From a virus: a DNA stretch of 46,406 nt. Under the pieces are notes generated by a model that saw nothing but the letters and a program-made list of their open reading frames with translations, did not search any database and had not been told where the DNA came from. Positions within the stretch are counted from its first letter, which is position 1. Every line of letters starts with the position of its first letter. Below, one piece after another: positions 1 through 46,406 of the stretch. The stretch covers positions 1 through 46,406 of IMG/VR virus record IMGVR_UViG_3300033233_000059, one strand, 5' to 3'. Position numbers and translations under genes: made by a program.

Positions 1-14
1 CGCCATGTTGAGGA

Positions 15-50
15 GTCGCAGCTCTGAAGGCGCCGCGCTGCCATTGAAAC
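15..50. CRISPR. Candidate terminal CRISPR repeat (one copy visible)
   Basis: This 36-nt stretch begins GTCGCAGC and ends ATTGAAAC on the + strand; read in the direction of the neighbouring effector it begins GTTTCAAT and ends GCTGCGAC. Length, GTTTCAAT/ATTGAAAC end and an internal GCAGC...GCTGC stem fit a CRISPR repeat. It lies 20 nt beyond the stop codon of the Cas12-like gene. Positions 1-14 would be the inner end of a spacer. Only one copy lies in the window, so periodicity, and therefore an array, cannot be shown. It could instead be a guide-RNA-like end of a transposon-type nuclease. Confidence 0.4.
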
Positions 51-70
51 CCACCTCGTAAAAACATGAA

Positions 71-2008
71 TCATTCCGCTGCATCCGGTTTGTCTTTTCG
101 AGCGGCTTCGTTTTTCTCGTCGCGCTCACGCTTGTTGCGCGTTCGCTTGGTCCATCGGCCCTCCCATTCTGGTGTGATTTTATTGTCTTTTTCGTCGCTG
201 CGAGCGGCTCCCGGTGGTTCGTCGCCAGCGGGCCGCTCGCGGCGACCGAGGATGTTGATTCCGGCGTTCTTGTCTTGGTCGTGCGCGTGCCCATTCTTGC
301 ATGCGAGCACCACTTTGGTTGCAGCATCGCCGATGACGGGCTCCCCGCACTCGTGGCACAGTCTCGTGGTCCCCGCTGCCGGCACTTCCTCCACGCTCCC
401 GCCGCTTGACAGGAAGGCATTGCAGAGCGCGTCGCGCAAGATGCTTGTAGCTGCGCGGTAGCGCTGCGATTGGGCCGCATCGCTGTCGGCTGCCTCGTCT
501 ATGTCTGGACGTTTTGCCATCTTCGAAAGGTTGAATTTTTCCAGCACCAGGACTGAGTAGCGCTTTGCCATCTGTGCCGCGAAATTTCGGTACAGGTGTT
601 TTCGTCGTTCCAGCGCTTGATGGCGTTGATCTGTCTCCCATTGCCACAGGTGTCGGTCCTGTTTTTCCCACGCGCTCAACGCTGCGAAGGCATCGGTGTC
701 ACCGTCGATGCGTGCGTCGAGCCACCGCCAACGCAAGCGTCCTAGCCGAGCTGGAGCGCGCCATTGCACCAAGTATGCGAGCGCCTGAGCCTGCGACGGC
801 GGCGTTTCGCCTCGTTTGACCGTGAGAGCGCGCATCCATTCTGGCATCTCGGCTGTGCGCAACCACGCCACCAGCGCGTCGCGGGCAGCGTTGAAGTTGA
901 TGTCGCGTTGAGCACGCAGTTCCGATGCTTTTGTTAGCTGCTGCATTGTCCCGAAGGAAGTTCTCACGCTCCGGCGATGCTGGTTTGCAGGCCGCTCCGG
1001 TCGTTGCGTGACGGCAGCGTCGAGGCGCAGTTCGCCCTCGGCGCCGTCCTCGCCGCACCAGTAGCAAACGCGCAATTCGTCGCCGAACGCGCGCCAGCCA
1101 AGGTCAACGCCGACAGCAAGTCGGCTGCCGCTGTGCGGCGCTACCGGCAGCGTGTCGAGCGTGATTTCGCAAGTCCACCGTTCGCGATGGCCATCTCGGC
1201 GGCAGCTCACCGTCGCGACCTTGATTCGCGCTCCTTCTGGTAGCGGCCGGTGCATCACCATGGGCCATTCGGCCCAGATCGGATTGCGACCATCGCTCGA
1301 TACGCGCAGCATGAGGCGAGCGAACGCGCGCCGTCCGTTCTTGCTTGTCCCGTTGTTGAGAATGCGTAGCTGCGTATCTTCCCCGCCAAGTGCTTCGGCG
1401 ACGGTCATGCCGCCTTGGAGCTGCACGCTCACAGCGCCATCGCCGGTCCAGCGCTTGAAGTGCGGGTTCCGAGGTTCTGTCCCGTCGTACAATGGCATTT
1501 TGCGGCGCATGCCGTTGACGACCTCAAAGGTCGCGTCTTCGGCTGCCTTTTCGGACAGCAGATAGCTACCCCAATATGGTCCAAGTGTTTTACACGCGGC
1601 GCGCGCGGTTTTGACCTTCGCGTTCACTTCCTCGTAAATTGTGTTCGCATCGCTCGACGCCCGTACCAGCGCCCGGCCGAACGCCAGCGTCCGCAGCGCT
1701 TCGCGCCGCCGGATCTTCGCCGCGGCATGGATCTCCTTTGCTGCGTCAGACTCAGACCGTGAGCGCGTTTTAGCGCGCGCTGACTTGATGGCTTGTGTCG
1801 CCGCCTCGCATTCAGCGTCGGCGTACTGCGCTGCCCAAGTAAGCCACTGCAGGCCGCGATGCTGTTCCATCAACGCTCGCTCGGCGTCGCGCCGGTCGCG
1901 TTCGATCTTGATGAGTTCGTTTTGGTAGCGATGAGCGGCGCGCATCTGTTCACGCACCAGCACGTTGTTGTCGGTCGGTGGCAGAAGGCCGTACTGATAT
2001 ACTTTCAT
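71..2008 (-). CDS. cas12: Compact Cas12 (Cas12m-like) RuvC effector nuclease
   Basis: A 645-aa RNA-guided nuclease of the TnpB/Cas12 superfamily. Counting from the ATG at 2008, RuvC-I is GVDLGW (D302), RuvC-II is LVLEKF (E490), a zinc site is CHEC (551-554) with CKNGH (570-574), and RuvC-III is DQDKNAGIN (D579). It is much longer than TnpB (about 400 aa). The order VQLQ (about 195), LPEGARI (about 256), GWR after RuvC-I and a W/R-rich helix ending LYRNFA (about 476) resembles what I recall of type V-M Cas12m. Described Cas12m proteins bind DNA without cutting and have degenerate RuvC sites, whereas this triad is complete. A TTG at 2053 would add 15 residues; the ATG starts in MKVYQYGLLPP, like family members. 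A basic, lysine/arginine-rich tail follows RuvC-III. No cas1, cas2 or cas4 is nearby. Its start overlaps the upstream gene by 59 nt. Confidence 0.86.
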   Translation of the reverse strand: MKVYQYGLLPPTDNNVLVREQMRAAHRYQNELIKIERDRRDAERALMEQHRGLQWLTWAAQYADAECEAATQAIKSARAKTRSRSESDAAKEIHAAAKIRRREALRTLAFGRALVRASSDANTIYEEVNAKVKTARAACKTLGPYWGSYLLSEKAAEDATFEVVNGMRRKMPLYDGTEPRNPHFKRWTGDGAVSVQLQGGMTVAEALGGEDTQLRILNNGTSKNGRRAFARLMLRVSSDGRNPIWAEWPMVMHRPLPEGARIKVATVSCRRDGHRERWTCEITLDTLPVAPHSGSRLAVGVDLGWRAFGDELRVCYWCGEDGAEGELRLDAAVTQRPERPANQHRRSVRTSFGTMQQLTKASELRAQRDINFNAARDALVAWLRTAEMPEWMRALTVKRGETPPSQAQALAYLVQWRAPARLGRLRWRWLDARIDGDTDAFAALSAWEKQDRHLWQWETDQRHQALERRKHLYRNFAAQMAKRYSVLVLEKFNLSKMAKRPDIDEAADSDAAQSQRYRAATSILRDALCNAFLSSGGSVEEVPAAGTTRLCHECGEPVIGDAATKVVLACKNGHAHDQDKNAGINILGRRERPAGDEPPGAARSDEKDNKITPEWEGRWTKRTRNKRERDEKNEAARKDKPDAAE

Positions 2009-2471
2009 AGCCCAGCCAAAACGACTCTGATTTGGTGAAACCTGGACTGCCAATGGTGAAACCGTCCGGTGCCAGGTCAGGACAAATTCGCTCGTACAGT
2101 TCTTCGCCCTGCGTCACCCACGTGCCGGCGCCGAAGCACAGGCCGCCGTCGAGGTACGTGCACTCGCGGCCTTTGATTCCAAGGCGGATGATTTCGTCTC
2201 GCCCTTCGTCTCCAACGGGGAAGGCGCAGTGGACGTCCATCCACGCGCCTTTCGGATAGCGCGTGTGGCCTCGGCAGTCGATGGGCACTGTGTCAGGAAA
2301 GATGCCTGACCACACTTCGAGCTGCAGGGCCACGGTGCCGTCGCTCACGGCGTAGTACCAGGTCTCGTTGTGGATGCCGTGGTTGCTTCCCGGCTGCGTG
2401 CCGCAGCCGCGCTCACCGCAGGGGGCTCGGATGCAGTCGTAGCCGGGCGTCTTGTGGCTGAAGCGTTTCAC
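1950..2471 (-). CDS. Hypothetical protein, cysteine-rich
   Basis: A 173-aa protein starting at a GTG that overlaps the stop of the preceding gene (GTGA), preceded by AAGGA. The middle contains a regular series of Cys, Trp, Gly and Asp (YDCIRAPCGERGCG, HNETWYYAV, PKGAWMDVHC) suggesting a small globular fold that may bind metal. I do not recognise the family. The last 40 or so residues change character, are Ser/Arg/Gln-rich and overlap the 5' end of the Cas12-like gene, so the original end may have been altered when that gene arrived. Confidence 0.65.
   Translation of the reverse strand: MKRFSHKTPGYDCIRAPCGERGCGTQPGSNHGIHNETWYYAVSDGTVALQLEVWSGIFPDTVPIDCRGHTRYPKGAWMDVHCAFPVGDEGRDEIIRLGIKGRECTYLDGGLCFGAGTWVTQGEELYERICPDLAPDGFTIGSPGFTKSESFWLGYESISVRPSATDRQQRAGA
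2033..2063. repeat. Two 10-bp direct repeats at the cas12 start
   Basis: TGGTGAAACC occurs at 2033-2042 and again at 2054-2063, a 21-bp period (two helical turns), just upstream of the cas12-like ATG and inside the end of the preceding gene. On the effector's strand the distal copy reads GGTTTCACCATTGGCAG, similar to the candidate repeat start GGTTTCAATGGCAG. It may be an operator or a repeat-derived sequence; chance cannot be excluded. Confidence 0.4.
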
Positions 2472-2737
2472 TCCTTGTCCCCTTCGTCGTCGGTCGGCGG
2501 CGCTGGCTGGAGCATCCTCCAGCGGTCGACGGATTCTCCTGCTCGTGGCGCAGGGAATGGCGGAGGTAGAGTCGCCTCCAGCTCGTTCGCGCATTGCTCG
2601 ACGAGCGCTGCCGCGCACGGGCAACCGTCCTCGGTAAGCTCGGCCTCGGCGCGGTCCCGCCAGACGGAAACGAGCTGGCGCATGCGCCGAAGCATTGTCT
2701 GCTTTTCGGTCACGGCTTTTCCTTCCCCGTCAGCCAT
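2468..2737 (-). CDS. Small hypothetical protein
   Basis: An 89-aa acidic protein beginning MADGEGKAVTEKQT. The ATG at 2737 overlaps the end of the upstream gene by 8 nt and the stop overlaps the next start (GTGA), so it is an internal operon gene. It has a predicted helical first half (MLRRMRQLVSVWRDRAEAEL) and a Pro-rich acidic tail. No function recognised. Confidence 0.65.
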   Translation of the reverse strand: MADGEGKAVTEKQTMLRRMRQLVSVWRDRAEAELTEDGCPCAAALVEQCANELEATLPPPFPAPRAGESVDRWRMLQPAPPTDDEGDKE

Positions 2738-2999
2738 TGGTCCGATACCAAACGAAGCCGCAGCCGGTGCATTCGGCGACGCCGTAGCGGTCCTGCAGCT
2801 CCAGATGCGTGACATTGCCGGCGCTGCACTTCGGGCAGCTGGCCTCGTGATGACCGAGCACGCGCAGCTGTGCGCCGTCAAGCTCGGGTGGCAAGCGGAC
2901 CCAGTCAGGGACGTCGCAGCCGACAATGGCCATCTTCGGGTCATCGACGCTCGGGCTTACGAGGTCGCCAGGCTGTCGGACGAACCACTCGGTGGTCAT
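2730..2999 (-). CDS. Zinc-ribbon protein
   Basis: An 89-aa protein with a four-cysteine zinc ribbon: CPKC at about residues 55-58 and CTGC about 20 residues later. Such small ribbons are common among phage early genes and may bind nucleic acid, but no partner is evident. It is the first gene behind a promoter at 3008-3036 carrying the shared operator; the -10 box ends 8 nt before this ATG, so it may be translated from a nearly leaderless message. Confidence 0.75.
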   Translation of the reverse strand: MTTEWFVRQPGDLVSPSVDDPKMAIVGCDVPDWVRLPPELDGAQLRVLGHHEASCPKCSAGNVTHLELQDRYGVAECTGCGFVWYRTNG

Positions 3000-3007
3000 T
3001 GTGCGAA

Positions 3008-3037
3008 ACCGTACCTTTTCGTTACCGGGAAGTCAAC
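3008..3037 (-). promoter_or_regulatory. Promoter with GTTGAC-N5-GGTAAC operator (site A)
   Basis: On the minus strand, TTGACT (3031-3036), a 17-nt spacer and TACGGT (3008-3013) form a sigma70-like promoter for the gene starting at 2999. The inverted repeat GTTGAC-TTCCC-GGTAAC (3021-3037) covers the -35 box and touches the stop codon of the gene upstream. Confidence 0.65.
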
Positions 3038-3288
3038 TACGGCAATGGCAGCTTGCTCTGCACGTACTCTTCTTCCGTGAGAACGCGAAGGGCGTCCAGC
3101 CAGTACCCACCGGTCTTGCCCTCGATGGACACGAGCGCGTCGCCGCTGCCGACAATCCAGGCGGCGCTTCGCGTCCGTGTCTTATAGGCCGGTGGCTCCA
3201 GTAGGATCGGACTAACTTCGACCGGCGTTCCCGGTGGATAGATGGCGTTCCACGCTTCGGCGGAGAGTGTTTTGGTCTTCTTTCTCAT
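3037..3288 (-). CDS. Small hypothetical protein
   Basis: An 83-aa protein that starts MRKKTKTLSAEAW after an AAGGTGA ribosome site. The body reads as a small beta-rich domain (PGTPVEVSPILLEPP, AAWIVGSGDALVSIEGKTGGYWLDALRVL), as in phage proteins with one SH3-like barrel, but I cannot name a family. It lies 11 nt after the preceding gene. The operator of the next promoter overlaps its stop codon, so expression of downstream genes is uncoupled here. Confidence 0.7.
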   Translation of the reverse strand: MRKKTKTLSAEAWNAIYPPGTPVEVSPILLEPPAYKTRTRSAAWIVGSGDALVSIEGKTGGYWLDALRVLTEEEYVQSKLPLP

Positions 3289-3299
3289 GGCTCACCTTG

Positions 3300-3614
3300 T
3301 CAGAAAAAATCCTTCGCCCACGGGCTCTGCGCCGCCTCGTTGCGCACGGCGGCCATCATGGCGGAGCACTCCTCGTCGGATGCTCCCGTTGCGCCTCGCG
3401 CTTGACGCATCGCCAGCGATAGTCCGTCGGGGCTCGGGCTCAGCCTGATGAGCGCCCGCGTGAACTCGACGAGGAGCTGGACGCTGACAGAAGCGTCAGG
3501 CGCAGCTTCTTCGCGTACGTCGGGTCGAAAAAGGGCGAGGCCGGGCGTGCGCTGTTCAGGGGACTGCAGCACCCGCTCCCGAGCCCGCCGACTGATTCGC
3601 TTATCCGTTGCCAT
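3300..3614 (-). CDS. Hypothetical protein
   Basis: A 104-aa protein using the ATG at 3614 (MATDKRISRRARERVL). A basic N-terminal helix is followed by a neutral helical part ending WAKDFF. The first 58 codons overlap, out of phase, the 3' end of the upstream gene (3440-3802), an unusually long overlap for this compact but short-overlap genome. The start could lie further downstream. Function unknown. Confidence 0.6.
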   Translation of the reverse strand: MATDKRISRRARERVLQSPEQRTPGLALFRPDVREEAAPDASVSVQLLVEFTRALIRLSPSPDGLSLAMRQARGATGASDEECSAMMAAVRNEAAQSPWAKDFF

Positions 3615-3802
3615 GCTTCGCTTCCTTTCTCGACCTTGAGCGCTTCCCCGCACCAGAACCGGTCATCCTTGAACACCAGGCTCGGGCACGGCGCAACTGG
3701 CCCGTGCAGGGCCGCTCCGACGGGGCACGGCGCCTGCGAGCAGCAGTAGCCCGAGCCGACGCACGGTTTCGCTGTCGCCTCGTCGAAGTAGCTCGTCGTC
3801 AT
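3440..3802 (-). CDS. Cysteine-rich phage protein (GCCSPLNS motif)
   Basis: A 120-aa protein whose ATG at 3802 overlaps the upstream stop (ATGA). The first 85 residues carry a conserved-looking set of cysteines: CVGSGYCC, APCPVG, APCPSLVF, RFWCG and GSGCCSPLNS. Small phage proteins with this layout normally end soon after the last motif. Here the frame continues about 35 residues into a Ser/Arg run that overlaps the next gene, so the natural stop may be lost or the tail may be incidental. Metal binding is likely; function unknown. Confidence 0.65.
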   Translation of the reverse strand: MTTSYFDEATAKPCVGSGYCCSQAPCPVGAALHGPVAPCPSLVFKDDRFWCGEALKVEKGSEAWQRISESVGGLGSGCCSPLNSARPASPFFDPTYAKKLRLTLLSASSSSSSSRGRSSG

Positions 3803-4311
3803 GACGTAGGCTTCCACGGCCATGGTTGGCTGGTGAGCGGCAGGTACAGCGGGTGGTACGGCGTGCCGTTCTTGGCGAGCTTCAGGGCGGTGAGCGGCAC
3901 CGCTGGGTCGTGCTTGTGCAGCATGCGCACGACATCTTGCTCACGGCCGTAGCGGTGGCCGTGCTGGCCCCAGGCGCACACGATGACGCCGTTGTCCGCT
4001 TCCTCGACGGCATGCCTGATGTACGAGTCGTTCTCGGGACCGATGATGTCGAGGCCTTCCTTGGCGGCCACGAAGAGCTGCTTCGGCTCCGTCGCACGGA
4101 AGGCAAATAGGTTGACCACAATCAGCTCCGCGGTGCCCCACTGGTGCGCAAAGGCAGTGCAGCGCCGAATGGTCGGGTCGTCCTTGTTGGCATCGGCAGT
4201 CGACGGATTTAACATGATGAAGCACGTCTTGCGCTCGTACTTGTGCGCGTATGGTTGCTCAGCCGTCAGACGACGGCGCAGCTCGTAGCGGTACTTGCCG
4301 CAGGGGGACAT
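3799..4311 (-). CDS. DUF1643 family protein
   Basis: A 170-aa protein with the DUF1643 signature MLNPSTAD at residues 33-40, followed by DDPTIRRC, a Trp/Gly motif, VVNLFAFRAT at about 70 and CAWGQHG in the middle. DUF1643 proteins are common in phages and bacteria and have no established activity. The ATG at 4311 (MSPCGKYRYEL) is chosen because the longer reading upstream is Arg-rich noise. The upstream gene ends 8 nt away. Confidence 0.85.
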   Translation of the reverse strand: MSPCGKYRYELRRRLTAEQPYAHKYERKTCFIMLNPSTADANKDDPTIRRCTAFAHQWGTAELIVVNLFAFRATEPKQLFVAAKEGLDIIGPENDSYIRHAVEEADNGVIVCAWGQHGHRYGREQDVVRMLHKHDPAVPLTALKLAKNGTPYHPLYLPLTSQPWPWKPTS

Positions 4312-4319
4312 GATGGCGC

Positions 4320-4589
4320 TCACGGGCTGCTCAACTTCGCTGCCAGGGCGTCCCACTTCGCCGCCTCGGTGCGCTTCTCTTCGGCTCGCTCGCGAAGTTT
4401 CTTCACCAAGTCCTCTTAGCTCTCGCCGTCCTGGCCCTTGCCACCGTCGTGGTAGTCCTTGGCGATGAGGCCGGGAGGGTAGGTGTACTCCTCGATCTTG
4501 CACCAGTAGTTCGATCCGCCCTCGAAGGCGCCGCACAGCAGGCCACGAACGCGCTCGATGCTGATTTCGGTCTCGGTGGTAAAGTTCAT
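4320..4589 (-). pseudogene. Small protein gene interrupted by an in-frame TAA
   Basis: From the ATG at 4589 the frame encodes 57 residues (MNFTTETEISIERVRGLL, then GGSNYWCKIEEY), stops at TAA (4416-4418) and continues in the same frame for 31 more codons (EDLVKKLRERAEEKRTEAAKW) to TGA at 4320-4322. Both halves use host-like codons, and the GGSNYW motif resembles a phage family I have seen as one protein. A single base change could have made the stop. AGAGGA followed by TTG/GTG just after the stop would allow re-initiation. The GGGGTCACCGCG element lies 15 nt upstream of the start. Confidence 0.6.
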
Positions 4590-4603
4590 GGTCGGTCCTT
4601 TGT

Positions 4604-4615
4604 CGCGGTGACCCC
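4604..4615 (-). promoter_or_regulatory. GGGGTCRCCGCG element, copy 2
   Basis: GGGGTCACCGCG on the minus strand, 14 nt upstream of the ATG at 4589 and followed by an AAAGGAC ribosome-binding site. One of eight copies of a recurring leader element. Confidence 0.5.
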
Positions 4616-4630
4616 TGGCAGAAGAAGATC

Positions 4631-4659
4631 CCCCGGCGGGAGAGTTACCCCCGCCGGGG
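4631..4659. other. Strong 10-bp GC hairpin
   Basis: A perfect inverted repeat, CCCCGGCGGG (4631-4640) and CCCGCCGGGG (4650-4659), with a 9-nt loop, lies between two leftward genes. There is no T-run on either side, so it is not a clear intrinsic terminator. It may stabilise or attenuate the message, or be a binding site. Confidence 0.55.
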
Positions 4660-4722
4660 AACGCCGGTGGCCCAGGAGCCGTACCAGCTAGCGGCTTTGC
4701 GCTACCGCTGTGGACTCTCCCT

Positions 4723-4872
4723 TTATGGGGGGAAGCCAGCTCCGACGGTCACCGGGCACTCGGCCCCGTCGGTGATTGCACACTTTCGCCGGCTAGGATC
4801 CTGGTCCGGGCCGTGCGGCGCCATGGCCCCAACGGATTTGAGCGTGATCGCCTCCGCGGGGTGTTGTCTCAC
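4723..4872 (-). CDS. Small ORF, 49 aa
   Basis: GTG start at 4872 overlapping the upstream stop (GTGA) behind GAGGAGG. The product (VRQHPAEAITLKSV... ending GAGFPP) has two Cys and no recognised domain. The overlap and strong ribosome site argue that it is translated, while its short length and plain composition keep confidence modest. From its stop to the start of the next gene (4590-4722), only the hairpin and leader element are visible. Confidence 0.4.
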   Translation of the reverse strand: MRQHPAEAITLKSVGAMAPHGPDQDPSRRKCAITDGAECPVTVGAGFPP

Positions 4873-5381
4873 GTGCTAGCCTCCTCCTCTTCGTTCGCGC
4901 TATCGCTCGTCGAGCATGGTGCGTGGAGGCACGCACGAGCACGCCGACGGGCGCGTGGACGTCTATCGGCGGCCCACTGGAACAGGGCCTTGGCCATCCG
5001 GGCGCCCAGCTCGCCGAGCAGGTCTTCGATGGCGGCCAGCTCTTCGTGGACGAGCTGGTTGCGTTCGTTAATCTCGGCATGGAACGCTTGCGCTGCCGCG
5101 TCGCCGGCTTGCTTGGCATCCTCGGCAGAGGCTCCCGCCGCCAGCGCGTCTGCTTCGACGGTAATGGCGCGTTCCTCCGCCATTTCGCCGAGGTAGTCAG
5201 CTTCGGCGTCGCGGTCCTCGTCGGAGCGCCAGGACCGCTGCTCGATCCGGTGATGGGCGTCGTTCCACTTGGCGGCCAGCTCCGCTACGAGCTTTTCGCG
5301 CGCCTTCTGGCGCGGCGTGGGCTCGCCGGTTTCCTCGTCCTCGTCGCAGCTGTCCTCGATGACGTAGCTTCGGGTGTTCAT
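4869..5381 (-). CDS. Acidic helical protein
   Basis: A 170-aa, Glu/Asp/Ala-rich protein predicted to be almost entirely helical (KAREKLVAELAAKWNDAHHR and EERAITVEADALAAGASAED), ending in an acidic EEEEAST tail. It probably forms a coiled coil. Acidic coiled-coil proteins in phages are sometimes DNA mimics or scaffolds, but nothing here proves either. Start ATG at 5381 is preceded by AAGGAAC and a GGGTCGCCGCGG element (5395-5406). Confidence 0.75.
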   Translation of the reverse strand: MNTRSYVIEDSCDEDEETGEPTPRQKAREKLVAELAAKWNDAHHRIEQRSWRSDEDRDAEADYLGEMAEERAITVEADALAAGASAEDAKQAGDAAAQAFHAEINERNQLVHEELAAIEDLLGELGARMAKALFQWAADRRPRARRRARACLHAPCSTSDSANEEEEAST

Positions 5382-5394
5382 GTTCCTTGTTCCT

Positions 5395-5406
5395 CCGCGG
5401 CGACCC
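5395..5406 (-). promoter_or_regulatory. GGGGTCRCCGCG element, copy 1
   Basis: GGGTCGCCGCGG on the minus strand, 13 nt upstream of the ATG at 5381, followed by GGAGGAACAAGGAAC. It occupies most of the 62-nt gap after the upstream gene. Confidence 0.5.
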
Positions 5407-5443
5407 AGTACGGCTCGCGCTTTCGGGATTGGGGCCCGTAAGT

Positions 5444-5680
5444 CTACGCCGTGCGGTGAAGCCTTCCGTCGGCCCCTAGGAAGGGGTCTTTCGCTTGGGT
5501 CCGCAGGTCGTCATCCACGTCGCCGCAGGCCTGTCGGAAGCGTTCCACGTCGAAACGCGGATTGTCGCCAGCGAACAGCGCTTCGAAGGCGTTTCGCACG
5601 GCCCGCCAGTTGTCCCCGCCACCTGGCTGGCGGTAGATGCGGACGATTTCTGCGGCCTTTTCGTAGTGTTTCCGGCTCAT
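5444..5680 (-). CDS. Small phage protein (MSRKHYEKAAEI type)
   Basis: A 78-aa protein starting at ATG 5680 behind a very good AGGAGG site. The sequence (KHYEKAAEIVRIYR, then NPRFDVERFRQACG near the end) matches a small phage protein family I know only as hypothetical. It is the first gene of the leftward block and so faces the divergent control region. Function unknown. Confidence 0.8.
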   Translation of the reverse strand: MSRKHYEKAAEIVRIYRQPGGGDNWRAVRNAFEALFAGDNPRFDVERFRQACGDVDDDLRTQAKDPFLGADGRLHRTA

Positions 5681-6090
5681 TCGTACCTCCTGTTGGTGCG
5701 AACGAAGAGCGTGTGGCTGCTGGCTCCCCCGAGTTCCAGCTTCCGGGGGCATCGCATGGCAGCCCGGAGGCTGACATCTACTTGACCACACGCACTTCGT
5801 TCGCACCCGGACCCAGGCAAGCCGCTTTCGCGGCGTCCCGACAGGTCCGAGCGGAACTTGCGACACGTCCTAGTGTCGCCTACCCCAGGCCTTGCGGCCG
5901 GCTATCCCGCGACGCCGTAGCGTCGCCGAGGGCGGGGAGCGTAGACCGGACCTAACGGAACGGGCGCCTCGACTATTCGGGACCGGCCTTGCGGCCAGCG
6001 CCGCGCCCGTCGGGGGCGCCGGAAGGCCGCGTCGTGCGGCGTTCCTACCCTACCATCCGCCGCGGGAACCCTGCAAGCCCAGCAGGCCTC

Positions 6091-6165
6091 TACTTCTTGA
6101 ATATCGGACATCTTCTGGAAGTAGACCCTCATTACTTCCAGAATAGTTTAAGTTTTCAGGAAGTT
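6091..6165. repeat. Array of four alternating 11-bp half-sites
   Basis: TACTTCTTGAA (6091-6101), TTCTGGAAGTA (6113-6123), TACTTCCAGAA (6133-6143) and TTCAGGAAGTT (6155-6165) alternate in orientation at 20-22 bp spacing. The inner pair is a perfect 11-bp inverted repeat with a 9-bp centre. The spacing of about two helical turns would place bound protein on one DNA face, as in an operator. It is AT-richer than its surroundings. Confidence 0.7.
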
Positions 6166-6183
6166 GAGGCCCTGGCAGCTGGC

Positions 6184-6195
6184 GGGGTCGCCGCG
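6184..6195 (+). promoter_or_regulatory. GGGGTCRCCGCG element, copy 3
   Basis: GGGGTCGCCGCG, 20 nt upstream of the ATG at 6216, the first gene of the rightward block. AGGCGTAGGACC follows as a weak ribosome site. Confidence 0.5.
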
Positions 6196-6215
6196 GGGCA
6201 ACCAGGCGTAGGACC

Positions 6216-6542
6216 ATGAAAACCATCACGCTCCAATACGCCGGCCGCTGCGCCGATTGCGGCGCGGCCTTGCCGGTGGGCGCTCGGGCCCGCTGGTACG
6301 GCAAGGGCCGGTGCTACTGCGCCGGGCCCCACCAGGGCGCAAGCGCCCCCAGGGCGGCCACAAGCCACGTCCGCGCCCGTTTCGGGGCGTTCGCTGAGGC
6401 GTACGATGATGCCGAAGAGCGCAGGGAGCCCTTTGGGCTCACCATGAGCCGGCTGGACCCCGGCGGCGCCTACAACGCCGCGGGCGAGTGCATCGGCCGG
6501 ATCGCGTGCGGCTGCGAGGACTACCCGTGTTGCGGGCATTGA
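6216..6542 (+). CDS. Zinc-finger-like phage protein
   Basis: A 108-aa protein with a CADCGAALPVGARARWYG opening. Cysteine pairs at the start (C12, C15), middle and end (ACGCEDYPCCGH) probably bind zinc. Small proteins with this opening are frequent in actinobacterial and proteobacterial phages and are uncharacterised. It begins the rightward block, right after the divergent control region. Confidence 0.8.
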   Translation: MKTITLQYAGRCADCGAALPVGARARWYGKGRCYCAGPHQGASAPRAATSHVRARFGAFAEAYDDAEERREPFGLTMSRLDPGGAYNAAGECIGRIACGCEDYPCCGH

Positions 6543-6567
6543 CACGGGGTCAACGCGAGGAAACTAT
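6538..6567 (+). promoter_or_regulatory. Promoter with ATTGAC-N5-GTCAAC operator (site B)
   Basis: ATTGAC-ACGGG-GTCAAC spans 6538-6554. Within it TTGACA (6539-6544) is 17 nt from AACTAT (6562-6567). The -10 overlaps the ATG at 6566 and ends 7 nt before the next in-frame ATG at 6575. GGGGTCAACGCG (6546-6557), a variant of the leader element, overlaps the operator. Confidence 0.5.
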
Positions 6568-6799
6568 GAGCACGATGAGCTACCAAACACGCAACGTGCT
6601 CGCGGGGGCCTACAAGGCCCGCCCGAAGTCGATGCTGTCCCACGTGGTGGAAGTCGACGCTGACGGCTACGACCTGCGCGTACTCTGCAAGCGAGTCGAT
6701 TTGGACAGCATCGTCGACTCTGGCGAAGGTGGCCACGACCGGCCGGCTACGTGCCCGGTGTGCGCCAAACGTGACCCGCGCACGGAGACGAAGTCATGA
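6566..6799 (+). CDS. Small zinc-ribbon protein
   Basis: A 77-aa protein, MSTMSYQTRNVLAGAYK, with a C-terminal CPVC and an upstream single Cys (VLCKRVDLDS), suggesting a partial zinc site. ATG 6566 has a GAGGA ribosome site; a leaderless message from the site B promoter would instead begin at ATG 6575. The stop overlaps the next ATG. Function unknown. Confidence 0.75.
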   Translation: MSTMSYQTRNVLAGAYKARPKSMLSHVVEVDADGYDLRVLCKRVDLDSIVDSGEGGHDRPATCPVCAKRDPRTETKS

Positions 6800-7098
6800 G
6801 CAACCAACTGACAATCGTGCTGCGCGGCCACGCGGGCGTGGAAGTTCTCGCAAAGCTCTACGAGGGCAAGGCGATGGGCGTCACGTACGCCAACCGCACG
6901 CAAGCGGAGCGCAAGGCTGCCGAGCTTGGCGCCGGCTGGGCGGTGTACCACTGGGGTCGGCCCTTCTTGGTCGGCCGCCTGCGCGGCCACTGCCGCATTT
7001 GCAGCGAATGGCTACCTGCGGGCGAAGTGGTCTGCGCCCACCACGAAACGGCACCGCTCGATGAGCGCTGGAACGACTGCAAAGGGAATGCGTCATGA
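6796..7098 (+). CDS. Small hypothetical protein with C-terminal zinc knuckle
   Basis: A 100-aa protein. The N-terminal part has an Arg/Lys-containing helix (TQAERKAAELGAGW) and the C-terminal part a CRIC...C..H cluster (HCRICSEWLPAGEVVCAHH) that should bind one zinc. Start and stop both overlap neighbours by 4 nt, so it is co-translated. Function unknown. Confidence 0.75.
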   Translation: MSNQLTIVLRGHAGVEVLAKLYEGKAMGVTYANRTQAERKAAELGAGWAVYHWGRPFLVGRLRGHCRICSEWLPAGEVVCAHHETAPLDERWNDCKGNAS

Positions 7099-7307
7099 CC
7101 CGGCCTACCTACGACGAATTGCTGCAGCTGTACTTCGACGCACAGAGCGGCGTAATTGCGGAGCGTTCAGGCGACATCGGTGGCGAGACTAGGAAGCTAT
7201 GGCAGAAGTGCCTCTCCTGGTCGGACATTCCGGATGCGCTCCGTGACGATTCCGGAACCGTCGAACTCGAAGAGTTTTGGCTCAAGCAGCAGCAGGAGTC
7301 GCCATGA
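7095..7307 (+). CDS. Small hypothetical protein
   Basis: A 70-aa acidic protein, ATGA-coupled at both ends to its neighbours. It starts MTRPTYDELLQLYFDAQSG and ends EEFWLKQQQESP; mixed helical content with no metal or catalytic motif. Function unknown; its tight coupling to the PAPS-reductase-family gene downstream may mean a shared task. Confidence 0.75.
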   Translation: MTRPTYDELLQLYFDAQSGVIAERSGDIGGETRKLWQKCLSWSDIPDALRDDSGTVELEEFWLKQQQESP

Positions 7308-8242
7308 AGCGCCAATTGCGAATCTTCGCGGAGCCTACCGCCGTGCAGGCGGTGGACGTTACCAGCTACGACGTGCTCGCGGTGTCGAGCAGCGCGGGGA
7401 AGGACTCGCAGGCGATGCTCGATCGCATCGTCGAGCTGGCCACGGCGGCCGGCGTCAAGGATCGGATCGTCGTCATCCACGCGGACCTGGGGCGCGTCGA
7501 GTGGCAAGGGACGCGGGAGCTGGCCGAAGAGCAGGCGCACGCCTACGGCGTGCGGTTCATGGTCGTGAGCCGGCAGGGCACCGTGAGCGACGGCCGCAGC
7601 AAAGAGGGCGTGCCCCTCTACGCCAAGGGCGAGGTGCGGGGCGACCTCATCGACCATGTCCGCCACCGGGCGGCGCAGCTTCGGGCGCAGGGCAAGGACA
7701 GCCCGGCATGGCCCTCGCCGCAGAACCGCTGGTGCACCAGCGACCACAAACGCGGGCCCATCGGCGGCGCGTTCACGACCCTGGCTTGCTGCTGGCGCGC
7801 GGCGCACCCTGATGAGCGCCGCCCCTGCCGCATCCTCGATTGCATCGGCCTGCGCTCCGAGGAAAGCCCGGCGCGGGCCAAGCATGCCAACCTGGAAGAG
7901 CGCACCAGCACTCGGTCACAGCACGTCGACACGTGGCTTCCGATCCAAGACTGGACGGTCGGGCAGGTGTGGGACCGCATCCGCAAGAGCGGCGTGCGCC
8001 ACCACTACGCCTACGACCTGGGGATGCCCCGGCTGTCGTGCTGCCTGTGCATCTACGCGCCGCGCGAAGCGCTGTTGCTGGCCGGCTACCACAACCAAGC
8101 CCTGCTCCGCGACTACGTCGCGGTCGAGCAGGAGACTGATTCCACGTTCGGTTTCGACTTCGCTCTCGGCGACATCTTGCGCGAGGTCGAGGGCATGACC
8201 GAGCCGCCGGCCAAGGTCAGTAACTGGGGCGCGGGAGCCTGA
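7304..8242 (+). CDS. PAPS reductase / adenine-nucleotide alpha-hydrolase family protein
   Basis: A 312-aa protein with a PP-loop-type ATP site, SSSAGKDSQAML, at residues 28-39. Members activate or reduce sulfate nucleotides or use ATP to modify nucleic acids. Conserved Cys/His clusters follow: RWCTSDHKRGP, ACCW and SCCLCIYAPREAL, the last resembling the 4Fe-4S or zinc-type Cys set of DndC-like and phage PAPS-reductase-like proteins. Phage copies are often suspected of DNA or tRNA sulfur modification. No other dnd-like gene lies nearby, so the substrate is unknown. Start ATG 7304 overlaps the upstream stop. Confidence 0.85.
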   Translation: MKRQLRIFAEPTAVQAVDVTSYDVLAVSSSAGKDSQAMLDRIVELATAAGVKDRIVVIHADLGRVEWQGTRELAEEQAHAYGVRFMVVSRQGTVSDGRSKEGVPLYAKGEVRGDLIDHVRHRAAQLRAQGKDSPAWPSPQNRWCTSDHKRGPIGGAFTTLACCWRAAHPDERRPCRILDCIGLRSEESPARAKHANLEERTSTRSQHVDTWLPIQDWTVGQVWDRIRKSGVRHHYAYDLGMPRLSCCLCIYAPREALLLAGYHNQALLRDYVAVEQETDSTFGFDFALGDILREVEGMTEPPAKVSNWGAGA

Positions 8243-8243
8243 A

Positions 8244-8255
8244 GGGGTCGCCGCG
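8244..8255 (+). promoter_or_regulatory. GGGGTCRCCGCG element, copy 5
   Basis: GGGGTCGCCGCG directly after the stop codon of the PAPS-reductase-family gene and 20 nt before ATG 8276, with CCAAGGAAA as ribosome site in between. Confidence 0.5.
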
Positions 8256-8275
8256 ACCGAACCAAGGAAATGGTC

Positions 8276-8671
8276 ATGAAGACACGACGTCGAGCCCCGA
8301 AGAAGTGCTTAGCAGCCACGAAAAAGCTGCATGACCTTGTTGCTGCGTTCGTGCTGCAGCACGGCGCCGTCGAGACGGATTTCTACCGCGCTCACAAGTG
8401 CGGCTACGAGTGGCGGCTGATGACCGTCCACGGCCCCTTCGAGGTCTCCGTACACGTCGATGACGGCGGGTGGCTTACCGTTTTCGGCCGCTTCGAGCAT
8501 CCCGAGAAAGCGAAGCACTTGCCGCCGTGGTGCAGCCCGCACAGTGGGAAGTGGAACGTCCACGGCGGCCACTGCCAGGAGGGCGCGACCCCTGAAGCCG
8601 TGTTCCAACAGTGGAAGCGCGAGGCGCAACCTCTGCTCGCGGTGCCAGAACCAAGGAAACAAGCGTCATGA
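8276..8671 (+). CDS. Hypothetical protein
   Basis: A 131-aa protein starting MKTRRRAPKKC at ATG 8276; AAGGAA is at proper distance, whereas ATG 8270 would be too close. A basic head is followed by a beta-rich domain (YEWRLMTVHGPFEVSVHVDDGG) with His and Cys residues (WCSPHSGKWNVHGGHC). It overlaps the start of the clamp-like gene by 4 nt, so it may work with it. No named family. Confidence 0.75.
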   Translation: MKTRRRAPKKCLAATKKLHDLVAAFVLQHGAVETDFYRAHKCGYEWRLMTVHGPFEVSVHVDDGGWLTVFGRFEHPEKAKHLPPWCSPHSGKWNVHGGHCQEGATPEAVFQQWKREAQPLLAVPEPRKQAS

Positions 8672-9291
8672 AATGCCAAGCCGAAACGAAATCGTTCGTG
8701 TTCACCAAGGCCGAATTGAAGGCCCTGTTGGCCTTCGCGTCCGAAGACGGCACACGGCCACACCTGAGCAGCGTGTTTTTCGAGCCCGAGAAAGGGTCGG
8801 CAGTGACCATGGACGGGCACGTCCTTGCTCGGGTCAAGAACAGCGGCACTTTCAAGGGTAGGCCGTTCCTGGTGCACCGGGACGACCTGGAACGCCTGGC
8901 GAAAGCCACCGCGGCCAGGGACACGTGCTCCGTGACGTTTGAGGGACGTCACCCGCGCGTTCGTGCCGGAGAGCTTGGCGTCAAGCTCACCGTACACCCC
9001 CTCGGGCGCGAAGACGTGCCGGGGTCGGAAACGATGGTGACACCGGTCGACGCGGCGTTTCCGCCGTACGAGCAGACCATTCCGGTCTACGGCGACAGAA
9101 AACCCGTTGCACGCGTCGGTCTCAACGCCAGCTATCTCGCTCAGCTGGCGCCCATCGCGAAGATTTGCAGCGACAGCTGCGGCGTCATCTGCGAGCTGGG
9201 CGAGTCGGCCCTTGACCCGGCGCTCTTCACGGCGCGGGACGCCAAGGCTGGCTGCGAGTGGACGATGGTCATCATGCCCATGCGGGTGTGA
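8668..9291 (+). CDS. Short DNA sliding-clamp (DnaN-like) protein
   Basis: A 207-aa protein with clamp features: KAELKALLAFASED at the N terminus, SVFFEPEKGSAVTMDGHVLARV strand pattern (start of the match near residue 33) and a C-terminal VIMPMRV, equivalent to the VVMPMRL end of bacterial beta clamp. Beta clamps are about 370 aa with three domains and act as dimers. This one has room for about two domains, so it may form trimers like T4 gp45 or PCNA, or be a clamp mimic. No polymerase is in the window. ATGA coupling to the upstream gene. Confidence 0.75.
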   Translation: MKCQAETKSFVFTKAELKALLAFASEDGTRPHLSSVFFEPEKGSAVTMDGHVLARVKNSGTFKGRPFLVHRDDLERLAKATAARDTCSVTFEGRHPRVRAGELGVKLTVHPLGREDVPGSETMVTPVDAAFPPYEQTIPVYGDRKPVARVGLNASYLAQLAPIAKICSDSCGVICELGESALDPALFTARDAKAGCEWTMVIMPMRV

Positions 9292-9292
9292 A

Positions 9293-9304
9293 GGGGTCAC
9301 CGCG
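9293..9304 (+). promoter_or_regulatory. GGGGTCRCCGCG element, copy 6
   Basis: GGGGTCACCGCG begins 1 nt after the stop of the clamp-like gene and 15 nt before ATG 9320; GAGAAAGGACAC follows as ribosome site. Confidence 0.5.
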
Positions 9305-9319
9305 AGAAAGGACACGGTC

Positions 9320-9955
9320 ATGGCAACGAAACGCACCAACCGCAAAGAGAAGCAGCCCGAGCGCACGCCCGTCAAGGAGCTGAACTTCCGCGCCATCGAG
9401 GTCAAGCCGGTCAACTATGACTGGGACAGCGAAGGCCTCGGCGAGACCTGGGAGTACTGGGAAGCGTCGCGTTGCCAGGGGTGCAACGAGGTCATCGTGC
9501 ACAGCGGTGGCGGCGAGAAACACTCCGACATCGACCCTGACTCGGAGTGCTCCGGCTCGCTCGGCTACGGCTCGGGGCCGATGATGTCCTACCACTACCC
9601 GGTCAGCTCCTGGTTTCCTGACCCGGAAGACGCCGCCAAGCGGCTCATCGACTCGCCGCTGTGCGTCGTACGCGTCGGCGACTCTTACGGCCTGGCCCTC
9701 ACCGGCGGTGGCATGGATCTGACCTGGGAGATTTGCGAGGCCTTCATGCTGCTCGGCATGCTCCCGCCCGTCCACTTCTGCGACCTGCCCGAGATGGCCG
9801 ACCGGCCCCGCGGCGAGAATGACCGCTGGATCATCGACGGCTGCATTGCGAGCGTCAGCGTCATGGCGCAGTGGCAGCTGGCACGCGACAAGCGCCTCAA
9901 GAAGCTGCGCCGGCTGGCGAACGTGAAGGTAGCGAAAAACGGAGCACGGCCATGA
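9320..9955 (+). CDS. Hypothetical protein with zinc-type CxxC
   Basis: A 211-aa protein with a basic, disordered head (MATKRTNRKEKQPERTP) and a globular domain containing CQGCNEVIVHSGG and a later Cys. Segments such as SPLCVVRVGDSYGLALTGGG and GLALTGGGMDLTWEICEAFM look conserved, as in phage proteins of unknown role. The C terminus is a basic helix. ATG 9320 was chosen for its ribosome site and the element upstream; the stop overlaps the next gene. Confidence 0.75.
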   Translation: MATKRTNRKEKQPERTPVKELNFRAIEVKPVNYDWDSEGLGETWEYWEASRCQGCNEVIVHSGGGEKHSDIDPDSECSGSLGYGSGPMMSYHYPVSSWFPDPEDAAKRLIDSPLCVVRVGDSYGLALTGGGMDLTWEICEAFMLLGMLPPVHFCDLPEMADRPRGENDRWIIDGCIASVSVMAQWQLARDKRLKKLRRLANVKVAKNGARP

Positions 9956-10584
9956 GCAAAGCCCGAAAGAACACTCGTCGGTCGGGCCGACCTGCCGACG
10001 ACGTTGATTCGCTGCTGCGGCGCGCTATCGGCGCTGGCAACAGAGCAGGTGAATCGTTTCCGTACGCCATCGGCGGCGCGATGGCGATGGCGGCTCACGG
10101 CTACGAGCGCACCACCAAAGACGTGGACGTGTACGTGGCCCACGGTGACCACCACGCGTTTCTACGGGCGCTACGCGACTCAGGCATGACCGTCATCCCC
10201 ATCTTCGAGCCGCACCATTACGCGGCGTACGTGCCTGGCACGACCGACCAGGAGCGCCGCATCGATGTGCTCGTACCAAGTGGCGAGCCCGAACTGAGCG
10301 CCATCGAGTGGGCCGAAGAGAAGGAGCTTTTCGGTGTGTCGGTGCCCGTCTTTCCGCTTGACCTGCTCGTGTTCGCGAAGGCGTACTCCAGCCGGTCCAA
10401 GGACGAGCACGACATTGCTTCGATGCTCGGGCGCGGCATGTTCGATCCGGCGAATGTCGCCGCCATCATCCAATCCGTGGACAAAGAAGGCGCTGCCGAG
10501 TTCCGAGCGCTCATCAAGCGCATCACGGCGCCGAAGAAGGCACGGACCAAGCCGACGAAACGCATCCCGAGGAAGAAGCCATGA
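9952..10584 (+). CDS. Nucleotidyltransferase-fold protein
   Basis: A 210-aa protein with the nucleotidyltransferase signature: GG at residues 41-42, then TTKDVDVYV with D57 and D59, and a third acid in RRIDVLV (D105). This pattern is close to MNT/AbiEii-type toxins and DUF6036-like proteins, which transfer nucleotides to tRNA or partner proteins. No classic HEPN or AbiEi partner flanks it, so a toxin-antitoxin pair is not shown. The C terminus is a strongly basic tail (KKARTKPTKRIPRKKP). ATGA coupling on both sides. Confidence 0.8.
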   Translation: MSKARKNTRRSGRPADDVDSLLRRAIGAGNRAGESFPYAIGGAMAMAAHGYERTTKDVDVYVAHGDHHAFLRALRDSGMTVIPIFEPHHYAAYVPGTTDQERRIDVLVPSGEPELSAIEWAEEKELFGVSVPVFPLDLLVFAKAYSSRSKDEHDIASMLGRGMFDPANVAAIIQSVDKEGAAEFRALIKRITAPKKARTKPTKRIPRKKP

Positions 10585-10919
10585 GCTGCACGTTTCTCGC
10601 CGAGATCCACATAACCGGCCGCGCTGACCCCAATCTTGTCATCGAAGCGCTGCGCGAGGAAGCCAGCACGTACATGTTCCGGGCGATGTCCTGGTCGTAC
10701 GCCCCTTTCGGCAAGGCGAAGCCGGCGTTCACGGTGCTGGTGCGGCAAGAGGTCGGCGGCTCGTCGCCTCTCGCGGGCCCCAATGGTCCGGCAACAGAGC
10801 AGAAGCTTGCTCGCTCGATGCTGGACGCCACCCGCCGGGCCGCTGGCAATGGCGTCACGGTCGGCATTCGCATCACAAACCTGGACGCCGCCGAGTGGGT
10901 CACCGCGGGGGAGCAATGA
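10581..10919 (+). CDS. Hypothetical protein
   Basis: A 112-aa alpha/beta protein (SCTFLAEIHITGRADPNLVI, then VTVGIRITNLDAAEWV), coupled to the nucleotidyltransferase gene by a 4-nt overlap. It could be its partner, but no antitoxin motif is visible. The DNA coding for its last residues contains TGGGTCACCGCG (10896-10907), a copy of the leader element serving the next start. Confidence 0.75.
   Translation: MSCTFLAEIHITGRADPNLVIEALREEASTYMFRAMSWSYAPFGKAKPAFTVLVRQEVGGSSPLAGPNGPATEQKLARSMLDATRRAAGNGVTVGIRITNLDAAEWVTAGEQ
10896..10907 (+). promoter_or_regulatory. GGGGTCRCCGCG element, copy 8 (inside a gene)
   Basis: TGGGTCACCGCG followed by GGGGGAGCA, 8 nt upstream of ATG 10916. Unlike the other copies it lies inside the coding sequence of the preceding gene. 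Confidence 0.4.
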
Positions 10920-10966
10920 GTGCGAAGGCCGACCACCTATCGAGACCCATCAAGATTTTCTGAGCC
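10916..10966 (+). other. In-frame 5' segment cut off by TGA
   Basis: ATG 10916 overlaps the previous stop and is preceded by GGGGGAG. It encodes 15 residues ending SRPIKIF, then TGA (10961-10963) and, in the same frame, GCC and the GTG of the next gene. The protein reads naturally across the stop (PIKIF-stop-AVVRFGPKCPKGF), so TGA probably replaced TGG or another sense codon by one base change. Confidence 0.55.
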
Positions 10967-11197
10967 GTGGTCGTGCGCTTCGGTCCGAAGTGCCCCAAAG
11001 GATTCCTGCCAGTTTATAGCGTCGACACAGAAGAAGAGGCAAGGCAGCTACTTGTGGTCACGTGCGGAACAAACGTAGACGGAGAGTTTGTTGCCCGCGA
11101 GCTGGTCCATGAACAAACCTTGGACAACCTGTACGCGTTCGGCGCCAGACTCAAGCACGTCCACGAAATGATCCAAGAGAGGAAGCGCAACAAGTGA
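10967..11197 (+). CDS. Small phage protein (VVRFGPKCPKGF type), 5' end interrupted
   Basis: A 76-aa protein from GTG 10967 with a recognisable run VRFGPKCPKGFLPVYSVDTE followed by EEARQLLVVTCGTN and EQTLDNLYAFGARL. Small proteins of this type usually begin about 15 residues earlier with a HLSRPIK-like segment, which is present here but separated by an in-frame TGA. Expression would need re-initiation at the GTG, readthrough, or the stop may be a sequence error. The stop overlaps the next GTG. Function unknown. Confidence 0.65.
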   Translation: MVVRFGPKCPKGFLPVYSVDTEEEARQLLVVTCGTNVDGEFVARELVHEQTLDNLYAFGARLKHVHEMIQERKRNK

Positions 11198-11370
11198 ACG
11201 AAGACCTTTTCGAAAAAGCCGTTCTCAAGGCCATGAAGCACGTGGAAGAACTCAGTGAGCCAAAAGAGATGAGCAAGCGCGAGTACAAGGACTTTCTCCA
11301 TCGCATCATCGAAGAGTGCGAGATTCGCATCGAATGCGTGGAGACCGAGCTTGCCGACGAGGACCAATGA
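11194..11370 (+). CDS. Small helical protein, 58 aa
   Basis: GTG 11194 overlaps the upstream stop (GTGA) with AGAGAGGAAG upstream. The product is highly charged and helical (EDLFEKAVLKAMKHVEEL, EECEIRIECVETELADEDQ), likely a small coiled coil. Its stop overlaps the GHKL gene start by 4 nt, so it may be a companion to that ATPase. Function unknown. Confidence 0.7.
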   Translation: MNEDLFEKAVLKAMKHVEELSEPKEMSKREYKDFLHRIIEECEIRIECVETELADEDQ

Positions 11371-12866
11371 ACTGGTTCGATGTCGACAAAAAGGGCCTGG
11401 CGAAGCTCATCGAGAAGCGCGGCAAGGCGTTCGCGCTCTACGAGCTGGTGCAAAACTGCTTCGACACGAATGCCACGCGCTGCGACGTGCGTGTTACGCC
11501 CCTGGCCGGCAAGCCGTATGCAACGGTCGAAGTCGAGGACAACGACCCCGAGGGCTTCAAGACACTGGCCCACGCCTTCACGTTGTTCGCCGAGAGCGAA
11601 AAGAAGGGCGACCCGGAGAAGCGCGGCCGATTCAACCTCAACCTCGGTGAAAAGCTGGTTCTGGCGCTCTGCGATGAGGCCGAGATCCAGTCGACCACTG
11701 GGTCGGTATGCTTCGACAAGGACGGCCGACACGTACTGCGCAAGCGGATGCGTGCCGAGGGCAGCAAGTTCATCGGCACGATGCGCATGACGCGGGACGA
11801 GTACGAGGACGTGTACGCCGCGATGAAGCTCTTGTTGCCTCCGCCCGGATGCGCCACGTGGTTCAACGGTGAGCGCTTGTGCAACGACTTCTTCGAGAAG
11901 AAGTTCGAGACAACGCTGCCGACCGAAGTAGCCGACGATGAAGGCTACCTGCGACGGACCGAGCGCAAGACGCTTGTGACGCTTCACAAGCCGGCCGAGG
12001 GTGAGCCCGCTCGGCTCTACGAGATGGGCATCCCGGTCGTCGAGCTGACCGGCGGCGAACGCCTGCATGTGAATGTGCACCAGAAGGTGCCCCTTAACGC
12101 CGACAGGGACAACGTCACGCCGGCCTACCTGCAGACGCTGCGCGTGGCCGTTGCCAACGCCCTAAAGGACGAGCTAACGAAGGACGACGCCGACAAGGTG
12201 TGGCTTGCTGCCGCCACCGAAGACGAACGCATCGAGCCCGGCGTCGTGGAAACGATGCTCGACAAGCGCTTCGGCAAGAAGCGCGCGGTCTTCGACCCGA
12301 ACGACCTCGAAGCCAACAAGCAGCTGATGAACGAGGGCTACACCGTCATCGCGGGCGGCTCGCTGTCGAGGGGCCAGTGGCAGAACGTCAAAGGCGCCAG
12401 CCTCGCTGCGCCCAGCGGCAAGATCCGTCCCACGGGTGTCCAACACGGCGATGGTGAGCCCGAGCGAAGAATCAACCCCACAGAGTACACGCGTGATCAG
12501 GGCGCCTTCGCCTTTTTTACCGAACGTCTGGGCGGTGAACTTCTTGGCTTCGAGCCAGGCGTAAAGCTCGTAAACGAGCCGACCCGTATGCCGCACGTCG
12601 CCTGGTGGGGCAACCGCATCATCACGGTCAACATCGGCCGGCTCGGCAAGCGCTGGCTCCTGGGCTTCGCGGATGGTGGCCCCGGAGCGGAGCACCTGGA
12701 ACTGCTCATCCACGAGTTCGCCCACGACAAGGTCAGCGACCACCTGACGCGCGAGTTCGCTGACGAGGTAGGAAGGCTCGCCATCAACCTGGCGCTGAAG
12801 ATCCACGTGAACCCGAGCTTCTTGCGCCAAGATGGGCCCATGCTGACTGGAGTAGTGGCGAGATGA
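11367..12866 (+). CDS. GHKL ATPase with C-terminal HExxH motif
   Basis: A 499-aa protein. The N-terminal Bergerat fold shows the N box ELVQNCFD (E26, N30, D33), the G1 box VEDNDPEGF (57-64) and a G2-like RGRFNLNLGEKL (86-97), as in HSP90, MutL and phage rIIA-like ATPases. A transducer-like segment follows (about 200-270, ending VPLNADRDNVTP). Near the C terminus HEFAH (449-453) and SDH (457-459) look like a zinc metallopeptidase site with a further acidic EFADE helix. Phage proteins with ATPase plus HExxH ends exist as uncharacterised ATP-binding proteins. Role unknown; ATP-gated proteolysis or defence inhibition are guesses. Confidence 0.8.
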   Translation: MNWFDVDKKGLAKLIEKRGKAFALYELVQNCFDTNATRCDVRVTPLAGKPYATVEVEDNDPEGFKTLAHAFTLFAESEKKGDPEKRGRFNLNLGEKLVLALCDEAEIQSTTGSVCFDKDGRHVLRKRMRAEGSKFIGTMRMTRDEYEDVYAAMKLLLPPPGCATWFNGERLCNDFFEKKFETTLPTEVADDEGYLRRTERKTLVTLHKPAEGEPARLYEMGIPVVELTGGERLHVNVHQKVPLNADRDNVTPAYLQTLRVAVANALKDELTKDDADKVWLAAATEDERIEPGVVETMLDKRFGKKRAVFDPNDLEANKQLMNEGYTVIAGGSLSRGQWQNVKGASLAAPSGKIRPTGVQHGDGEPERRINPTEYTRDQGAFAFFTERLGGELLGFEPGVKLVNEPTRMPHVAWWGNRIITVNIGRLGKRWLLGFADGGPGAEHLELLIHEFAHDKVSDHLTREFADEVGRLAINLALKIHVNPSFLRQDGPMLTGVVAR

Positions 12867-13315
12867 ACCGAAAGCCCAAGAAAGATCGCCCGAAAGCTCG
12901 CAACATGTCTGGTGGACACAACAAGAGAGCGACGGGTATTTGTTCGCTGTGCGGTCGCAAGCGCGCTGAGCCGCTTCGCGGAGAAGAGGCCGCGACTCAT
13001 CGCGAACTGATGCAGCTGGTGTGGGGCGAGGAAAGAGGCGGCCTCATGGCGTACGCCTTCTGTGTTTCTACGGTATTGATGACAGAACACCCAGGGCCAG
13101 CCATGTGCGCCTGCGACATTCGAGCGTGGAACCGCGCCTGCGACGAGTACAAGCGCAAGGGGCCAGAAACCTGCTGGACGTGGCTAGGCGTCACAGTCGA
13201 CACGCTGAAGCGTGCCGAGGCTATGCGCCTGTGCTCACTAAGCAAAGAGCGCGAACTGTCGTCCGAAGAGCGTGCACGGCTAGAACAGCTTGCACAATGG
13301 ATGACCACCTCATGA
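12863..13315 (+). CDS. Hypothetical protein with zinc site
   Basis: A 150-aa protein with a very basic head (MNRKPKKDRPKARNMSGGHN), a CSLCGRKRAEPL zinc knuckle at about residues 27-38, and later CACD. The C terminus is helical and ends RARLEQLAQWMTTS. It is ATGA-coupled to the GHKL ATPase gene and the next gene. Nucleic acid binding is plausible from the basic head and knuckle. Confidence 0.7.
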   Translation: MNRKPKKDRPKARNMSGGHNKRATGICSLCGRKRAEPLRGEEAATHRELMQLVWGEERGGLMAYAFCVSTVLMTEHPGPAMCACDIRAWNRACDEYKRKGPETCWTWLGVTVDTLKRAEAMRLCSLSKERELSSEERARLEQLAQWMTTS

Positions 13316-13638
13316 GACCTGAACCGGCACCGTGCAAACGGATGTACCGCTGGCTACGCGGCCGAGGCAATGACACGGCGCCATTGACTGGCCAGGACAC
13401 GCACGCGCTCAAAGCGTTCGTGCACCTGGTAGAGCTGTGGGGCTACGGCGACGAGGACGGGGTCCGTTATGCCGTCGTTGCCATGCGTGCGGCCGTGTTG
13501 GCGATGCAGCCGTGCGTCCGGCCGCTAGCGAAAGCATGCATCCCGATGGTGCTCGACTGGGGGCATGAAGCCCGCATCTGGTCAGAGCTGTTTCCGAAGG
13601 GCTGCGTCTACACCGAGCGCGAGCAGGAGGAAGCGTGA
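13312..13638 (+). CDS. Hypothetical protein
   Basis: A 108-aa protein with a basic start (MRPEPAPCKRMYRWLRG) and a mostly helical body (DTHALKAFVHLVELWGYGDE and YAVVAMRAAVLAMQPCV). ATG 13312 overlaps the previous stop. No motif suggests a function. Confidence 0.7.
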   Translation: MRPEPAPCKRMYRWLRGRGNDTAPLTGQDTHALKAFVHLVELWGYGDEDGVRYAVVAMRAAVLAMQPCVRPLAKACIPMVLDWGHEARIWSELFPKGCVYTEREQEEA

Positions 13639-13913
13639 CCGGCATCTATACGCCATGGCCCGCTTGGCTTCACCTCGACGGTTGGGCCGGTCCCACGAAG
13701 CAGCCGATCATCGTCATCGGCGAGTCGCCGAAGCGCTACCGCATCATGGCCGACGTGGAAGCTGTCGCGCTAGGCCTCGGTGACGTCCAACCTCATGACA
13801 CCAGCGTCCGGCTCGCTGGCCGGCGCCGCACTCTCCGTGCTCGCGAAACGGTGCTCGTCCCGAAGCGTGCCATCACCAAGCGCGAAGGGGTCGCCGCGGG
13901 GAAGGAAGCGTAA
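13635..13913 (+). CDS. Hypothetical protein
   Basis: A 92-aa protein using GTG 13635, which overlaps the previous stop. It has a short beta-rich domain (QPIIVIGESPKRYRIMADVE) and an Arg-rich tail (RLAGRRRTLRARETVLVPKR), typical of a small nucleic-acid-associated protein. Its 3' end carries a copy of the GGGGTCGCCGCG element for the next gene. Function unknown. Confidence 0.7.
   Translation: MTGIYTPWPAWLHLDGWAGPTKQPIIVIGESPKRYRIMADVEAVALGLGDVQPHDTSVRLAGRRRTLRARETVLVPKRAITKREGVAAGKEA
13887..13898 (+). promoter_or_regulatory. GGGGTCRCCGCG element, copy 7
   Basis: GGGGTCGCCGCG inside the last codons of the preceding gene, 18 nt upstream of ATG 13917, followed by GGGAAGGAAGC. Confidence 0.5.
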
Positions 13914-13916
13914 GCC

Positions 13917-15221
13917 ATGGCCAAGCACGACCCGACGCAAAGCCTACTCGATGCCCGCCGCGCGCTCGGCCAGGACCGACGTGGAGTCGGACGCGGAAGG
14001 CGCAATCTTCTCTCCGATGCCCTGGAAGCCGGTAAGGATCCTGTCCACGTCTCGTCGGACGGCAACGTGCCGTACAAGTGGACCAGCCGTCAGCTGGCCG
14101 ATGAGGCCGTGCGCATCTACTTGGCGACGCTCGATAGCCTGTTTCAGCAATCACGCGGCGAGGCGTACGGCGGCGACGGCATCTCTTCCGACGAGGCCAT
14201 CCAGCAGGCGCGGCGCGCTTGGTCCATCTCTTACCGGGCTCGGCTGTTCGTCATCCCGCCCGCGCTCTACGGCGCCTTCTACCGAGCGGCCGACATGCTC
14301 ACGTGCGACCTTGCCGGCGTGCCCTGGAAGGACTGCCCCGCGGAAGACACGCACAAGCTCATCGATGTCTGGACGAGTGGCGGCGACCTTCCGTTCCCAG
14401 AACCGCTGCCGTTTGACGCCTGCTTCTTCGCCTTCCCGTTCCTGGCGCTCGGACCGCAGCAGTGGGGGATGCGAATGCGGAAAGCGGAAGTCGACCGGCT
14501 TGGGATCGAGACGATCCGCTTCACCGGGATCATGTGCGCCATCGAAGGCGAAACGCCAATTGCGTTCGGGTCGCTCGGCATGCGCGGAAGCCGCCTCGAC
14601 GGCGAGGTCCACGCCATCGTCGGCATCTACGACGAAACGAAGCGCAAGCCGGTAGATGATCCGCTTGGCGACGGCAACTGGTACGCGCCACACGCGCTCG
14701 ATCCGTGGATCCTGCCGGCCATCATCCGCTACGTGAACGAGCACAAGGTCGTGGTCGAAGAGCAGGCCGTTGGCTTGAGCACGAAGATGGACTGGAAGAA
14801 GGCGCGCAAGAAGAACCGTGCCTTGCAGCTTCCGCTTCCGAAGCCGTTCTACCTGCTCCACCTTCGAGACGAGCTGGTCGACGAGTCGATGCACCAGCGC
14901 GAGGGACAGGCGCCCACGGCTCACCGCTCCCCGAGCCACCGCTTCGACGTGCGTGGTCACGAGGTCATTCGCGTCGCCCGCGGCAAGCTTCCCATCGACA
15001 CGGATGCAGCGCACAAGCTGAAGGAGCGCGGCTACAACATCTACGACCTCGGACCCATCGGCACAACCGACGCTGACCGGCTCTTCAAGCGCCGCGTAGA
15101 GCCGCGCAAGCCGGACGAGTGGATTGCCGTGCTCACGTATTGGAGGGACGCCTACGTGAAGGGACCAGAAGAGAAACCGTACATTCCAGCCGTGCGCATC
15201 GGCAGCGGAGGACAATCGTGA
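13917..15221 (+). CDS. Large conserved-type phage protein, unknown
   Basis: A 434-aa soluble protein. The middle is hydrophobic and aromatic (FPEPLPFDACFFAFPFLALG), and near residue 345 there is an FDVRGHEVIRVARGK segment. RGH-type motifs of this kind occur near the C terminus of large uncharacterised phage and mobile-element proteins. No nucleotide-binding loop or nuclease motif is clear. It follows the leader element and a good AAGGAAG site, and overlaps the next gene by 4 nt, so it may be a major product of the block. Function unknown. Confidence 0.75.
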   Translation: MAKHDPTQSLLDARRALGQDRRGVGRGRRNLLSDALEAGKDPVHVSSDGNVPYKWTSRQLADEAVRIYLATLDSLFQQSRGEAYGGDGISSDEAIQQARRAWSISYRARLFVIPPALYGAFYRAADMLTCDLAGVPWKDCPAEDTHKLIDVWTSGGDLPFPEPLPFDACFFAFPFLALGPQQWGMRMRKAEVDRLGIETIRFTGIMCAIEGETPIAFGSLGMRGSRLDGEVHAIVGIYDETKRKPVDDPLGDGNWYAPHALDPWILPAIIRYVNEHKVVVEEQAVGLSTKMDWKKARKKNRALQLPLPKPFYLLHLRDELVDESMHQREGQAPTAHRSPSHRFDVRGHEVIRVARGKLPIDTDAAHKLKERGYNIYDLGPIGTTDADRLFKRRVEPRKPDEWIAVLTYWRDAYVKGPEEKPYIPAVRIGSGGQS

Positions 15222-15577
15222 TCCGCGGCGACACACCGACAGCATCGTGTTTCAACAGCCCGGAGCAGCCAACGCACCGCATGCCGGCTCACAGCTGGCG
15301 GCGGCTTCCGTTGCTGTACCGCGGTGACCTCGTCATTTGCAAGCACAGCGCCCAGAGCTGGTCGAAGAACGCAAAGACAGGTCAAATGCACTGCGATGAC
15401 TGCGACGCAGACATCGAGCATGACAAGCAGTGTGGCTTCTGGTGCCGCCGAGCAGCGAGCGACATCGAAAAGGCTGATGACGCGTTAACTGAGGCGGAGC
15501 TTGCAGCAGGCGTTGCCGTGGAAATCTGCGACGCGTGCGGAGCGATGCGCGCCGTTCGCATTGGGAGGACACTATGA
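15218..15577 (+). CDS. Zinc-ribbon protein
   Basis: A 119-aa protein from GTG 15218 that overlaps the previous stop. It has two Cys pairs, CDDC (about 69) and CDACG (near residue 106), plus CGFWC, so one or two zinc ribbons. A helical stretch (DIEKADDALTEAEL) joins them. Part of the rightward train; likely nucleic-acid binding, unproven. Confidence 0.7.
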   Translation: MIRGDTPTASCFNSPEQPTHRMPAHSWRRLPLLYRGDLVICKHSAQSWSKNAKTGQMHCDDCDADIEHDKQCGFWCRRAASDIEKADDALTEAELAAGVAVEICDACGAMRAVRIGRTL

Positions 15578-15978
15578 CCAGCTACTTCGACGACGCAACC
15601 AGGGCCGTGCGAGAAATCCCGGCGACCGTGAAGGGCCCGGCCTTCGTGGCCGCGGTCCGAGCCATCGAAGAGCCCGTCGTGCGCGACGTGTCCCTCTGCA
15701 GCGGCGACCGAGAGTTTCCGGCTGACCTGCGTGAGCGCGTCATGGTCGCCATCGCCACCAAAAGCATGTACAGCCCGGCGGGGCTGTCGCCCGACCCCGA
15801 CGCCGTCGGCTACGTACTGACGTGCCGCGCGTCGGAGCTGCTCGAAGTGCTGCACTCGGCTTTCCACGCCCTCGCCAGCCGCCGCATCGTTGCGCGCTTC
15901 GGGCTGTGGGACGACTCGCCCCGGTCGAACCTCACACGCCGCGACAACTGGGAGAAGAATGCGGTCGTCGAGCCGTGA
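15574..15978 (+). CDS. Hypothetical protein
   Basis: A 134-aa protein, ATGA-coupled to the gene before. Content is mixed alpha/beta (GPAFVAAVRAIEEPVVRDVS, then VGYVLTCRASELLEVLHSAF). No known motif. After its stop there is a 40-bp gap with no good -35 box. Confidence 0.7.
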   Translation: MTSYFDDATRAVREIPATVKGPAFVAAVRAIEEPVVRDVSLCSGDREFPADLRERVMVAIATKSMYSPAGLSPDPDAVGYVLTCRASELLEVLHSAFHALASRRIVARFGLWDDSPRSNLTRRDNWEKNAVVEP

Positions 15979-16018
15979 CAACGAACCAAACAAGACGGCC
16001 ACAGAAAACGAGTAAAAT

Positions 16019-16714
16019 ATGGACAGGTTTTCGAAGATTGGTCAGCGCGTGAAGGTCATCCACGAGCGCAACGGCATCGCGCTCAACGCCGACGGCGCCG
16101 TGACGCGGATCCGAACGGACGGCGGCGCCTTCATCGCCCTCGACAAGCGCAGCAAAGTCGAGAAGGCCCATCCGTTCCCCCCTGGCGACCGGCGCGAGAC
16201 GCACGTCATGGCGTACCCTGGTGACTGCGAGCCGGCGACCGGCAACAACCGCGAGAGAAAAGCCGCAGAGCACCGCCAGGAGTGGCCGCCGCGTACCATC
16301 GACACCTTCGGCAAGGACCACTGGAGCGCGTTCGGCTACGTCGACAGCGTCTGCGCCGGCCAGGACGGCATTCCCGATCGCGACCGCATGCGCTGCAATC
16401 ACCACCGGCACCCGCACCTTGCCGGGCCCATCACCTCGCAGAGCACCATGCTCGGCGTTTTTGACGTGAAAAAACCCTACCGCTACCCGACGCGCACCAA
16501 GAACGGCGAATTGAAGGAGCACGACGACTGGGACTGCGTTGATGACCTCATCGAGGCCGCCCTGATGCTCAACATCGGCACGACCGTCAACCCGTGCTGG
16601 CGCATCACCGACGAAGGCCTGCGGGTAGCCGGCAAGCTGCGCGAGCACAAGCAAGCCGGCGGACAGTTCTCAACGTTTACCACGGATGCACCAACGGCTG
16701 CGGCGAGTCGATGA
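16019..16714 (+). CDS. Conserved-type phage protein, unknown
   Basis: A 231-aa protein. The N-terminal 50 residues look like a small barrel (GQRVKVIHERNGIALNADGA), as in SH3-like domains. The middle (FGKDHWSAFGYVDSVC, then MRCNHHRHPHL) and the C-terminal HDDWDCVDDLIEAALM resemble a phage family I recognise only by sequence. His/Cys content suggests metal binding. TAAAAT sits directly before the ATG, but no matching -35 is seen. ATGA overlap with the next gene. Confidence 0.75.
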   Translation: MDRFSKIGQRVKVIHERNGIALNADGAVTRIRTDGGAFIALDKRSKVEKAHPFPPGDRRETHVMAYPGDCEPATGNNRERKAAEHRQEWPPRTIDTFGKDHWSAFGYVDSVCAGQDGIPDRDRMRCNHHRHPHLAGPITSQSTMLGVFDVKKPYRYPTRTKNGELKEHDDWDCVDDLIEAALMLNIGTTVNPCWRITDEGLRVAGKLREHKQAGGQFSTFTTDAPTAAASR

Positions 16715-17469
16715 GCGACATCGTTGACAAGGTGGCGAAGCTCTTTCGGCTCGCCAATAACGAGTCCGCGAGCCCGGCGGAAGCCGCCAACGCTGCGGCA
16801 GCGGCACAAGAGCTGATGTTGAAGCACAAGCTTGACGAGGCCGATGTCAACGCGCGAGAAGGAAAGGTCGACTCCCCGGTCGACTGGTTCAAGGATGCGC
16901 CCATCTACCAAGCCGGCAGGCTTCTCGTGTGGCGGGGGCGGCTGGCAGACGGAGTCGCCGTTGCGTGCATGTGCCGCTCGCTTGTGTGCCACGGCTTCGA
17001 CGCCAAGGGCCGCCCCGTAGCGAAGGTAACGCTCGTCGGCAAGCGCGAGGACGCTGAAGTCGTGCGCTACCTGTACGTCTACCTGAGCCGTCAAATTGAC
17101 CGCCTCGCGAAGGCCTACGTCCGCGGGCTCGACTTGTCTACCTGGCCGAAGGCCGAAAAAAGCAGAGTGGCGCGCATCTACGCCAACAACTTTCGCCTTG
17201 GTGCCGTGCAGCAGGTTCTGCTGCGCCTGATGGAAAAGAAGCGCAACGTGGCACAAACGTCAGCCAAGCCAGGAGCCATGGTGCTCATGCGCACGTACGA
17301 AGAAGAAGTCGAGCGCATGACCGACTCTCATTCCACGGGCACGGTAAAGTCTGTGCCGACGTACTATGCCCCCGAGGCGCGGGCAGCCGGCATGAAGGCA
17401 GGTCAGCATGTGCCCATCGCAGACGGACTGCCCGAAGCTTCCGAACAGAAAGGTGCGTTGCCAGCATGA
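16711..17469 (+). CDS. DUF2786 domain protein
   Basis: A 252-aa protein with an N-terminal DUF2786 helix pair: KVAKLFRLANNESASPAEA then AAAAQELMLKHKLDEADV (residues 7-47). DUF2786 proteins are widespread in phages and have no known activity; an SprT-like or DNA-related role has been suggested for some. The rest (about 60-200) has VAVACMCRSLVCHGF and VTLVGKREDAEVVRYLYVYL. ATGA coupling to both neighbours. Confidence 0.8.
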   Translation: MSDIVDKVAKLFRLANNESASPAEAANAAAAAQELMLKHKLDEADVNAREGKVDSPVDWFKDAPIYQAGRLLVWRGRLADGVAVACMCRSLVCHGFDAKGRPVAKVTLVGKREDAEVVRYLYVYLSRQIDRLAKAYVRGLDLSTWPKAEKSRVARIYANNFRLGAVQQVLLRLMEKKRNVAQTSAKPGAMVLMRTYEEEVERMTDSHSTGTVKSVPTYYAPEARAAGMKAGQHVPIADGLPEASEQKGALPA

Positions 17470-17855
17470 AAATCATGCCCCACATGTCCCGCGAAATCGT
17501 CTACGTCCACGACGACGGAAAGACATTCGAATCTGTCCCGTTCCAGGTCTTCCGTCTGAAAAGCGGAGCGACGTGCATCCGCATCGGCCGGAACACGCTC
17601 TACTTCAACGAGGACGGAAGCTTCGACGGCACTGAGGCGATGGTGGGAGAGCTGGTGAAAGACCCTGCGCAGCACGAGGCCGTGCTCAAAGCCCTGGAGC
17701 GCCAAGGGCAAGCGAAAGGCCACGCTCCTGAGTGGGCTTACCACCAGCCTGGCACAGCAGGATACGACGCCGAGACGGCCGCCTGGCCGTACGCGAAGCA
17801 AGAGAAGGCCGGCGAAACCTACGGCGTCGCCATCCGCAAGCCCGTAAGGCATTGA
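17466..17855 (+). CDS. Hypothetical protein
   Basis: A 129-aa protein starting MKIMPHMSREIVYVHDDGKT, overlapping the previous stop. The first half is beta-rich, the second helical and polar with a WAYHQPGTAGYD segment. No motif. It ends the first part of the rightward train; a promoter with the shared operator follows 6 nt later. Confidence 0.7.
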   Translation: MKIMPHMSREIVYVHDDGKTFESVPFQVFRLKSGATCIRIGRNTLYFNEDGSFDGTEAMVGELVKDPAQHEAVLKALERQGQAKGHAPEWAYHQPGTAGYDAETAAWPYAKQEKAGETYGVAIRKPVRH

Positions 17856-17861
17856 AGAAAC

Positions 17862-17891
17862 GTTGACACCCTGGTAACGCGTTGCTAGGGT
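17862..17891 (+). promoter_or_regulatory. Promoter with GTTGAC-N5-GGTAAC operator (site C)
   Basis: TTGACA (17863-17868), a 17-nt spacer and TAGGGT (17886-17891) drive the gene at 17914. The operator GTTGAC-ACCCT-GGTAAC covers 17862-17878. This promoter gives a leader with an AAGGAG ribosome site. Confidence 0.7.
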
Positions 17892-17913
17892 ACTCGAAGG
17901 AGAAACACGACAC

Positions 17914-18249
17914 ATGCCACGCAAGAAGACTTCCGATTCCAAGGCCGAGTTCATCCGTTCGCTGCCCATCACGATGCCCGTCGAAGACGTCATCGCGAAG
18001 GCCAAGGAGAACGGCATCGACATGAAAAAAAGCTACATCCAGGTCACGCGATCTGGCATGCGCAAGCTGCAAAAAGTCCGAGCGTCAGCTCGAAAACAGA
18101 ACACGGATCAGCAGGAGCTTCCGTTCGAAGCCGGCACCGCCACGCAGGTCGCCCTGCTCGTGCGCGCCATGGGGCCGGTCAAGGCCAAGGCACGCCTCGG
18201 TGAGCTGGTCGACGTCGCGGTCGTCATGCTGAAAGCTGTCGGGGCCTGA
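17914..18249 (+). CDS. Small helical DNA-binding-like protein, Myxococcota type
   Basis: A 111-aa protein whose first 65 residues (AEFIRSLPITMPVEDVIAKA then ENGIDMKKSYIQVTRSGMRK) match the arrangement of 36252-36677 in this window: FVRACPKTMAAKEVVEAAK and KGIQLTTAYVSNVRWS. I associate this helix-turn-helix-like module with many Myxococcota genomes. A helical C terminus (VKAKARLGELVDVAVVML) may oligomerise. Regulated by the site C promoter, so it may be a regulator or nucleoid-type protein. Confidence 0.75.
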   Translation: MPRKKTSDSKAEFIRSLPITMPVEDVIAKAKENGIDMKKSYIQVTRSGMRKLQKVRASARKQNTDQQELPFEAGTATQVALLVRAMGPVKAKARLGELVDVAVVMLKAVGA

Positions 18250-18470
18250 TGCCCAAGATAAGCAACCACGGCAAGCACTGGGTGCTGCCGGACGAGTGGG
18301 ACTGGGACAGCCGGACGAGTCCCTACGGCTGGTCTACCAGGCCACCAGCTATGCCGCTCGGCCGCGACAAGCATCACGACATCGAACCGGAAGACGAATA
18401 CGTGTTGCCGGACGGAACGTTCATCTACGGCGGACGCGAAATGCGTCCATTCCCGCCATCGAAGAAGTGA
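18249..18470 (+). CDS. Small hypothetical protein
   Basis: A 73-aa protein, TGATG-coupled to the gene before. It is rich in Trp, Pro and Asp (WVLPDEWDWDSRTSPYGW, YVLPDGTFIYGGREMRPFPP), unlike its neighbours. No family recognised. Confidence 0.65.
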   Translation: MPKISNHGKHWVLPDEWDWDSRTSPYGWSTRPPAMPLGRDKHHDIEPEDEYVLPDGTFIYGGREMRPFPPSKK

Positions 18471-18475
18471 GAACA

Positions 18476-18793
18476 ATGGCCCGACGCAACCGCAAGTACC
18501 TCGTCAGCTACAAGACCAAGGACGAGCCGCCTCGCAACGAGGAGGTCACGGCCGCGGACGCCGCATGCGCGCTCGGGCTCGTGCTCGATGCACTCGAAGA
18601 CGATGGCGAGGAACCGCAGTTCGAGTGGGTCATGATCCGCAGCGCCGTAAAAAAGGCCAAGGTTCCACTGCCGGTCGTTGGGGTCGTCGAGGCCCGAACG
18701 TTGCACTCGGTCGACGCTCACGGGCTCGAAACGCTTCCCACCGGAGTCATGGAAGCGTACCAGCAGGCCTTGGCAGAAGAGAAAGCCAAGTGA
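18476..18793 (+). CDS. Hypothetical protein
   Basis: A 105-aa protein using ATG 18476 (MARRNRKYLVSYKTKDEPPR), 5 nt after the previous stop with GAAGTGAGAAC upstream. A small alpha/beta domain (VTAADAACALGLVLDAL) precedes a C-terminal helix. Its stop overlaps the following GTG. Function unknown. Confidence 0.7.
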   Translation: MARRNRKYLVSYKTKDEPPRNEEVTAADAACALGLVLDALEDDGEEPQFEWVMIRSAVKKAKVPLPVVGVVEARTLHSVDAHGLETLPTGVMEAYQQALAEEKAK

Positions 18794-20229
18794 CCTCGGG
18801 CGACTACATCGAGCGCGCGGAGCTGACCGAGGCTGTGCGGCGAGCCGCCCAACGGCTTAACGAAACGGAAGAGGACGGCGGGGAGGATGCGCTGCGTTGG
18901 CTGTACGCCGAGCTGCGCCGCGAACCGGTGGCGGACGCGACGGAACTGGGCCGCGCGCAGAGACGGATTCTACAGGAGCCACACCGCAAGGACCACGCCT
19001 GCTCCCAGTGCGTGCCCGACGGTGAAATCGTGCAGCCTGGTTTTGTGTGCGTCTATCACGTCGCGCTAGCCGCTGCGGCCAAGTCGCCAGCCGACTGCCC
19101 CGTGGAGCCTGGTCACAGGTGGCTCGTGGCTGACGGTGGAACCGCAATGGAGTGCAAGCACTGCCACGCTCGCGTGCCCGTCAAGCGAACGCGCGTGACG
19201 TGCCTGGAGTGCAACGGGACCGGCGTCGTGTTCTCCGGGTACCAGGATGAGAGCGCTGCTGTCCCGGTGGCCGGACAAGCCGATACTACTGGATTGAACC
19301 CCGTGCCGGCCGCCGCGTCACGCGCTGATGACTGGCTGACGAACGGCCATCCTGGCGAGTGCGGCGACAAATTCGAGGGCTATTTGTGCCGGCTGGCGAA
19401 GGGTCACAAGGGGCGCCACTCGGATACGCTCGGCATGGCCGATTGGGATGCAGACCACGTCGCACAGGATCTAAATGGACCGCCTCCGATGCCGGAGCCG
19501 ACAGTGCCAAATGAGGCGATTCGGATGTTGCGCCACCGTAGCGCCTACTGGGAAGTTCGCGCTAGCAGGCTGGAACGCGAGCTGAATGAGCTGTCAACTG
19601 AAACCACGGTCCTCAGCACCGCAGCCGACTTGCAACGCCAAGAAATCGCGCAGGTAAGGACCGAATCCGCCGCGCGCGTGGCCCACCTTGAGCTGACCGA
19701 AAAGTCTGTTCGAATGACGCTAAGCACGGCTGGCCATTGTGGCGACGGCAACCTGCCAGCAATGGTGAAGCGGGCCCTCGAAGAAGCCAAGCAGGAAGGG
19801 CGCGACGAGATGGCCGAGGTGTCGCGCGCCATGACGGACGCCAGCGCTGCGCTCCCAGAAGACTCGGAAGGCACCATCGCCGAGCGCATCCAACGGTTGC
19901 GAGACGAGATTGAAATAACGGATTGGCTGCTCGCCGAGCGCAACCGCCTACTTGACCTGTTCGACTGCGAAGCGCATGGGCCCGGCTGCGTTCCTAACGC
20001 CATCGAAGAGGTGAAGCGCTTGCGCCATGCCGAGAAGAAAATCTGCGCTGCGCGTTCACACATGCTGAATCGGTCTTCGTACGAGTTCTTGCTGAACCTC
20101 GACTTGAAGTGGCTTCGAGAACAACCCGACTGCTTAGAGCGCAGCCACATCGAGGTCGTGCTGGCGGCCACGCCCGACCTTCTTTACGGGCCGACGAAGC
20201 CGAGTCATAAGCCGAGCGATGGCGGCTGA
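18790..20229 (+). CDS. Zinc-ribbon and coiled-coil protein
   Basis: A 479-aa protein from GTG 18790 (overlapping the previous stop). Cys pairs at C71/C74 with C87/H90, and CKHC (122-125) with CLEC (138-141, DnaJ-like GTG following) form two zinc sites. An ECGDKFEGYLCRLAKGHKGR segment near 190 is a further Cys/His site. From about 230 to 420 the protein is a long, charged, helical, coiled-coil region. It may be an architectural or adaptor protein beside the helicase encoded next; the two genes overlap by 11 nt. Not recognised as a named family. Confidence 0.75.
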   Translation: MTSGDYIERAELTEAVRRAAQRLNETEEDGGEDALRWLYAELRREPVADATELGRAQRRILQEPHRKDHACSQCVPDGEIVQPGFVCVYHVALAAAAKSPADCPVEPGHRWLVADGGTAMECKHCHARVPVKRTRVTCLECNGTGVVFSGYQDESAAVPVAGQADTTGLNPVPAAASRADDWLTNGHPGECGDKFEGYLCRLAKGHKGRHSDTLGMADWDADHVAQDLNGPPPMPEPTVPNEAIRMLRHRSAYWEVRASRLERELNELSTETTVLSTAADLQRQEIAQVRTESAARVAHLELTEKSVRMTLSTAGHCGDGNLPAMVKRALEEAKQEGRDEMAEVSRAMTDASAALPEDSEGTIAERIQRLRDEIEITDWLLAERNRLLDLFDCEAHGPGCVPNAIEEVKRLRHAEKKICAARSHMLNRSSYEFLLNLDLKWLREQPDCLERSHIEVVLAATPDLLYGPTKPSHKPSDGG

Positions 20230-21928
20230 GCAGGTCACAGTCACCGGCCGCATCGTCGCGCTAAAAGTCGACGACGGCGCGCGTTCGTTTGCTGTAACGC
20301 TAGGTCAACTGCCGAACTTTTTTTGGTTTCGGTCGACCGGCAAGCCTCCGCGCCTCGGCCAGAAGCTCACGGTCCACGGCGAACGCAAGAGCAGCACACC
20401 CGTGGGAAAGGGACTAGACAGCGGCACGGTCACCGAGCTTGAAGCTCAGTCCTTTGAGGTGCTGAACGAGCCCATCGCGCGATCCGTTCCGCCGGCTGCG
20501 CTCGCTCGCGTTTCAAACGTCATGTCACGGCGCCTGTACCGCTACCAGATCGAAGGCGCTGCATGGCTCGCCACGCGTGTGAGAGCTGGCGTAGGTGCCA
20601 TCCTGGCGGACGACATGGGCCTCGGCAAGACGATGCAGACCGTGGCCGCCTTGGCGGCGCTGAGACCGTTCCCGGCCGTCGTTGTGTGTCCTGCGAGCCT
20701 AAAGCTGCAGTGGGCGCGCGAGTTTGACTGGGCTCGGGAAGCGCCTCGCGTGAGCGTCATCAACGGCACGAAGGGGGCTCTACCAGCCGGCGCTGACGTC
20801 TACATTGTCAACTACGACATCCTCTTCGCCCGCGAGGCCGAGCTGACCCAGCTGAACCCGATCTTATACGTCCTCGACGAGGCCCAGGAGGTCAAAAACT
20901 CGGTCGCCTACGGCAAGCACCGCGCCGCGGTCATCACCCGCCTCGTGCGCAAGCGCATGACCGGCGCCGTGCTTCTGACCGGTACGCCGCTCATGAACCG
21001 TCCGAACGAGCTGTGGCGGCTGCTCCACCTCGCAGATCCAAAGCGCTGGCCGCGCCTGGCCGACTACGCCGACCGCTACCTGTCGGCCAAGAAGGGCGAG
21101 GAAGTCGGACGGGCCATCCGTACAATCGCCGGCAAGGTCGAGCGCCTTGACGAGCTGCACGCCGAGGTCGACCCAATGATGCTGCGCCGCCTGAAGGGCG
21201 ACGTGCTCAAGGACTTGCCGGCAAAGAGCCGGCGCACCCTGCTCGTGCGCCTCGACGACGCCTCGATGAAGCACTACCAGGCCGCCTACCGAGACGTCGT
21301 CGGCTGGCTGCGCTCCATCGGCAAGGAGCAGCGAGCCCAGAACGCTAAGCGCGCCGAGAGCCTGGCACGCCTCACGATGCTCCGACGCATCGCCGCCGTA
21401 GGCAAGCTACGCCTTGCCATTCCGCAGTACCTGTCGAGCTGGTTCAGCAGCCACACCCGCGAACCGCTGGTCATCTTCGGCTACCACAAGGACGTCATGC
21501 TGGGCCTGTGGCGCATCTGCCAGCGATTGCGCCTGCGGTTGTCCGGCATCGGTGGCGGCGAGACCGCCGAGAAGCGTCAGCGCCAGGTCGACCTGTTCCA
21601 GTCTGGCGGCGCTGACGTGTTCCTCGCTCCCATCGAATCGGCCGGGTTCGGCCTCAACCTGCAGCGCGCTAGCGACGCCCTCTTTGTCGAGCGTGTCTGG
21701 TCGCCGAGCGTCATGCTGCAATGCGAGGACCGCATTCACCGCATCGGCACGAAGAAGCCCGTAACAATCACCTACCTCGACGCCGCCGGCACGGTCGATG
21801 AACGCGTCGCGCTCATCCTCGAAGCGAAGCAGCGGCTCATCCGCGCCGTCGTAGACGACGACCACCAGCACGCCGAGAGCATGACCACCGTCGAGAGCGT
21901 TCTCGACGAGATGTTGAAGGGCGACTAG
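20219..21928 (+). CDS. SNF2-family DNA helicase/translocase
   Basis: A 569-aa SWI2/SNF2 ATPase. An N-terminal OB-like segment (VTVTGRIVALKVDDG to KLTVHGER) is followed by motif I DDMGLGKT (131-138), VLDEAQEVKN (motif II, DEAQ instead of DEAH), LLTGTPLMNRPNELW (III) and CEDRIHRIGTKK (VI). The family moves along duplex DNA to remodel protein-DNA or forked structures. Motif order and length fit a complete enzyme. A longer paralogue lies at 37291-39825. Convergent with the next gene, 6 bp away. Confidence 0.9.
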   Translation: MAAEQVTVTGRIVALKVDDGARSFAVTLGQLPNFFWFRSTGKPPRLGQKLTVHGERKSSTPVGKGLDSGTVTELEAQSFEVLNEPIARSVPPAALARVSNVMSRRLYRYQIEGAAWLATRVRAGVGAILADDMGLGKTMQTVAALAALRPFPAVVVCPASLKLQWAREFDWAREAPRVSVINGTKGALPAGADVYIVNYDILFAREAELTQLNPILYVLDEAQEVKNSVAYGKHRAAVITRLVRKRMTGAVLLTGTPLMNRPNELWRLLHLADPKRWPRLADYADRYLSAKKGEEVGRAIRTIAGKVERLDELHAEVDPMMLRRLKGDVLKDLPAKSRRTLLVRLDDASMKHYQAAYRDVVGWLRSIGKEQRAQNAKRAESLARLTMLRRIAAVGKLRLAIPQYLSSWFSSHTREPLVIFGYHKDVMLGLWRICQRLRLRLSGIGGGETAEKRQRQVDLFQSGGADVFLAPIESAGFGLNLQRASDALFVERVWSPSVMLQCEDRIHRIGTKKPVTITYLDAAGTVDERVALILEAKQRLIRAVVDDDHQHAESMTTVESVLDEMLKGD

Positions 21929-21934
21929 AGCCGG

Positions 21935-22357
21935 TCAGTTGGCAGGTGGCTTCTGTTCTTCCTGCTCTGGCTGCAGCGGGCCCAATGACCCATCGGCGAG
22001 ATTAAAGCTAACCTCGGCGTCCACGTCGGCGGGGGGCTCAGAAAGAACGCAAACGGTCACGTCGTGACCCGAGAACTGACCGCCAATCGAAATGCCCCAG
22101 TTGCCTGCGGCGATGTCCAGCTCATACTCAGAGACATCGAACTCAGACATCATCCCGGTGATGTCGACGAAGAAATGTTTGTCAAACAGGTCATGGTCGC
22201 CGCACTCCCCGCACTGCGCCGGCATGGGGTACACGTCAAGCATCCAAGCTTCGGCGTCTTCCATGTACGCCGACCAACCAACAGGTAAGGTCGAGTCGAC
22301 GTAGATCACAACGTGTTCGGCCAGTTCCTGAAGCCAAGATGGAAATTTTTCGCTCAT
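21935..22357 (-). CDS. Hypothetical protein
   Basis: A 140-aa protein from ATG 22357, which overlaps the stop of the gene upstream. It contains QCGECGDHDLFDKHFF (a possible zinc pair) and a mixed beta part (GISIGGQFSGHDVTVCVLSE), with a Glu/Pro/Gln tail. Last gene of a leftward trio. Function unknown. Confidence 0.7.
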   Translation of the reverse strand: MSEKFPSWLQELAEHVVIYVDSTLPVGWSAYMEDAEAWMLDVYPMPAQCGECGDHDLFDKHFFVDITGMMSEFDVSEYELDIAAGNWGISIGGQFSGHDVTVCVLSEPPADVDAEVSFNLADGSLGPLQPEQEEQKPPAN

Positions 22358-22731
22358 GGGATGCTCACGCTGAACACCAGGCTGCGCCACACGCGGATAG
22401 GAGCCGCGTGCCGACTCCTGCGCGACGTCGGCTTGAAGTCGCTGGTAGGCTCGACAACCTTTCGCCGCCGCAACTGCGTCATCACCGCGCCGAGCGCACG
22501 TGGTTCACGCGGGGCATCCAAGCCGGTGTCCCACACGTCGTCGGCAGTGAACGCCGGCATGCGCCTAGCGATGGCCGTAACCGTGGCCAACGCCTGATCC
22601 ATCCAACCATCGCGCTCCGCCGCCTCGCCGACACGCTCTACCGCCTCGTCGCGAGCCGCCGCCGCCGCTGCACGACGCTCGAACAGGTTCATCTGACGAT
22701 TGTCGGTCACCTTGTGGATCCCTAGGCTCAT
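22354..22731 (-). CDS. Phage winged-helix-like protein
   Basis: A 125-aa protein with a leading helical part (RRAAAAAARDEAVERVGEAA) and a domain reading FTADDVWDTGLDAPREPRA, followed by LGAVMTQLRRRKVVEPT. This layout, with a variable C terminus ending near RVWRSL, occurs in phage proteins and looks like a small winged-helix DNA-binding domain. ATG 22731 overlaps the upstream stop by 4 nt. Identity otherwise unknown. Confidence 0.75.
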   Translation of the reverse strand: MSLGIHKVTDNRQMNLFERRAAAAAARDEAVERVGEAAERDGWMDQALATVTAIARRMPAFTADDVWDTGLDAPREPRALGAVMTQLRRRKVVEPTSDFKPTSRRSRHAAPIRVWRSLVFSVSIP

Positions 22732-23831
22732 GTCGGCGTGTACTCGTCGTCTGGCGGCGGCGGCGCAGACTCCAGCTCGCCTTCGAGCGGCGCCTGCTGC
22801 TCCTGCGACGGCGCGGCCGGCGGTGGCGGCGCCTCGAACACATCAAGCTTAGAGCTGTAGAGCTTGCGCAGCTCGGCAAGTTCCGGTTCGGTGAAACGCT
22901 TCTGCTTGGCTGCTTCAGCGATTTTGTCGCTCACGGCGCTGAGGTCGATGGCATTCGGAGAAGCCTGGATCCGCTTGGCGAACTTGCTGAAGAGCGACTC
23001 GCCTTCCTTGTCAGCGGGCATGGCCTGCTTGTCGTTGGGCAAGGCGAAGAGGTCGAGAGCCTTGGCATGACCTTCTTCGATGGTCCGCAGCATGGCCCGC
23101 AGGCTCACGAGGTCTGCCGCGACGAGCCCGCCGACTGTCTTGCCCATCTTCGCTTCCAGGCGCTTCTGATCGACGCCCAGGGCTTTGGCGCGTGCGACGA
23201 CGGCCTGGCGTTCTGCAGCAGGATTGACGCCATGCTCGGCAGCGCGGAAGGCCTGGTCGAGGCAGCGATTCTGAAGCCACTGTGGCAGCGCGGCGCAGAC
23301 GACGTTGCGGATGGCGCGGCTCTGGCCGTCCGAGAACTGCATGTCGTCCCAACGCTGCGCATCGTAGCGCCCAGGCGGTGCCGAGCGGTGCTTGCGGTAG
23401 AGCCGGCTGCACGTCGCGCCGGTTTCGAGGTCGATGAACGTCGCTTTGAACACGTACGAGTTGTCATCGGCGCTGATGACCTCGACCTCCGTTGCGGCAT
23501 TGCCCCAGTTGCGCAGAAGCATCATCGCGCCGTCGATGCTGATGCCGGCCACCTGCTTCTTGCCGCCCTTGTCGTTGACATCCCAGGCGTAGAAGAAGTC
23601 CTCGCCAAGCAGATGCGCCTCCGCGAGCGATCGGCGCAGGATCTCTCCGCCGAGCCGATCGGGGTTAGCGAGATCGAGCGACCCGATGTCGCGCTTGACC
23701 TGCACCGTGACGGCGCTCTGGTAGGCCGTGCCGGTGTGGACCAGCGTCGAGCCGGGCCCGAGCTGTTGTGCGCCGCGAGACATCGCCTCGTCGGACACGC
23801 GTTTCTGCATCTGATTACCGTTTCCGCTCAT
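22728..23831 (-). CDS. Conserved phage protein, possible recombination factor
   Basis: A 367-aa protein using ATG 23831 behind GAGGAGCGG. The core (SIDGAMMLLRNWGNAATEVE, ATFIDLETGATCSRLYRKHR and FSDGQSRAIRNVVCAALP) is of a type I have seen in high-GC phages beside recombination genes, and the RAIRNVVCAALP segment resembles single-strand annealing proteins. That function is an inference. The last 60 residues are a Pro/Glu/Ala-rich acidic tail, as in ssDNA-binding proteins. A weak promoter, TTGACC-17-CAGGAT, lies upstream. Confidence 0.75.
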   Translation of the reverse strand: MSGNGNQMQKRVSDEAMSRGAQQLGPGSTLVHTGTAYQSAVTVQVKRDIGSLDLANPDRLGGEILRRSLAEAHLLGEDFFYAWDVNDKGGKKQVAGISIDGAMMLLRNWGNAATEVEVISADDNSYVFKATFIDLETGATCSRLYRKHRSAPPGRYDAQRWDDMQFSDGQSRAIRNVVCAALPQWLQNRCLDQAFRAAEHGVNPAAERQAVVARAKALGVDQKRLEAKMGKTVGGLVAADLVSLRAMLRTIEEGHAKALDLFALPNDKQAMPADKEGESLFSKFAKRIQASPNAIDLSAVSDKIAEAAKQKRFTEPELAELRKLYSSKLDVFEAPPPPAAPSQEQQAPLEGELESAPPPPDDEYTPT

Positions 23832-23893
23832 CGTTTGCCGCTCCTCGCCGTCGACCAATCCTGCTCATTTGCGCCGTGCGGGTCAAGGAAAAA

Positions 23894-23923
23894 GTTGACA
23901 CCAGGGAAACATCCGGGCATGGT
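23894..23923 (+). promoter_or_regulatory. Promoter with GTTGAC-N5-GGAAAC operator (site D)
   Basis: TTGACA (23895-23900), a 17-nt spacer and CATGGT (23918-23923) precede the XRE-type gene. GTTGAC-ACCAG-GGAAAC (23894-23910) is one base from the GGTAAC form. Position suggests that the repressor controls itself. Confidence 0.55.
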
Positions 23924-23958
23924 TCACTTGGTTGCGCAGATGCCATGGAGCAACCTTG

Positions 23959-24192
23959 ATGGCCACAGCACGAGATAAAAACGGTAAAAAACAGGACGAT
24001 GGCTCCGGCGGCGCAGACCTGCTCCGCAAGGCCATCGACGGCAAGGACTGGACGCTGCACAAGGCCGCCGACGAGCTAGGCGTGTCCGTAGCGACCGTCA
24101 GCCGCTGGCTCGGCGGCAGCCGAGTCCCTGGCCGCGAGCACATGAAGAAGCTGCGCGACATGTTCGGCATCCCGCCGCAGATTTGGGTGTAG
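23959..24192 (+). CDS. XRE-type helix-turn-helix repressor
   Basis: A 77-aa protein with a polar, disordered head (about 18 residues) and a lambda-repressor-like DNA-binding domain at residues 20-77: LHKAADELGVSVATVSRWLG (33-52) is the helix-turn-helix. It has no dimerisation or effector domain. The ATG at 23959 has GGAG 8 nt upstream; TTG 23932 is less likely. It lies 35 nt after site D, so it is the best candidate to read the GTTGAC-N5-GKYAAC operators, though this is not proven. Confidence 0.85.
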   Translation: MATARDKNGKKQDDGSGGADLLRKAIDGKDWTLHKAADELGVSVATVSRWLGGSRVPGREHMKKLRDMFGIPPQIWV

Positions 24193-24196
24193 ACCT

Positions 24197-24469
24197 ATGA
24201 GCGAGTTCGGCGGCCTCGTAGACGCGGCCCGCAAGGGCAACATGTCCCGCCGCGGATTTTTGGCCGCTGCGCTCGCCCTCGGCGTCGGTGAGCTAGAGGC
24301 CGCTGCGGAGCTGCCTCGCAAGGTCATTATCTCGGTTCCGGCGGCGCCAAAGATCGGCGATTTGTGGTGGCCGGGCCCGCTGGCTAATCCTGCGCTTCTT
24401 TCCGCCATCCTCGGCGGTTCGGCTGGGCTGTTCGCAGTGAGCAAAGCATGGGCACGATATTCTACGTAG
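24197..24469 (+). CDS. Putative Tat-exported or membrane protein
   Basis: A 90-aa protein with a twin-arginine-like segment MSRRGFLAAALALGVGELEA at residues 16-35: SRRGFL matches the S-R-R-x-F-L-K Tat signal and is followed by a hydrophobic core. A second hydrophobic segment (ALLSAILGGSAGLFAVSKA) lies at the C terminus. If Tat-exported, this would be unusual in a phage; it may also be an anchored small protein. It is 4 nt downstream of the XRE gene stop and overlaps the next gene by 22 nt. Confidence 0.65.
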   Translation: MSEFGGLVDAARKGNMSRRGFLAAALALGVGELEAAAELPRKVIISVPAAPKIGDLWWPGPLANPALLSAILGGSAGLFAVSKAWARYST

Positions 24470-24942
24470 CCGACCTGACCAACCGGCGAATTTTCATGCT
24501 CGGCAAGGGTCGCTGGGCCAACGTCGGACCAGACTACGACTCGCTCGTACAGAAGTGCGACCCGCGCCACATGGTCCACCGTTTCAAGATGCTCACTGAC
24601 GATGCCATCGAGGAGCTTTGGGGAAAGTGTGCGGTATGCAAACGTACTCAGCCTGTGCACGATGCGTGCGTAAAATGCGGCGCTGCGCTGGAACCAAACG
24701 ACTCTAATCGCGAGTACCTTGACATTGTCTGCCGCCGATTGTGGGCCTTCTGCGCCGTTGCCGGCTGGAAGGTGGAGCTGCGCTGCGATGCTGGCGATGG
24801 CTACCCCGATGAGTACGATGGGGCAAGGAAGCTCTTCGCCACCGTCGAGAGCGTCTACTGGTCGGACATCCTCGACGCCGACCCGAAGCACGAAGAGCAG
24901 CGAAAGTTCGAACGCACAGCGGCCCGCGAAATGTACCAGTAA
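24448..24942 (+). CDS. Hypothetical protein with zinc ribbon
   Basis: A 164-aa protein with CAVCKRTQPVHDACVKCG at about residues 61-78, a four-Cys zinc ribbon, and a C-terminal helix rich in Glu and Lys (SDILDADPKHEEQRKFERTA). It starts inside the preceding gene. The TTCGCGAAG pair and the recombinase gene follow. Function unknown. Confidence 0.7.
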   Translation: MGTIFYVADLTNRRIFMLGKGRWANVGPDYDSLVQKCDPRHMVHRFKMLTDDAIEELWGKCAVCKRTQPVHDACVKCGAALEPNDSNREYLDIVCRRLWAFCAVAGWKVELRCDAGDGYPDEYDGARKLFATVESVYWSDILDADPKHEEQRKFERTAAREMYQ

Positions 24943-24953
24943 CGCTCGCTGAC

Positions 24954-24985
24954 TTCGCGAAGCCTTTGGGCTACGATTCGCGAAG
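24954..24985. repeat. Two TTCGCGAAG palindromic sites
   Basis: TTCGCGAAG at 24954-24962 and 24977-24985 (23-bp period) bracket the TTG start region of the recombinase gene. Each contains the palindrome TTCGCGAA. They could be recombinase or operator sites. Confidence 0.4.
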
Positions 24986-27900
24986 GGTGACAGAAACAGC
25001 GCTCGACATCACCAAGCCCGAGGCGCAGCTCACGCGCACCGGCCTGGAGCTGAAGCAGCTCTCTGAGCTGTGGAGCCGAAAACCTCGCGGTGACAAGTTC
25101 ACCCATGCGCTCTTGACCTTCCTCGGAAGCAAGAGAAACCGTGGCACGCGTCGGCTCTACGCCTTCGGCATCAACGAGTTCTTCAGCTGGTACCGCGTCC
25201 AGCGTGGCTACTTGCCGCTTCCGAGCGAAGTTCTTCGCGCCGATGCCTACGCGTTCGTTGAATATCTGTACACGCGCAACGTTGGTCTCGACGAGCAACG
25301 CCTTCAGCTCGACCCGAACAGGCAGCTCGACCTGAGCGTTTACCGCCTGCTGAAGACTTCTCCCGGCGTCCGAATCACGGCCATCCGCCAGCACCTGCTT
25401 CGTGACAGCCGATTCGTGGTCGATGTTAGCTTCACGACTCGCGGCATTCCGCAACGCGCTCGCGTCCTAGAAATCGAAGCATCCGAGCCTCGTGGTGATG
25501 ACCTCGACGCGTACATGGCGCAGCACAGCAGGCCGCCAAACAACGGACTCGACATCTATCTCGCTTGCCTGTGCCAGCACCGACTCCTGCGTCGCACGCC
25601 AACGCTTCAAGAAATCCGCCGCGGGCTAGTCGATGTCGGAGAAGACCGGCCCGCTCAGGCACAAATTGGCTACCGCGTCGACCCCGATGTCTTCCAGTAC
25701 TACATCAACACGTACACCGAGGCCCAGGGCGTTGAACGCGCCGGCACGGTGGTTTCGCGCTTGTCAGCGCTGTCGTCCTTCTGGACGTTTCTCGTCAGAC
25801 AAAGCGCCGAGAACGTCCCCGGCTTCGATCGGCTCTTGGAGCACAACATCTGGATCGAACCGACGCAGCAAGCCCGTAAGAAGGCCATCAACCGCGCGAA
25901 AATCCGGCGCGAGCAAAGCGTTCCAAACCGCGAGCTGTTTCTTCGCGTGCTGACGACGACGTTTTCGACGAGCCACGGAGAAAACGCGGCTGCTGCAGCT
26001 GCTGCTGCGCTCGAAGGCGCAAACGTTGACTCGATGGCCACGTCGTCGACACCAATTTTCGACGTCCGCGACCGTGCCCTCTTGCTGTTCGTCTACTGGA
26101 CCGGCGTGCGTGCCGATGAGCTTTCATCAGTGCGACGCTCGGAACTCGACCATGACACCGGGCTCATCACGATCATAGGAAAAGGCGACGAGACGCGGAT
26201 CTTTACGGTGCCACAGCCCGCTCTCGCAGCCATCCGCTCGTTGCAAAAACGACTCGACGAAATCGCGGATAAGTCACCGGCGACAGCTCTTGTCCATCTC
26301 GTCGTCCTACCATCGTCACCGCTCATCCCACCGCTGCGCCGGTGGGGCCGAGCTAGTACCGAGGCTCAGACAGCAGAAGAATTGTCAGGCATCACCACCT
26401 CGACGTTTGCTCACATTCTTCACCAGCGCGCAGAATTGGCCGCAATCGGCAAGGACACCGACGACTGGTACAGGATCCACCCTCACGGGCTGCGCCACCT
26501 TGCAGCACTCGAAGCAAACCGCCGCGGCGTAGATGTGGCGACAATTCAGGCAACGCTCGGGCACGGAAGCCTCGCCACGACCGGCATCTATCTCGAAGTG
26601 CGAGATCCGCGCGAGCGCTCGCTGATGCCGAAGCGTCCCGCTGCTGCACCGATGCCGCCGGCAGTCACGTTCGATGCGCAAGTCGAGCGACCGCGACCAG
26701 TAGAAGCGCCACCAGAAGCACCGCCCGAGTTCGAGCGCATCACCGAGACCATCTCGGAGCGCATCGCGCTCACCGACGAAGCCAAAACACTCGCCAAAGA
26801 GAGCGACGCTGTCGCCTACCTGCTCGACGTGTACAAGAGCAACTGGGGCGAAGCCGGCGACAAGGCCCGCGGCGTCAAGTCCGAGCGGACGCACATGCTC
26901 GCGCAGGCCAAGGGCGTAGGCGGCATCCTGTCCCATGCCTACGTCGGCAAGTCGTCCGGCCTTTGCTGGTGGGCTGGTGCCACCGGCGGCATGGCCGACA
27001 CGAGCTACTCGTACGTGCCGAACATGCGCTTCGCCTCGATGCCGGTCATGAGCCCAGCCCAGTTCCTCGGCGCACCGGGCTCGGAAGTCTGCTCGCAGCG
27101 CATCTGCCAGGCACTGTCAGAGCTGTACGAGAAGTGGCTCGCCGACGAGAGTCGCGGGCCGACCGCAGCGAGTGCGCTAGTGCGCTGGATCTACGTCGCC
27201 TCGCGCGTCACCGCAGAGACCGACGAAGCCATCCGCGCGCGCCACGGCACCTGGGTAACGTTCGAAGATTCGCTCGACGCCACGAAGGCCAAAGGCCTGC
27301 CACAAACGCTGCGCGAGCACCTCGACGACGCCATCGTCGCCTGGTTCGAAACCACGGCCTGGCAGTACCGCCCGACCGAGTCGAGCATGCTCACGCCGGA
27401 GGGCGACGAGTGGGAGCCGCCAAGCTGGTACGCCGAAGAAGATCCATTGCAGTCGCTGCCCGAAGCCGATCGCCTTGAGCTTCTTGACTGGCTCAATGTG
27501 ATGGTCGGCCGTCCTCCTGTCGATGCAACGCCGCGCTATGCCGGCAAGAGCCGCTCAGACATCGGCAAGGTACTCGCGAGCCTGTGCAGCTACGAGCAGC
27601 TCGCGACCGACAAAGAGCTGAGGCAAGACGTTGGACCTGCCACCTTCCGGCAGTACCTCGCGGCGGCCGACGCCGACATCCGTAAGCAGGTGGCCAAGCT
27701 CACCGACGGGCGCATGAAAGACTACGCCTACGGCGAGTCGAAGACGGCGCGGCGCCTCGAAAAGACCCGCTCGGAGGTCGAGACGTCAATCGCCAAACGC
27801 AAGGCTGAAGCGGAAGGCAAACCGCCCGAGCAGCTGGAAGAAGAGCTAAAGGACATTCGAGCGAGCTACGACAAGCGCCTGGCGCCGCACTTCATGGAAG

Positions 27901-28553
27901 TCCTGGCGAGCCTCGTCAGCGACGAGGCTGTCAAGGACGACGCCGTGCTCAACCTCTACGGCCTCTGCACCGCCGGTGTGCCGCTTGCGAGGGGCGAGAG
28001 TTCGCAGCTCAGCCGCTACAAGTCGCTCTTCCGCCAGGCGGGAGGCACCATCAAGCACGAGCCCGAGTTCAAGCGCGAGTTCGCCAAGGAAACCGGCCAG
28101 CACTCCGAGTGCGTGGCGCGCCGCCTGGCCCGCCACATCTGGGAAGATGGCCGGCTCGGCGCCTGGTACAAGCGCGGCAACTGGACCGACCCGTACCTGT
28201 TCGCCAAGACGGCCTACCGCGTGCCGTGCAACGCGGCCCAGGAGCAAGAGCTGCGTGCCATGGTCGGCGCGGGCGCCTTGCCCGTTCGCGACGAGTGGCA
28301 AAAAAGCGAGCGCAGCATCCAAGCCTCGCTCGAAGGCGAACGGCCGATGTCGGAAATCGAAGAAGCCCGCCTCGAAGAAGAACACCGCGGCCTCGGCCAG
28401 GAGGACGTCGCGCGCATCGAGCACCGTCTTGCGCGCGCCGCCGAGAAACGCGCTCGCGAGAACATTTCTCTTTCCAAGCGCGAGCAAGCTCTGCGAAGGT
28501 TCGTCCCGAACCCCATCGACTTTCTTCCCGTTCTGTACGGAATCTCCCAGTGA
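24966..28553 (+). CDS. Giant tyrosine recombinase with 630-aa C-terminal extension
   Basis: A 1195-aa protein. Residues 45-115 and 235-300 look like helical core-binding domains. The catalytic domain (about 360-545) has TGVRADELSSVR (R382), GKGDETR (K406), HPHGLRH (H507, R510), LGHGSLATTG (H533) and nucleophile Y542, the complete R-K-H-R-H-Y set. After a Pro-rich linker (555-590), about 600 residues of unknown helical sequence follow with TrpTrp, Cys and charged coiled-coil stretches. Integrases are usually 300-450 aa. TTG 24966 is used; GTG 24987 is an alternative. It integrates or resolves DNA; the extension could bind DNA, tether partners or license activity. No att site is evident. Confidence 0.85.
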   Translation: MGYDSRRVTETALDITKPEAQLTRTGLELKQLSELWSRKPRGDKFTHALLTFLGSKRNRGTRRLYAFGINEFFSWYRVQRGYLPLPSEVLRADAYAFVEYLYTRNVGLDEQRLQLDPNRQLDLSVYRLLKTSPGVRITAIRQHLLRDSRFVVDVSFTTRGIPQRARVLEIEASEPRGDDLDAYMAQHSRPPNNGLDIYLACLCQHRLLRRTPTLQEIRRGLVDVGEDRPAQAQIGYRVDPDVFQYYINTYTEAQGVERAGTVVSRLSALSSFWTFLVRQSAENVPGFDRLLEHNIWIEPTQQARKKAINRAKIRREQSVPNRELFLRVLTTTFSTSHGENAAAAAAAALEGANVDSMATSSTPIFDVRDRALLLFVYWTGVRADELSSVRRSELDHDTGLITIIGKGDETRIFTVPQPALAAIRSLQKRLDEIADKSPATALVHLVVLPSSPLIPPLRRWGRASTEAQTAEELSGITTSTFAHILHQRAELAAIGKDTDDWYRIHPHGLRHLAALEANRRGVDVATIQATLGHGSLATTGIYLEVRDPRERSLMPKRPAAAPMPPAVTFDAQVERPRPVEAPPEAPPEFERITETISERIALTDEAKTLAKESDAVAYLLDVYKSNWGEAGDKARGVKSERTHMLAQAKGVGGILSHAYVGKSSGLCWWAGATGGMADTSYSYVPNMRFASMPVMSPAQFLGAPGSEVCSQRICQALSELYEKWLADESRGPTAASALVRWIYVASRVTAETDEAIRARHGTWVTFEDSLDATKAKGLPQTLREHLDDAIVAWFETTAWQYRPTESSMLTPEGDEWEPPSWYAEEDPLQSLPEADRLELLDWLNVMVGRPPVDATPRYAGKSRSDIGKVLASLCSYEQLATDKELRQDVGPATFRQYLAAADADIRKQVAKLTDGRMKDYAYGESKTARRLEKTRSEVETSIAKRKAEAEGKPPEQLEEELKDIRASYDKRLAPHFMEVLASLVSDEAVKDDAVLNLYGLCTAGVPLARGESSQLSRYKSLFRQAGGTIKHEPEFKREFAKETGQHSECVARRLARHIWEDGRLGAWYKRGNWTDPYLFAKTAYRVPCNAAQEQELRAMVGAGALPVRDEWQKSERSIQASLEGERPMSEIEEARLEEEHRGLGQEDVARIEHRLARAAEKRARENISLSKREQALRRFVPNPIDFLPVLYGISQ

Positions 28554-28642
28554 CCATCGGCATCATCGTTTTTGGCGTCTCGTTTTGGTCCCTCTGCTCG
28601 TCGCTTCGCGACCTCGCGAACAGCGAAAGTGAGGACGCTTGA
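28550..28642 (+). CDS. Small membrane peptide, 30 aa
   Basis: GTG 28550 overlaps the recombinase stop (GTGA) and the stop overlaps the next gene's TTG. The product is one hydrophobic helix (IGIIVFGVSFWSLCSSL) and a short acidic tail. The overlaps at both ends support translation; the small size does not. It may anchor or regulate its neighbours. Confidence 0.4.
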   Translation: MTIGIIVFGVSFWSLCSSLRDLANSESEDA

Positions 28643-28920
28643 TCACGGCTGCGCAAAAACGCGTCCTCGACTGCATCCGCGACCACATTGCACGCCACGG
28701 CTTTCCGCCGACGTTACGGGAGATCGGTAACGAGCTTGGCATCAGGTCAACTAACGGCGTTGCCGACCACATCTACCGGCTCGAACGCGAGGGCTACATC
28801 CGAAGCGATCACATGAAATCGCGTGGCCTTATCCTCGTCGACAAGCAAGACGGCTGGCCGATGATCGTCAAGACCGGCAGCGGGGTCGAGCTGCACAGGA
28901 TCCGAATCAAGGCCGCGTGA
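28639..28920 (+). CDS. LexA-type winged-helix DNA-binding protein without protease domain
   Basis: A 93-aa protein matching the N-terminal DNA-binding domain of LexA: TAAQKRVLDCIRDHIARHG, PPTLREIGNELGI (recognition helix region) and HIYRLEREGYI. The S24 self-cleaving domain is absent, so it cannot be cleaved on SOS induction. The start is TTG 28639. It may bind LexA-like sites or its own; it follows a recombinase and may control integration or induction. Confidence 0.85.
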   Translation: MITAAQKRVLDCIRDHIARHGFPPTLREIGNELGIRSTNGVADHIYRLEREGYIRSDHMKSRGLILVDKQDGWPMIVKTGSGVELHRIRIKAA

Positions 28921-28923
28921 GCC

Positions 28924-29334
28924 ATGGGTCACCTGCGGGCGCTTCTGTTCGACTCCACGGGTAAGCAGCTGCCGCCATTGCTGCGCGGCCCGAAGGTGTC
29001 GACGGCGCTGTTGCCCGTAATGAAGCTCGCCGGCATGACAGCCTACGCGGGGACGCTCGTCGATGATGACCCAGCGCGCCGGGACGCCGTCATCGCGGCT
29101 CTCACGAAGGCGCAGCACGCTAGACCCGTTAAGGTCTACGGCGTCGCACTCGTGTCCTGCTCGGAGCGCGGCTACATCGCGAGCTTCGCCGTCCTTGCGC
29201 CAAGCGGAAAGACCATCTGGTGCGGCGAAGCATGCTGCCCAAGGCTCGCTGATGTTGAGGACCACGTCGAAGCAGGCGTCAGACGCGTTCGCCTTGATAT
29301 GCCTGATGCCGCTGTACACCCCGTTGCGCTATAA
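28924..29334 (+). CDS. Hypothetical protein
   Basis: A 136-aa protein starting MGHLRALLFDSTGKQL, 3 nt after the LexA-type gene. It is an alpha/beta domain with VYGVALVSCSERGYIASFAV and CGEACC, and ends AVHPVAL. The stop lies within the A-run of the minus-strand terminator. Function unknown. Confidence 0.7.
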   Translation: MGHLRALLFDSTGKQLPPLLRGPKVSTALLPVMKLAGMTAYAGTLVDDDPARRDAVIAALTKAQHARPVKVYGVALVSCSERGYIASFAVLAPSGKTIWCGEACCPRLADVEDHVEAGVRRVRLDMPDAAVHPVAL

Positions 29335-29370
29335 AAAAGGCCGACGCGGATGGAACTAACCGCGCCGGCC
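29333..29370 (-). terminator. Intrinsic terminator for the leftward block
   Basis: On the minus strand, an 11-bp GC-rich stem (29339-29370; one mismatch, 10-nt loop) is followed by six T (29338-29333). It lies after the stop of the gene at 29433-29738. In the + direction there is no T-run, so it would not end the rightward block well. Confidence 0.8.
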
Positions 29371-29432
29371 GGCAGGCAGCAACTTCAACAGGAGAGACCA
29401 GCCTAGCGCGTTCGCCTCCGAAAGGCAAACGC

Positions 29433-29738
29433 TCAGTATCCGTGGCTGGACTGGATCAGTTCGAGCTGTTGCAGCTCGTGATCGCTCAGCCGGTATTGCT
29501 GGTCCTGCTCGACGTGCTCGGCGTAGAACGCGAACACCGCTTCTCGCTGTTCATGACGCTTGCCGGCGTCTTTCAGCCCCTGCACCGGATCGTTCGACAT
29601 CTGCGCCGTTGGCGCATCCGCGAACTGTCCCCGTTGCTGCGCGTACCAGGCGGCGCGGCCATGGTGATGCTTCGCACGCTCCAAAAAGTGGGTCTTCAGT
29701 TCTTTGCCAGAAACCGTCAGTTTGAATCCTTCGATCAT
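29433..29738 (-). CDS. Hypothetical protein, likely leaderless
   Basis: A 101-aa protein starting MIEGFKLTVSGKELKTHFLE, helical, with an AKHHHGRAAWYAQQRGQF stretch. The -10 box TAGGGG ends 6 nt before this ATG, so the message would begin at or next to the codon; a second ATG two codons upstream (29744) would not fit a leader. The terminator at 29333-29370 closes the unit. Function unknown. Confidence 0.7.
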   Translation of the reverse strand: MIEGFKLTVSGKELKTHFLERAKHHHGRAAWYAQQRGQFADAPTAQMSNDPVQGLKDAGKRHEQREAVFAFYAEHVEQDQQYRLSDHELQQLELIQSSHGY

Positions 29739-29744
29739 CCACAT

Positions 29745-29774
29745 CCCCTAGCGCTGCGTTGACGCGCTGTCAAC
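29745..29774 (-). promoter_or_regulatory. Promoter with GTTGAC-N5-GTCAAC operator (site E)
   Basis: Minus strand: TTGACA (29768-29773), 17-nt spacer, TAGGGG (29745-29750). The perfect inverted repeat GTTGAC-N5-GTCAAC covers 29758-29774 and overlaps the stop of the upstream gene. Confidence 0.75.
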
Positions 29775-29940
29775 AGCGCTGGCGCAGCTTTGCCTCAACT
29801 CGACACAAGCAGCCATTGACGTCAGCGAGCGCGATGTATGTCCCAGGACGAACCCACTTCGCCTTGCCGAAGTACTGCACACCGCGAGAGTCAATGTGAC
29901 CGTCAACGTCGACTTCGTCCGGCTCCTCGTCTCTTCGCAC
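29770..29940 (-). CDS. Small hypothetical protein
   Basis: A 56-aa protein from GTG 29940, preceded by GGAG at 5 nt and 10 nt after the upstream stop. It contains DEVDVDGHIDSRGVQYF and two Cys near the end (NGCLCRVEAK). A longer reading from 30018 is out of frame with known products. Function unknown. Confidence 0.55.
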   Translation of the reverse strand: MRRDEEPDEVDVDGHIDSRGVQYFGKAKWVRPGTYIALADVNGCLCRVEAKLRQRC

Positions 29941-29950
29941 AGGCTCCAAT

Positions 29951-30160
29951 TCAGTTCCCCTGGCCGTTGCGCACGGCTTCCGCTGCGACGAAGGCTCTCT
30001 CGTCGTCGGCGAGGCCATGCTGCTCGCGCAACTCGATGAGCTGCTGCCGCGTCACCATCCGCTCGCTCAGCACGCCCTTGTGCACCAGAACAAAAACGGA
30101 TTGAACTTCAGCCGCCGTAACAGGCGTCGGGGCGTCGAACATGATCAGCGTCGGTTTCAC
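29951..30160 (-). CDS. Small hypothetical protein
   Basis: A 69-aa protein, ATGA-coupled to the RusA-like gene. It starts MKPTLIMFDAPTPVTAAEVQ and is helical afterwards (VTRQQLIELREQHGLADDER). Such small helical proteins often accompany recombination genes. Function unknown. Confidence 0.65.
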   Translation of the reverse strand: MKPTLIMFDAPTPVTAAEVQSVFVLVHKGVLSERMVTRQQLIELREQHGLADDERAFVAAEAVRNGQGN

Positions 30161-30555
30161 GCGCCCACGCTATCACAGTAGGCCGCGTCTTTCCCGACCT
30201 CGATGCGCACCTCGTTGTCGCTGCCACCCTCTTGCTCGATGACCCAGCGCACGTCACCACGACCAAGCAAGTCCGCGTCGTCTACGCCAAGGTAGAAGGC
30301 GACGGCGTCGCGCACCGCCTTGCACGAACTGACGAGATTATCGCTGTCCCGCAGTGGTCTCGGCGAGACCCGCGTGATGCGCACGACGTACGGAGGTCGC
30401 ATCGCGCTCCTGTCGACGACACGAGCCGTCCGCAGCATGAGCAGCACGATGTCCTTCTGGTCCTTGGTCCGTCGATGCTTGGCCGCCCAGTGATCGCGAC
30501 GGTTCGCCTCAGATACGAGCTGCACCGGTACGGTTACGGACAGAAGAACGCGCAT
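30157..30555 (-). CDS. RusA-like Holliday junction resolvase
   Basis: A 132-aa protein with the RusA layout: an N-terminal strand and helix, then RPLRDSDNLVSSCKAVRDA and GVDDADLLGRG, where the Asp residues (RDSDN, RDA, DDAD) match the metal-binding acids of RusA family nucleases. They cut four-way junctions during recombination and packaging. Size is typical (120-130 aa). ATGA coupling with the gene after. Confidence 0.85.
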   Translation of the reverse strand: MRVLLSVTVPVQLVSEANRRDHWAAKHRRTKDQKDIVLLMLRTARVVDRSAMRPPYVVRITRVSPRPLRDSDNLVSSCKAVRDAVAFYLGVDDADLLGRGDVRWVIEQEGGSDNEVRIEVGKDAAYCDSVGA

Positions 30556-30558
30556 GAT

Positions 30559-30834
30559 TCACCACCCGTAGGTAAACGTGTCGGCATCGGCCGGCAGTCG
30601 CATCGCTTTGACTGGCCCAAGCTCCTCACGGATCCAGTCGAGCGCCTCGGCGCGACTGCTAAAAAAGCCAGTAACATCAGCGGAAGCTGTGCGCCACTCG
30701 ACGCCTGGGTCGCGATAGAAAATATCCACGTTGAAATCAACACCGGCTGGGCCGCCGGAATCGAAGGCAATGTCAAAAATCCTAGCGCGGGCGGTGTCGC
30801 CCAGGTTTCGCCAGAGGGAAGCGATGCGCTTCAT
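30559..30834 (-). CDS. Hypothetical protein
   Basis: A 91-aa protein from ATG 30834 (MKRIASLWRNLGDTARARIF), overlapping the upstream stop by 4 nt. It has an aromatic and acidic C-terminal half (DVTGFFSSRAEALDWIREEL). It lies 3 nt before the RusA-like gene. Function unknown. Confidence 0.65.
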   Translation of the reverse strand: MKRIASLWRNLGDTARARIFDIAFDSGGPAGVDFNVDIFYRDPGVEWRTASADVTGFFSSRAEALDWIREELGPVKAMRLPADADTFTYGW

Positions 30835-31223
30835 GGGCGCTGCCCGAAGATGGCCGGATCTGCTTTCTCCAGCACGAGCCCTAGCCCACCCCAGGCGAGC
30901 GCGTGCGGCACGTCGATGCACGAACCGTCCTGGTACTCCCAGCCGACGTAGCCGTAGATCGCCCGGCCAGCCTTGCAGCTCAACCACTCGAAGCCGGTGA
31001 GCCCAGCAGCGTAGGCGGCGAATCGTAGCGGCAAGGAAACGTTCTTCATGCGCTCCTGCATCGCCAGCGCCAGCAACGCGCCGAGGCCGTAGATGGGCAG
31101 GAACGGAACATCCTGGCCGCCCCACACCGGCGACCTCGGCGGCTTGCGTCGCCAGAACGACTCGATGCCCCAGCCGGCGGCCGAGTAGGTCAGGAGCCGA
31201 GCTGCGGTGCGTCCGGCGTTCAT
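30831..31223 (-). CDS. Multi-span membrane protein (CmpB-like)
   Basis: A 130-aa protein with about four hydrophobic segments and the sequence PFLPIYGLGALLALAM and FEWLSCKAGRAIYGYVGWEY. These match the pattern of the putative ABC_trans_CmpB family of integral membrane proteins of unknown transport. Its presence among phage genes may reflect a superinfection or host-takeover role; not demonstrable. ATGA coupling with 30559-30834. Confidence 0.65.
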   Translation of the reverse strand: MNAGRTAARLLTYSAAGWGIESFWRRKPPRSPVWGGQDVPFLPIYGLGALLALAMQERMKNVSLPLRFAAYAAGLTGFEWLSCKAGRAIYGYVGWEYQDGSCIDVPHALAWGGLGLVLEKADPAIFGQRP

Positions 31224-31281
31224 TAGTTGCAGGCCCAGAATCCGCCTCCGGTGATTTCCAGCTTATGAGGCTGGCGAGCCG

Positions 31282-31488
31282 CTATTGCTCCATGCCTGCG
31301 TCGATGAGCTTAGCACGCCGCCCACGGTGTTGTGCCGCGGAAATAGCTACGGCTCGAATCCACGCCGACAGGCTCAAGCCTTCCCGCTGGGCTGCCAACA
31401 TGAAAATACGTGCCTCTTCTTCACTCAGGCGCAAGTGAAAGCGAGCCGACTTTTTTCGCGCTGCTGCTCTCTGTCCCGACGTCAGCAC
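31282..31488 (-). CDS. Ribbon-helix-helix-like protein, leaderless
   Basis: A 68-aa protein with the RHH pattern FHLRLSEEEARIFMLAAQRE then GLSLSAWIRAVAISAA, as in MobC/CopG-type proteins and transcriptional regulators. The start is GTG 31488; the -10 box TAAGGT ends 6 nt upstream, so the transcript should begin at the codon. It is controlled by site F, divergent from the aspartic-protease-like gene. It may be a repressor of either. Confidence 0.75.
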   Translation of the reverse strand: MLTSGQRAAARKKSARFHLRLSEEEARIFMLAAQREGLSLSAWIRAVAISAAQHRGRRAKLIDAGMEQ

Positions 31489-31494
31489 ACCTGC

Positions 31495-31554
31495 ACCTTA
31501 CCAGCGCGTTACCGCAGTGTCAACTTGACAGCGGACCAAGAATGTGCGTACACT
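31495..31554. promoter_or_regulatory. Divergent promoter pair with operator (site F)
   Basis: Minus: TTGACA (31518-31523), 17 nt, TAAGGT (31495-31500). Plus: TTGACA (31525-31530), 18 nt, TACACT (31549-31554). The -35 boxes are 1 nt apart (GTCAACTTGACA). The operator reads GTTGAC-N5-GGTAAC on the minus strand at 31508-31524. Both promoters end 6-7 nt before a start codon. Confidence 0.75.
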
Positions 31555-31561
31555 GGTACGC

Positions 31562-32050
31562 ATGCACAGGGACGACATCATTGTGGCAGCCATCCTCTCG
31601 AATTTCCGCACGAAGAGCTACATCGAGCAGGACGTTGTCATCGACACCGGCTTCGCTGGCGGCATCATGATGCCACAATCGATGGCGACAGACCTCGGTC
31701 TAACGCTTCATCCGATCACGCTCCCGATGGTGCTAGCGAACGGAACAAAGCTCCCTGGCAAGTACGCGCGCCTGAGCGTCATGCTTGTAGACCCAAGAGT
31801 CATCGGTGGGCATGGTCCGTCGGCGGTTGTTCGCGCCTACTGCCCGAACGAGTTGGACGACTGCGACGTCCTGCTCGGAATGAGCTTCATCCGCAAGGTT
31901 GGTTCGTTTTTGGCTATCGGCAGCCTCGAATGGGAACTGACAGAAGCCGTACCAAACCGACGGAAGATTTCCTCAGACGAGGCCCGTGAGCGCCGCGGAG
32001 ACTTCAGCCACTGGCGCATGCGGCCACGAGGCGACGCAAAGAAGTACTAG
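31562..32050 (+). CDS. Clan AA aspartic-protease-like protein, leaderless
   Basis: A 162-aa protein with VVIDTGFAGGIMMPQ (DTG at residues 28-30) and DVLLGMSFI (about 102-110), the two signatures of retropepsin-like (clan AA, single-domain) aspartic proteases that work as dimers. ATG 31562 follows the -10 box TACACT by 7 nt with no ribosome site, so a leaderless start is predicted; a longer start at 31544 lies inside the promoter. The substrate is unknown. Confidence 0.75.
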   Translation: MHRDDIIVAAILSNFRTKSYIEQDVVIDTGFAGGIMMPQSMATDLGLTLHPITLPMVLANGTKLPGKYARLSVMLVDPRVIGGHGPSAVVRAYCPNELDDCDVLLGMSFIRKVGSFLAIGSLEWELTEAVPNRRKISSDEARERRGDFSHWRMRPRGDAKKY

Positions 32051-32631
32051 CCGCCCATCGATGTCACGTCGCCGCCAACCATCTCGGCGAGGGCAGACAG
32101 CTCTCCCTCTCCTCGCAGACGGTTCACTGCCGCTGGGTTCTTCGTGTAGCCGTGGGGCAGTGCGATGGCCTTCTTCGAGGCGCTGTCGAAGTACACCCAC
32201 TTCGCTTGGGCGATGGGCGTGCCAGGCCGCCGAGCACCCGGACCGCAGCGCTCCTGCGGCCCCTCGGGCATCATGAACTCGTCATCGGTGTATGGGCAGA
32301 AGGTCACGGGCACCCACTCGCGCATGTCGCCAAGGCGCTTCTTTACCTTCTCGGGGTCACGGGCCGTGCCCTCTACCCAGGCGATGACCTCGCGGGCCTT
32401 CTTCTTGCGGATGCGAGCCACGCCCGCTTTCGACACGACGAACGTCGCATCTTCGAGCAGCACCGAGTCGACGTAGGCGAGCACCCTGCGGCCCTTGCCG
32501 AAGATGGTGAAGCACTCTGCCATCGGCGGATGCTTCTTCGGGCCGCACCGATTCAGATTGAAGGCGCTCGCCACCAGCTGCCCGTCGAAGTCTGCACCCG
32601 TACCCGTCAGCTCGACCACGTTGCGCTGCAT
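32047..32631 (-). CDS. Hypothetical protein
   Basis: A 194-aa protein starting MQRNVVELTGTGADF. The middle reads RRVLAYVDSVLLEDATFVVS and KKAREVIAWVEGTARDPEKV; no catalytic pattern. Convergent with the aspartic-protease-like gene (4-nt overlap). TTGCCG-18-TAGCTT with a 7-nt gap to the ATG is a weak leaderless promoter. Function unknown. Confidence 0.65.
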   Translation of the reverse strand: MQRNVVELTGTGADFDGQLVASAFNLNRCGPKKHPPMAECFTIFGKGRRVLAYVDSVLLEDATFVVSKAGVARIRKKKAREVIAWVEGTARDPEKVKKRLGDMREWVPVTFCPYTDDEFMMPEGPQERCGPGARRPGTPIAQAKWVYFDSASKKAIALPHGYTKNPAAVNRLRGEGELSALAEMVGGDVTSMGG

Positions 32632-32693
32632 GAGCCCCAAGCTAGCGCCACGACCGAAGAGACGGCAAGGGCTTACAGTACGCCAGGAATGCC

Positions 32694-34160
32694 CTAACCT
32701 GCGGCCACAAGCGACAGAAATAGATCCCAAGGCCAGCGCTTGTCACCCTGCAGGCCTGGGTCTTGGTGATCGGACTTCTTGAACGCCGCCGTCGCTGCTG
32801 CGTGACTTGTGATGCCGCGCTGCCCTGCGAGCAACCCATCAGCATCGACGCGCACGATCGGCACGTTCCAGCGCTTGCAGATAGCCGCCACGAGCTTGGC
32901 GCTGCGCTCCAGCACGAGTCGTCCCGCTCGTGCGTCGGAGCCAACGCGCTCCCATTCCGTCCGCGCAGCCCAGCCGACCTGCTCGATTTGGATACCGGTG
33001 CGGTTCGCCCCAGGGGCGGCCCATGCAACATCCTGCTCACGAACGCACTGGAAAGCCGCTTCGGGCCCGACCACATAATGGCTGCTCGCCTGCGGCGCGT
33101 TGGGCCCGGCGAAGTACATGGCAACGCCGTGAGCTTGGCCAACGATGGTCGACATCTTGACCGGTACGGGCTCCGTTGAATGCAACACGACCCAGTCGAT
33201 GCGCGTGCGATTGGCCGGCGTGTAGTTCTTCGCCTGGATGAACTCGATGTCCGACACGCCATGACCGACCGGTGCCGGCACGCTCGGGCGCGCAGCGCGT
33301 TCGTAGGCCAAGCTCGCGGCCTCGGTGCGTCCGCCGTGGATGCCGTCTGCCTTGCCAGGCGCGTAGCCGTGCGCGAGCAGCCAAAGCTGCCACGCGGTCA
33401 CTGAGCCCGGCGGTGGCTGGTCGGCGTCGCCAAGACGTGTGCGCGCTGGCTGCGTGTCTGGGCTTGACGGCGGAGCGCTGGGCGCCGATGGAACAGGCTC
33501 CGGCGGACCTGCCTGCGGCTCGGGCTCAGGCTTCGAGCTGGGCGGCGGGTTGTCAGCCGGCGCGGGACCGCCACGCTCCAGCATGGTCAAGGTGCCATAG
33601 TCGAACATGTCCTCGCCATGGCGCCCTTGGTCGTGGTCCTCCTCCTGCACGAAGCCGGGACCATGACGTCCTGGGCTGAACCGCTCCAGATGCTGCGTCC
33701 ACCAGCCCATCAGGTACGCCCTGCCGGCGGGAGCGCCTGAGTGCCACCACTTGCCGGCGCCGCATACCACCTGCTTGCCGTCGTGGTTCATCCCGTCCCA
33801 GTGCAACTCGCGCAGGCCAGGCGTGCTGGTGACGTGGTTGTGGTTCCAGAATCGGTCGGCGTGGTCGAGCGACGCAGAAAGCTCCGTCGAGTCCGGGTTG
33901 ATCGTGACGGGCTCGACGTGCAAGCCGACGTCGCGAATTTCGCGAATTGTCCGCGGGCTGACGAGGCGCGCGCCATTCGCTGCAGCGAAAGCCTTCGCAT
34001 CCTTGTAAGAAAGGCATGCGAACAGGTAGTCGCTGCCATCGGGCAGACGCTTCGTCTTGTCGACGAGCGAGATTTTCGTAACCTCGACGCCGCTCGGCAG
34101 CGTGGTCCAACCGGACGCGTGGATGGCAGCTGCGGCGGGCAGGGTTCGATGGGTTGTCAT
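32694..34160 (-). CDS. N-acetylmuramoyl-L-alanine amidase endolysin
   Basis: A 488-aa protein. Residues 320-470 form an Amidase_2 (T7-lysozyme-like) domain: IDWVVLHSTE (H327), SSHYVVGPEAAFQ (H361), and SHAAATAAFKKSDHQDPG with H453 and D467 as the remaining zinc ligands. Ahead of it is a peptidoglycan-binding-like segment (252-295) after a Pro-rich linker (200-250). The N-terminal 190 residues are a separate domain (DHADRFWNHNHVTSTP, WDGMNHDGKQVVC) perhaps for substrate recognition. No signal peptide or export motif is clear. It cuts the amide bond of peptidoglycan at lysis. A TATAAA 8 nt before the ATG hints at a leaderless message. Confidence 0.9.
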   Translation of the reverse strand: MTTHRTLPAAAAIHASGWTTLPSGVEVTKISLVDKTKRLPDGSDYLFACLSYKDAKAFAAANGARLVSPRTIREIRDVGLHVEPVTINPDSTELSASLDHADRFWNHNHVTSTPGLRELHWDGMNHDGKQVVCGAGKWWHSGAPAGRAYLMGWWTQHLERFSPGRHGPGFVQEEDHDQGRHGEDMFDYGTLTMLERGGPAPADNPPPSSKPEPEPQAGPPEPVPSAPSAPPSSPDTQPARTRLGDADQPPPGSVTAWQLWLLAHGYAPGKADGIHGGRTEAASLAYERAARPSVPAPVGHGVSDIEFIQAKNYTPANRTRIDWVVLHSTEPVPVKMSTIVGQAHGVAMYFAGPNAPQASSHYVVGPEAAFQCVREQDVAWAAPGANRTGIQIEQVGWAARTEWERVGSDARAGRLVLERSAKLVAAICKRWNVPIVRVDADGLLAGQRGITSHAAATAAFKKSDHQDPGLQGDKRWPWDLFLSLVAAG

Positions 34161-34169
34161 CGACGCGAT

Positions 34170-36167
34170 TTATAGCATGCGGCGTGCCGGGAATGGAATG
34201 ACAACCGCACCGACATGCTGAGGCAGCTTTTTACGCTGGTCGCGCACCGGCCACTCACTGAACTCTACCGGCAGCCAGTCCAAGAACACGCTCGGCCCCG
34301 TCACCATCGGCTTGCCCTCTTTGAAGCGTTCTTCGGCGTACGTGATGGTCAGCGCATGCCGAGGCCGCGAGCAGGCGACGAAGCAGACGCGCCGCTCTTC
34401 CTCGGGGTCAGCGTCCAAGAAGGCCGACGGCATGACGCCCGCTTCACAGCCGGCAAGCCAGACGGCGTCCCATTCAAGTCCCTTGGCGCCATGAATGGTG
34501 GAGAGCGTAACCTTGCCACCCTTCATGTCGTCCTGCGACGTAATCAGCGACACCTCTTGCAAATAGCCTTCGAGCGTAGGCTCGGACACGCGCTTCTCGT
34601 AAGCGTCAACGGCGCCAATGACTTGGTCGATGTGAAGCGCGTCCTGCTCGGCCTTCTTGGCCTCGTCGATCTTCTTGTCGCTGAGGTACTTGTTGAGCTG
34701 GTCGGTCAAGTGCGCCCGGTAGCCGCTGCCGTCGATGAGCTGCGCCGCGAGGCGCGTCAGATAGCCTGGTGAGCGCTCGCCAAGTGTCTTTTCAGCGGCG
34801 CGATACATGTGAAAGAACCTCGTCAGCCCCGCCTCACCCTTGCCATTGAGCACGCCTTCGCTCAAGGCCGCCTGCACCGTCGCCGCAAGGCTGCGCCCAA
34901 GCTGTCGAGACTTCTGCCGCAGCTTCGAGATAGCTGCATCACCAAGCCCGCGTGCCGGCAGGTTGATGATGCGCTCGAAGTCGAGGTCGGAATCCTGGTT
35001 GATGGCCAGGCGCAGGTAGGACAGGCAATCCTTGACGACCTTGCGCTCGTAGAAACCGACACCGCCTACGACCTGGTAGCGGATGCCGCGGTTGCGTAAC
35101 TCGTCTTCGATGGCACGCGACAGGTGCCGGGCCCGGTAGAGCACGGCGCACTCTGACGGTGGCGTCCCTGCGGCAATCCTGGCCATGATGGCCTGAGAGA
35201 GGAACCGCGCCTCGGCGTTCTCGTCCCCGAAGCCTCGCACGATCACCTTCTCGCCGAGCGAGTTGTTCGTGCGCGCCTGCCCCACCTTGCGATACGCGTT
35301 CGAGCACTCGACGATGCTGCGGGTCGAGCGGTAGTTTTCGAGCAGGTCGACGCTTACGGCTTCCTTGAAGTGGTCCCGCGAGAACGCGACGATGTTGTCG
35401 GGCTCGGCGCCGCGCCAGCTGTACAAGGCCTGATCCAAATCTCCAACTACGGTCACGTTTCGCTTCGTGCTGAGCGCAAGCACGATGCGACACTGCACGT
35501 TGCTCGTGTCCTGAAACTCATCCACGAGCACGTAGTCCCACTTCGCCCGAAGGCGAAGGCCAAGCTCGGACTCTGATTCGATCGCACGCATCGCGACGTT
35601 GAGGAGATCATCAAAGTCGAAGGCGTTGTTGGCGATGAGGATCTCTTCGTACCGGCGCCAGATGGCTTTCGCCTCAGCGGCCAGATCGTCATCCCGGTCA
35701 TCGATGTCCTGCCAGCGAAGAGCACGGCATTTGCCTTTGCTAATCTTGCCCCGGTGATCGCCGAACTTCACGCGCTTCGGGTCAAGCTCCAGCTCCTTGA
35801 TGGCCGCTTTGACGCACCGCTCGGTGTCGTTCTCGTCGAAGATGGAGAAGCCCGTCTTCCTTCCTTCCAGGTGTTCCGGCGGGAACGAGCGCATCAGCCG
35901 ACAGGCCACGGAATGAAACGTCCCCATCCACAGACGCGCAGCCTTGTCTTCGCCTACGAGCTTGGCGATGCGATGGCGCATCTCCGAACTCGCCTTATTC
36001 GTAAACGTCACGGCCAGGATGCGAGCCGGGACAACCCCGCGTCCTAACATCTTCGCGATGCGATGCGTAATGACACGAGTCTTGCCGCTACCGGCGCCAG
36101 CAGCGATGGACAGCGGGCCATCTCCGAACTCAACCGCAGCTAACTGCGCAGGATTCAAGTCTGCCAT
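34170..36167 (-). CDS. UvrD/PcrA-like superfamily 1 helicase
   Basis: A 665-aa 3'-to-5' helicase. Walker A GAGSGKT is at 24-30, followed by VLVDEFQDTSNVQ (motif II, DEFQD), GDLDQALYSWRGAEPD (III), VLLARH-like VLYRARHLS (IV) and STIHGAKGLEWDAVW (V) and CSRPRHALTITYAE (VI). Size is typical. ATG 36167 has CAGGAA nearby; GTG 36191 is an alternative. It probably works in replication or recombination of the element. Confidence 0.9.
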   Translation of the reverse strand: MADLNPAQLAAVEFGDGPLSIAAGAGSGKTRVITHRIAKMLGRGVVPARILAVTFTNKASSEMRHRIAKLVGEDKAARLWMGTFHSVACRLMRSFPPEHLEGRKTGFSIFDENDTERCVKAAIKELELDPKRVKFGDHRGKISKGKCRALRWQDIDDRDDDLAAEAKAIWRRYEEILIANNAFDFDDLLNVAMRAIESESELGLRLRAKWDYVLVDEFQDTSNVQCRIVLALSTKRNVTVVGDLDQALYSWRGAEPDNIVAFSRDHFKEAVSVDLLENYRSTRSIVECSNAYRKVGQARTNNSLGEKVIVRGFGDENAEARFLSQAIMARIAAGTPPSECAVLYRARHLSRAIEDELRNRGIRYQVVGGVGFYERKVVKDCLSYLRLAINQDSDLDFERIINLPARGLGDAAISKLRQKSRQLGRSLAATVQAALSEGVLNGKGEAGLTRFFHMYRAAEKTLGERSPGYLTRLAAQLIDGSGYRAHLTDQLNKYLSDKKIDEAKKAEQDALHIDQVIGAVDAYEKRVSEPTLEGYLQEVSLITSQDDMKGGKVTLSTIHGAKGLEWDAVWLAGCEAGVMPSAFLDADPEEERRVCFVACSRPRHALTITYAEERFKEGKPMVTGPSVFLDWLPVEFSEWPVRDQRKKLPQHVGAVVIPFPARRML

Positions 36168-36251
36168 TGCGTTCCTGCCATTGCGGTCCACGCCTTGCCC
36201 AACCAGGACGATTCCTGGCGTGTGCCGTCCTTTCCATTCCTGCCGAACTGT

Positions 36252-36677
36252 TTACGCCCGGTCGACTAGCTCCATGAGCCGTTCCCGCACGCCTTCAGCG
36301 ACGAGCCGGTCGATGAGGCCGACGACCTCGTCGATGCGCTCCAAGCGAGCGCGCGAGCCGTTGCCGTTGGCCTTCTTCTTCTCGTCCCGCCGCCGTCCTG
36401 CTGACGCTGCCGCACCTTGCAGGCGCTCGTTGCGCTCTGCAAAGGCAGCGAGGACGGTCTCCTGCGTGGACTGAGACACCTTCGCGGCCTGCTTCTTGGG
36501 GCCCTTCTTCTTCGCCGCAGCCTCCCTGGCCGTAGACCACCGGACGTTGGAAACGTAGGCCGTGGTCAGTTGGATGCCCTTGTTCTTGGCCGCCTCGACG
36601 ACCTCCTTGGCCGCCATGGTCTTCGGGCATGCCCTAACGAAAGCTGCTTTTTCACCGAACGTGCTGTCGCTGCTCAT
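36252..36677 (-). CDS. Small helical DNA-binding-like protein, paralogue of 17914-18249
   Basis: A 141-aa protein with the same module as the 17914 gene at residues 10-45 (FVRACPKTMAAKEVVEAAKN, AYVSNVRWS). Then comes a Lys/Ala-rich basic linker (AAAKKKGPKKQAAKV) like a histone-H1-type tail and a C-terminal helix (DEVVGLIDRLVAEGVRERL). It likely binds DNA. ATG 36677 has AAGGA nearby and sits behind the minus-strand promoter of site G. Confidence 0.75.
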   Translation of the reverse strand: MSSDSTFGEKAAFVRACPKTMAAKEVVEAAKNKGIQLTTAYVSNVRWSTAREAAAKKKGPKKQAAKVSQSTQETVLAAFAERNERLQGAAASAGRRRDEKKKANGNGSRARLERIDEVVGLIDRLVAEGVRERLMELVDRA

Positions 36678-36703
36678 GTTCCTTGATCTCTCCTCGAAGA
36701 GGA

Positions 36704-36746
36704 CCATAACCCAACCGTTGCCACCATGTCAACGATGTTCTATGGT
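36704..36746. promoter_or_regulatory. Divergent promoters with GTTGCC-N5-GTCAAC operator (site G)
   Basis: Plus: TTGCCA (36718-36723), 17 nt, TATGGT (36741-36746). Minus: TTGACA (36727-36732), 17 nt, TTATGG (36704-36709). The operator at 36717-36733 is one base from a perfect GTTGAC-N5-GTCAAC palindrome and covers both -35 boxes. Confidence 0.75.
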
Positions 36747-36752
36747 GGGCCA

Positions 36753-37115
36753 ATGAACTGGACACCCGTGAACAAGACGCTCGCCGACTGGGAGAAAGAG
36801 GCAGGAGGCTACGTCATTCATTCAGGCACGCTTCTCTTGACGAAGGATGGCATCTGGTTCTGCGGGATGATAGGCGCTGTCCTGGTTCCGATGTCGGAAG
36901 AAGTCCTCGACCGGTACGACCTGAAGAACCCGGAGACAGGGCTTCAGCTTGCCATCTTCAGCTCCATGAACCAGCCACCCGATGCGCCGGAACGCTTCTC
37001 GGGAAACGACATTGTTCTCGCGTTTAGCGACACGGAGCTTCCTCCCGGCGCGCCATCGGCTTGCTACCGTAAAGAGAACGGACTCGTCGTCTGCAGCTGT
37101 GGCGACGACTACTAG
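36753..37115 (+). CDS. Hypothetical protein, leaderless
   Basis: A 120-aa protein starting MNWTPVNKTLADWEKEAGG. Beta-rich in the middle (SGTLLLTKDGIWFCGMIGAV), with a Cys pair at the end (CSCGDDY). The ATG lies 6 nt after the -10 box TATGGT of site G without a ribosome site. Function unknown. Confidence 0.7.
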   Translation: MNWTPVNKTLADWEKEAGGYVIHSGTLLLTKDGIWFCGMIGAVLVPMSEEVLDRYDLKNPETGLQLAIFSSMNQPPDAPERFSGNDIVLAFSDTELPPGAPSACYRKENGLVVCSCGDDY

Positions 37116-37144
37116 GCGCTGCGCCAAAAGGAGGACGTACTGCC

Positions 37145-37294
37145 ATGAACATCAACACCTGGATATTCTGGTGCACCACAGCGGCCATCGCCATCCAGGT
37201 CATCGGATGGGTTGTCGTTGGTCTTTGGTCACGGCTGCCATGGGAGCGACGGCGCCACAAAGGGCGCGCCAAGGACCACAGGCCTCGCGACTAA
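37145..37294 (+). CDS. Small single-span membrane protein
   Basis: A 49-aa protein with an excellent AAAAGGAGG ribosome site. One hydrophobic helix (WCTTAAIAIQVIGWVVVGLW, about 9-28) is followed by a very basic tail (RLPWERRRHKGRAKDHRPRD). That orientation predicts a cytoplasmic basic tail. Its stop overlaps the convergent helicase gene by 4 nt. Possibly a regulatory or lysis-related membrane peptide. Confidence 0.65.
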   Translation: MNINTWIFWCTTAAIAIQVIGWVVVGLWSRLPWERRRHKGRAKDHRPRD

Positions 37295-39825
37295 AATGTG
37301 TCAGCGCTGCGCCAGTCGATGAGCGGTAGCTCGCGCTGGCGCGGGTTAGCGGTCGCCTGGCCCTTCTTGCCGAACATTTGCCCGAAAACGTGCTCTTCAG
37401 CCTGGTCGCTCGTCAGGTTGAGGCCATCGATGACCTGGGCGATGGTAGCCGTTTTGTCGACGAGCATGGTGCCCAGGATGTTGTCGATGGTCCCGGCAGC
37501 GTCGAGATAGACGACAGTGCACTTGTTCTTTTGTCCAATACGGTGAATCCGATCTTCTGCCTGTACCAACATCGCTGGCACAAACGAACGTTCGAGGAAC
37601 AGCACCTCGCTGGCTGCTGTGAGCGTGAGCCCGACGCCTGCCGCCTGGATCGAGCAAACGATAACGTCTAGCTCGCCACGCTGAAAGGCATCTTTGTCGG
37701 CCGTGCGCTTCTCTTCGCCCATGCCGCCGATGATCTTGCCTACGCGGAACGTCCGCTTGCCTTGCCGGCTGTCGAACTCGGTTTCCGCGAGGCGCTTGGC
37801 AAGCACCTCGGTTACGTCGCGATGGTGCGCCATGACGACGAGCGGTCGGCCCGTACCCTCAGCGTGCTGCACGATCCAATCGACCGCGTAGTCTATCTTG
37901 CCGACGGCGGCCAGGTGTCGCAGGCCTGTCATCTTGGTGATGGCCTGCGCTCGCAAGTGTTTCTTCAGCGCCTCGGGGCCACCGTTCGCTTCGACCCACA
38001 CCGCGAAGTCGTCAGCCGCCTTCTGGTAGGCCTTGGCTGACTTGTCGTCGAGCGCGATGAGCTTGGTCTGCCGGCTCTTCTCGGGCAGGTCGAGGATGTC
38101 CTTCGTGCGCCGCAGCATGTAGCGGCTCGTCAGGATGCTGTTCAGCTCGGCCTCGTTGCTTGACCCAGAGAAGTTCCAGGTCTTTCCTGGGCGCCCAGGA
38201 ATGCTGTCGAGGAACCCGGCAGCGTACCGCGTGCCGAACTTGACGTAGGAATCCCAGCGCTGCGAGTCGATCATGTAGAGCAACGACCACAGCTCGATGG
38301 GTCGGTTCATGATCGGAGTTGCCGTGAGCAGGAAGCGCTTGTGCCGGACGTGCGCTGCGAGGTCAGCGACGGCGACAGCACGCTTGCTGCCGGCGAGCGT
38401 CTTCTGCCGCGTACCTGGCTTGCCCTTCTGCTTCATGTTTTTCGCGTAATGAGCCTCATCTACGATGAGTGTGTTCAGTTCGATCTTGAGCAGCATGGCA
38501 AGGTGATGCGGCAGAATATCGTAGTTCGCAACGATGACGTCAGCGGCCTCGTAGCGCTGACGCTCGTAGGGCTTCGTGCCGGAGCACACAAGCACGCCGA
38601 ACTCGCTGCGCCACCGGTTCATCTCGCGAGCCCACTCGACGCGCATCGCGGCGGGGCACACGACGATGACGCGTTTGTCGGCAGCGGCACAGCTGGTCAT
38701 CGTCTTGCCTAACCCTGGCTCGTCAGCGAGGAGACCCGTTTTGTACTTGTCGAGCCAGGCCACTCCTTCGACTTGGTGCTTCATCGCGATGGCTGGGATA
38801 GCCCGAGCTGGCGCTAGCGACGGCGTCGGTCGAGGCGCGTCTTGAGCGGTGGCGTCCTTCGCGGCCTCATCGTCGCGCTTCTTTTCGTCCTTGGCGACCT
38901 CGCTGGCTGGCTTCAGCTTGACGTCGTTGAAGCCAAGAAACTCGTAGCCACGTTCACCCGGCTTGACTAGGCCGACGCGCTGGTTGCCGCTCTCGGGGCT
39001 CACCCAGCCGACGATGCGCTCGCGCCCCTGCGGGTCGATGACTACGTCGCCCTTCTGGAGCTTCATCGGAGCGACGCCGCTCTCGCCGGTCGCTTCCTTC
39101 GGCGCACCAGTCGGCTTCGTCGGCGGTGGGGGGATCTGAACCTCGCGTGGGATCTCCATCAGGTTGCCATCCACGCCTTCCATGAGCTGGCCGGGGAAGG
39201 ATACGCTGAGCGCCGCGAGCCCGAGCGCCATCGAGCGCTCGTCACCTGGGATGACCCAGCACTTGCTGGCCGAGTCGAACATCCTGCCTTGGATGTTGCG
39301 CACGGCGTTGACGAAGCCTGCACTGTACGGCGTGCATAGCGCAATACGCCCGTCCTTCTGGCGCACCATGCGAATGCCGTGCTTCTTGAAGTACAGCTCC
39401 GAGAGGCGGTCGGCCACGCGCGAAAATCCGCACGCCAACGCGATGCGCTGACACGCCGCGATGACGAGGTTCTTCTGCTGGTCGGGATAGCTGATGGCGA
39501 GCGACGCTTGGTAAACGGCCTTGTTGCAGAGACGTCCCGCTGTCGCGTTCTTCACGTCTTTCGCGAGCGCTTCCCGCAGGCGCTCGGGCGCGATTTCAAG
39601 GACGCTGGCGATGGCAGCGCGGTCCGGTTCGGACTCGAACTGGCCCTTGTGTGGCAACATGTACTTGTCGGCGCAAATCGGCCCGTAACCTACCTCGATG
39701 CTGTGAGCGTCCAGTAGCTGCCGGCCGCAAAAACAGCAATGCGACGGGATGTCTGCAGCACCCGGCGCGCTGTACGTGCGCTGCCCTTCATCGTTCGGCT
39801 CGAACTCGACCGGCTCGGCGCTCAT
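37291..39825 (-). CDS. SNF2-family helicase with N-terminal zinc-finger domain
   Basis: An 844-aa SWI2/SNF2 ATPase. An N-terminal Cys cluster (CCFCGR and CADKY, about 30-53) resembles a DUF6011-type finger, followed by a SMARCAL1-like central segment (about 120-220). Motifs are ADEPGLGKT (I), VDEAHYAKN (II, DEAH), LLTATPIMNRPIELW (III) and EDRIHRIGQKN (VI). It differs from the 569-aa paralogue (DEAQ) by the zinc head and a spacer domain with QKGDVVIDPQGRER. It may remodel forks or annealing intermediates. Confidence 0.9.
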   Translation of the reverse strand: MSAEPVEFEPNDEGQRTYSAPGAADIPSHCCFCGRQLLDAHSIEVGYGPICADKYMLPHKGQFESEPDRAAIASVLEIAPERLREALAKDVKNATAGRLCNKAVYQASLAISYPDQQKNLVIAACQRIALACGFSRVADRLSELYFKKHGIRMVRQKDGRIALCTPYSAGFVNAVRNIQGRMFDSASKCWVIPGDERSMALGLAALSVSFPGQLMEGVDGNLMEIPREVQIPPPPTKPTGAPKEATGESGVAPMKLQKGDVVIDPQGRERIVGWVSPESGNQRVGLVKPGERGYEFLGFNDVKLKPASEVAKDEKKRDDEAAKDATAQDAPRPTPSLAPARAIPAIAMKHQVEGVAWLDKYKTGLLADEPGLGKTMTSCAAADKRVIVVCPAAMRVEWAREMNRWRSEFGVLVCSGTKPYERQRYEAADVIVANYDILPHHLAMLLKIELNTLIVDEAHYAKNMKQKGKPGTRQKTLAGSKRAVAVADLAAHVRHKRFLLTATPIMNRPIELWSLLYMIDSQRWDSYVKFGTRYAAGFLDSIPGRPGKTWNFSGSSNEAELNSILTSRYMLRRTKDILDLPEKSRQTKLIALDDKSAKAYQKAADDFAVWVEANGGPEALKKHLRAQAITKMTGLRHLAAVGKIDYAVDWIVQHAEGTGRPLVVMAHHRDVTEVLAKRLAETEFDSRQGKRTFRVGKIIGGMGEEKRTADKDAFQRGELDVIVCSIQAAGVGLTLTAASEVLFLERSFVPAMLVQAEDRIHRIGQKNKCTVVYLDAAGTIDNILGTMLVDKTATIAQVIDGLNLTSDQAEEHVFGQMFGKKGQATANPRQRELPLIDWRSADTF

Positions 39826-39828
39826 TTC

Positions 39829-40152
39829 TCAGCCTCCGGTGGCCACGGCGTGGGCTGCACGCACTTGGTCGTACACGGCCAAGAGGGTGTTCGCCCGCGA
39901 TTCGAGGTCGCCGCCGGCCGGGCTGTCGCCCTTCGTTGGCGACCCGGCCTTTCGCAGTAGCACGGCGATGTCGCCGTACAGCGCGTTGCAGAGCGCCAGC
40001 AGAACGATGTCGAGCCCATGTTCTTCGCACGCTGCTCCGAACACGTTGGTGAGCCGTTCGAGCGCCTTGTGCTGCCCAATGGTCCAGCCTCGACTCGCTA
40101 CGACGTCGCGAATCTCCGCGTAACGCTCGTGAACGGCTTCGCTTTTCGGCAT
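39829..40152 (-). CDS. Hypothetical protein
   Basis: A 107-aa protein starting MPKSEAVHERYAEIRDVVAS, helical (ALERLTNVFGAACEEHGLDI, VLLALCNALYGDIAVLLRKA). It lies 3 nt upstream of the helicase gene start and is probably co-transcribed with it from the minus-strand promoter of site H. Function unknown. Confidence 0.7.
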   Translation of the reverse strand: MPKSEAVHERYAEIRDVVASRGWTIGQHKALERLTNVFGAACEEHGLDIVLLALCNALYGDIAVLLRKAGSPTKGDSPAGGDLESRANTLLAVYDQVRAAHAVATGG

Positions 40153-40177
40153 GGCGCCAGGGTACCCTACCCGACCG

Positions 40178-40221
40178 ATCTTGTCACCACGTTGACGCCG
40201 TGTCAACGTCCGACGTATAAC
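40178..40221. promoter_or_regulatory. Divergent promoters with perfect GTTGAC-N5-GTCAAC operator (site H)
   Basis: Plus: TTGACG (40192-40197), 18 nt, TATAAC (40216-40221). Minus: TTGACA (40201-40206), 17 nt, CAAGAT (40178-40183). The operator at 40191-40207 extends to 8-bp arms, ACGTTGAC/GTCAACGT, the best copy in the window. Confidence 0.8.
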
Positions 40222-40228
40222 ACGCTGC

Positions 40229-40444
40229 ATGAAGCGAGGCGAAACCGACGCCGACACCTGCCGCATCAACGGCTGGGTCGTCGGCGACCGACTAGAAGGC
40301 GACGAAGGCTTCGGGCCCGACGTCATCGAGATCACCGCCATAGGGGAAAAGCTCATCTTGGCGAAGTGCATCACCAGAAGCGAAGGAGAGATGACGTGGA
40401 CGCTCACATGTCGCGACTGGAAGAAAGTCGTCGTTGACAATTAG
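40229..40444 (+). CDS. Small hypothetical protein, leaderless
   Basis: A 71-aa protein starting MKRGETDADTCRINGWVVGD. Small beta barrel pattern (VIEITAIGEKLILAKCITRS, MTWTLTCRDWKKVVVDN). ATG 40229 is 7 nt after the -10 box TATAAC of site H and has no ribosome site. Function unknown. Confidence 0.75.
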   Translation: MKRGETDADTCRINGWVVGDRLEGDEGFGPDVIEITAIGEKLILAKCITRSEGEMTWTLTCRDWKKVVVDN

Positions 40445-40462
40445 GCGCCGAATCTCTTAACC

Positions 40463-40471
40463 TGATATATT
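40463..40471 (+). promoter_or_regulatory. Extended -10 promoter
   Basis: TGATATATT (TGN plus TATATT) lies 18 nt before ATG 40490, which has a GGAG ribosome site. A TTGACA at 40434-40439 is too far for the usual spacer, but the extended -10 may suffice. Confidence 0.45.
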
Positions 40472-40489
40472 CGCCTGGAGACGACCACC

Positions 40490-41260
40490 ATGCGCCCCGA
40501 CTTCCCCAAGCTTCTCTGCGAACGCGAACGCATCGGCAGCTCCACCAGGAGCTATCGCGACGTGCGGCGCCAGGAGAACAACCTGCAGCTCGTCGAGGGC
40601 GATGATGGCGTCGAGTCCGACGCGCCTCGCAAGAGGTCGATGAAGAAGCCGCAGGTGGCTGGCTACAACAACAAAACTTTGAACGAGAACCTGAACCCGC
40701 TGAAGAAGTGGCTCCTCAAGAACGTCGGACGCCCGTGGAACAAGGTCTACTCGGAACTACGGCAGCAGTTCAAGCCGACGAGCGCGATCAACCTGCACAT
40801 CTACGAGCATTTGTTTGGATACGTCGAGCTTCACGCCTCGATCAACGACAAGGGCGAGGTGTGCGGCCAGCCGCACTGGCGCGAGCCGCGACCGCTCCAG
40901 CACGGAGAACTCTACGTCGACAAGCACGGCATCCTTTGCAACCCGCGGAGGCGCCGCGGCGAAACCACGAGGCATGGTTTGCGGCAACCACCCACGGCAC
41001 GCCCTGCAGACTACGTTGCCATCGACAAGTCTTCGGCGCTCGCGAAGGTCGATGGACTCTGGTACCGCGTGGCGACCATCACCCGTGAGCGGACCTTGTG
41101 GGATGGCTGGAAAGACATCTGGAGCGAGGCGCACCACGACAAGATCAACCCCCGCACCGTCTTCGGCTGGCCGTTCAACATCGTTGCCGTGAGCCGCAAG
41201 CAGCTCTCCACGAAAGAGCTGCGCAGCTACGGCCTGGTCAACGACCAGATGTCAGCCTAA
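40490..41260 (+). CDS. Conserved-type hypothetical protein
   Basis: A 256-aa protein with a MRPDFPKLLCERERIGSSTR opening, a basic region (KRSMKKPQVAGYNNKTLNEN) and a core of PLKKWLLKNVGRPWNKVYSE. Proteins with this NPLKKWLxxxVGRPWNKVYSE block occur in planctomycetes, cyanobacteria and myxobacteria, and none has a function that I know. It uses the extended -10 promoter with a ribosome site. Its stop overlaps the convergent gene by 4 nt. Confidence 0.8.
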   Translation: MRPDFPKLLCERERIGSSTRSYRDVRRQENNLQLVEGDDGVESDAPRKRSMKKPQVAGYNNKTLNENLNPLKKWLLKNVGRPWNKVYSELRQQFKPTSAINLHIYEHLFGYVELHASINDKGEVCGQPHWREPRPLQHGELYVDKHGILCNPRRRRGETTRHGLRQPPTARPADYVAIDKSSALAKVDGLWYRVATITRERTLWDGWKDIWSEAHHDKINPRTVFGWPFNIVAVSRKQLSTKELRSYGLVNDQMSA

Positions 41261-41490
41261 CCGAGGTTCTCCCAGCCAACCGTGGCGTAGCAGCTGACGC
41301 CATCCCAGTGCTTCTTGTTCACGCAGCCACGCAAGAACGCGTCGGTGCCCATGTGCGCCTTGTAGTAGCCCTCGGCCTCGGCCTTCGTCACGCCGTAGAA
41401 GATGTGGGCCACGACTGGGTAGTCGACACCGACATCCTTTTCGAAGATGTTGACGTGCAGGGCCCAGCGGGGAGCGACGTTCCGTGCCAT
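41257..41490 (-). CDS. Small hypothetical protein
   Basis: A 77-aa protein, MARNVAPRWALHVNIFEKD, from ATG 41490; GTG 41496 overlapping the upstream stop would add two residues. Aromatic, with DYPVVAHIFYGVTKAEAEGY in the middle. Last gene of the leftward block. Function unknown. Confidence 0.65.
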   Translation of the reverse strand: MARNVAPRWALHVNIFEKDVGVDYPVVAHIFYGVTKAEAEGYYKAHMGTDAFLRGCVNKKHWDGVSCYATVGWENLG

Positions 41491-41492
41491 TT

Positions 41493-42866
41493 TCACTCCG
41501 CAGCGAGGAAGGTAGGCGTCGACTCTTCGAACGCGGCGCTGGCGCCGAGCTGCGCTGGAGTTCCAGCTACCAAAATAGCGCCCGTGTCTTCGTCTCGGAA
41601 CGATGGCACGACGGCTTTGGGAAGACGGCCACGCGGCCAGAGTGACTCCTGCGGTCGGATAATGAAGCCCTCAGACTTCGTGGGCGGCTCGTCTAGCGAC
41701 GTTCCGAACACCACCTTGTACGACAGCCCGATGATGGTCTGCGGCGGATCGAGAGGTCGGAAGTCGTGCTTGTCTCCGTCCAGAACCGGCTGGCCCAGGA
41801 ACGTGTAATCGGTCGGCTTCTGACACCTAGGGCTTGTCGGATACTTCGCGCACGGCCTAGGCATCCAGAACACGACCGCGATGCGCCGGCCGCGATTGAA
41901 CTCGTGCTCGACGTACGACATGTTCGAGCCGGAGAAGCTGAAGGTAAGGTCGTAGTTTTTCGCACCCTCAGTTCGCCCTGGAACTTTCGTATAGTCGTAG
42001 AACGACAGCTTCGGAAACATGTCGAACAGGTCTGGAAACACAAGCTCCCACGGGATGTCACTAAGAACGTTGGGCCTCACGTAGGGCACAAGCCCACGAG
42101 ACTTGCAATCGTCCACGTGCCATTCTGTGGCGGCAACGAGCATCCTCAACCAAGCGACTGGCTGCATCAGGAGCGACTCGATGCGCGAGTATTTGGCCAT
42201 GTTCTGCTTGTCAGCGATGGGATTGTTCCCAGTGTAAAGCAGGCATGTTGAGCGACAGGCGTCGTTCGAGCCGACACAAAGACCAAGCCCTTTCATCGGC
42301 AGCTTTCGCTTTAGCTCATGAGCTACGTCGAGCGCTAGGCGGTGCGGCATTAGATTCGGCCCTCGGCTGCGTCCCGGTCGCACGCCCTTGACCTTTTTCT
42401 TGGCAGCCTTTTCCATCTTGGCGTTGATGGACATAAAGGCTCTCTTCATCTTGCTTGGCGTATCGTAGGCCTTGATCACCGGATTTTCGACAGCAGGCAG
42501 AACCCGCTGCAGGAGCTGAGACCAACCTTGTCTCTCCACCTGAAAATACGGCAAAAGAAGTCGATGAGCGTCCTTCTCGCTTAGAGCCATCACCTCATCC
42601 GCAGAGAACGGGCGTCCGCTGATAGGCTCAGACAACCCAAGATTCCTCAGCGCATGGCCTGGCATCTTTGCTGGCGCTGTAGGGTTCGGCTCCAGATCGC
42701 CATGTTCCTCGCGCTCTGTAGTGAACAGGTCGCCGTCGTACATGAGCGGCGTGTGTTTGGGGTAGATTTTTGACGCTTCTTCTACCGCCTCAGCAAGCGT
42801 TACTCCTTCGAGGAAGGCATCAGGGCCGTCCGCGTCGCCGAGTGTGTATCCTCTTTGGAAGCTCAT
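41493..42866 (-). CDS. GP88-like conserved phage protein
   Basis: A 457-aa protein with LGLCVGSNDACRSTCLLYTG, a three-Cys cluster, then YSRIESLLMQPVAWLRMLVA and VRPNVLSDIPWELVFPDLFD, and FYDYTKVPGR. This is the pattern of the phage GP88-like / DUF7227-type proteins, where the Cys cluster recalls a radical-SAM-like iron-sulfur site, but activity is unproven. The N-terminal 140 residues are extra and helical. ATG 42866 overlaps the upstream stop. Among the least ordinary proteins in this block. Confidence 0.75.
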   Translation of the reverse strand: MSFQRGYTLGDADGPDAFLEGVTLAEAVEEASKIYPKHTPLMYDGDLFTTEREEHGDLEPNPTAPAKMPGHALRNLGLSEPISGRPFSADEVMALSEKDAHRLLLPYFQVERQGWSQLLQRVLPAVENPVIKAYDTPSKMKRAFMSINAKMEKAAKKKVKGVRPGRSRGPNLMPHRLALDVAHELKRKLPMKGLGLCVGSNDACRSTCLLYTGNNPIADKQNMAKYSRIESLLMQPVAWLRMLVAATEWHVDDCKSRGLVPYVRPNVLSDIPWELVFPDLFDMFPKLSFYDYTKVPGRTEGAKNYDLTFSFSGSNMSYVEHEFNRGRRIAVVFWMPRPCAKYPTSPRCQKPTDYTFLGQPVLDGDKHDFRPLDPPQTIIGLSYKVVFGTSLDEPPTKSEGFIIRPQESLWPRGRLPKAVVPSFRDEDTGAILVAGTPAQLGASAAFEESTPTFLAAE

Positions 42867-43690
42867 CGAAACCTCGCGGCGCCACCATACCCCAGTGCCG
42901 AGCCAACAAGGAAGGCAACGGCGCTCTGCCACCAGTCGCCGACTGTAGAGCCACCGCTCTGAAGCCATGGCACGAGGATGCGCTGCCAGAACTCGGGCTG
43001 CATGAACGCGTGAAAACCATGCGCACCTGTCGGCTTGCCATCCGGGCCGATCATGCTTGCCTGACCGAAATCAGCAAAAAGTAAGTTGCTACCGATGCTG
43101 TACAGCGCATCGGGCTGGACGCTGACAGGGAGCGTCCCTCCAGTCTTGAAACTACGACCCGAACGCTGCTCGACTGCAGCTCGTGTTGCAGCCAACGTCT
43201 GCGAGCCCGAGGCCCAGATGACACCTGGTTGGCTCGTCGAAGGATTGGCATTGCTTGACACCGAGGCGAAGAAGAACTTCGTCGGGTCGCGCATGACCTC
43301 AAGCGCGTACTCGACGAATCCTGCGACGGGAATAGCGCTTGAGCCAGGCACGGACTCGTAAGCCGAGTCGCCAAGGACCGCTCCAGTGATGCGCGCGCGG
43401 TCCTGCGGGTTCATGAGCAGGCGCTTCCAAACTTGGCCGCCTGCGCTGAATGAGCCGAGGAAAACGCGCCCTACCCGTGATTCATCGAGCCCAATGCGCT
43501 TGAGCAAGTTTGGGAGATAACGACCGCTCGTGTCTGCCTGAAGGATCGAAGAGCAGATAGGCGGCGTGGAACCATCGCCAGTGCAAACAAAAAAATGCCT
43601 AATGGCGCCAGGGACGGTGGCGCCAGGCGCCTGCGCGGCGTTGATCGGACCAGCGAACAGAACAACGTCTGGAAGAGCTGTTGTCGTCAT
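42863..43690 (-). CDS. Alpha/beta hydrolase-like protein with C-terminal membrane segment
   Basis: A 275-aa protein with a nucleophile elbow SFSAGG inside VGRVFLGSFSAGGQVW (about residues 72-87), a later acid (GAVLGDSAYES) and AHGFHAFMQPEFW with candidate catalytic His, as in esterases. The last 25 residues (SAVAFLVGSALGYGGAARFR) form a hydrophobic helix. No signal peptide at the N terminus. It may be a membrane-anchored or virion esterase; the substrate is unknown. AGGGACA ribosome site. Confidence 0.7.
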   Translation of the reverse strand: MTTTALPDVVLFAGPINAAQAPGATVPGAIRHFFVCTGDGSTPPICSSILQADTSGRYLPNLLKRIGLDESRVGRVFLGSFSAGGQVWKRLLMNPQDRARITGAVLGDSAYESVPGSSAIPVAGFVEYALEVMRDPTKFFFASVSSNANPSTSQPGVIWASGSQTLAATRAAVEQRSGRSFKTGGTLPVSVQPDALYSIGSNLLFADFGQASMIGPDGKPTGAHGFHAFMQPEFWQRILVPWLQSGGSTVGDWWQSAVAFLVGSALGYGGAARFR

Positions 43691-43893
43691 CGCTGTCCCT
43701 GAAACACGGGCCTCAAACCATGCGCGTGCAACACGGAAAATTGTAACACGCGGTAGTTGGTGAGCGCGGGTCTGTTGCAGATTTTTTCGGCCGTCTCACC
43801 GCAGAACGTGCAGCGGCAGCGGATCCAGTAGCGCCCGATAGCGTCAGGTCCAGCTTCCCACAGCGCATGAGGATGCCCAGGAACAGGCTGCAT
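43687..43893 (-). CDS. Small zinc-binding hypothetical protein
   Basis: A 68-aa protein with CRCTFCGETAEKIC, a Cys-rich knuckle, and a VLHAHGLRPVF tail. ATG 43893 is 3 nt after the upstream stop and its own stop overlaps the hydrolase gene. Function unknown. Confidence 0.65.
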   Translation of the reverse strand: MQPVPGHPHALWEAGPDAIGRYWIRCRCTFCGETAEKICNRPALTNYRVLQFSVLHAHGLRPVFQGQR

Positions 43894-43896
43894 GGG

Positions 43897-44064
43897 TCAC
43901 TCCGGCGGCTCTTCGAACCAGACCTCGTAGCTCTCCGCTGCATGCTCGTCGAGCGCTTCTGCTATCGCCGCGACGAGCAGTTCTGCGTTGTCCGTCGTCT
44001 CGACCACGACTGGCAGCGCAGCAACTTCTGCTCCGGTGCGACTGATCTTGATTATGACGTCCAT
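43897..44064 (-). CDS. Small hypothetical protein, 55 aa
   Basis: ATG 44064 overlaps the upstream stop (TGATG). The product, MDVIIKISRTGAEVAALPVV onward with an acidic end ESYEVWFEEPPE, is compact alpha/beta. Tight coupling supports it. Function unknown. Confidence 0.6.
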   Translation of the reverse strand: MDVIIKISRTGAEVAALPVVVETTDNAELLVAAIAEALDEHAAESYEVWFEEPPE

Positions 44065-44843
44065 CAAAGCTCCAACTTTGGATCGGGGATCGTGTCTGGT
44101 GGCGGCGGAACCACAGCGTCCGCACGAGCCCGAGCGCGACGTCCGACGGTTGCCTTCAGATCACGCTTCCACTTCGGGAACGACTCGCTGAACACCTGGC
44201 GTTCCTTGCCTCGTTCATCGCGGATGATCATGTAGCCGCCGTCGGCGAGCTGGAACGGCGCGGTGAGCTTGCCCATGTGGTCGAACTGCGCCGTCGGTGG
44301 CGCCTGCGGGTCGAACCAGTCGGGATAGACAAAATTGCTAACAGGCACGAGGCCGCTCGCACCCTGGATCGACACTTCGATCTCGTAGCTCTGCGCTTCG
44401 ACTGGATCTGCTAGCTCGTCCGCAACTCCACCACCTTTGCTGTCGTCGTGCCAGCCGTTGACCGTGGCGTTTCCGAACATCTCGACGATCTCATGAGAGC
44501 AGGCGGTGGAGATGCTGTTGACGCCTTCGCTGAGTGAGCCGTCATTTTCGAGGATGGTCATCACCAGCACGAAGAGGCAGTACGTCCCGTCAGTGTTCTC
44601 GGTGTGGTAGGCGAGAGCACCGGGGACATCAGCATCATTGTCGACGAAGTAGGCGATGCTGTAGCCAGCTGGAACAGCTTCTGCGTTCTCGGCGTACACG
44701 ACCGGAACCGGCTCGCGACCGTAGGCCGGTCCGACGTCACGGCTCAGCTGGATGCAACACGCCGCAGCGATGAGCCGCAGGAACATCGGCGTGATGCCTG
44801 GGACCGTCGAGCGGTTGACGAGTGCGACGCCACGAAGCCTCAT
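44064..44843 (-). CDS. Hypothetical protein with SHExxE motif
   Basis: A 259-aa protein with STACSHEIVEMFGN (about residue 125), DELADPVEA, VSNFVYPDWFD and a QFDHMGKLTAPF then GGYMII segment. The SHEIVEM run looks like a zinc-dependent hydrolase helix, and families with SHE(V/I)xE, ADPVE and FVYPxWF are known as hypothetical proteins, often among phage or secretion genes. The C terminus is basic and Pro-rich. ATG 44843. Activity unproven. Confidence 0.7.
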   Translation of the reverse strand: MRLRGVALVNRSTVPGITPMFLRLIAAACCIQLSRDVGPAYGREPVPVVYAENAEAVPAGYSIAYFVDNDADVPGALAYHTENTDGTYCLFVLVMTILENDGSLSEGVNSISTACSHEIVEMFGNATVNGWHDDSKGGGVADELADPVEAQSYEIEVSIQGASGLVPVSNFVYPDWFDPQAPPTAQFDHMGKLTAPFQLADGGYMIIRDERGKERQVFSESFPKWKRDLKATVGRRARARADAVVPPPPDTIPDPKLEL

Positions 44844-44844
44844 T

Positions 44845-45066
44845 TCAGCACCTGTAGATGGTGTTGTTATCAGGTTGGAAGCCAGGCGCATGAAGAGCGT
44901 CCAGCGCAGCCTGAACCTTGGCGTCTCCGAACGACGGGTCAATTTCGTGTTTGAACACCATCGCAAGGTGCTGCTTGACGAGCACGGTCTGCTCTTCGGT
45001 GAGTGCTGCCGGCTTCGCCACCTCGAAGAAGCCTTGCAGCCAATAGCAGAAGTCTCGGCTCGTCAT
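44845..45066 (-). CDS. Small phage protein (MTSRDFCYWLQGFFE type)
   Basis: A 73-aa protein starting MTSRDFCYWLQGFFEVAKPA, followed by a helix with EEQTVLVKQHLAMVFKHEID. I recognise the opening as a small phage protein of unknown role. ATGA coupling to the gene before. Confidence 0.8.
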   Translation of the reverse strand: MTSRDFCYWLQGFFEVAKPAALTEEQTVLVKQHLAMVFKHEIDPSFGDAKVQAALDALHAPGFQPDNNTIYRC

Positions 45067-45188
45067 GGCGTCGCCTCGACCGCAACGAACGTCGACAAGT
45101 CGGCCTGCACGCGCACACGCCGGCCCTGGCGAGCTGCGCGGCGGCGGGCAACCGGACTCTTGCGTGGTCGATGTCGCTTACGTTTCAT
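45063..45188 (-). CDS. Very basic small protein, 41 aa
   Basis: MKRKRHRPRKSPVARRRAAR leads a 41-aa protein with 16 Arg/Lys in its first 27 residues. Overlaps of 4 nt with both neighbours support translation. It could bind nucleic acid; nothing more can be said. Confidence 0.55.
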   Translation of the reverse strand: MKRKRHRPRKSPVARRRAARQGRRVRVQADLSTFVAVEATP

Positions 45189-45640
45189 AGCGTCGACACC
45201 CCGAGCGCTTTCGCCACGTCCGAAACGATGGGGAGCTTCGAGGCGTGCGCCTCGCCCACCTTGACGGGCGGCAGGCCATCAACCAGCGTCTTGACCTCGC
45301 GGTACGAGGCCAACACCTTGCCAGCGGAGACCTTCACGCCGTCTTCCTTGCCGCTTGTTTTTGCGGCGTCGATGGCAGCCTGAAGCGCAGCAAGAGCGTC
45401 ATGCGACGTCTGCAGGGCATCGTCGACCTTCTTCTGACTGTCGGCGTCGGGATGACCGCCAAACCAGTCTTTCGAAACCTGCTCGGCAATCGACAGCGCG
45501 TCGCCAACGAGCAGCGCGCCCGTAGCAGCCTGCTGAATCATGGCCATCAGGCCAGCGCACCCCGTCATCGCAACGGTTGGCATCCACGTTGTGCAAAGCA
45601 CGAAGACGGCCAACAAACCAGAAACCAGAGCTTTCCTCAC
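45185..45640 (-). CDS. Putative lipoprotein or signal-peptide protein, lysis-type
   Basis: A 151-aa protein with an N-terminal hydrophobic signal (ALVSGLLAVFVLCTTWMPTV) and TGCAG, a weak lipobox. The rest is helical, coiled-coil-like and alanine-rich (ALQTSHDALAALQAAIDAAK). In a lysis region this may be a spanin-type envelope protein, or an o-spanin-like lipoprotein. No separate i-spanin is obvious. GTGA or ATGA coupling with neighbours. Confidence 0.7.
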   Translation of the reverse strand: MRKALVSGLLAVFVLCTTWMPTVAMTGCAGLMAMIQQAATGALLVGDALSIAEQVSKDWFGGHPDADSQKKVDDALQTSHDALAALQAAIDAAKTSGKEDGVKVSAGKVLASYREVKTLVDGLPPVKVGEAHASKLPIVSDVAKALGVSTL

Positions 45641-45879
45641 GTCGATCCTCCGAACAATTTGTCGAGCTTTGCGCCCACGCCTTCGACGGTGAGCCAGTCG
45701 GCCAAGCCTAGCCCAGTGGCGACGAGAAGGACACCTGTTGCGACAGCGTAACCCGCCACGTTCTTCTTCTCGTCCTCGGTCATGCCACGACCGAATACAT
45801 GCTGGACGCCCCAGTAGCCGATGGTGCTACCGCCGGCCAGGCCGAGCATCAGCGCAAAGGGCCGAGCGTTCTCGTTCAT
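45637..45879 (-). CDS. Small membrane protein, holin candidate
   Basis: An 80-aa protein from ATG 45879 (MNENARPFALMLGLAGGSTI) with two hydrophobic segments: about 8-25 and VAGYAVATGVLLVATGLGLA (44-63), separated by a charged loop (GMTEDEKKN). Size and two spans fit a class II holin. Neighbouring lysis-type genes support this, but the amidase lies far away (32694-34160). The longer reading from 45948 is not preferred. Confidence 0.65.
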   Translation of the reverse strand: MNENARPFALMLGLAGGSTIGYWGVQHVFGRGMTEDEKKNVAGYAVATGVLLVATGLGLADWLTVEGVGAKLDKLFGGST

Positions 45880-46055
45880 TGGGCCTTGGCGTGTCGCGCG
45901 TAAGCGGCGAGGTTGTGCTCCCAAAGCTCTTCGTCGGCACGAGCGCACGCTTCAGGATCGCGCAAACGCCCAGGCTCTTGGAACACAGTGGCAAGCCCGA
46001 CCACCTCCTGCTTACGAACGGGAGGTATGTCAGCAGACAGCCGATGGCGACGCAT
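45876..46055 (-). CDS. Small hypothetical protein, 59 aa
   Basis: ATG 46055 overlaps the upstream stop. MRRHRLSADIPPVRKQEVVG leads to a helical acidic part (ACARADEELWEHNLAAYARH). Coupled to the holin candidate. Function unknown. Confidence 0.55.
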   Translation of the reverse strand: MRRHRLSADIPPVRKQEVVGLATVFQEPGRLRDPEACARADEELWEHNLAAYARHAKAQ

Positions 46056-46285
46056 CAGTTTCGCTCCTCCGGCTCACAGCCACGTCGAAGCGCTGCTTCT
46101 AGCCGGGCCGCAGCTTCCGGGTCGCGCGCAAGGTTAGCGAGCCGGCGAGCAAAGTGGACCGTCCTCAACGGGAGTCGTGCCGGGCTGCCGGCGTCCAAGC
46201 CAATGCACTCTGCTCCAGCTGCTGCCTGACACTCGCCACAAGGCACTTCGAGGTCAGCCTCGTGGTTACACCGTGGTGGCTTCAT
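46055..46285 (-). CDS. Small zinc-finger-like protein
   Basis: A 76-aa protein with CGECQAAAGAECIG, a zf-like phage motif (CxxC...C), and a helical C-terminal half (HFARRLANLARDPEAAARLE). Its ATG is 13-20 nt from the end of the IS-type fragment, so the IS may have inserted just upstream and altered its promoter. Function unknown. Confidence 0.65.
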   Translation of the reverse strand: MKPPRCNHEADLEVPCGECQAAAGAECIGLDAGSPARLPLRTVHFARRLANLARDPEAAARLEAALRRGCEPEERN

Positions 46286-46307
46286 CTGCTTCTAGCGGGG
46301 CCAGAAA

Positions 46308-46327
46308 CCCCGTCCTTCAGGGCGGGG
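46308..46327. repeat. IS200/IS605-type end hairpin
   Basis: CCCCGTCC-TTCA-GGGCGGGG, an 8-bp stem with one G-T pair. On the minus strand it follows the end of the transposase coding sequence, with the stop codon in its loop. Imperfect hairpins in this place are typical of the right end of IS200/IS605 elements. Confidence 0.6.
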
Positions 46328-46406
46328 AGGAGGCCCCGCCACGTTGTTTCTCGATGTAGCGCTTCACGACGTCGAGCGGCGCTCCCCCGCACGAAACGGC
46401 GCAGTA
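46317..46406 (-). CDS. tnpA: IS200-type TnpA transposase, 3' fragment cut by window edge
   Basis: The last 29 residues, YCAVSCGGAPLDVVKRYIEKQ onward, match the C terminus of HUH (Y1) transposases of the IS200/IS605 group, where GGAPL..VK.YIE.Q is common. The catalytic HUH and Tyr lie outside the window. These enzymes move single-stranded DNA. The hairpin at 46308-46327 supports the call. Confidence 0.75.
   Translation of the reverse strand, partial: YCAVSCGGAPLDVVKRYIEKQRGGASSPP

Follow-up and report, generated by a model that had tools for sequence, protein, structure and literature searches.

A conserved C-terminal extension on a viral tyrosine recombinase matches no searched family and may help to maintain circular viral genomes

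Tyrosine recombinases are usually 300–450 residues long. The nearest described relatives of the protein discussed here are the Xer-type recombinases (XerD, archaeal XerA, and XerH) and the integron integrases, which share its catalytic domain, its R-K-H-R-H-Y set of residues, and a core-binding-like N-terminus. Unlike them, our protein is viral, extends about 640 residues beyond its catalytic domain, and has an insert in the core-binding region. Phage integrases (PHROG families phrog_1 and phrog_216) also match the catalytic domain (E = 1.5e-20), but the extension distinguishes our protein from them, and no INPHARED protein carries that extension. As a working model we use P1 Cre and the plasmid resolvases: an enzyme of this kind would act inside a circular genome, resolving dimers. 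However, the domain architecture is different, and a lox-like site was not found here. Protelomerases and the Crypton and Starship enzymes are tyrosine recombinases with added domains. In the family described here, no extra domain has a Pfam match in any member. A literature search found nothing on comparable extended tyrosine recombinases.

The gene lies in a 46,406-bp IMG/VR virus record without end repeats, which was analyzed at its full length and which we will term the window. The reading frame is open throughout 24966–28553, and the initial annotation had begun the protein at the TTG at 24966. This is 21 bases too early. The start of a homologue from a related virus (locus L003, MTLDTIDDV...) aligns with a GTG at 24987 (VTETALDI...), so we place the gene at 24987–28553 on the + strand, encoding 1188 amino acids. 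The catalytic domain is followed by a linker, then by a core of about 500 residues that is conserved in the family, and finally by a tail whose C-terminal peptide is also conserved. The features of the locus, in window coordinates, are:

20219..21928, + strand: SNF2 helicase, a neighbor common to related viruses
23959..24192, + strand: XRE/Cro-type helix-turn-helix gene (PF01381, 6.4e-9); homologues lie close to the recombinase in 3 other loci
24949..24985, + strand: promoter-like CTGACT-17-TACGAT with two TTCGCGAA palindromes, a probable operator, from reading of the sequence; the gene start appears leaderless
24987..28553, + strand: tyrosine recombinase with C-terminal extension; start from homologues, 11-member family alignment
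25098..25856, + strand: N-terminal core-binding (SAM-like) region, residues 38–290, from the alignment and weak PF13495 and PF02899 matches (each in 3 of 11 members)
26040..26621, + strand: catalytic tyrosine recombinase domain, residues 352–545, from PF00589, invariant residues, and XerA/XerD/XerH/IntI profile matches
26622..26801, + strand: variable Pro/Ala/acidic linker, residues 546–605 (67–183 amino acids across the family)
26802..28301, + strand: extension core, approximately residues 606–1105, mostly helical, with no matching family or fold
28056..28229, + strand: putative metal site H1024, H1039, C1042, and C1081 (HSECVARR...PC), from invariance; HSECVARR itself at 28101–28124
28494..28550, + strand: C-terminal peptide RRFVPNPIDFLPVLYGISQ, with a family motif around [N/T/S/H]-P-hydrophobic-x-[L/M]
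28639..28920, + strand: 93-residue protein consisting of a LexA DNA-binding domain only (PF01726, 3.7e-22), directly downstream of the recombinase
28924..29334, + strand: small partner gene, found after the recombinase gene and on the same strand at 6 of the 11 loci

In the 11-member alignment, the core-binding region appears to be interrupted by an insert, which is long in the window, L003, and L007 and short in L006 and L020.

The catalytic half is of a known kind. PF00589 matches residues 352–540 (in the 1188-residue numbering) with E = 2.6e-20 and a score of 73.3 bits, against a gathering score of 27.1, and it matches all 11 family members at E up to 0.1. R375, K399, H500, R503, H526, and Y535 are invariant among the members whose sequences extend over those positions. 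The catalytic set had been described as complete by residue 542, and this holds: all six residues are there, the last being Y535 in the corrected numbering. Judging by its profile matches and its catalytic residues, the protein is a tyrosine recombinase, with strand exchange as a predicted activity. The best matches among PDB sequences are XerA (5hxy), XerD, and XerH. It is not classified as an equivalog of XerA, XerC, or XerD, as it scores far below the NCBIfam cutoffs (87.1 bits vs. 220 for XerA, 82.5 vs. 335 for XerC, and 71.1 vs. 330 for XerD).

Direct searches with the protein returned only ordinary recombinase domains, and the extension as the sole query had no matches, whether among viral contigs, genomes, phage records, or plasmid records. 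The homologue in L003 (1367 amino acids) was found through a neighboring gene; it is 56% identical to the window protein in the recombinase and 39% in the extension. Alignment-based scans added L006 and L007. We then scanned all viral contigs with a degenerate DNA pattern that encodes the invariant peptide HSECVARRxAR. Twelve of the 13 stretches that matched the pattern are recombinase-extension fusions (including 3 contigs of one virus), and the thirteenth did not match the family profile. The family thus comprises 11 distinct IMG/VR viruses, counting the window. The initial annotation had suggested looking for homologues in which the extension is a separate gene, but the scan found no stand-alone extension among its 13 stretches, and all 11 members are fused.

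Between pairs of members, identity is 31–88% for the recombinase and 29–80% for the extension. The distance matrices of the two halves are strongly correlated (Mantel r = 0.91; none of 10,000 permutations was as high). The two halves are inherited together in a group of large uncultivated viruses. Between L006 and L020, dN is 0.14 in each half while dS is above 1.6 (near or beyond saturation), and therefore both halves are under purifying selection. These data bear on the concern, raised from the sequence of the window, that the long protein is a missed frameshift or an assembly fusion. An artifact of frameshift, chimeric assembly, or annotation is now exceedingly improbable, given 11 distinct fused members, a virus whose three contigs all encode the same protein, and the low dN/dS in both halves. 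In its favor is a single relative, with an in-frame TAG near the N-terminus (L025/G010; L025:7672 region, and G010 C1:34472–38290 on the − strand). This TAG could be a sequencing error, decay, or a stop codon that is read through.

The extension itself belongs to no family that we searched. None of the 11 members has a Pfam match there (E up to 0.1), the extension of the window protein matches nothing in NCBIfam or PHROGs, and when a profile was searched against PDB sequences, all significant matches were to the recombinase domain and none to the extension. An AlphaFold model of residues 606–1105 built with 11 sequences is mostly helical (pLDDT 76.8, pTM 0.65); with 4 sequences only, the model was uninformative (pLDDT 50). 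Foldseek found nothing significant for the 11-sequence model (best E = 1.3 in PDB and 0.36 in BFVD), and the TM-scores were all below 0.3 among the matches listed. Structure prediction and HMM searches had been proposed for this region at the outset. Their outcome, a helical model and no family match, agrees with the initial reading that the extension has no known domain, and it removes the concern that the extension is a common integrase arm.

Within the extension, nearly all members have an acidic first block, and most have a basic block around HSECVARR. H1024, H1039, C1042, and C1081 are the only His or Cys residues of their block that are identical in all 11 members, which suggests a metal site. 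A deaminase was considered for the HSE...PC arrangement and rejected because the second cysteine of a PCxxC motif is missing and because the model is helical. A similar short version of the C-terminal peptide ends all 11 members, and its motif is rare among 586 predicted proteins of the member viruses.

The LexA-domain protein is also present in L003. The start of the small partner gene overlaps the stop of the recombinase gene in L007 and L030, and the partner has no match in a Pfam search. The L003 recombinase has an extra segment at its C-terminus (L003:5545–6021, − strand) that resembles residues 228–287 of the amidase endolysin of the window (32694–34160, − strand; E = 0.004), possibly with a peptidoglycan-binding-like fold. 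Near the left end of the window (71–2008, − strand) is a gene for a TnpB-like RNA-guided nuclease (NF040570, 1.6e-10; PF07282).

The TTCGCGAAG sites at the start of the gene had been proposed as the substrate of the enzyme. We rejected this because they are not conserved and because, with the corrected start, they precede the gene and overlap its promoter. The window contains 4 copies of TTCGCGAA (1.66 are expected, and 9 of 100 shuffles reach 4). Two of them, at 24954 and 24977, form a pair 23 bp apart, upstream of the corrected start and overlapping the promoter; there is no such pair upstream of the homologues. Several members appear, by eye, to have a leaderless start with a −10-like element 6–9 bases upstream. 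L006 and L020 have another palindrome, GATTCTACNGTAGAATC, over the promoter, and the remaining members have none there. In the genome that we term G007 (described below), GATTCTACNGTAGAATC is a 17-bp palindrome that abuts the recombinase gene, overlaps its promoter, and occurs once genome-wide. The simplest reading of the TTCGCGAAG sites and the promoter palindromes is that they would be repressor operators rather than a substrate. The palindromes are no evidence for a recombination substrate, although a unique site beside the gene might still be one.

No inverted repeat that adjoins the recombinase gene is conserved across the members, and a search for lox-like repeats near the gene gave just one, in G007, which is not conserved. 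Another candidate, GTCAA-N8-TTGAC, occurs at the same place between divergent genes in the window (23882–23899) and in L003 (9921–9938), with one copy in each (0.02 are expected in the window). We rejected it as an att site since it is more simply, and probably, two divergent −35 boxes.

G007 (IMGVR_UViG_3300018080_000003) is 143,727 bp long, and its ends overlap by 123 bp. The overlap is bridged by contigs from other metagenomes at 99.98–100% identity (G005 and G009, records 3300028840_003688 and 3300017963_000289; the loci of G007 are L049–L055 and L045). This makes G007 a complete genome of 143,604 bp, either circular or circularly permuted. There is no host flank on any of these contigs, which come from three metagenomes. 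The detrended cumulative GC skew of G007 rises from a minimum at 22.5 kb to a maximum at 94 kb, positions separated by half the circle, and a primase gene (22.6–26.0 kb) lies near the minimum. Such a skew may reflect two-armed replication of a circle, and gene orientation may contribute to it.

Our best explanation, which we hold tentatively, is that the protein is a recombinase for the maintenance of a circular viral genome, in resolution or segregation, with the extension as a tether or regulator. In dimers or concatemers, the catalytic half would recombine two copies of a single site and thereby yield monomers; alternatively, it might recircularize the viral genome. The extension, probably stabilized by metal, would serve as a tether or gate for the enzyme. 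It would bind a partner, which might be DNA, the viral replication machinery, or the small protein encoded downstream, and the contact would be made via the C-terminal peptide and the flexible linker. A palindromic operator that overlies the leaderless promoter would limit expression, plausibly by way of the neighboring XRE and LexA-like DNA-binding proteins. We favor a role in circular maintenance because G007 is circular or circularly permuted, with no host flank and a two-arm skew; because the architecture and the catalytic residues are kept, along with co-inheritance and purifying selection; and because homologues of the extension are absent from phage and plasmid records and from two limited pattern scans of bacterial genomes. 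The unmatched fold, the adjacent regulatory genes, and the unique palindrome next to the gene in G007 also led us to this explanation, and the evidence is compatible with a control or tether role for the extension. Against it, the recombination site was not found, circularity was seen in the relative G007 only, and the XRE and LexA-like neighbors would equally fit a lysogeny switch.

This last point leads to the main rival, which we consider possible and somewhat less probable: a lysogenic integrase, whose extension would pick the target, govern direction, or substitute for an N-terminal arm-binding domain in the binding of arm sites. The complete catalytic set, the nearby XRE and LexA-like repressor genes, and the integrase annotation of the PHROG matches are all as an integrase would have them. 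However, we found no integrated copies or att sites, and no related copy, in 84,980 bacterial and archaeal genomes with two narrow peptide-pattern scans (which have limited sensitivity and would miss many members), nor any related copy in the phage and plasmid records, and the three contigs of one virus form a closed sequence that includes no host DNA.

It is unlikely that the extension has an activity of its own, as an enzyme or as a component of the virion or cell envelope, with the recombinase merely its fusion partner. The helical fold with its invariant His/Cys set would suit such an activity, as would the resemblance of the extra segment in L003 to the peptidoglycan-binding region of an endolysin, but that segment is limited to one member and has no Pfam match. 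Also, the HSECVARR pattern scan never found the extension without a recombinase. Separate translation from an internal start was rejected, as no conserved ribosome-binding site with an internal start precedes the extension. More improbable still is a DNA-inversion enzyme that switches tail-fiber-like genes. In G007 two fiber-like genes that flank the recombinase do carry inverted repeats (75–83% identity; L045:7255–10152 and L054:12459–15782), but these are too diverged and too diffuse to make up a defined crossover site, and three contigs from three metagenomes are all collinear in a single orientation.

Returning to the recombinase for circular maintenance, the full proposal joins several parts: that the extension has a new fold and represents a novel, metal-stabilized kind of control or tether module for tyrosine recombinases, that it docks by its C-terminal peptide, and that it couples site-specific recombination to the maintenance of circular genomes in large viruses of an undescribed lineage, the main virion genes of which lack recognizable relatives. 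As a whole we regard this as rather doubtful. The extension probably has an important role that is as yet undescribed, given the same fusion in at least 11 distinct viral versions. A conserved module of about 500 residues on an intact recombinase gives a concrete lead toward a new form of control over site-specific recombination, and HSECVARR offers a sharp sequence tag for poorly known large viruses, one of which has a complete 143.6-kb genome.

We scanned 88 of the larger proteins of G007 against protein families. Helicases, a primase, and tail and baseplate annotations are among the families listed, and terminase and portal are not (for a scan of 78 proteins, 25 of the 56 families are listed). 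A candidate for the major virion protein of the group is a strongly conserved protein of 250–265 amino acids (TNVRERVHQPFRD...FDGLFSRDVQ; L012:15484–16278, L050:15513–16268, and L063:14808–15575), which is 62–71% identical among these loci, follows a basic repeat protein of 750–850 amino acids, and has no match in a PHROG search. A double-jelly-roll capsid was rejected for this virion-like protein of about 250 residues, as it gave only weak matches to antibody chains. In G007, a family of repeats of about 70 bp lies near the GC-skew maximum (L053:6126–9596, 86.1–89.6 kb of the genome); it includes one perfect inverted pair, and the repeats precede small genes whose products start with MPREEDNNM. 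Finally, the 182-kb contig G011 (3300037483_001670; L060 and L061) has 38 predicted tRNA genes in an array, covering most amino acids.
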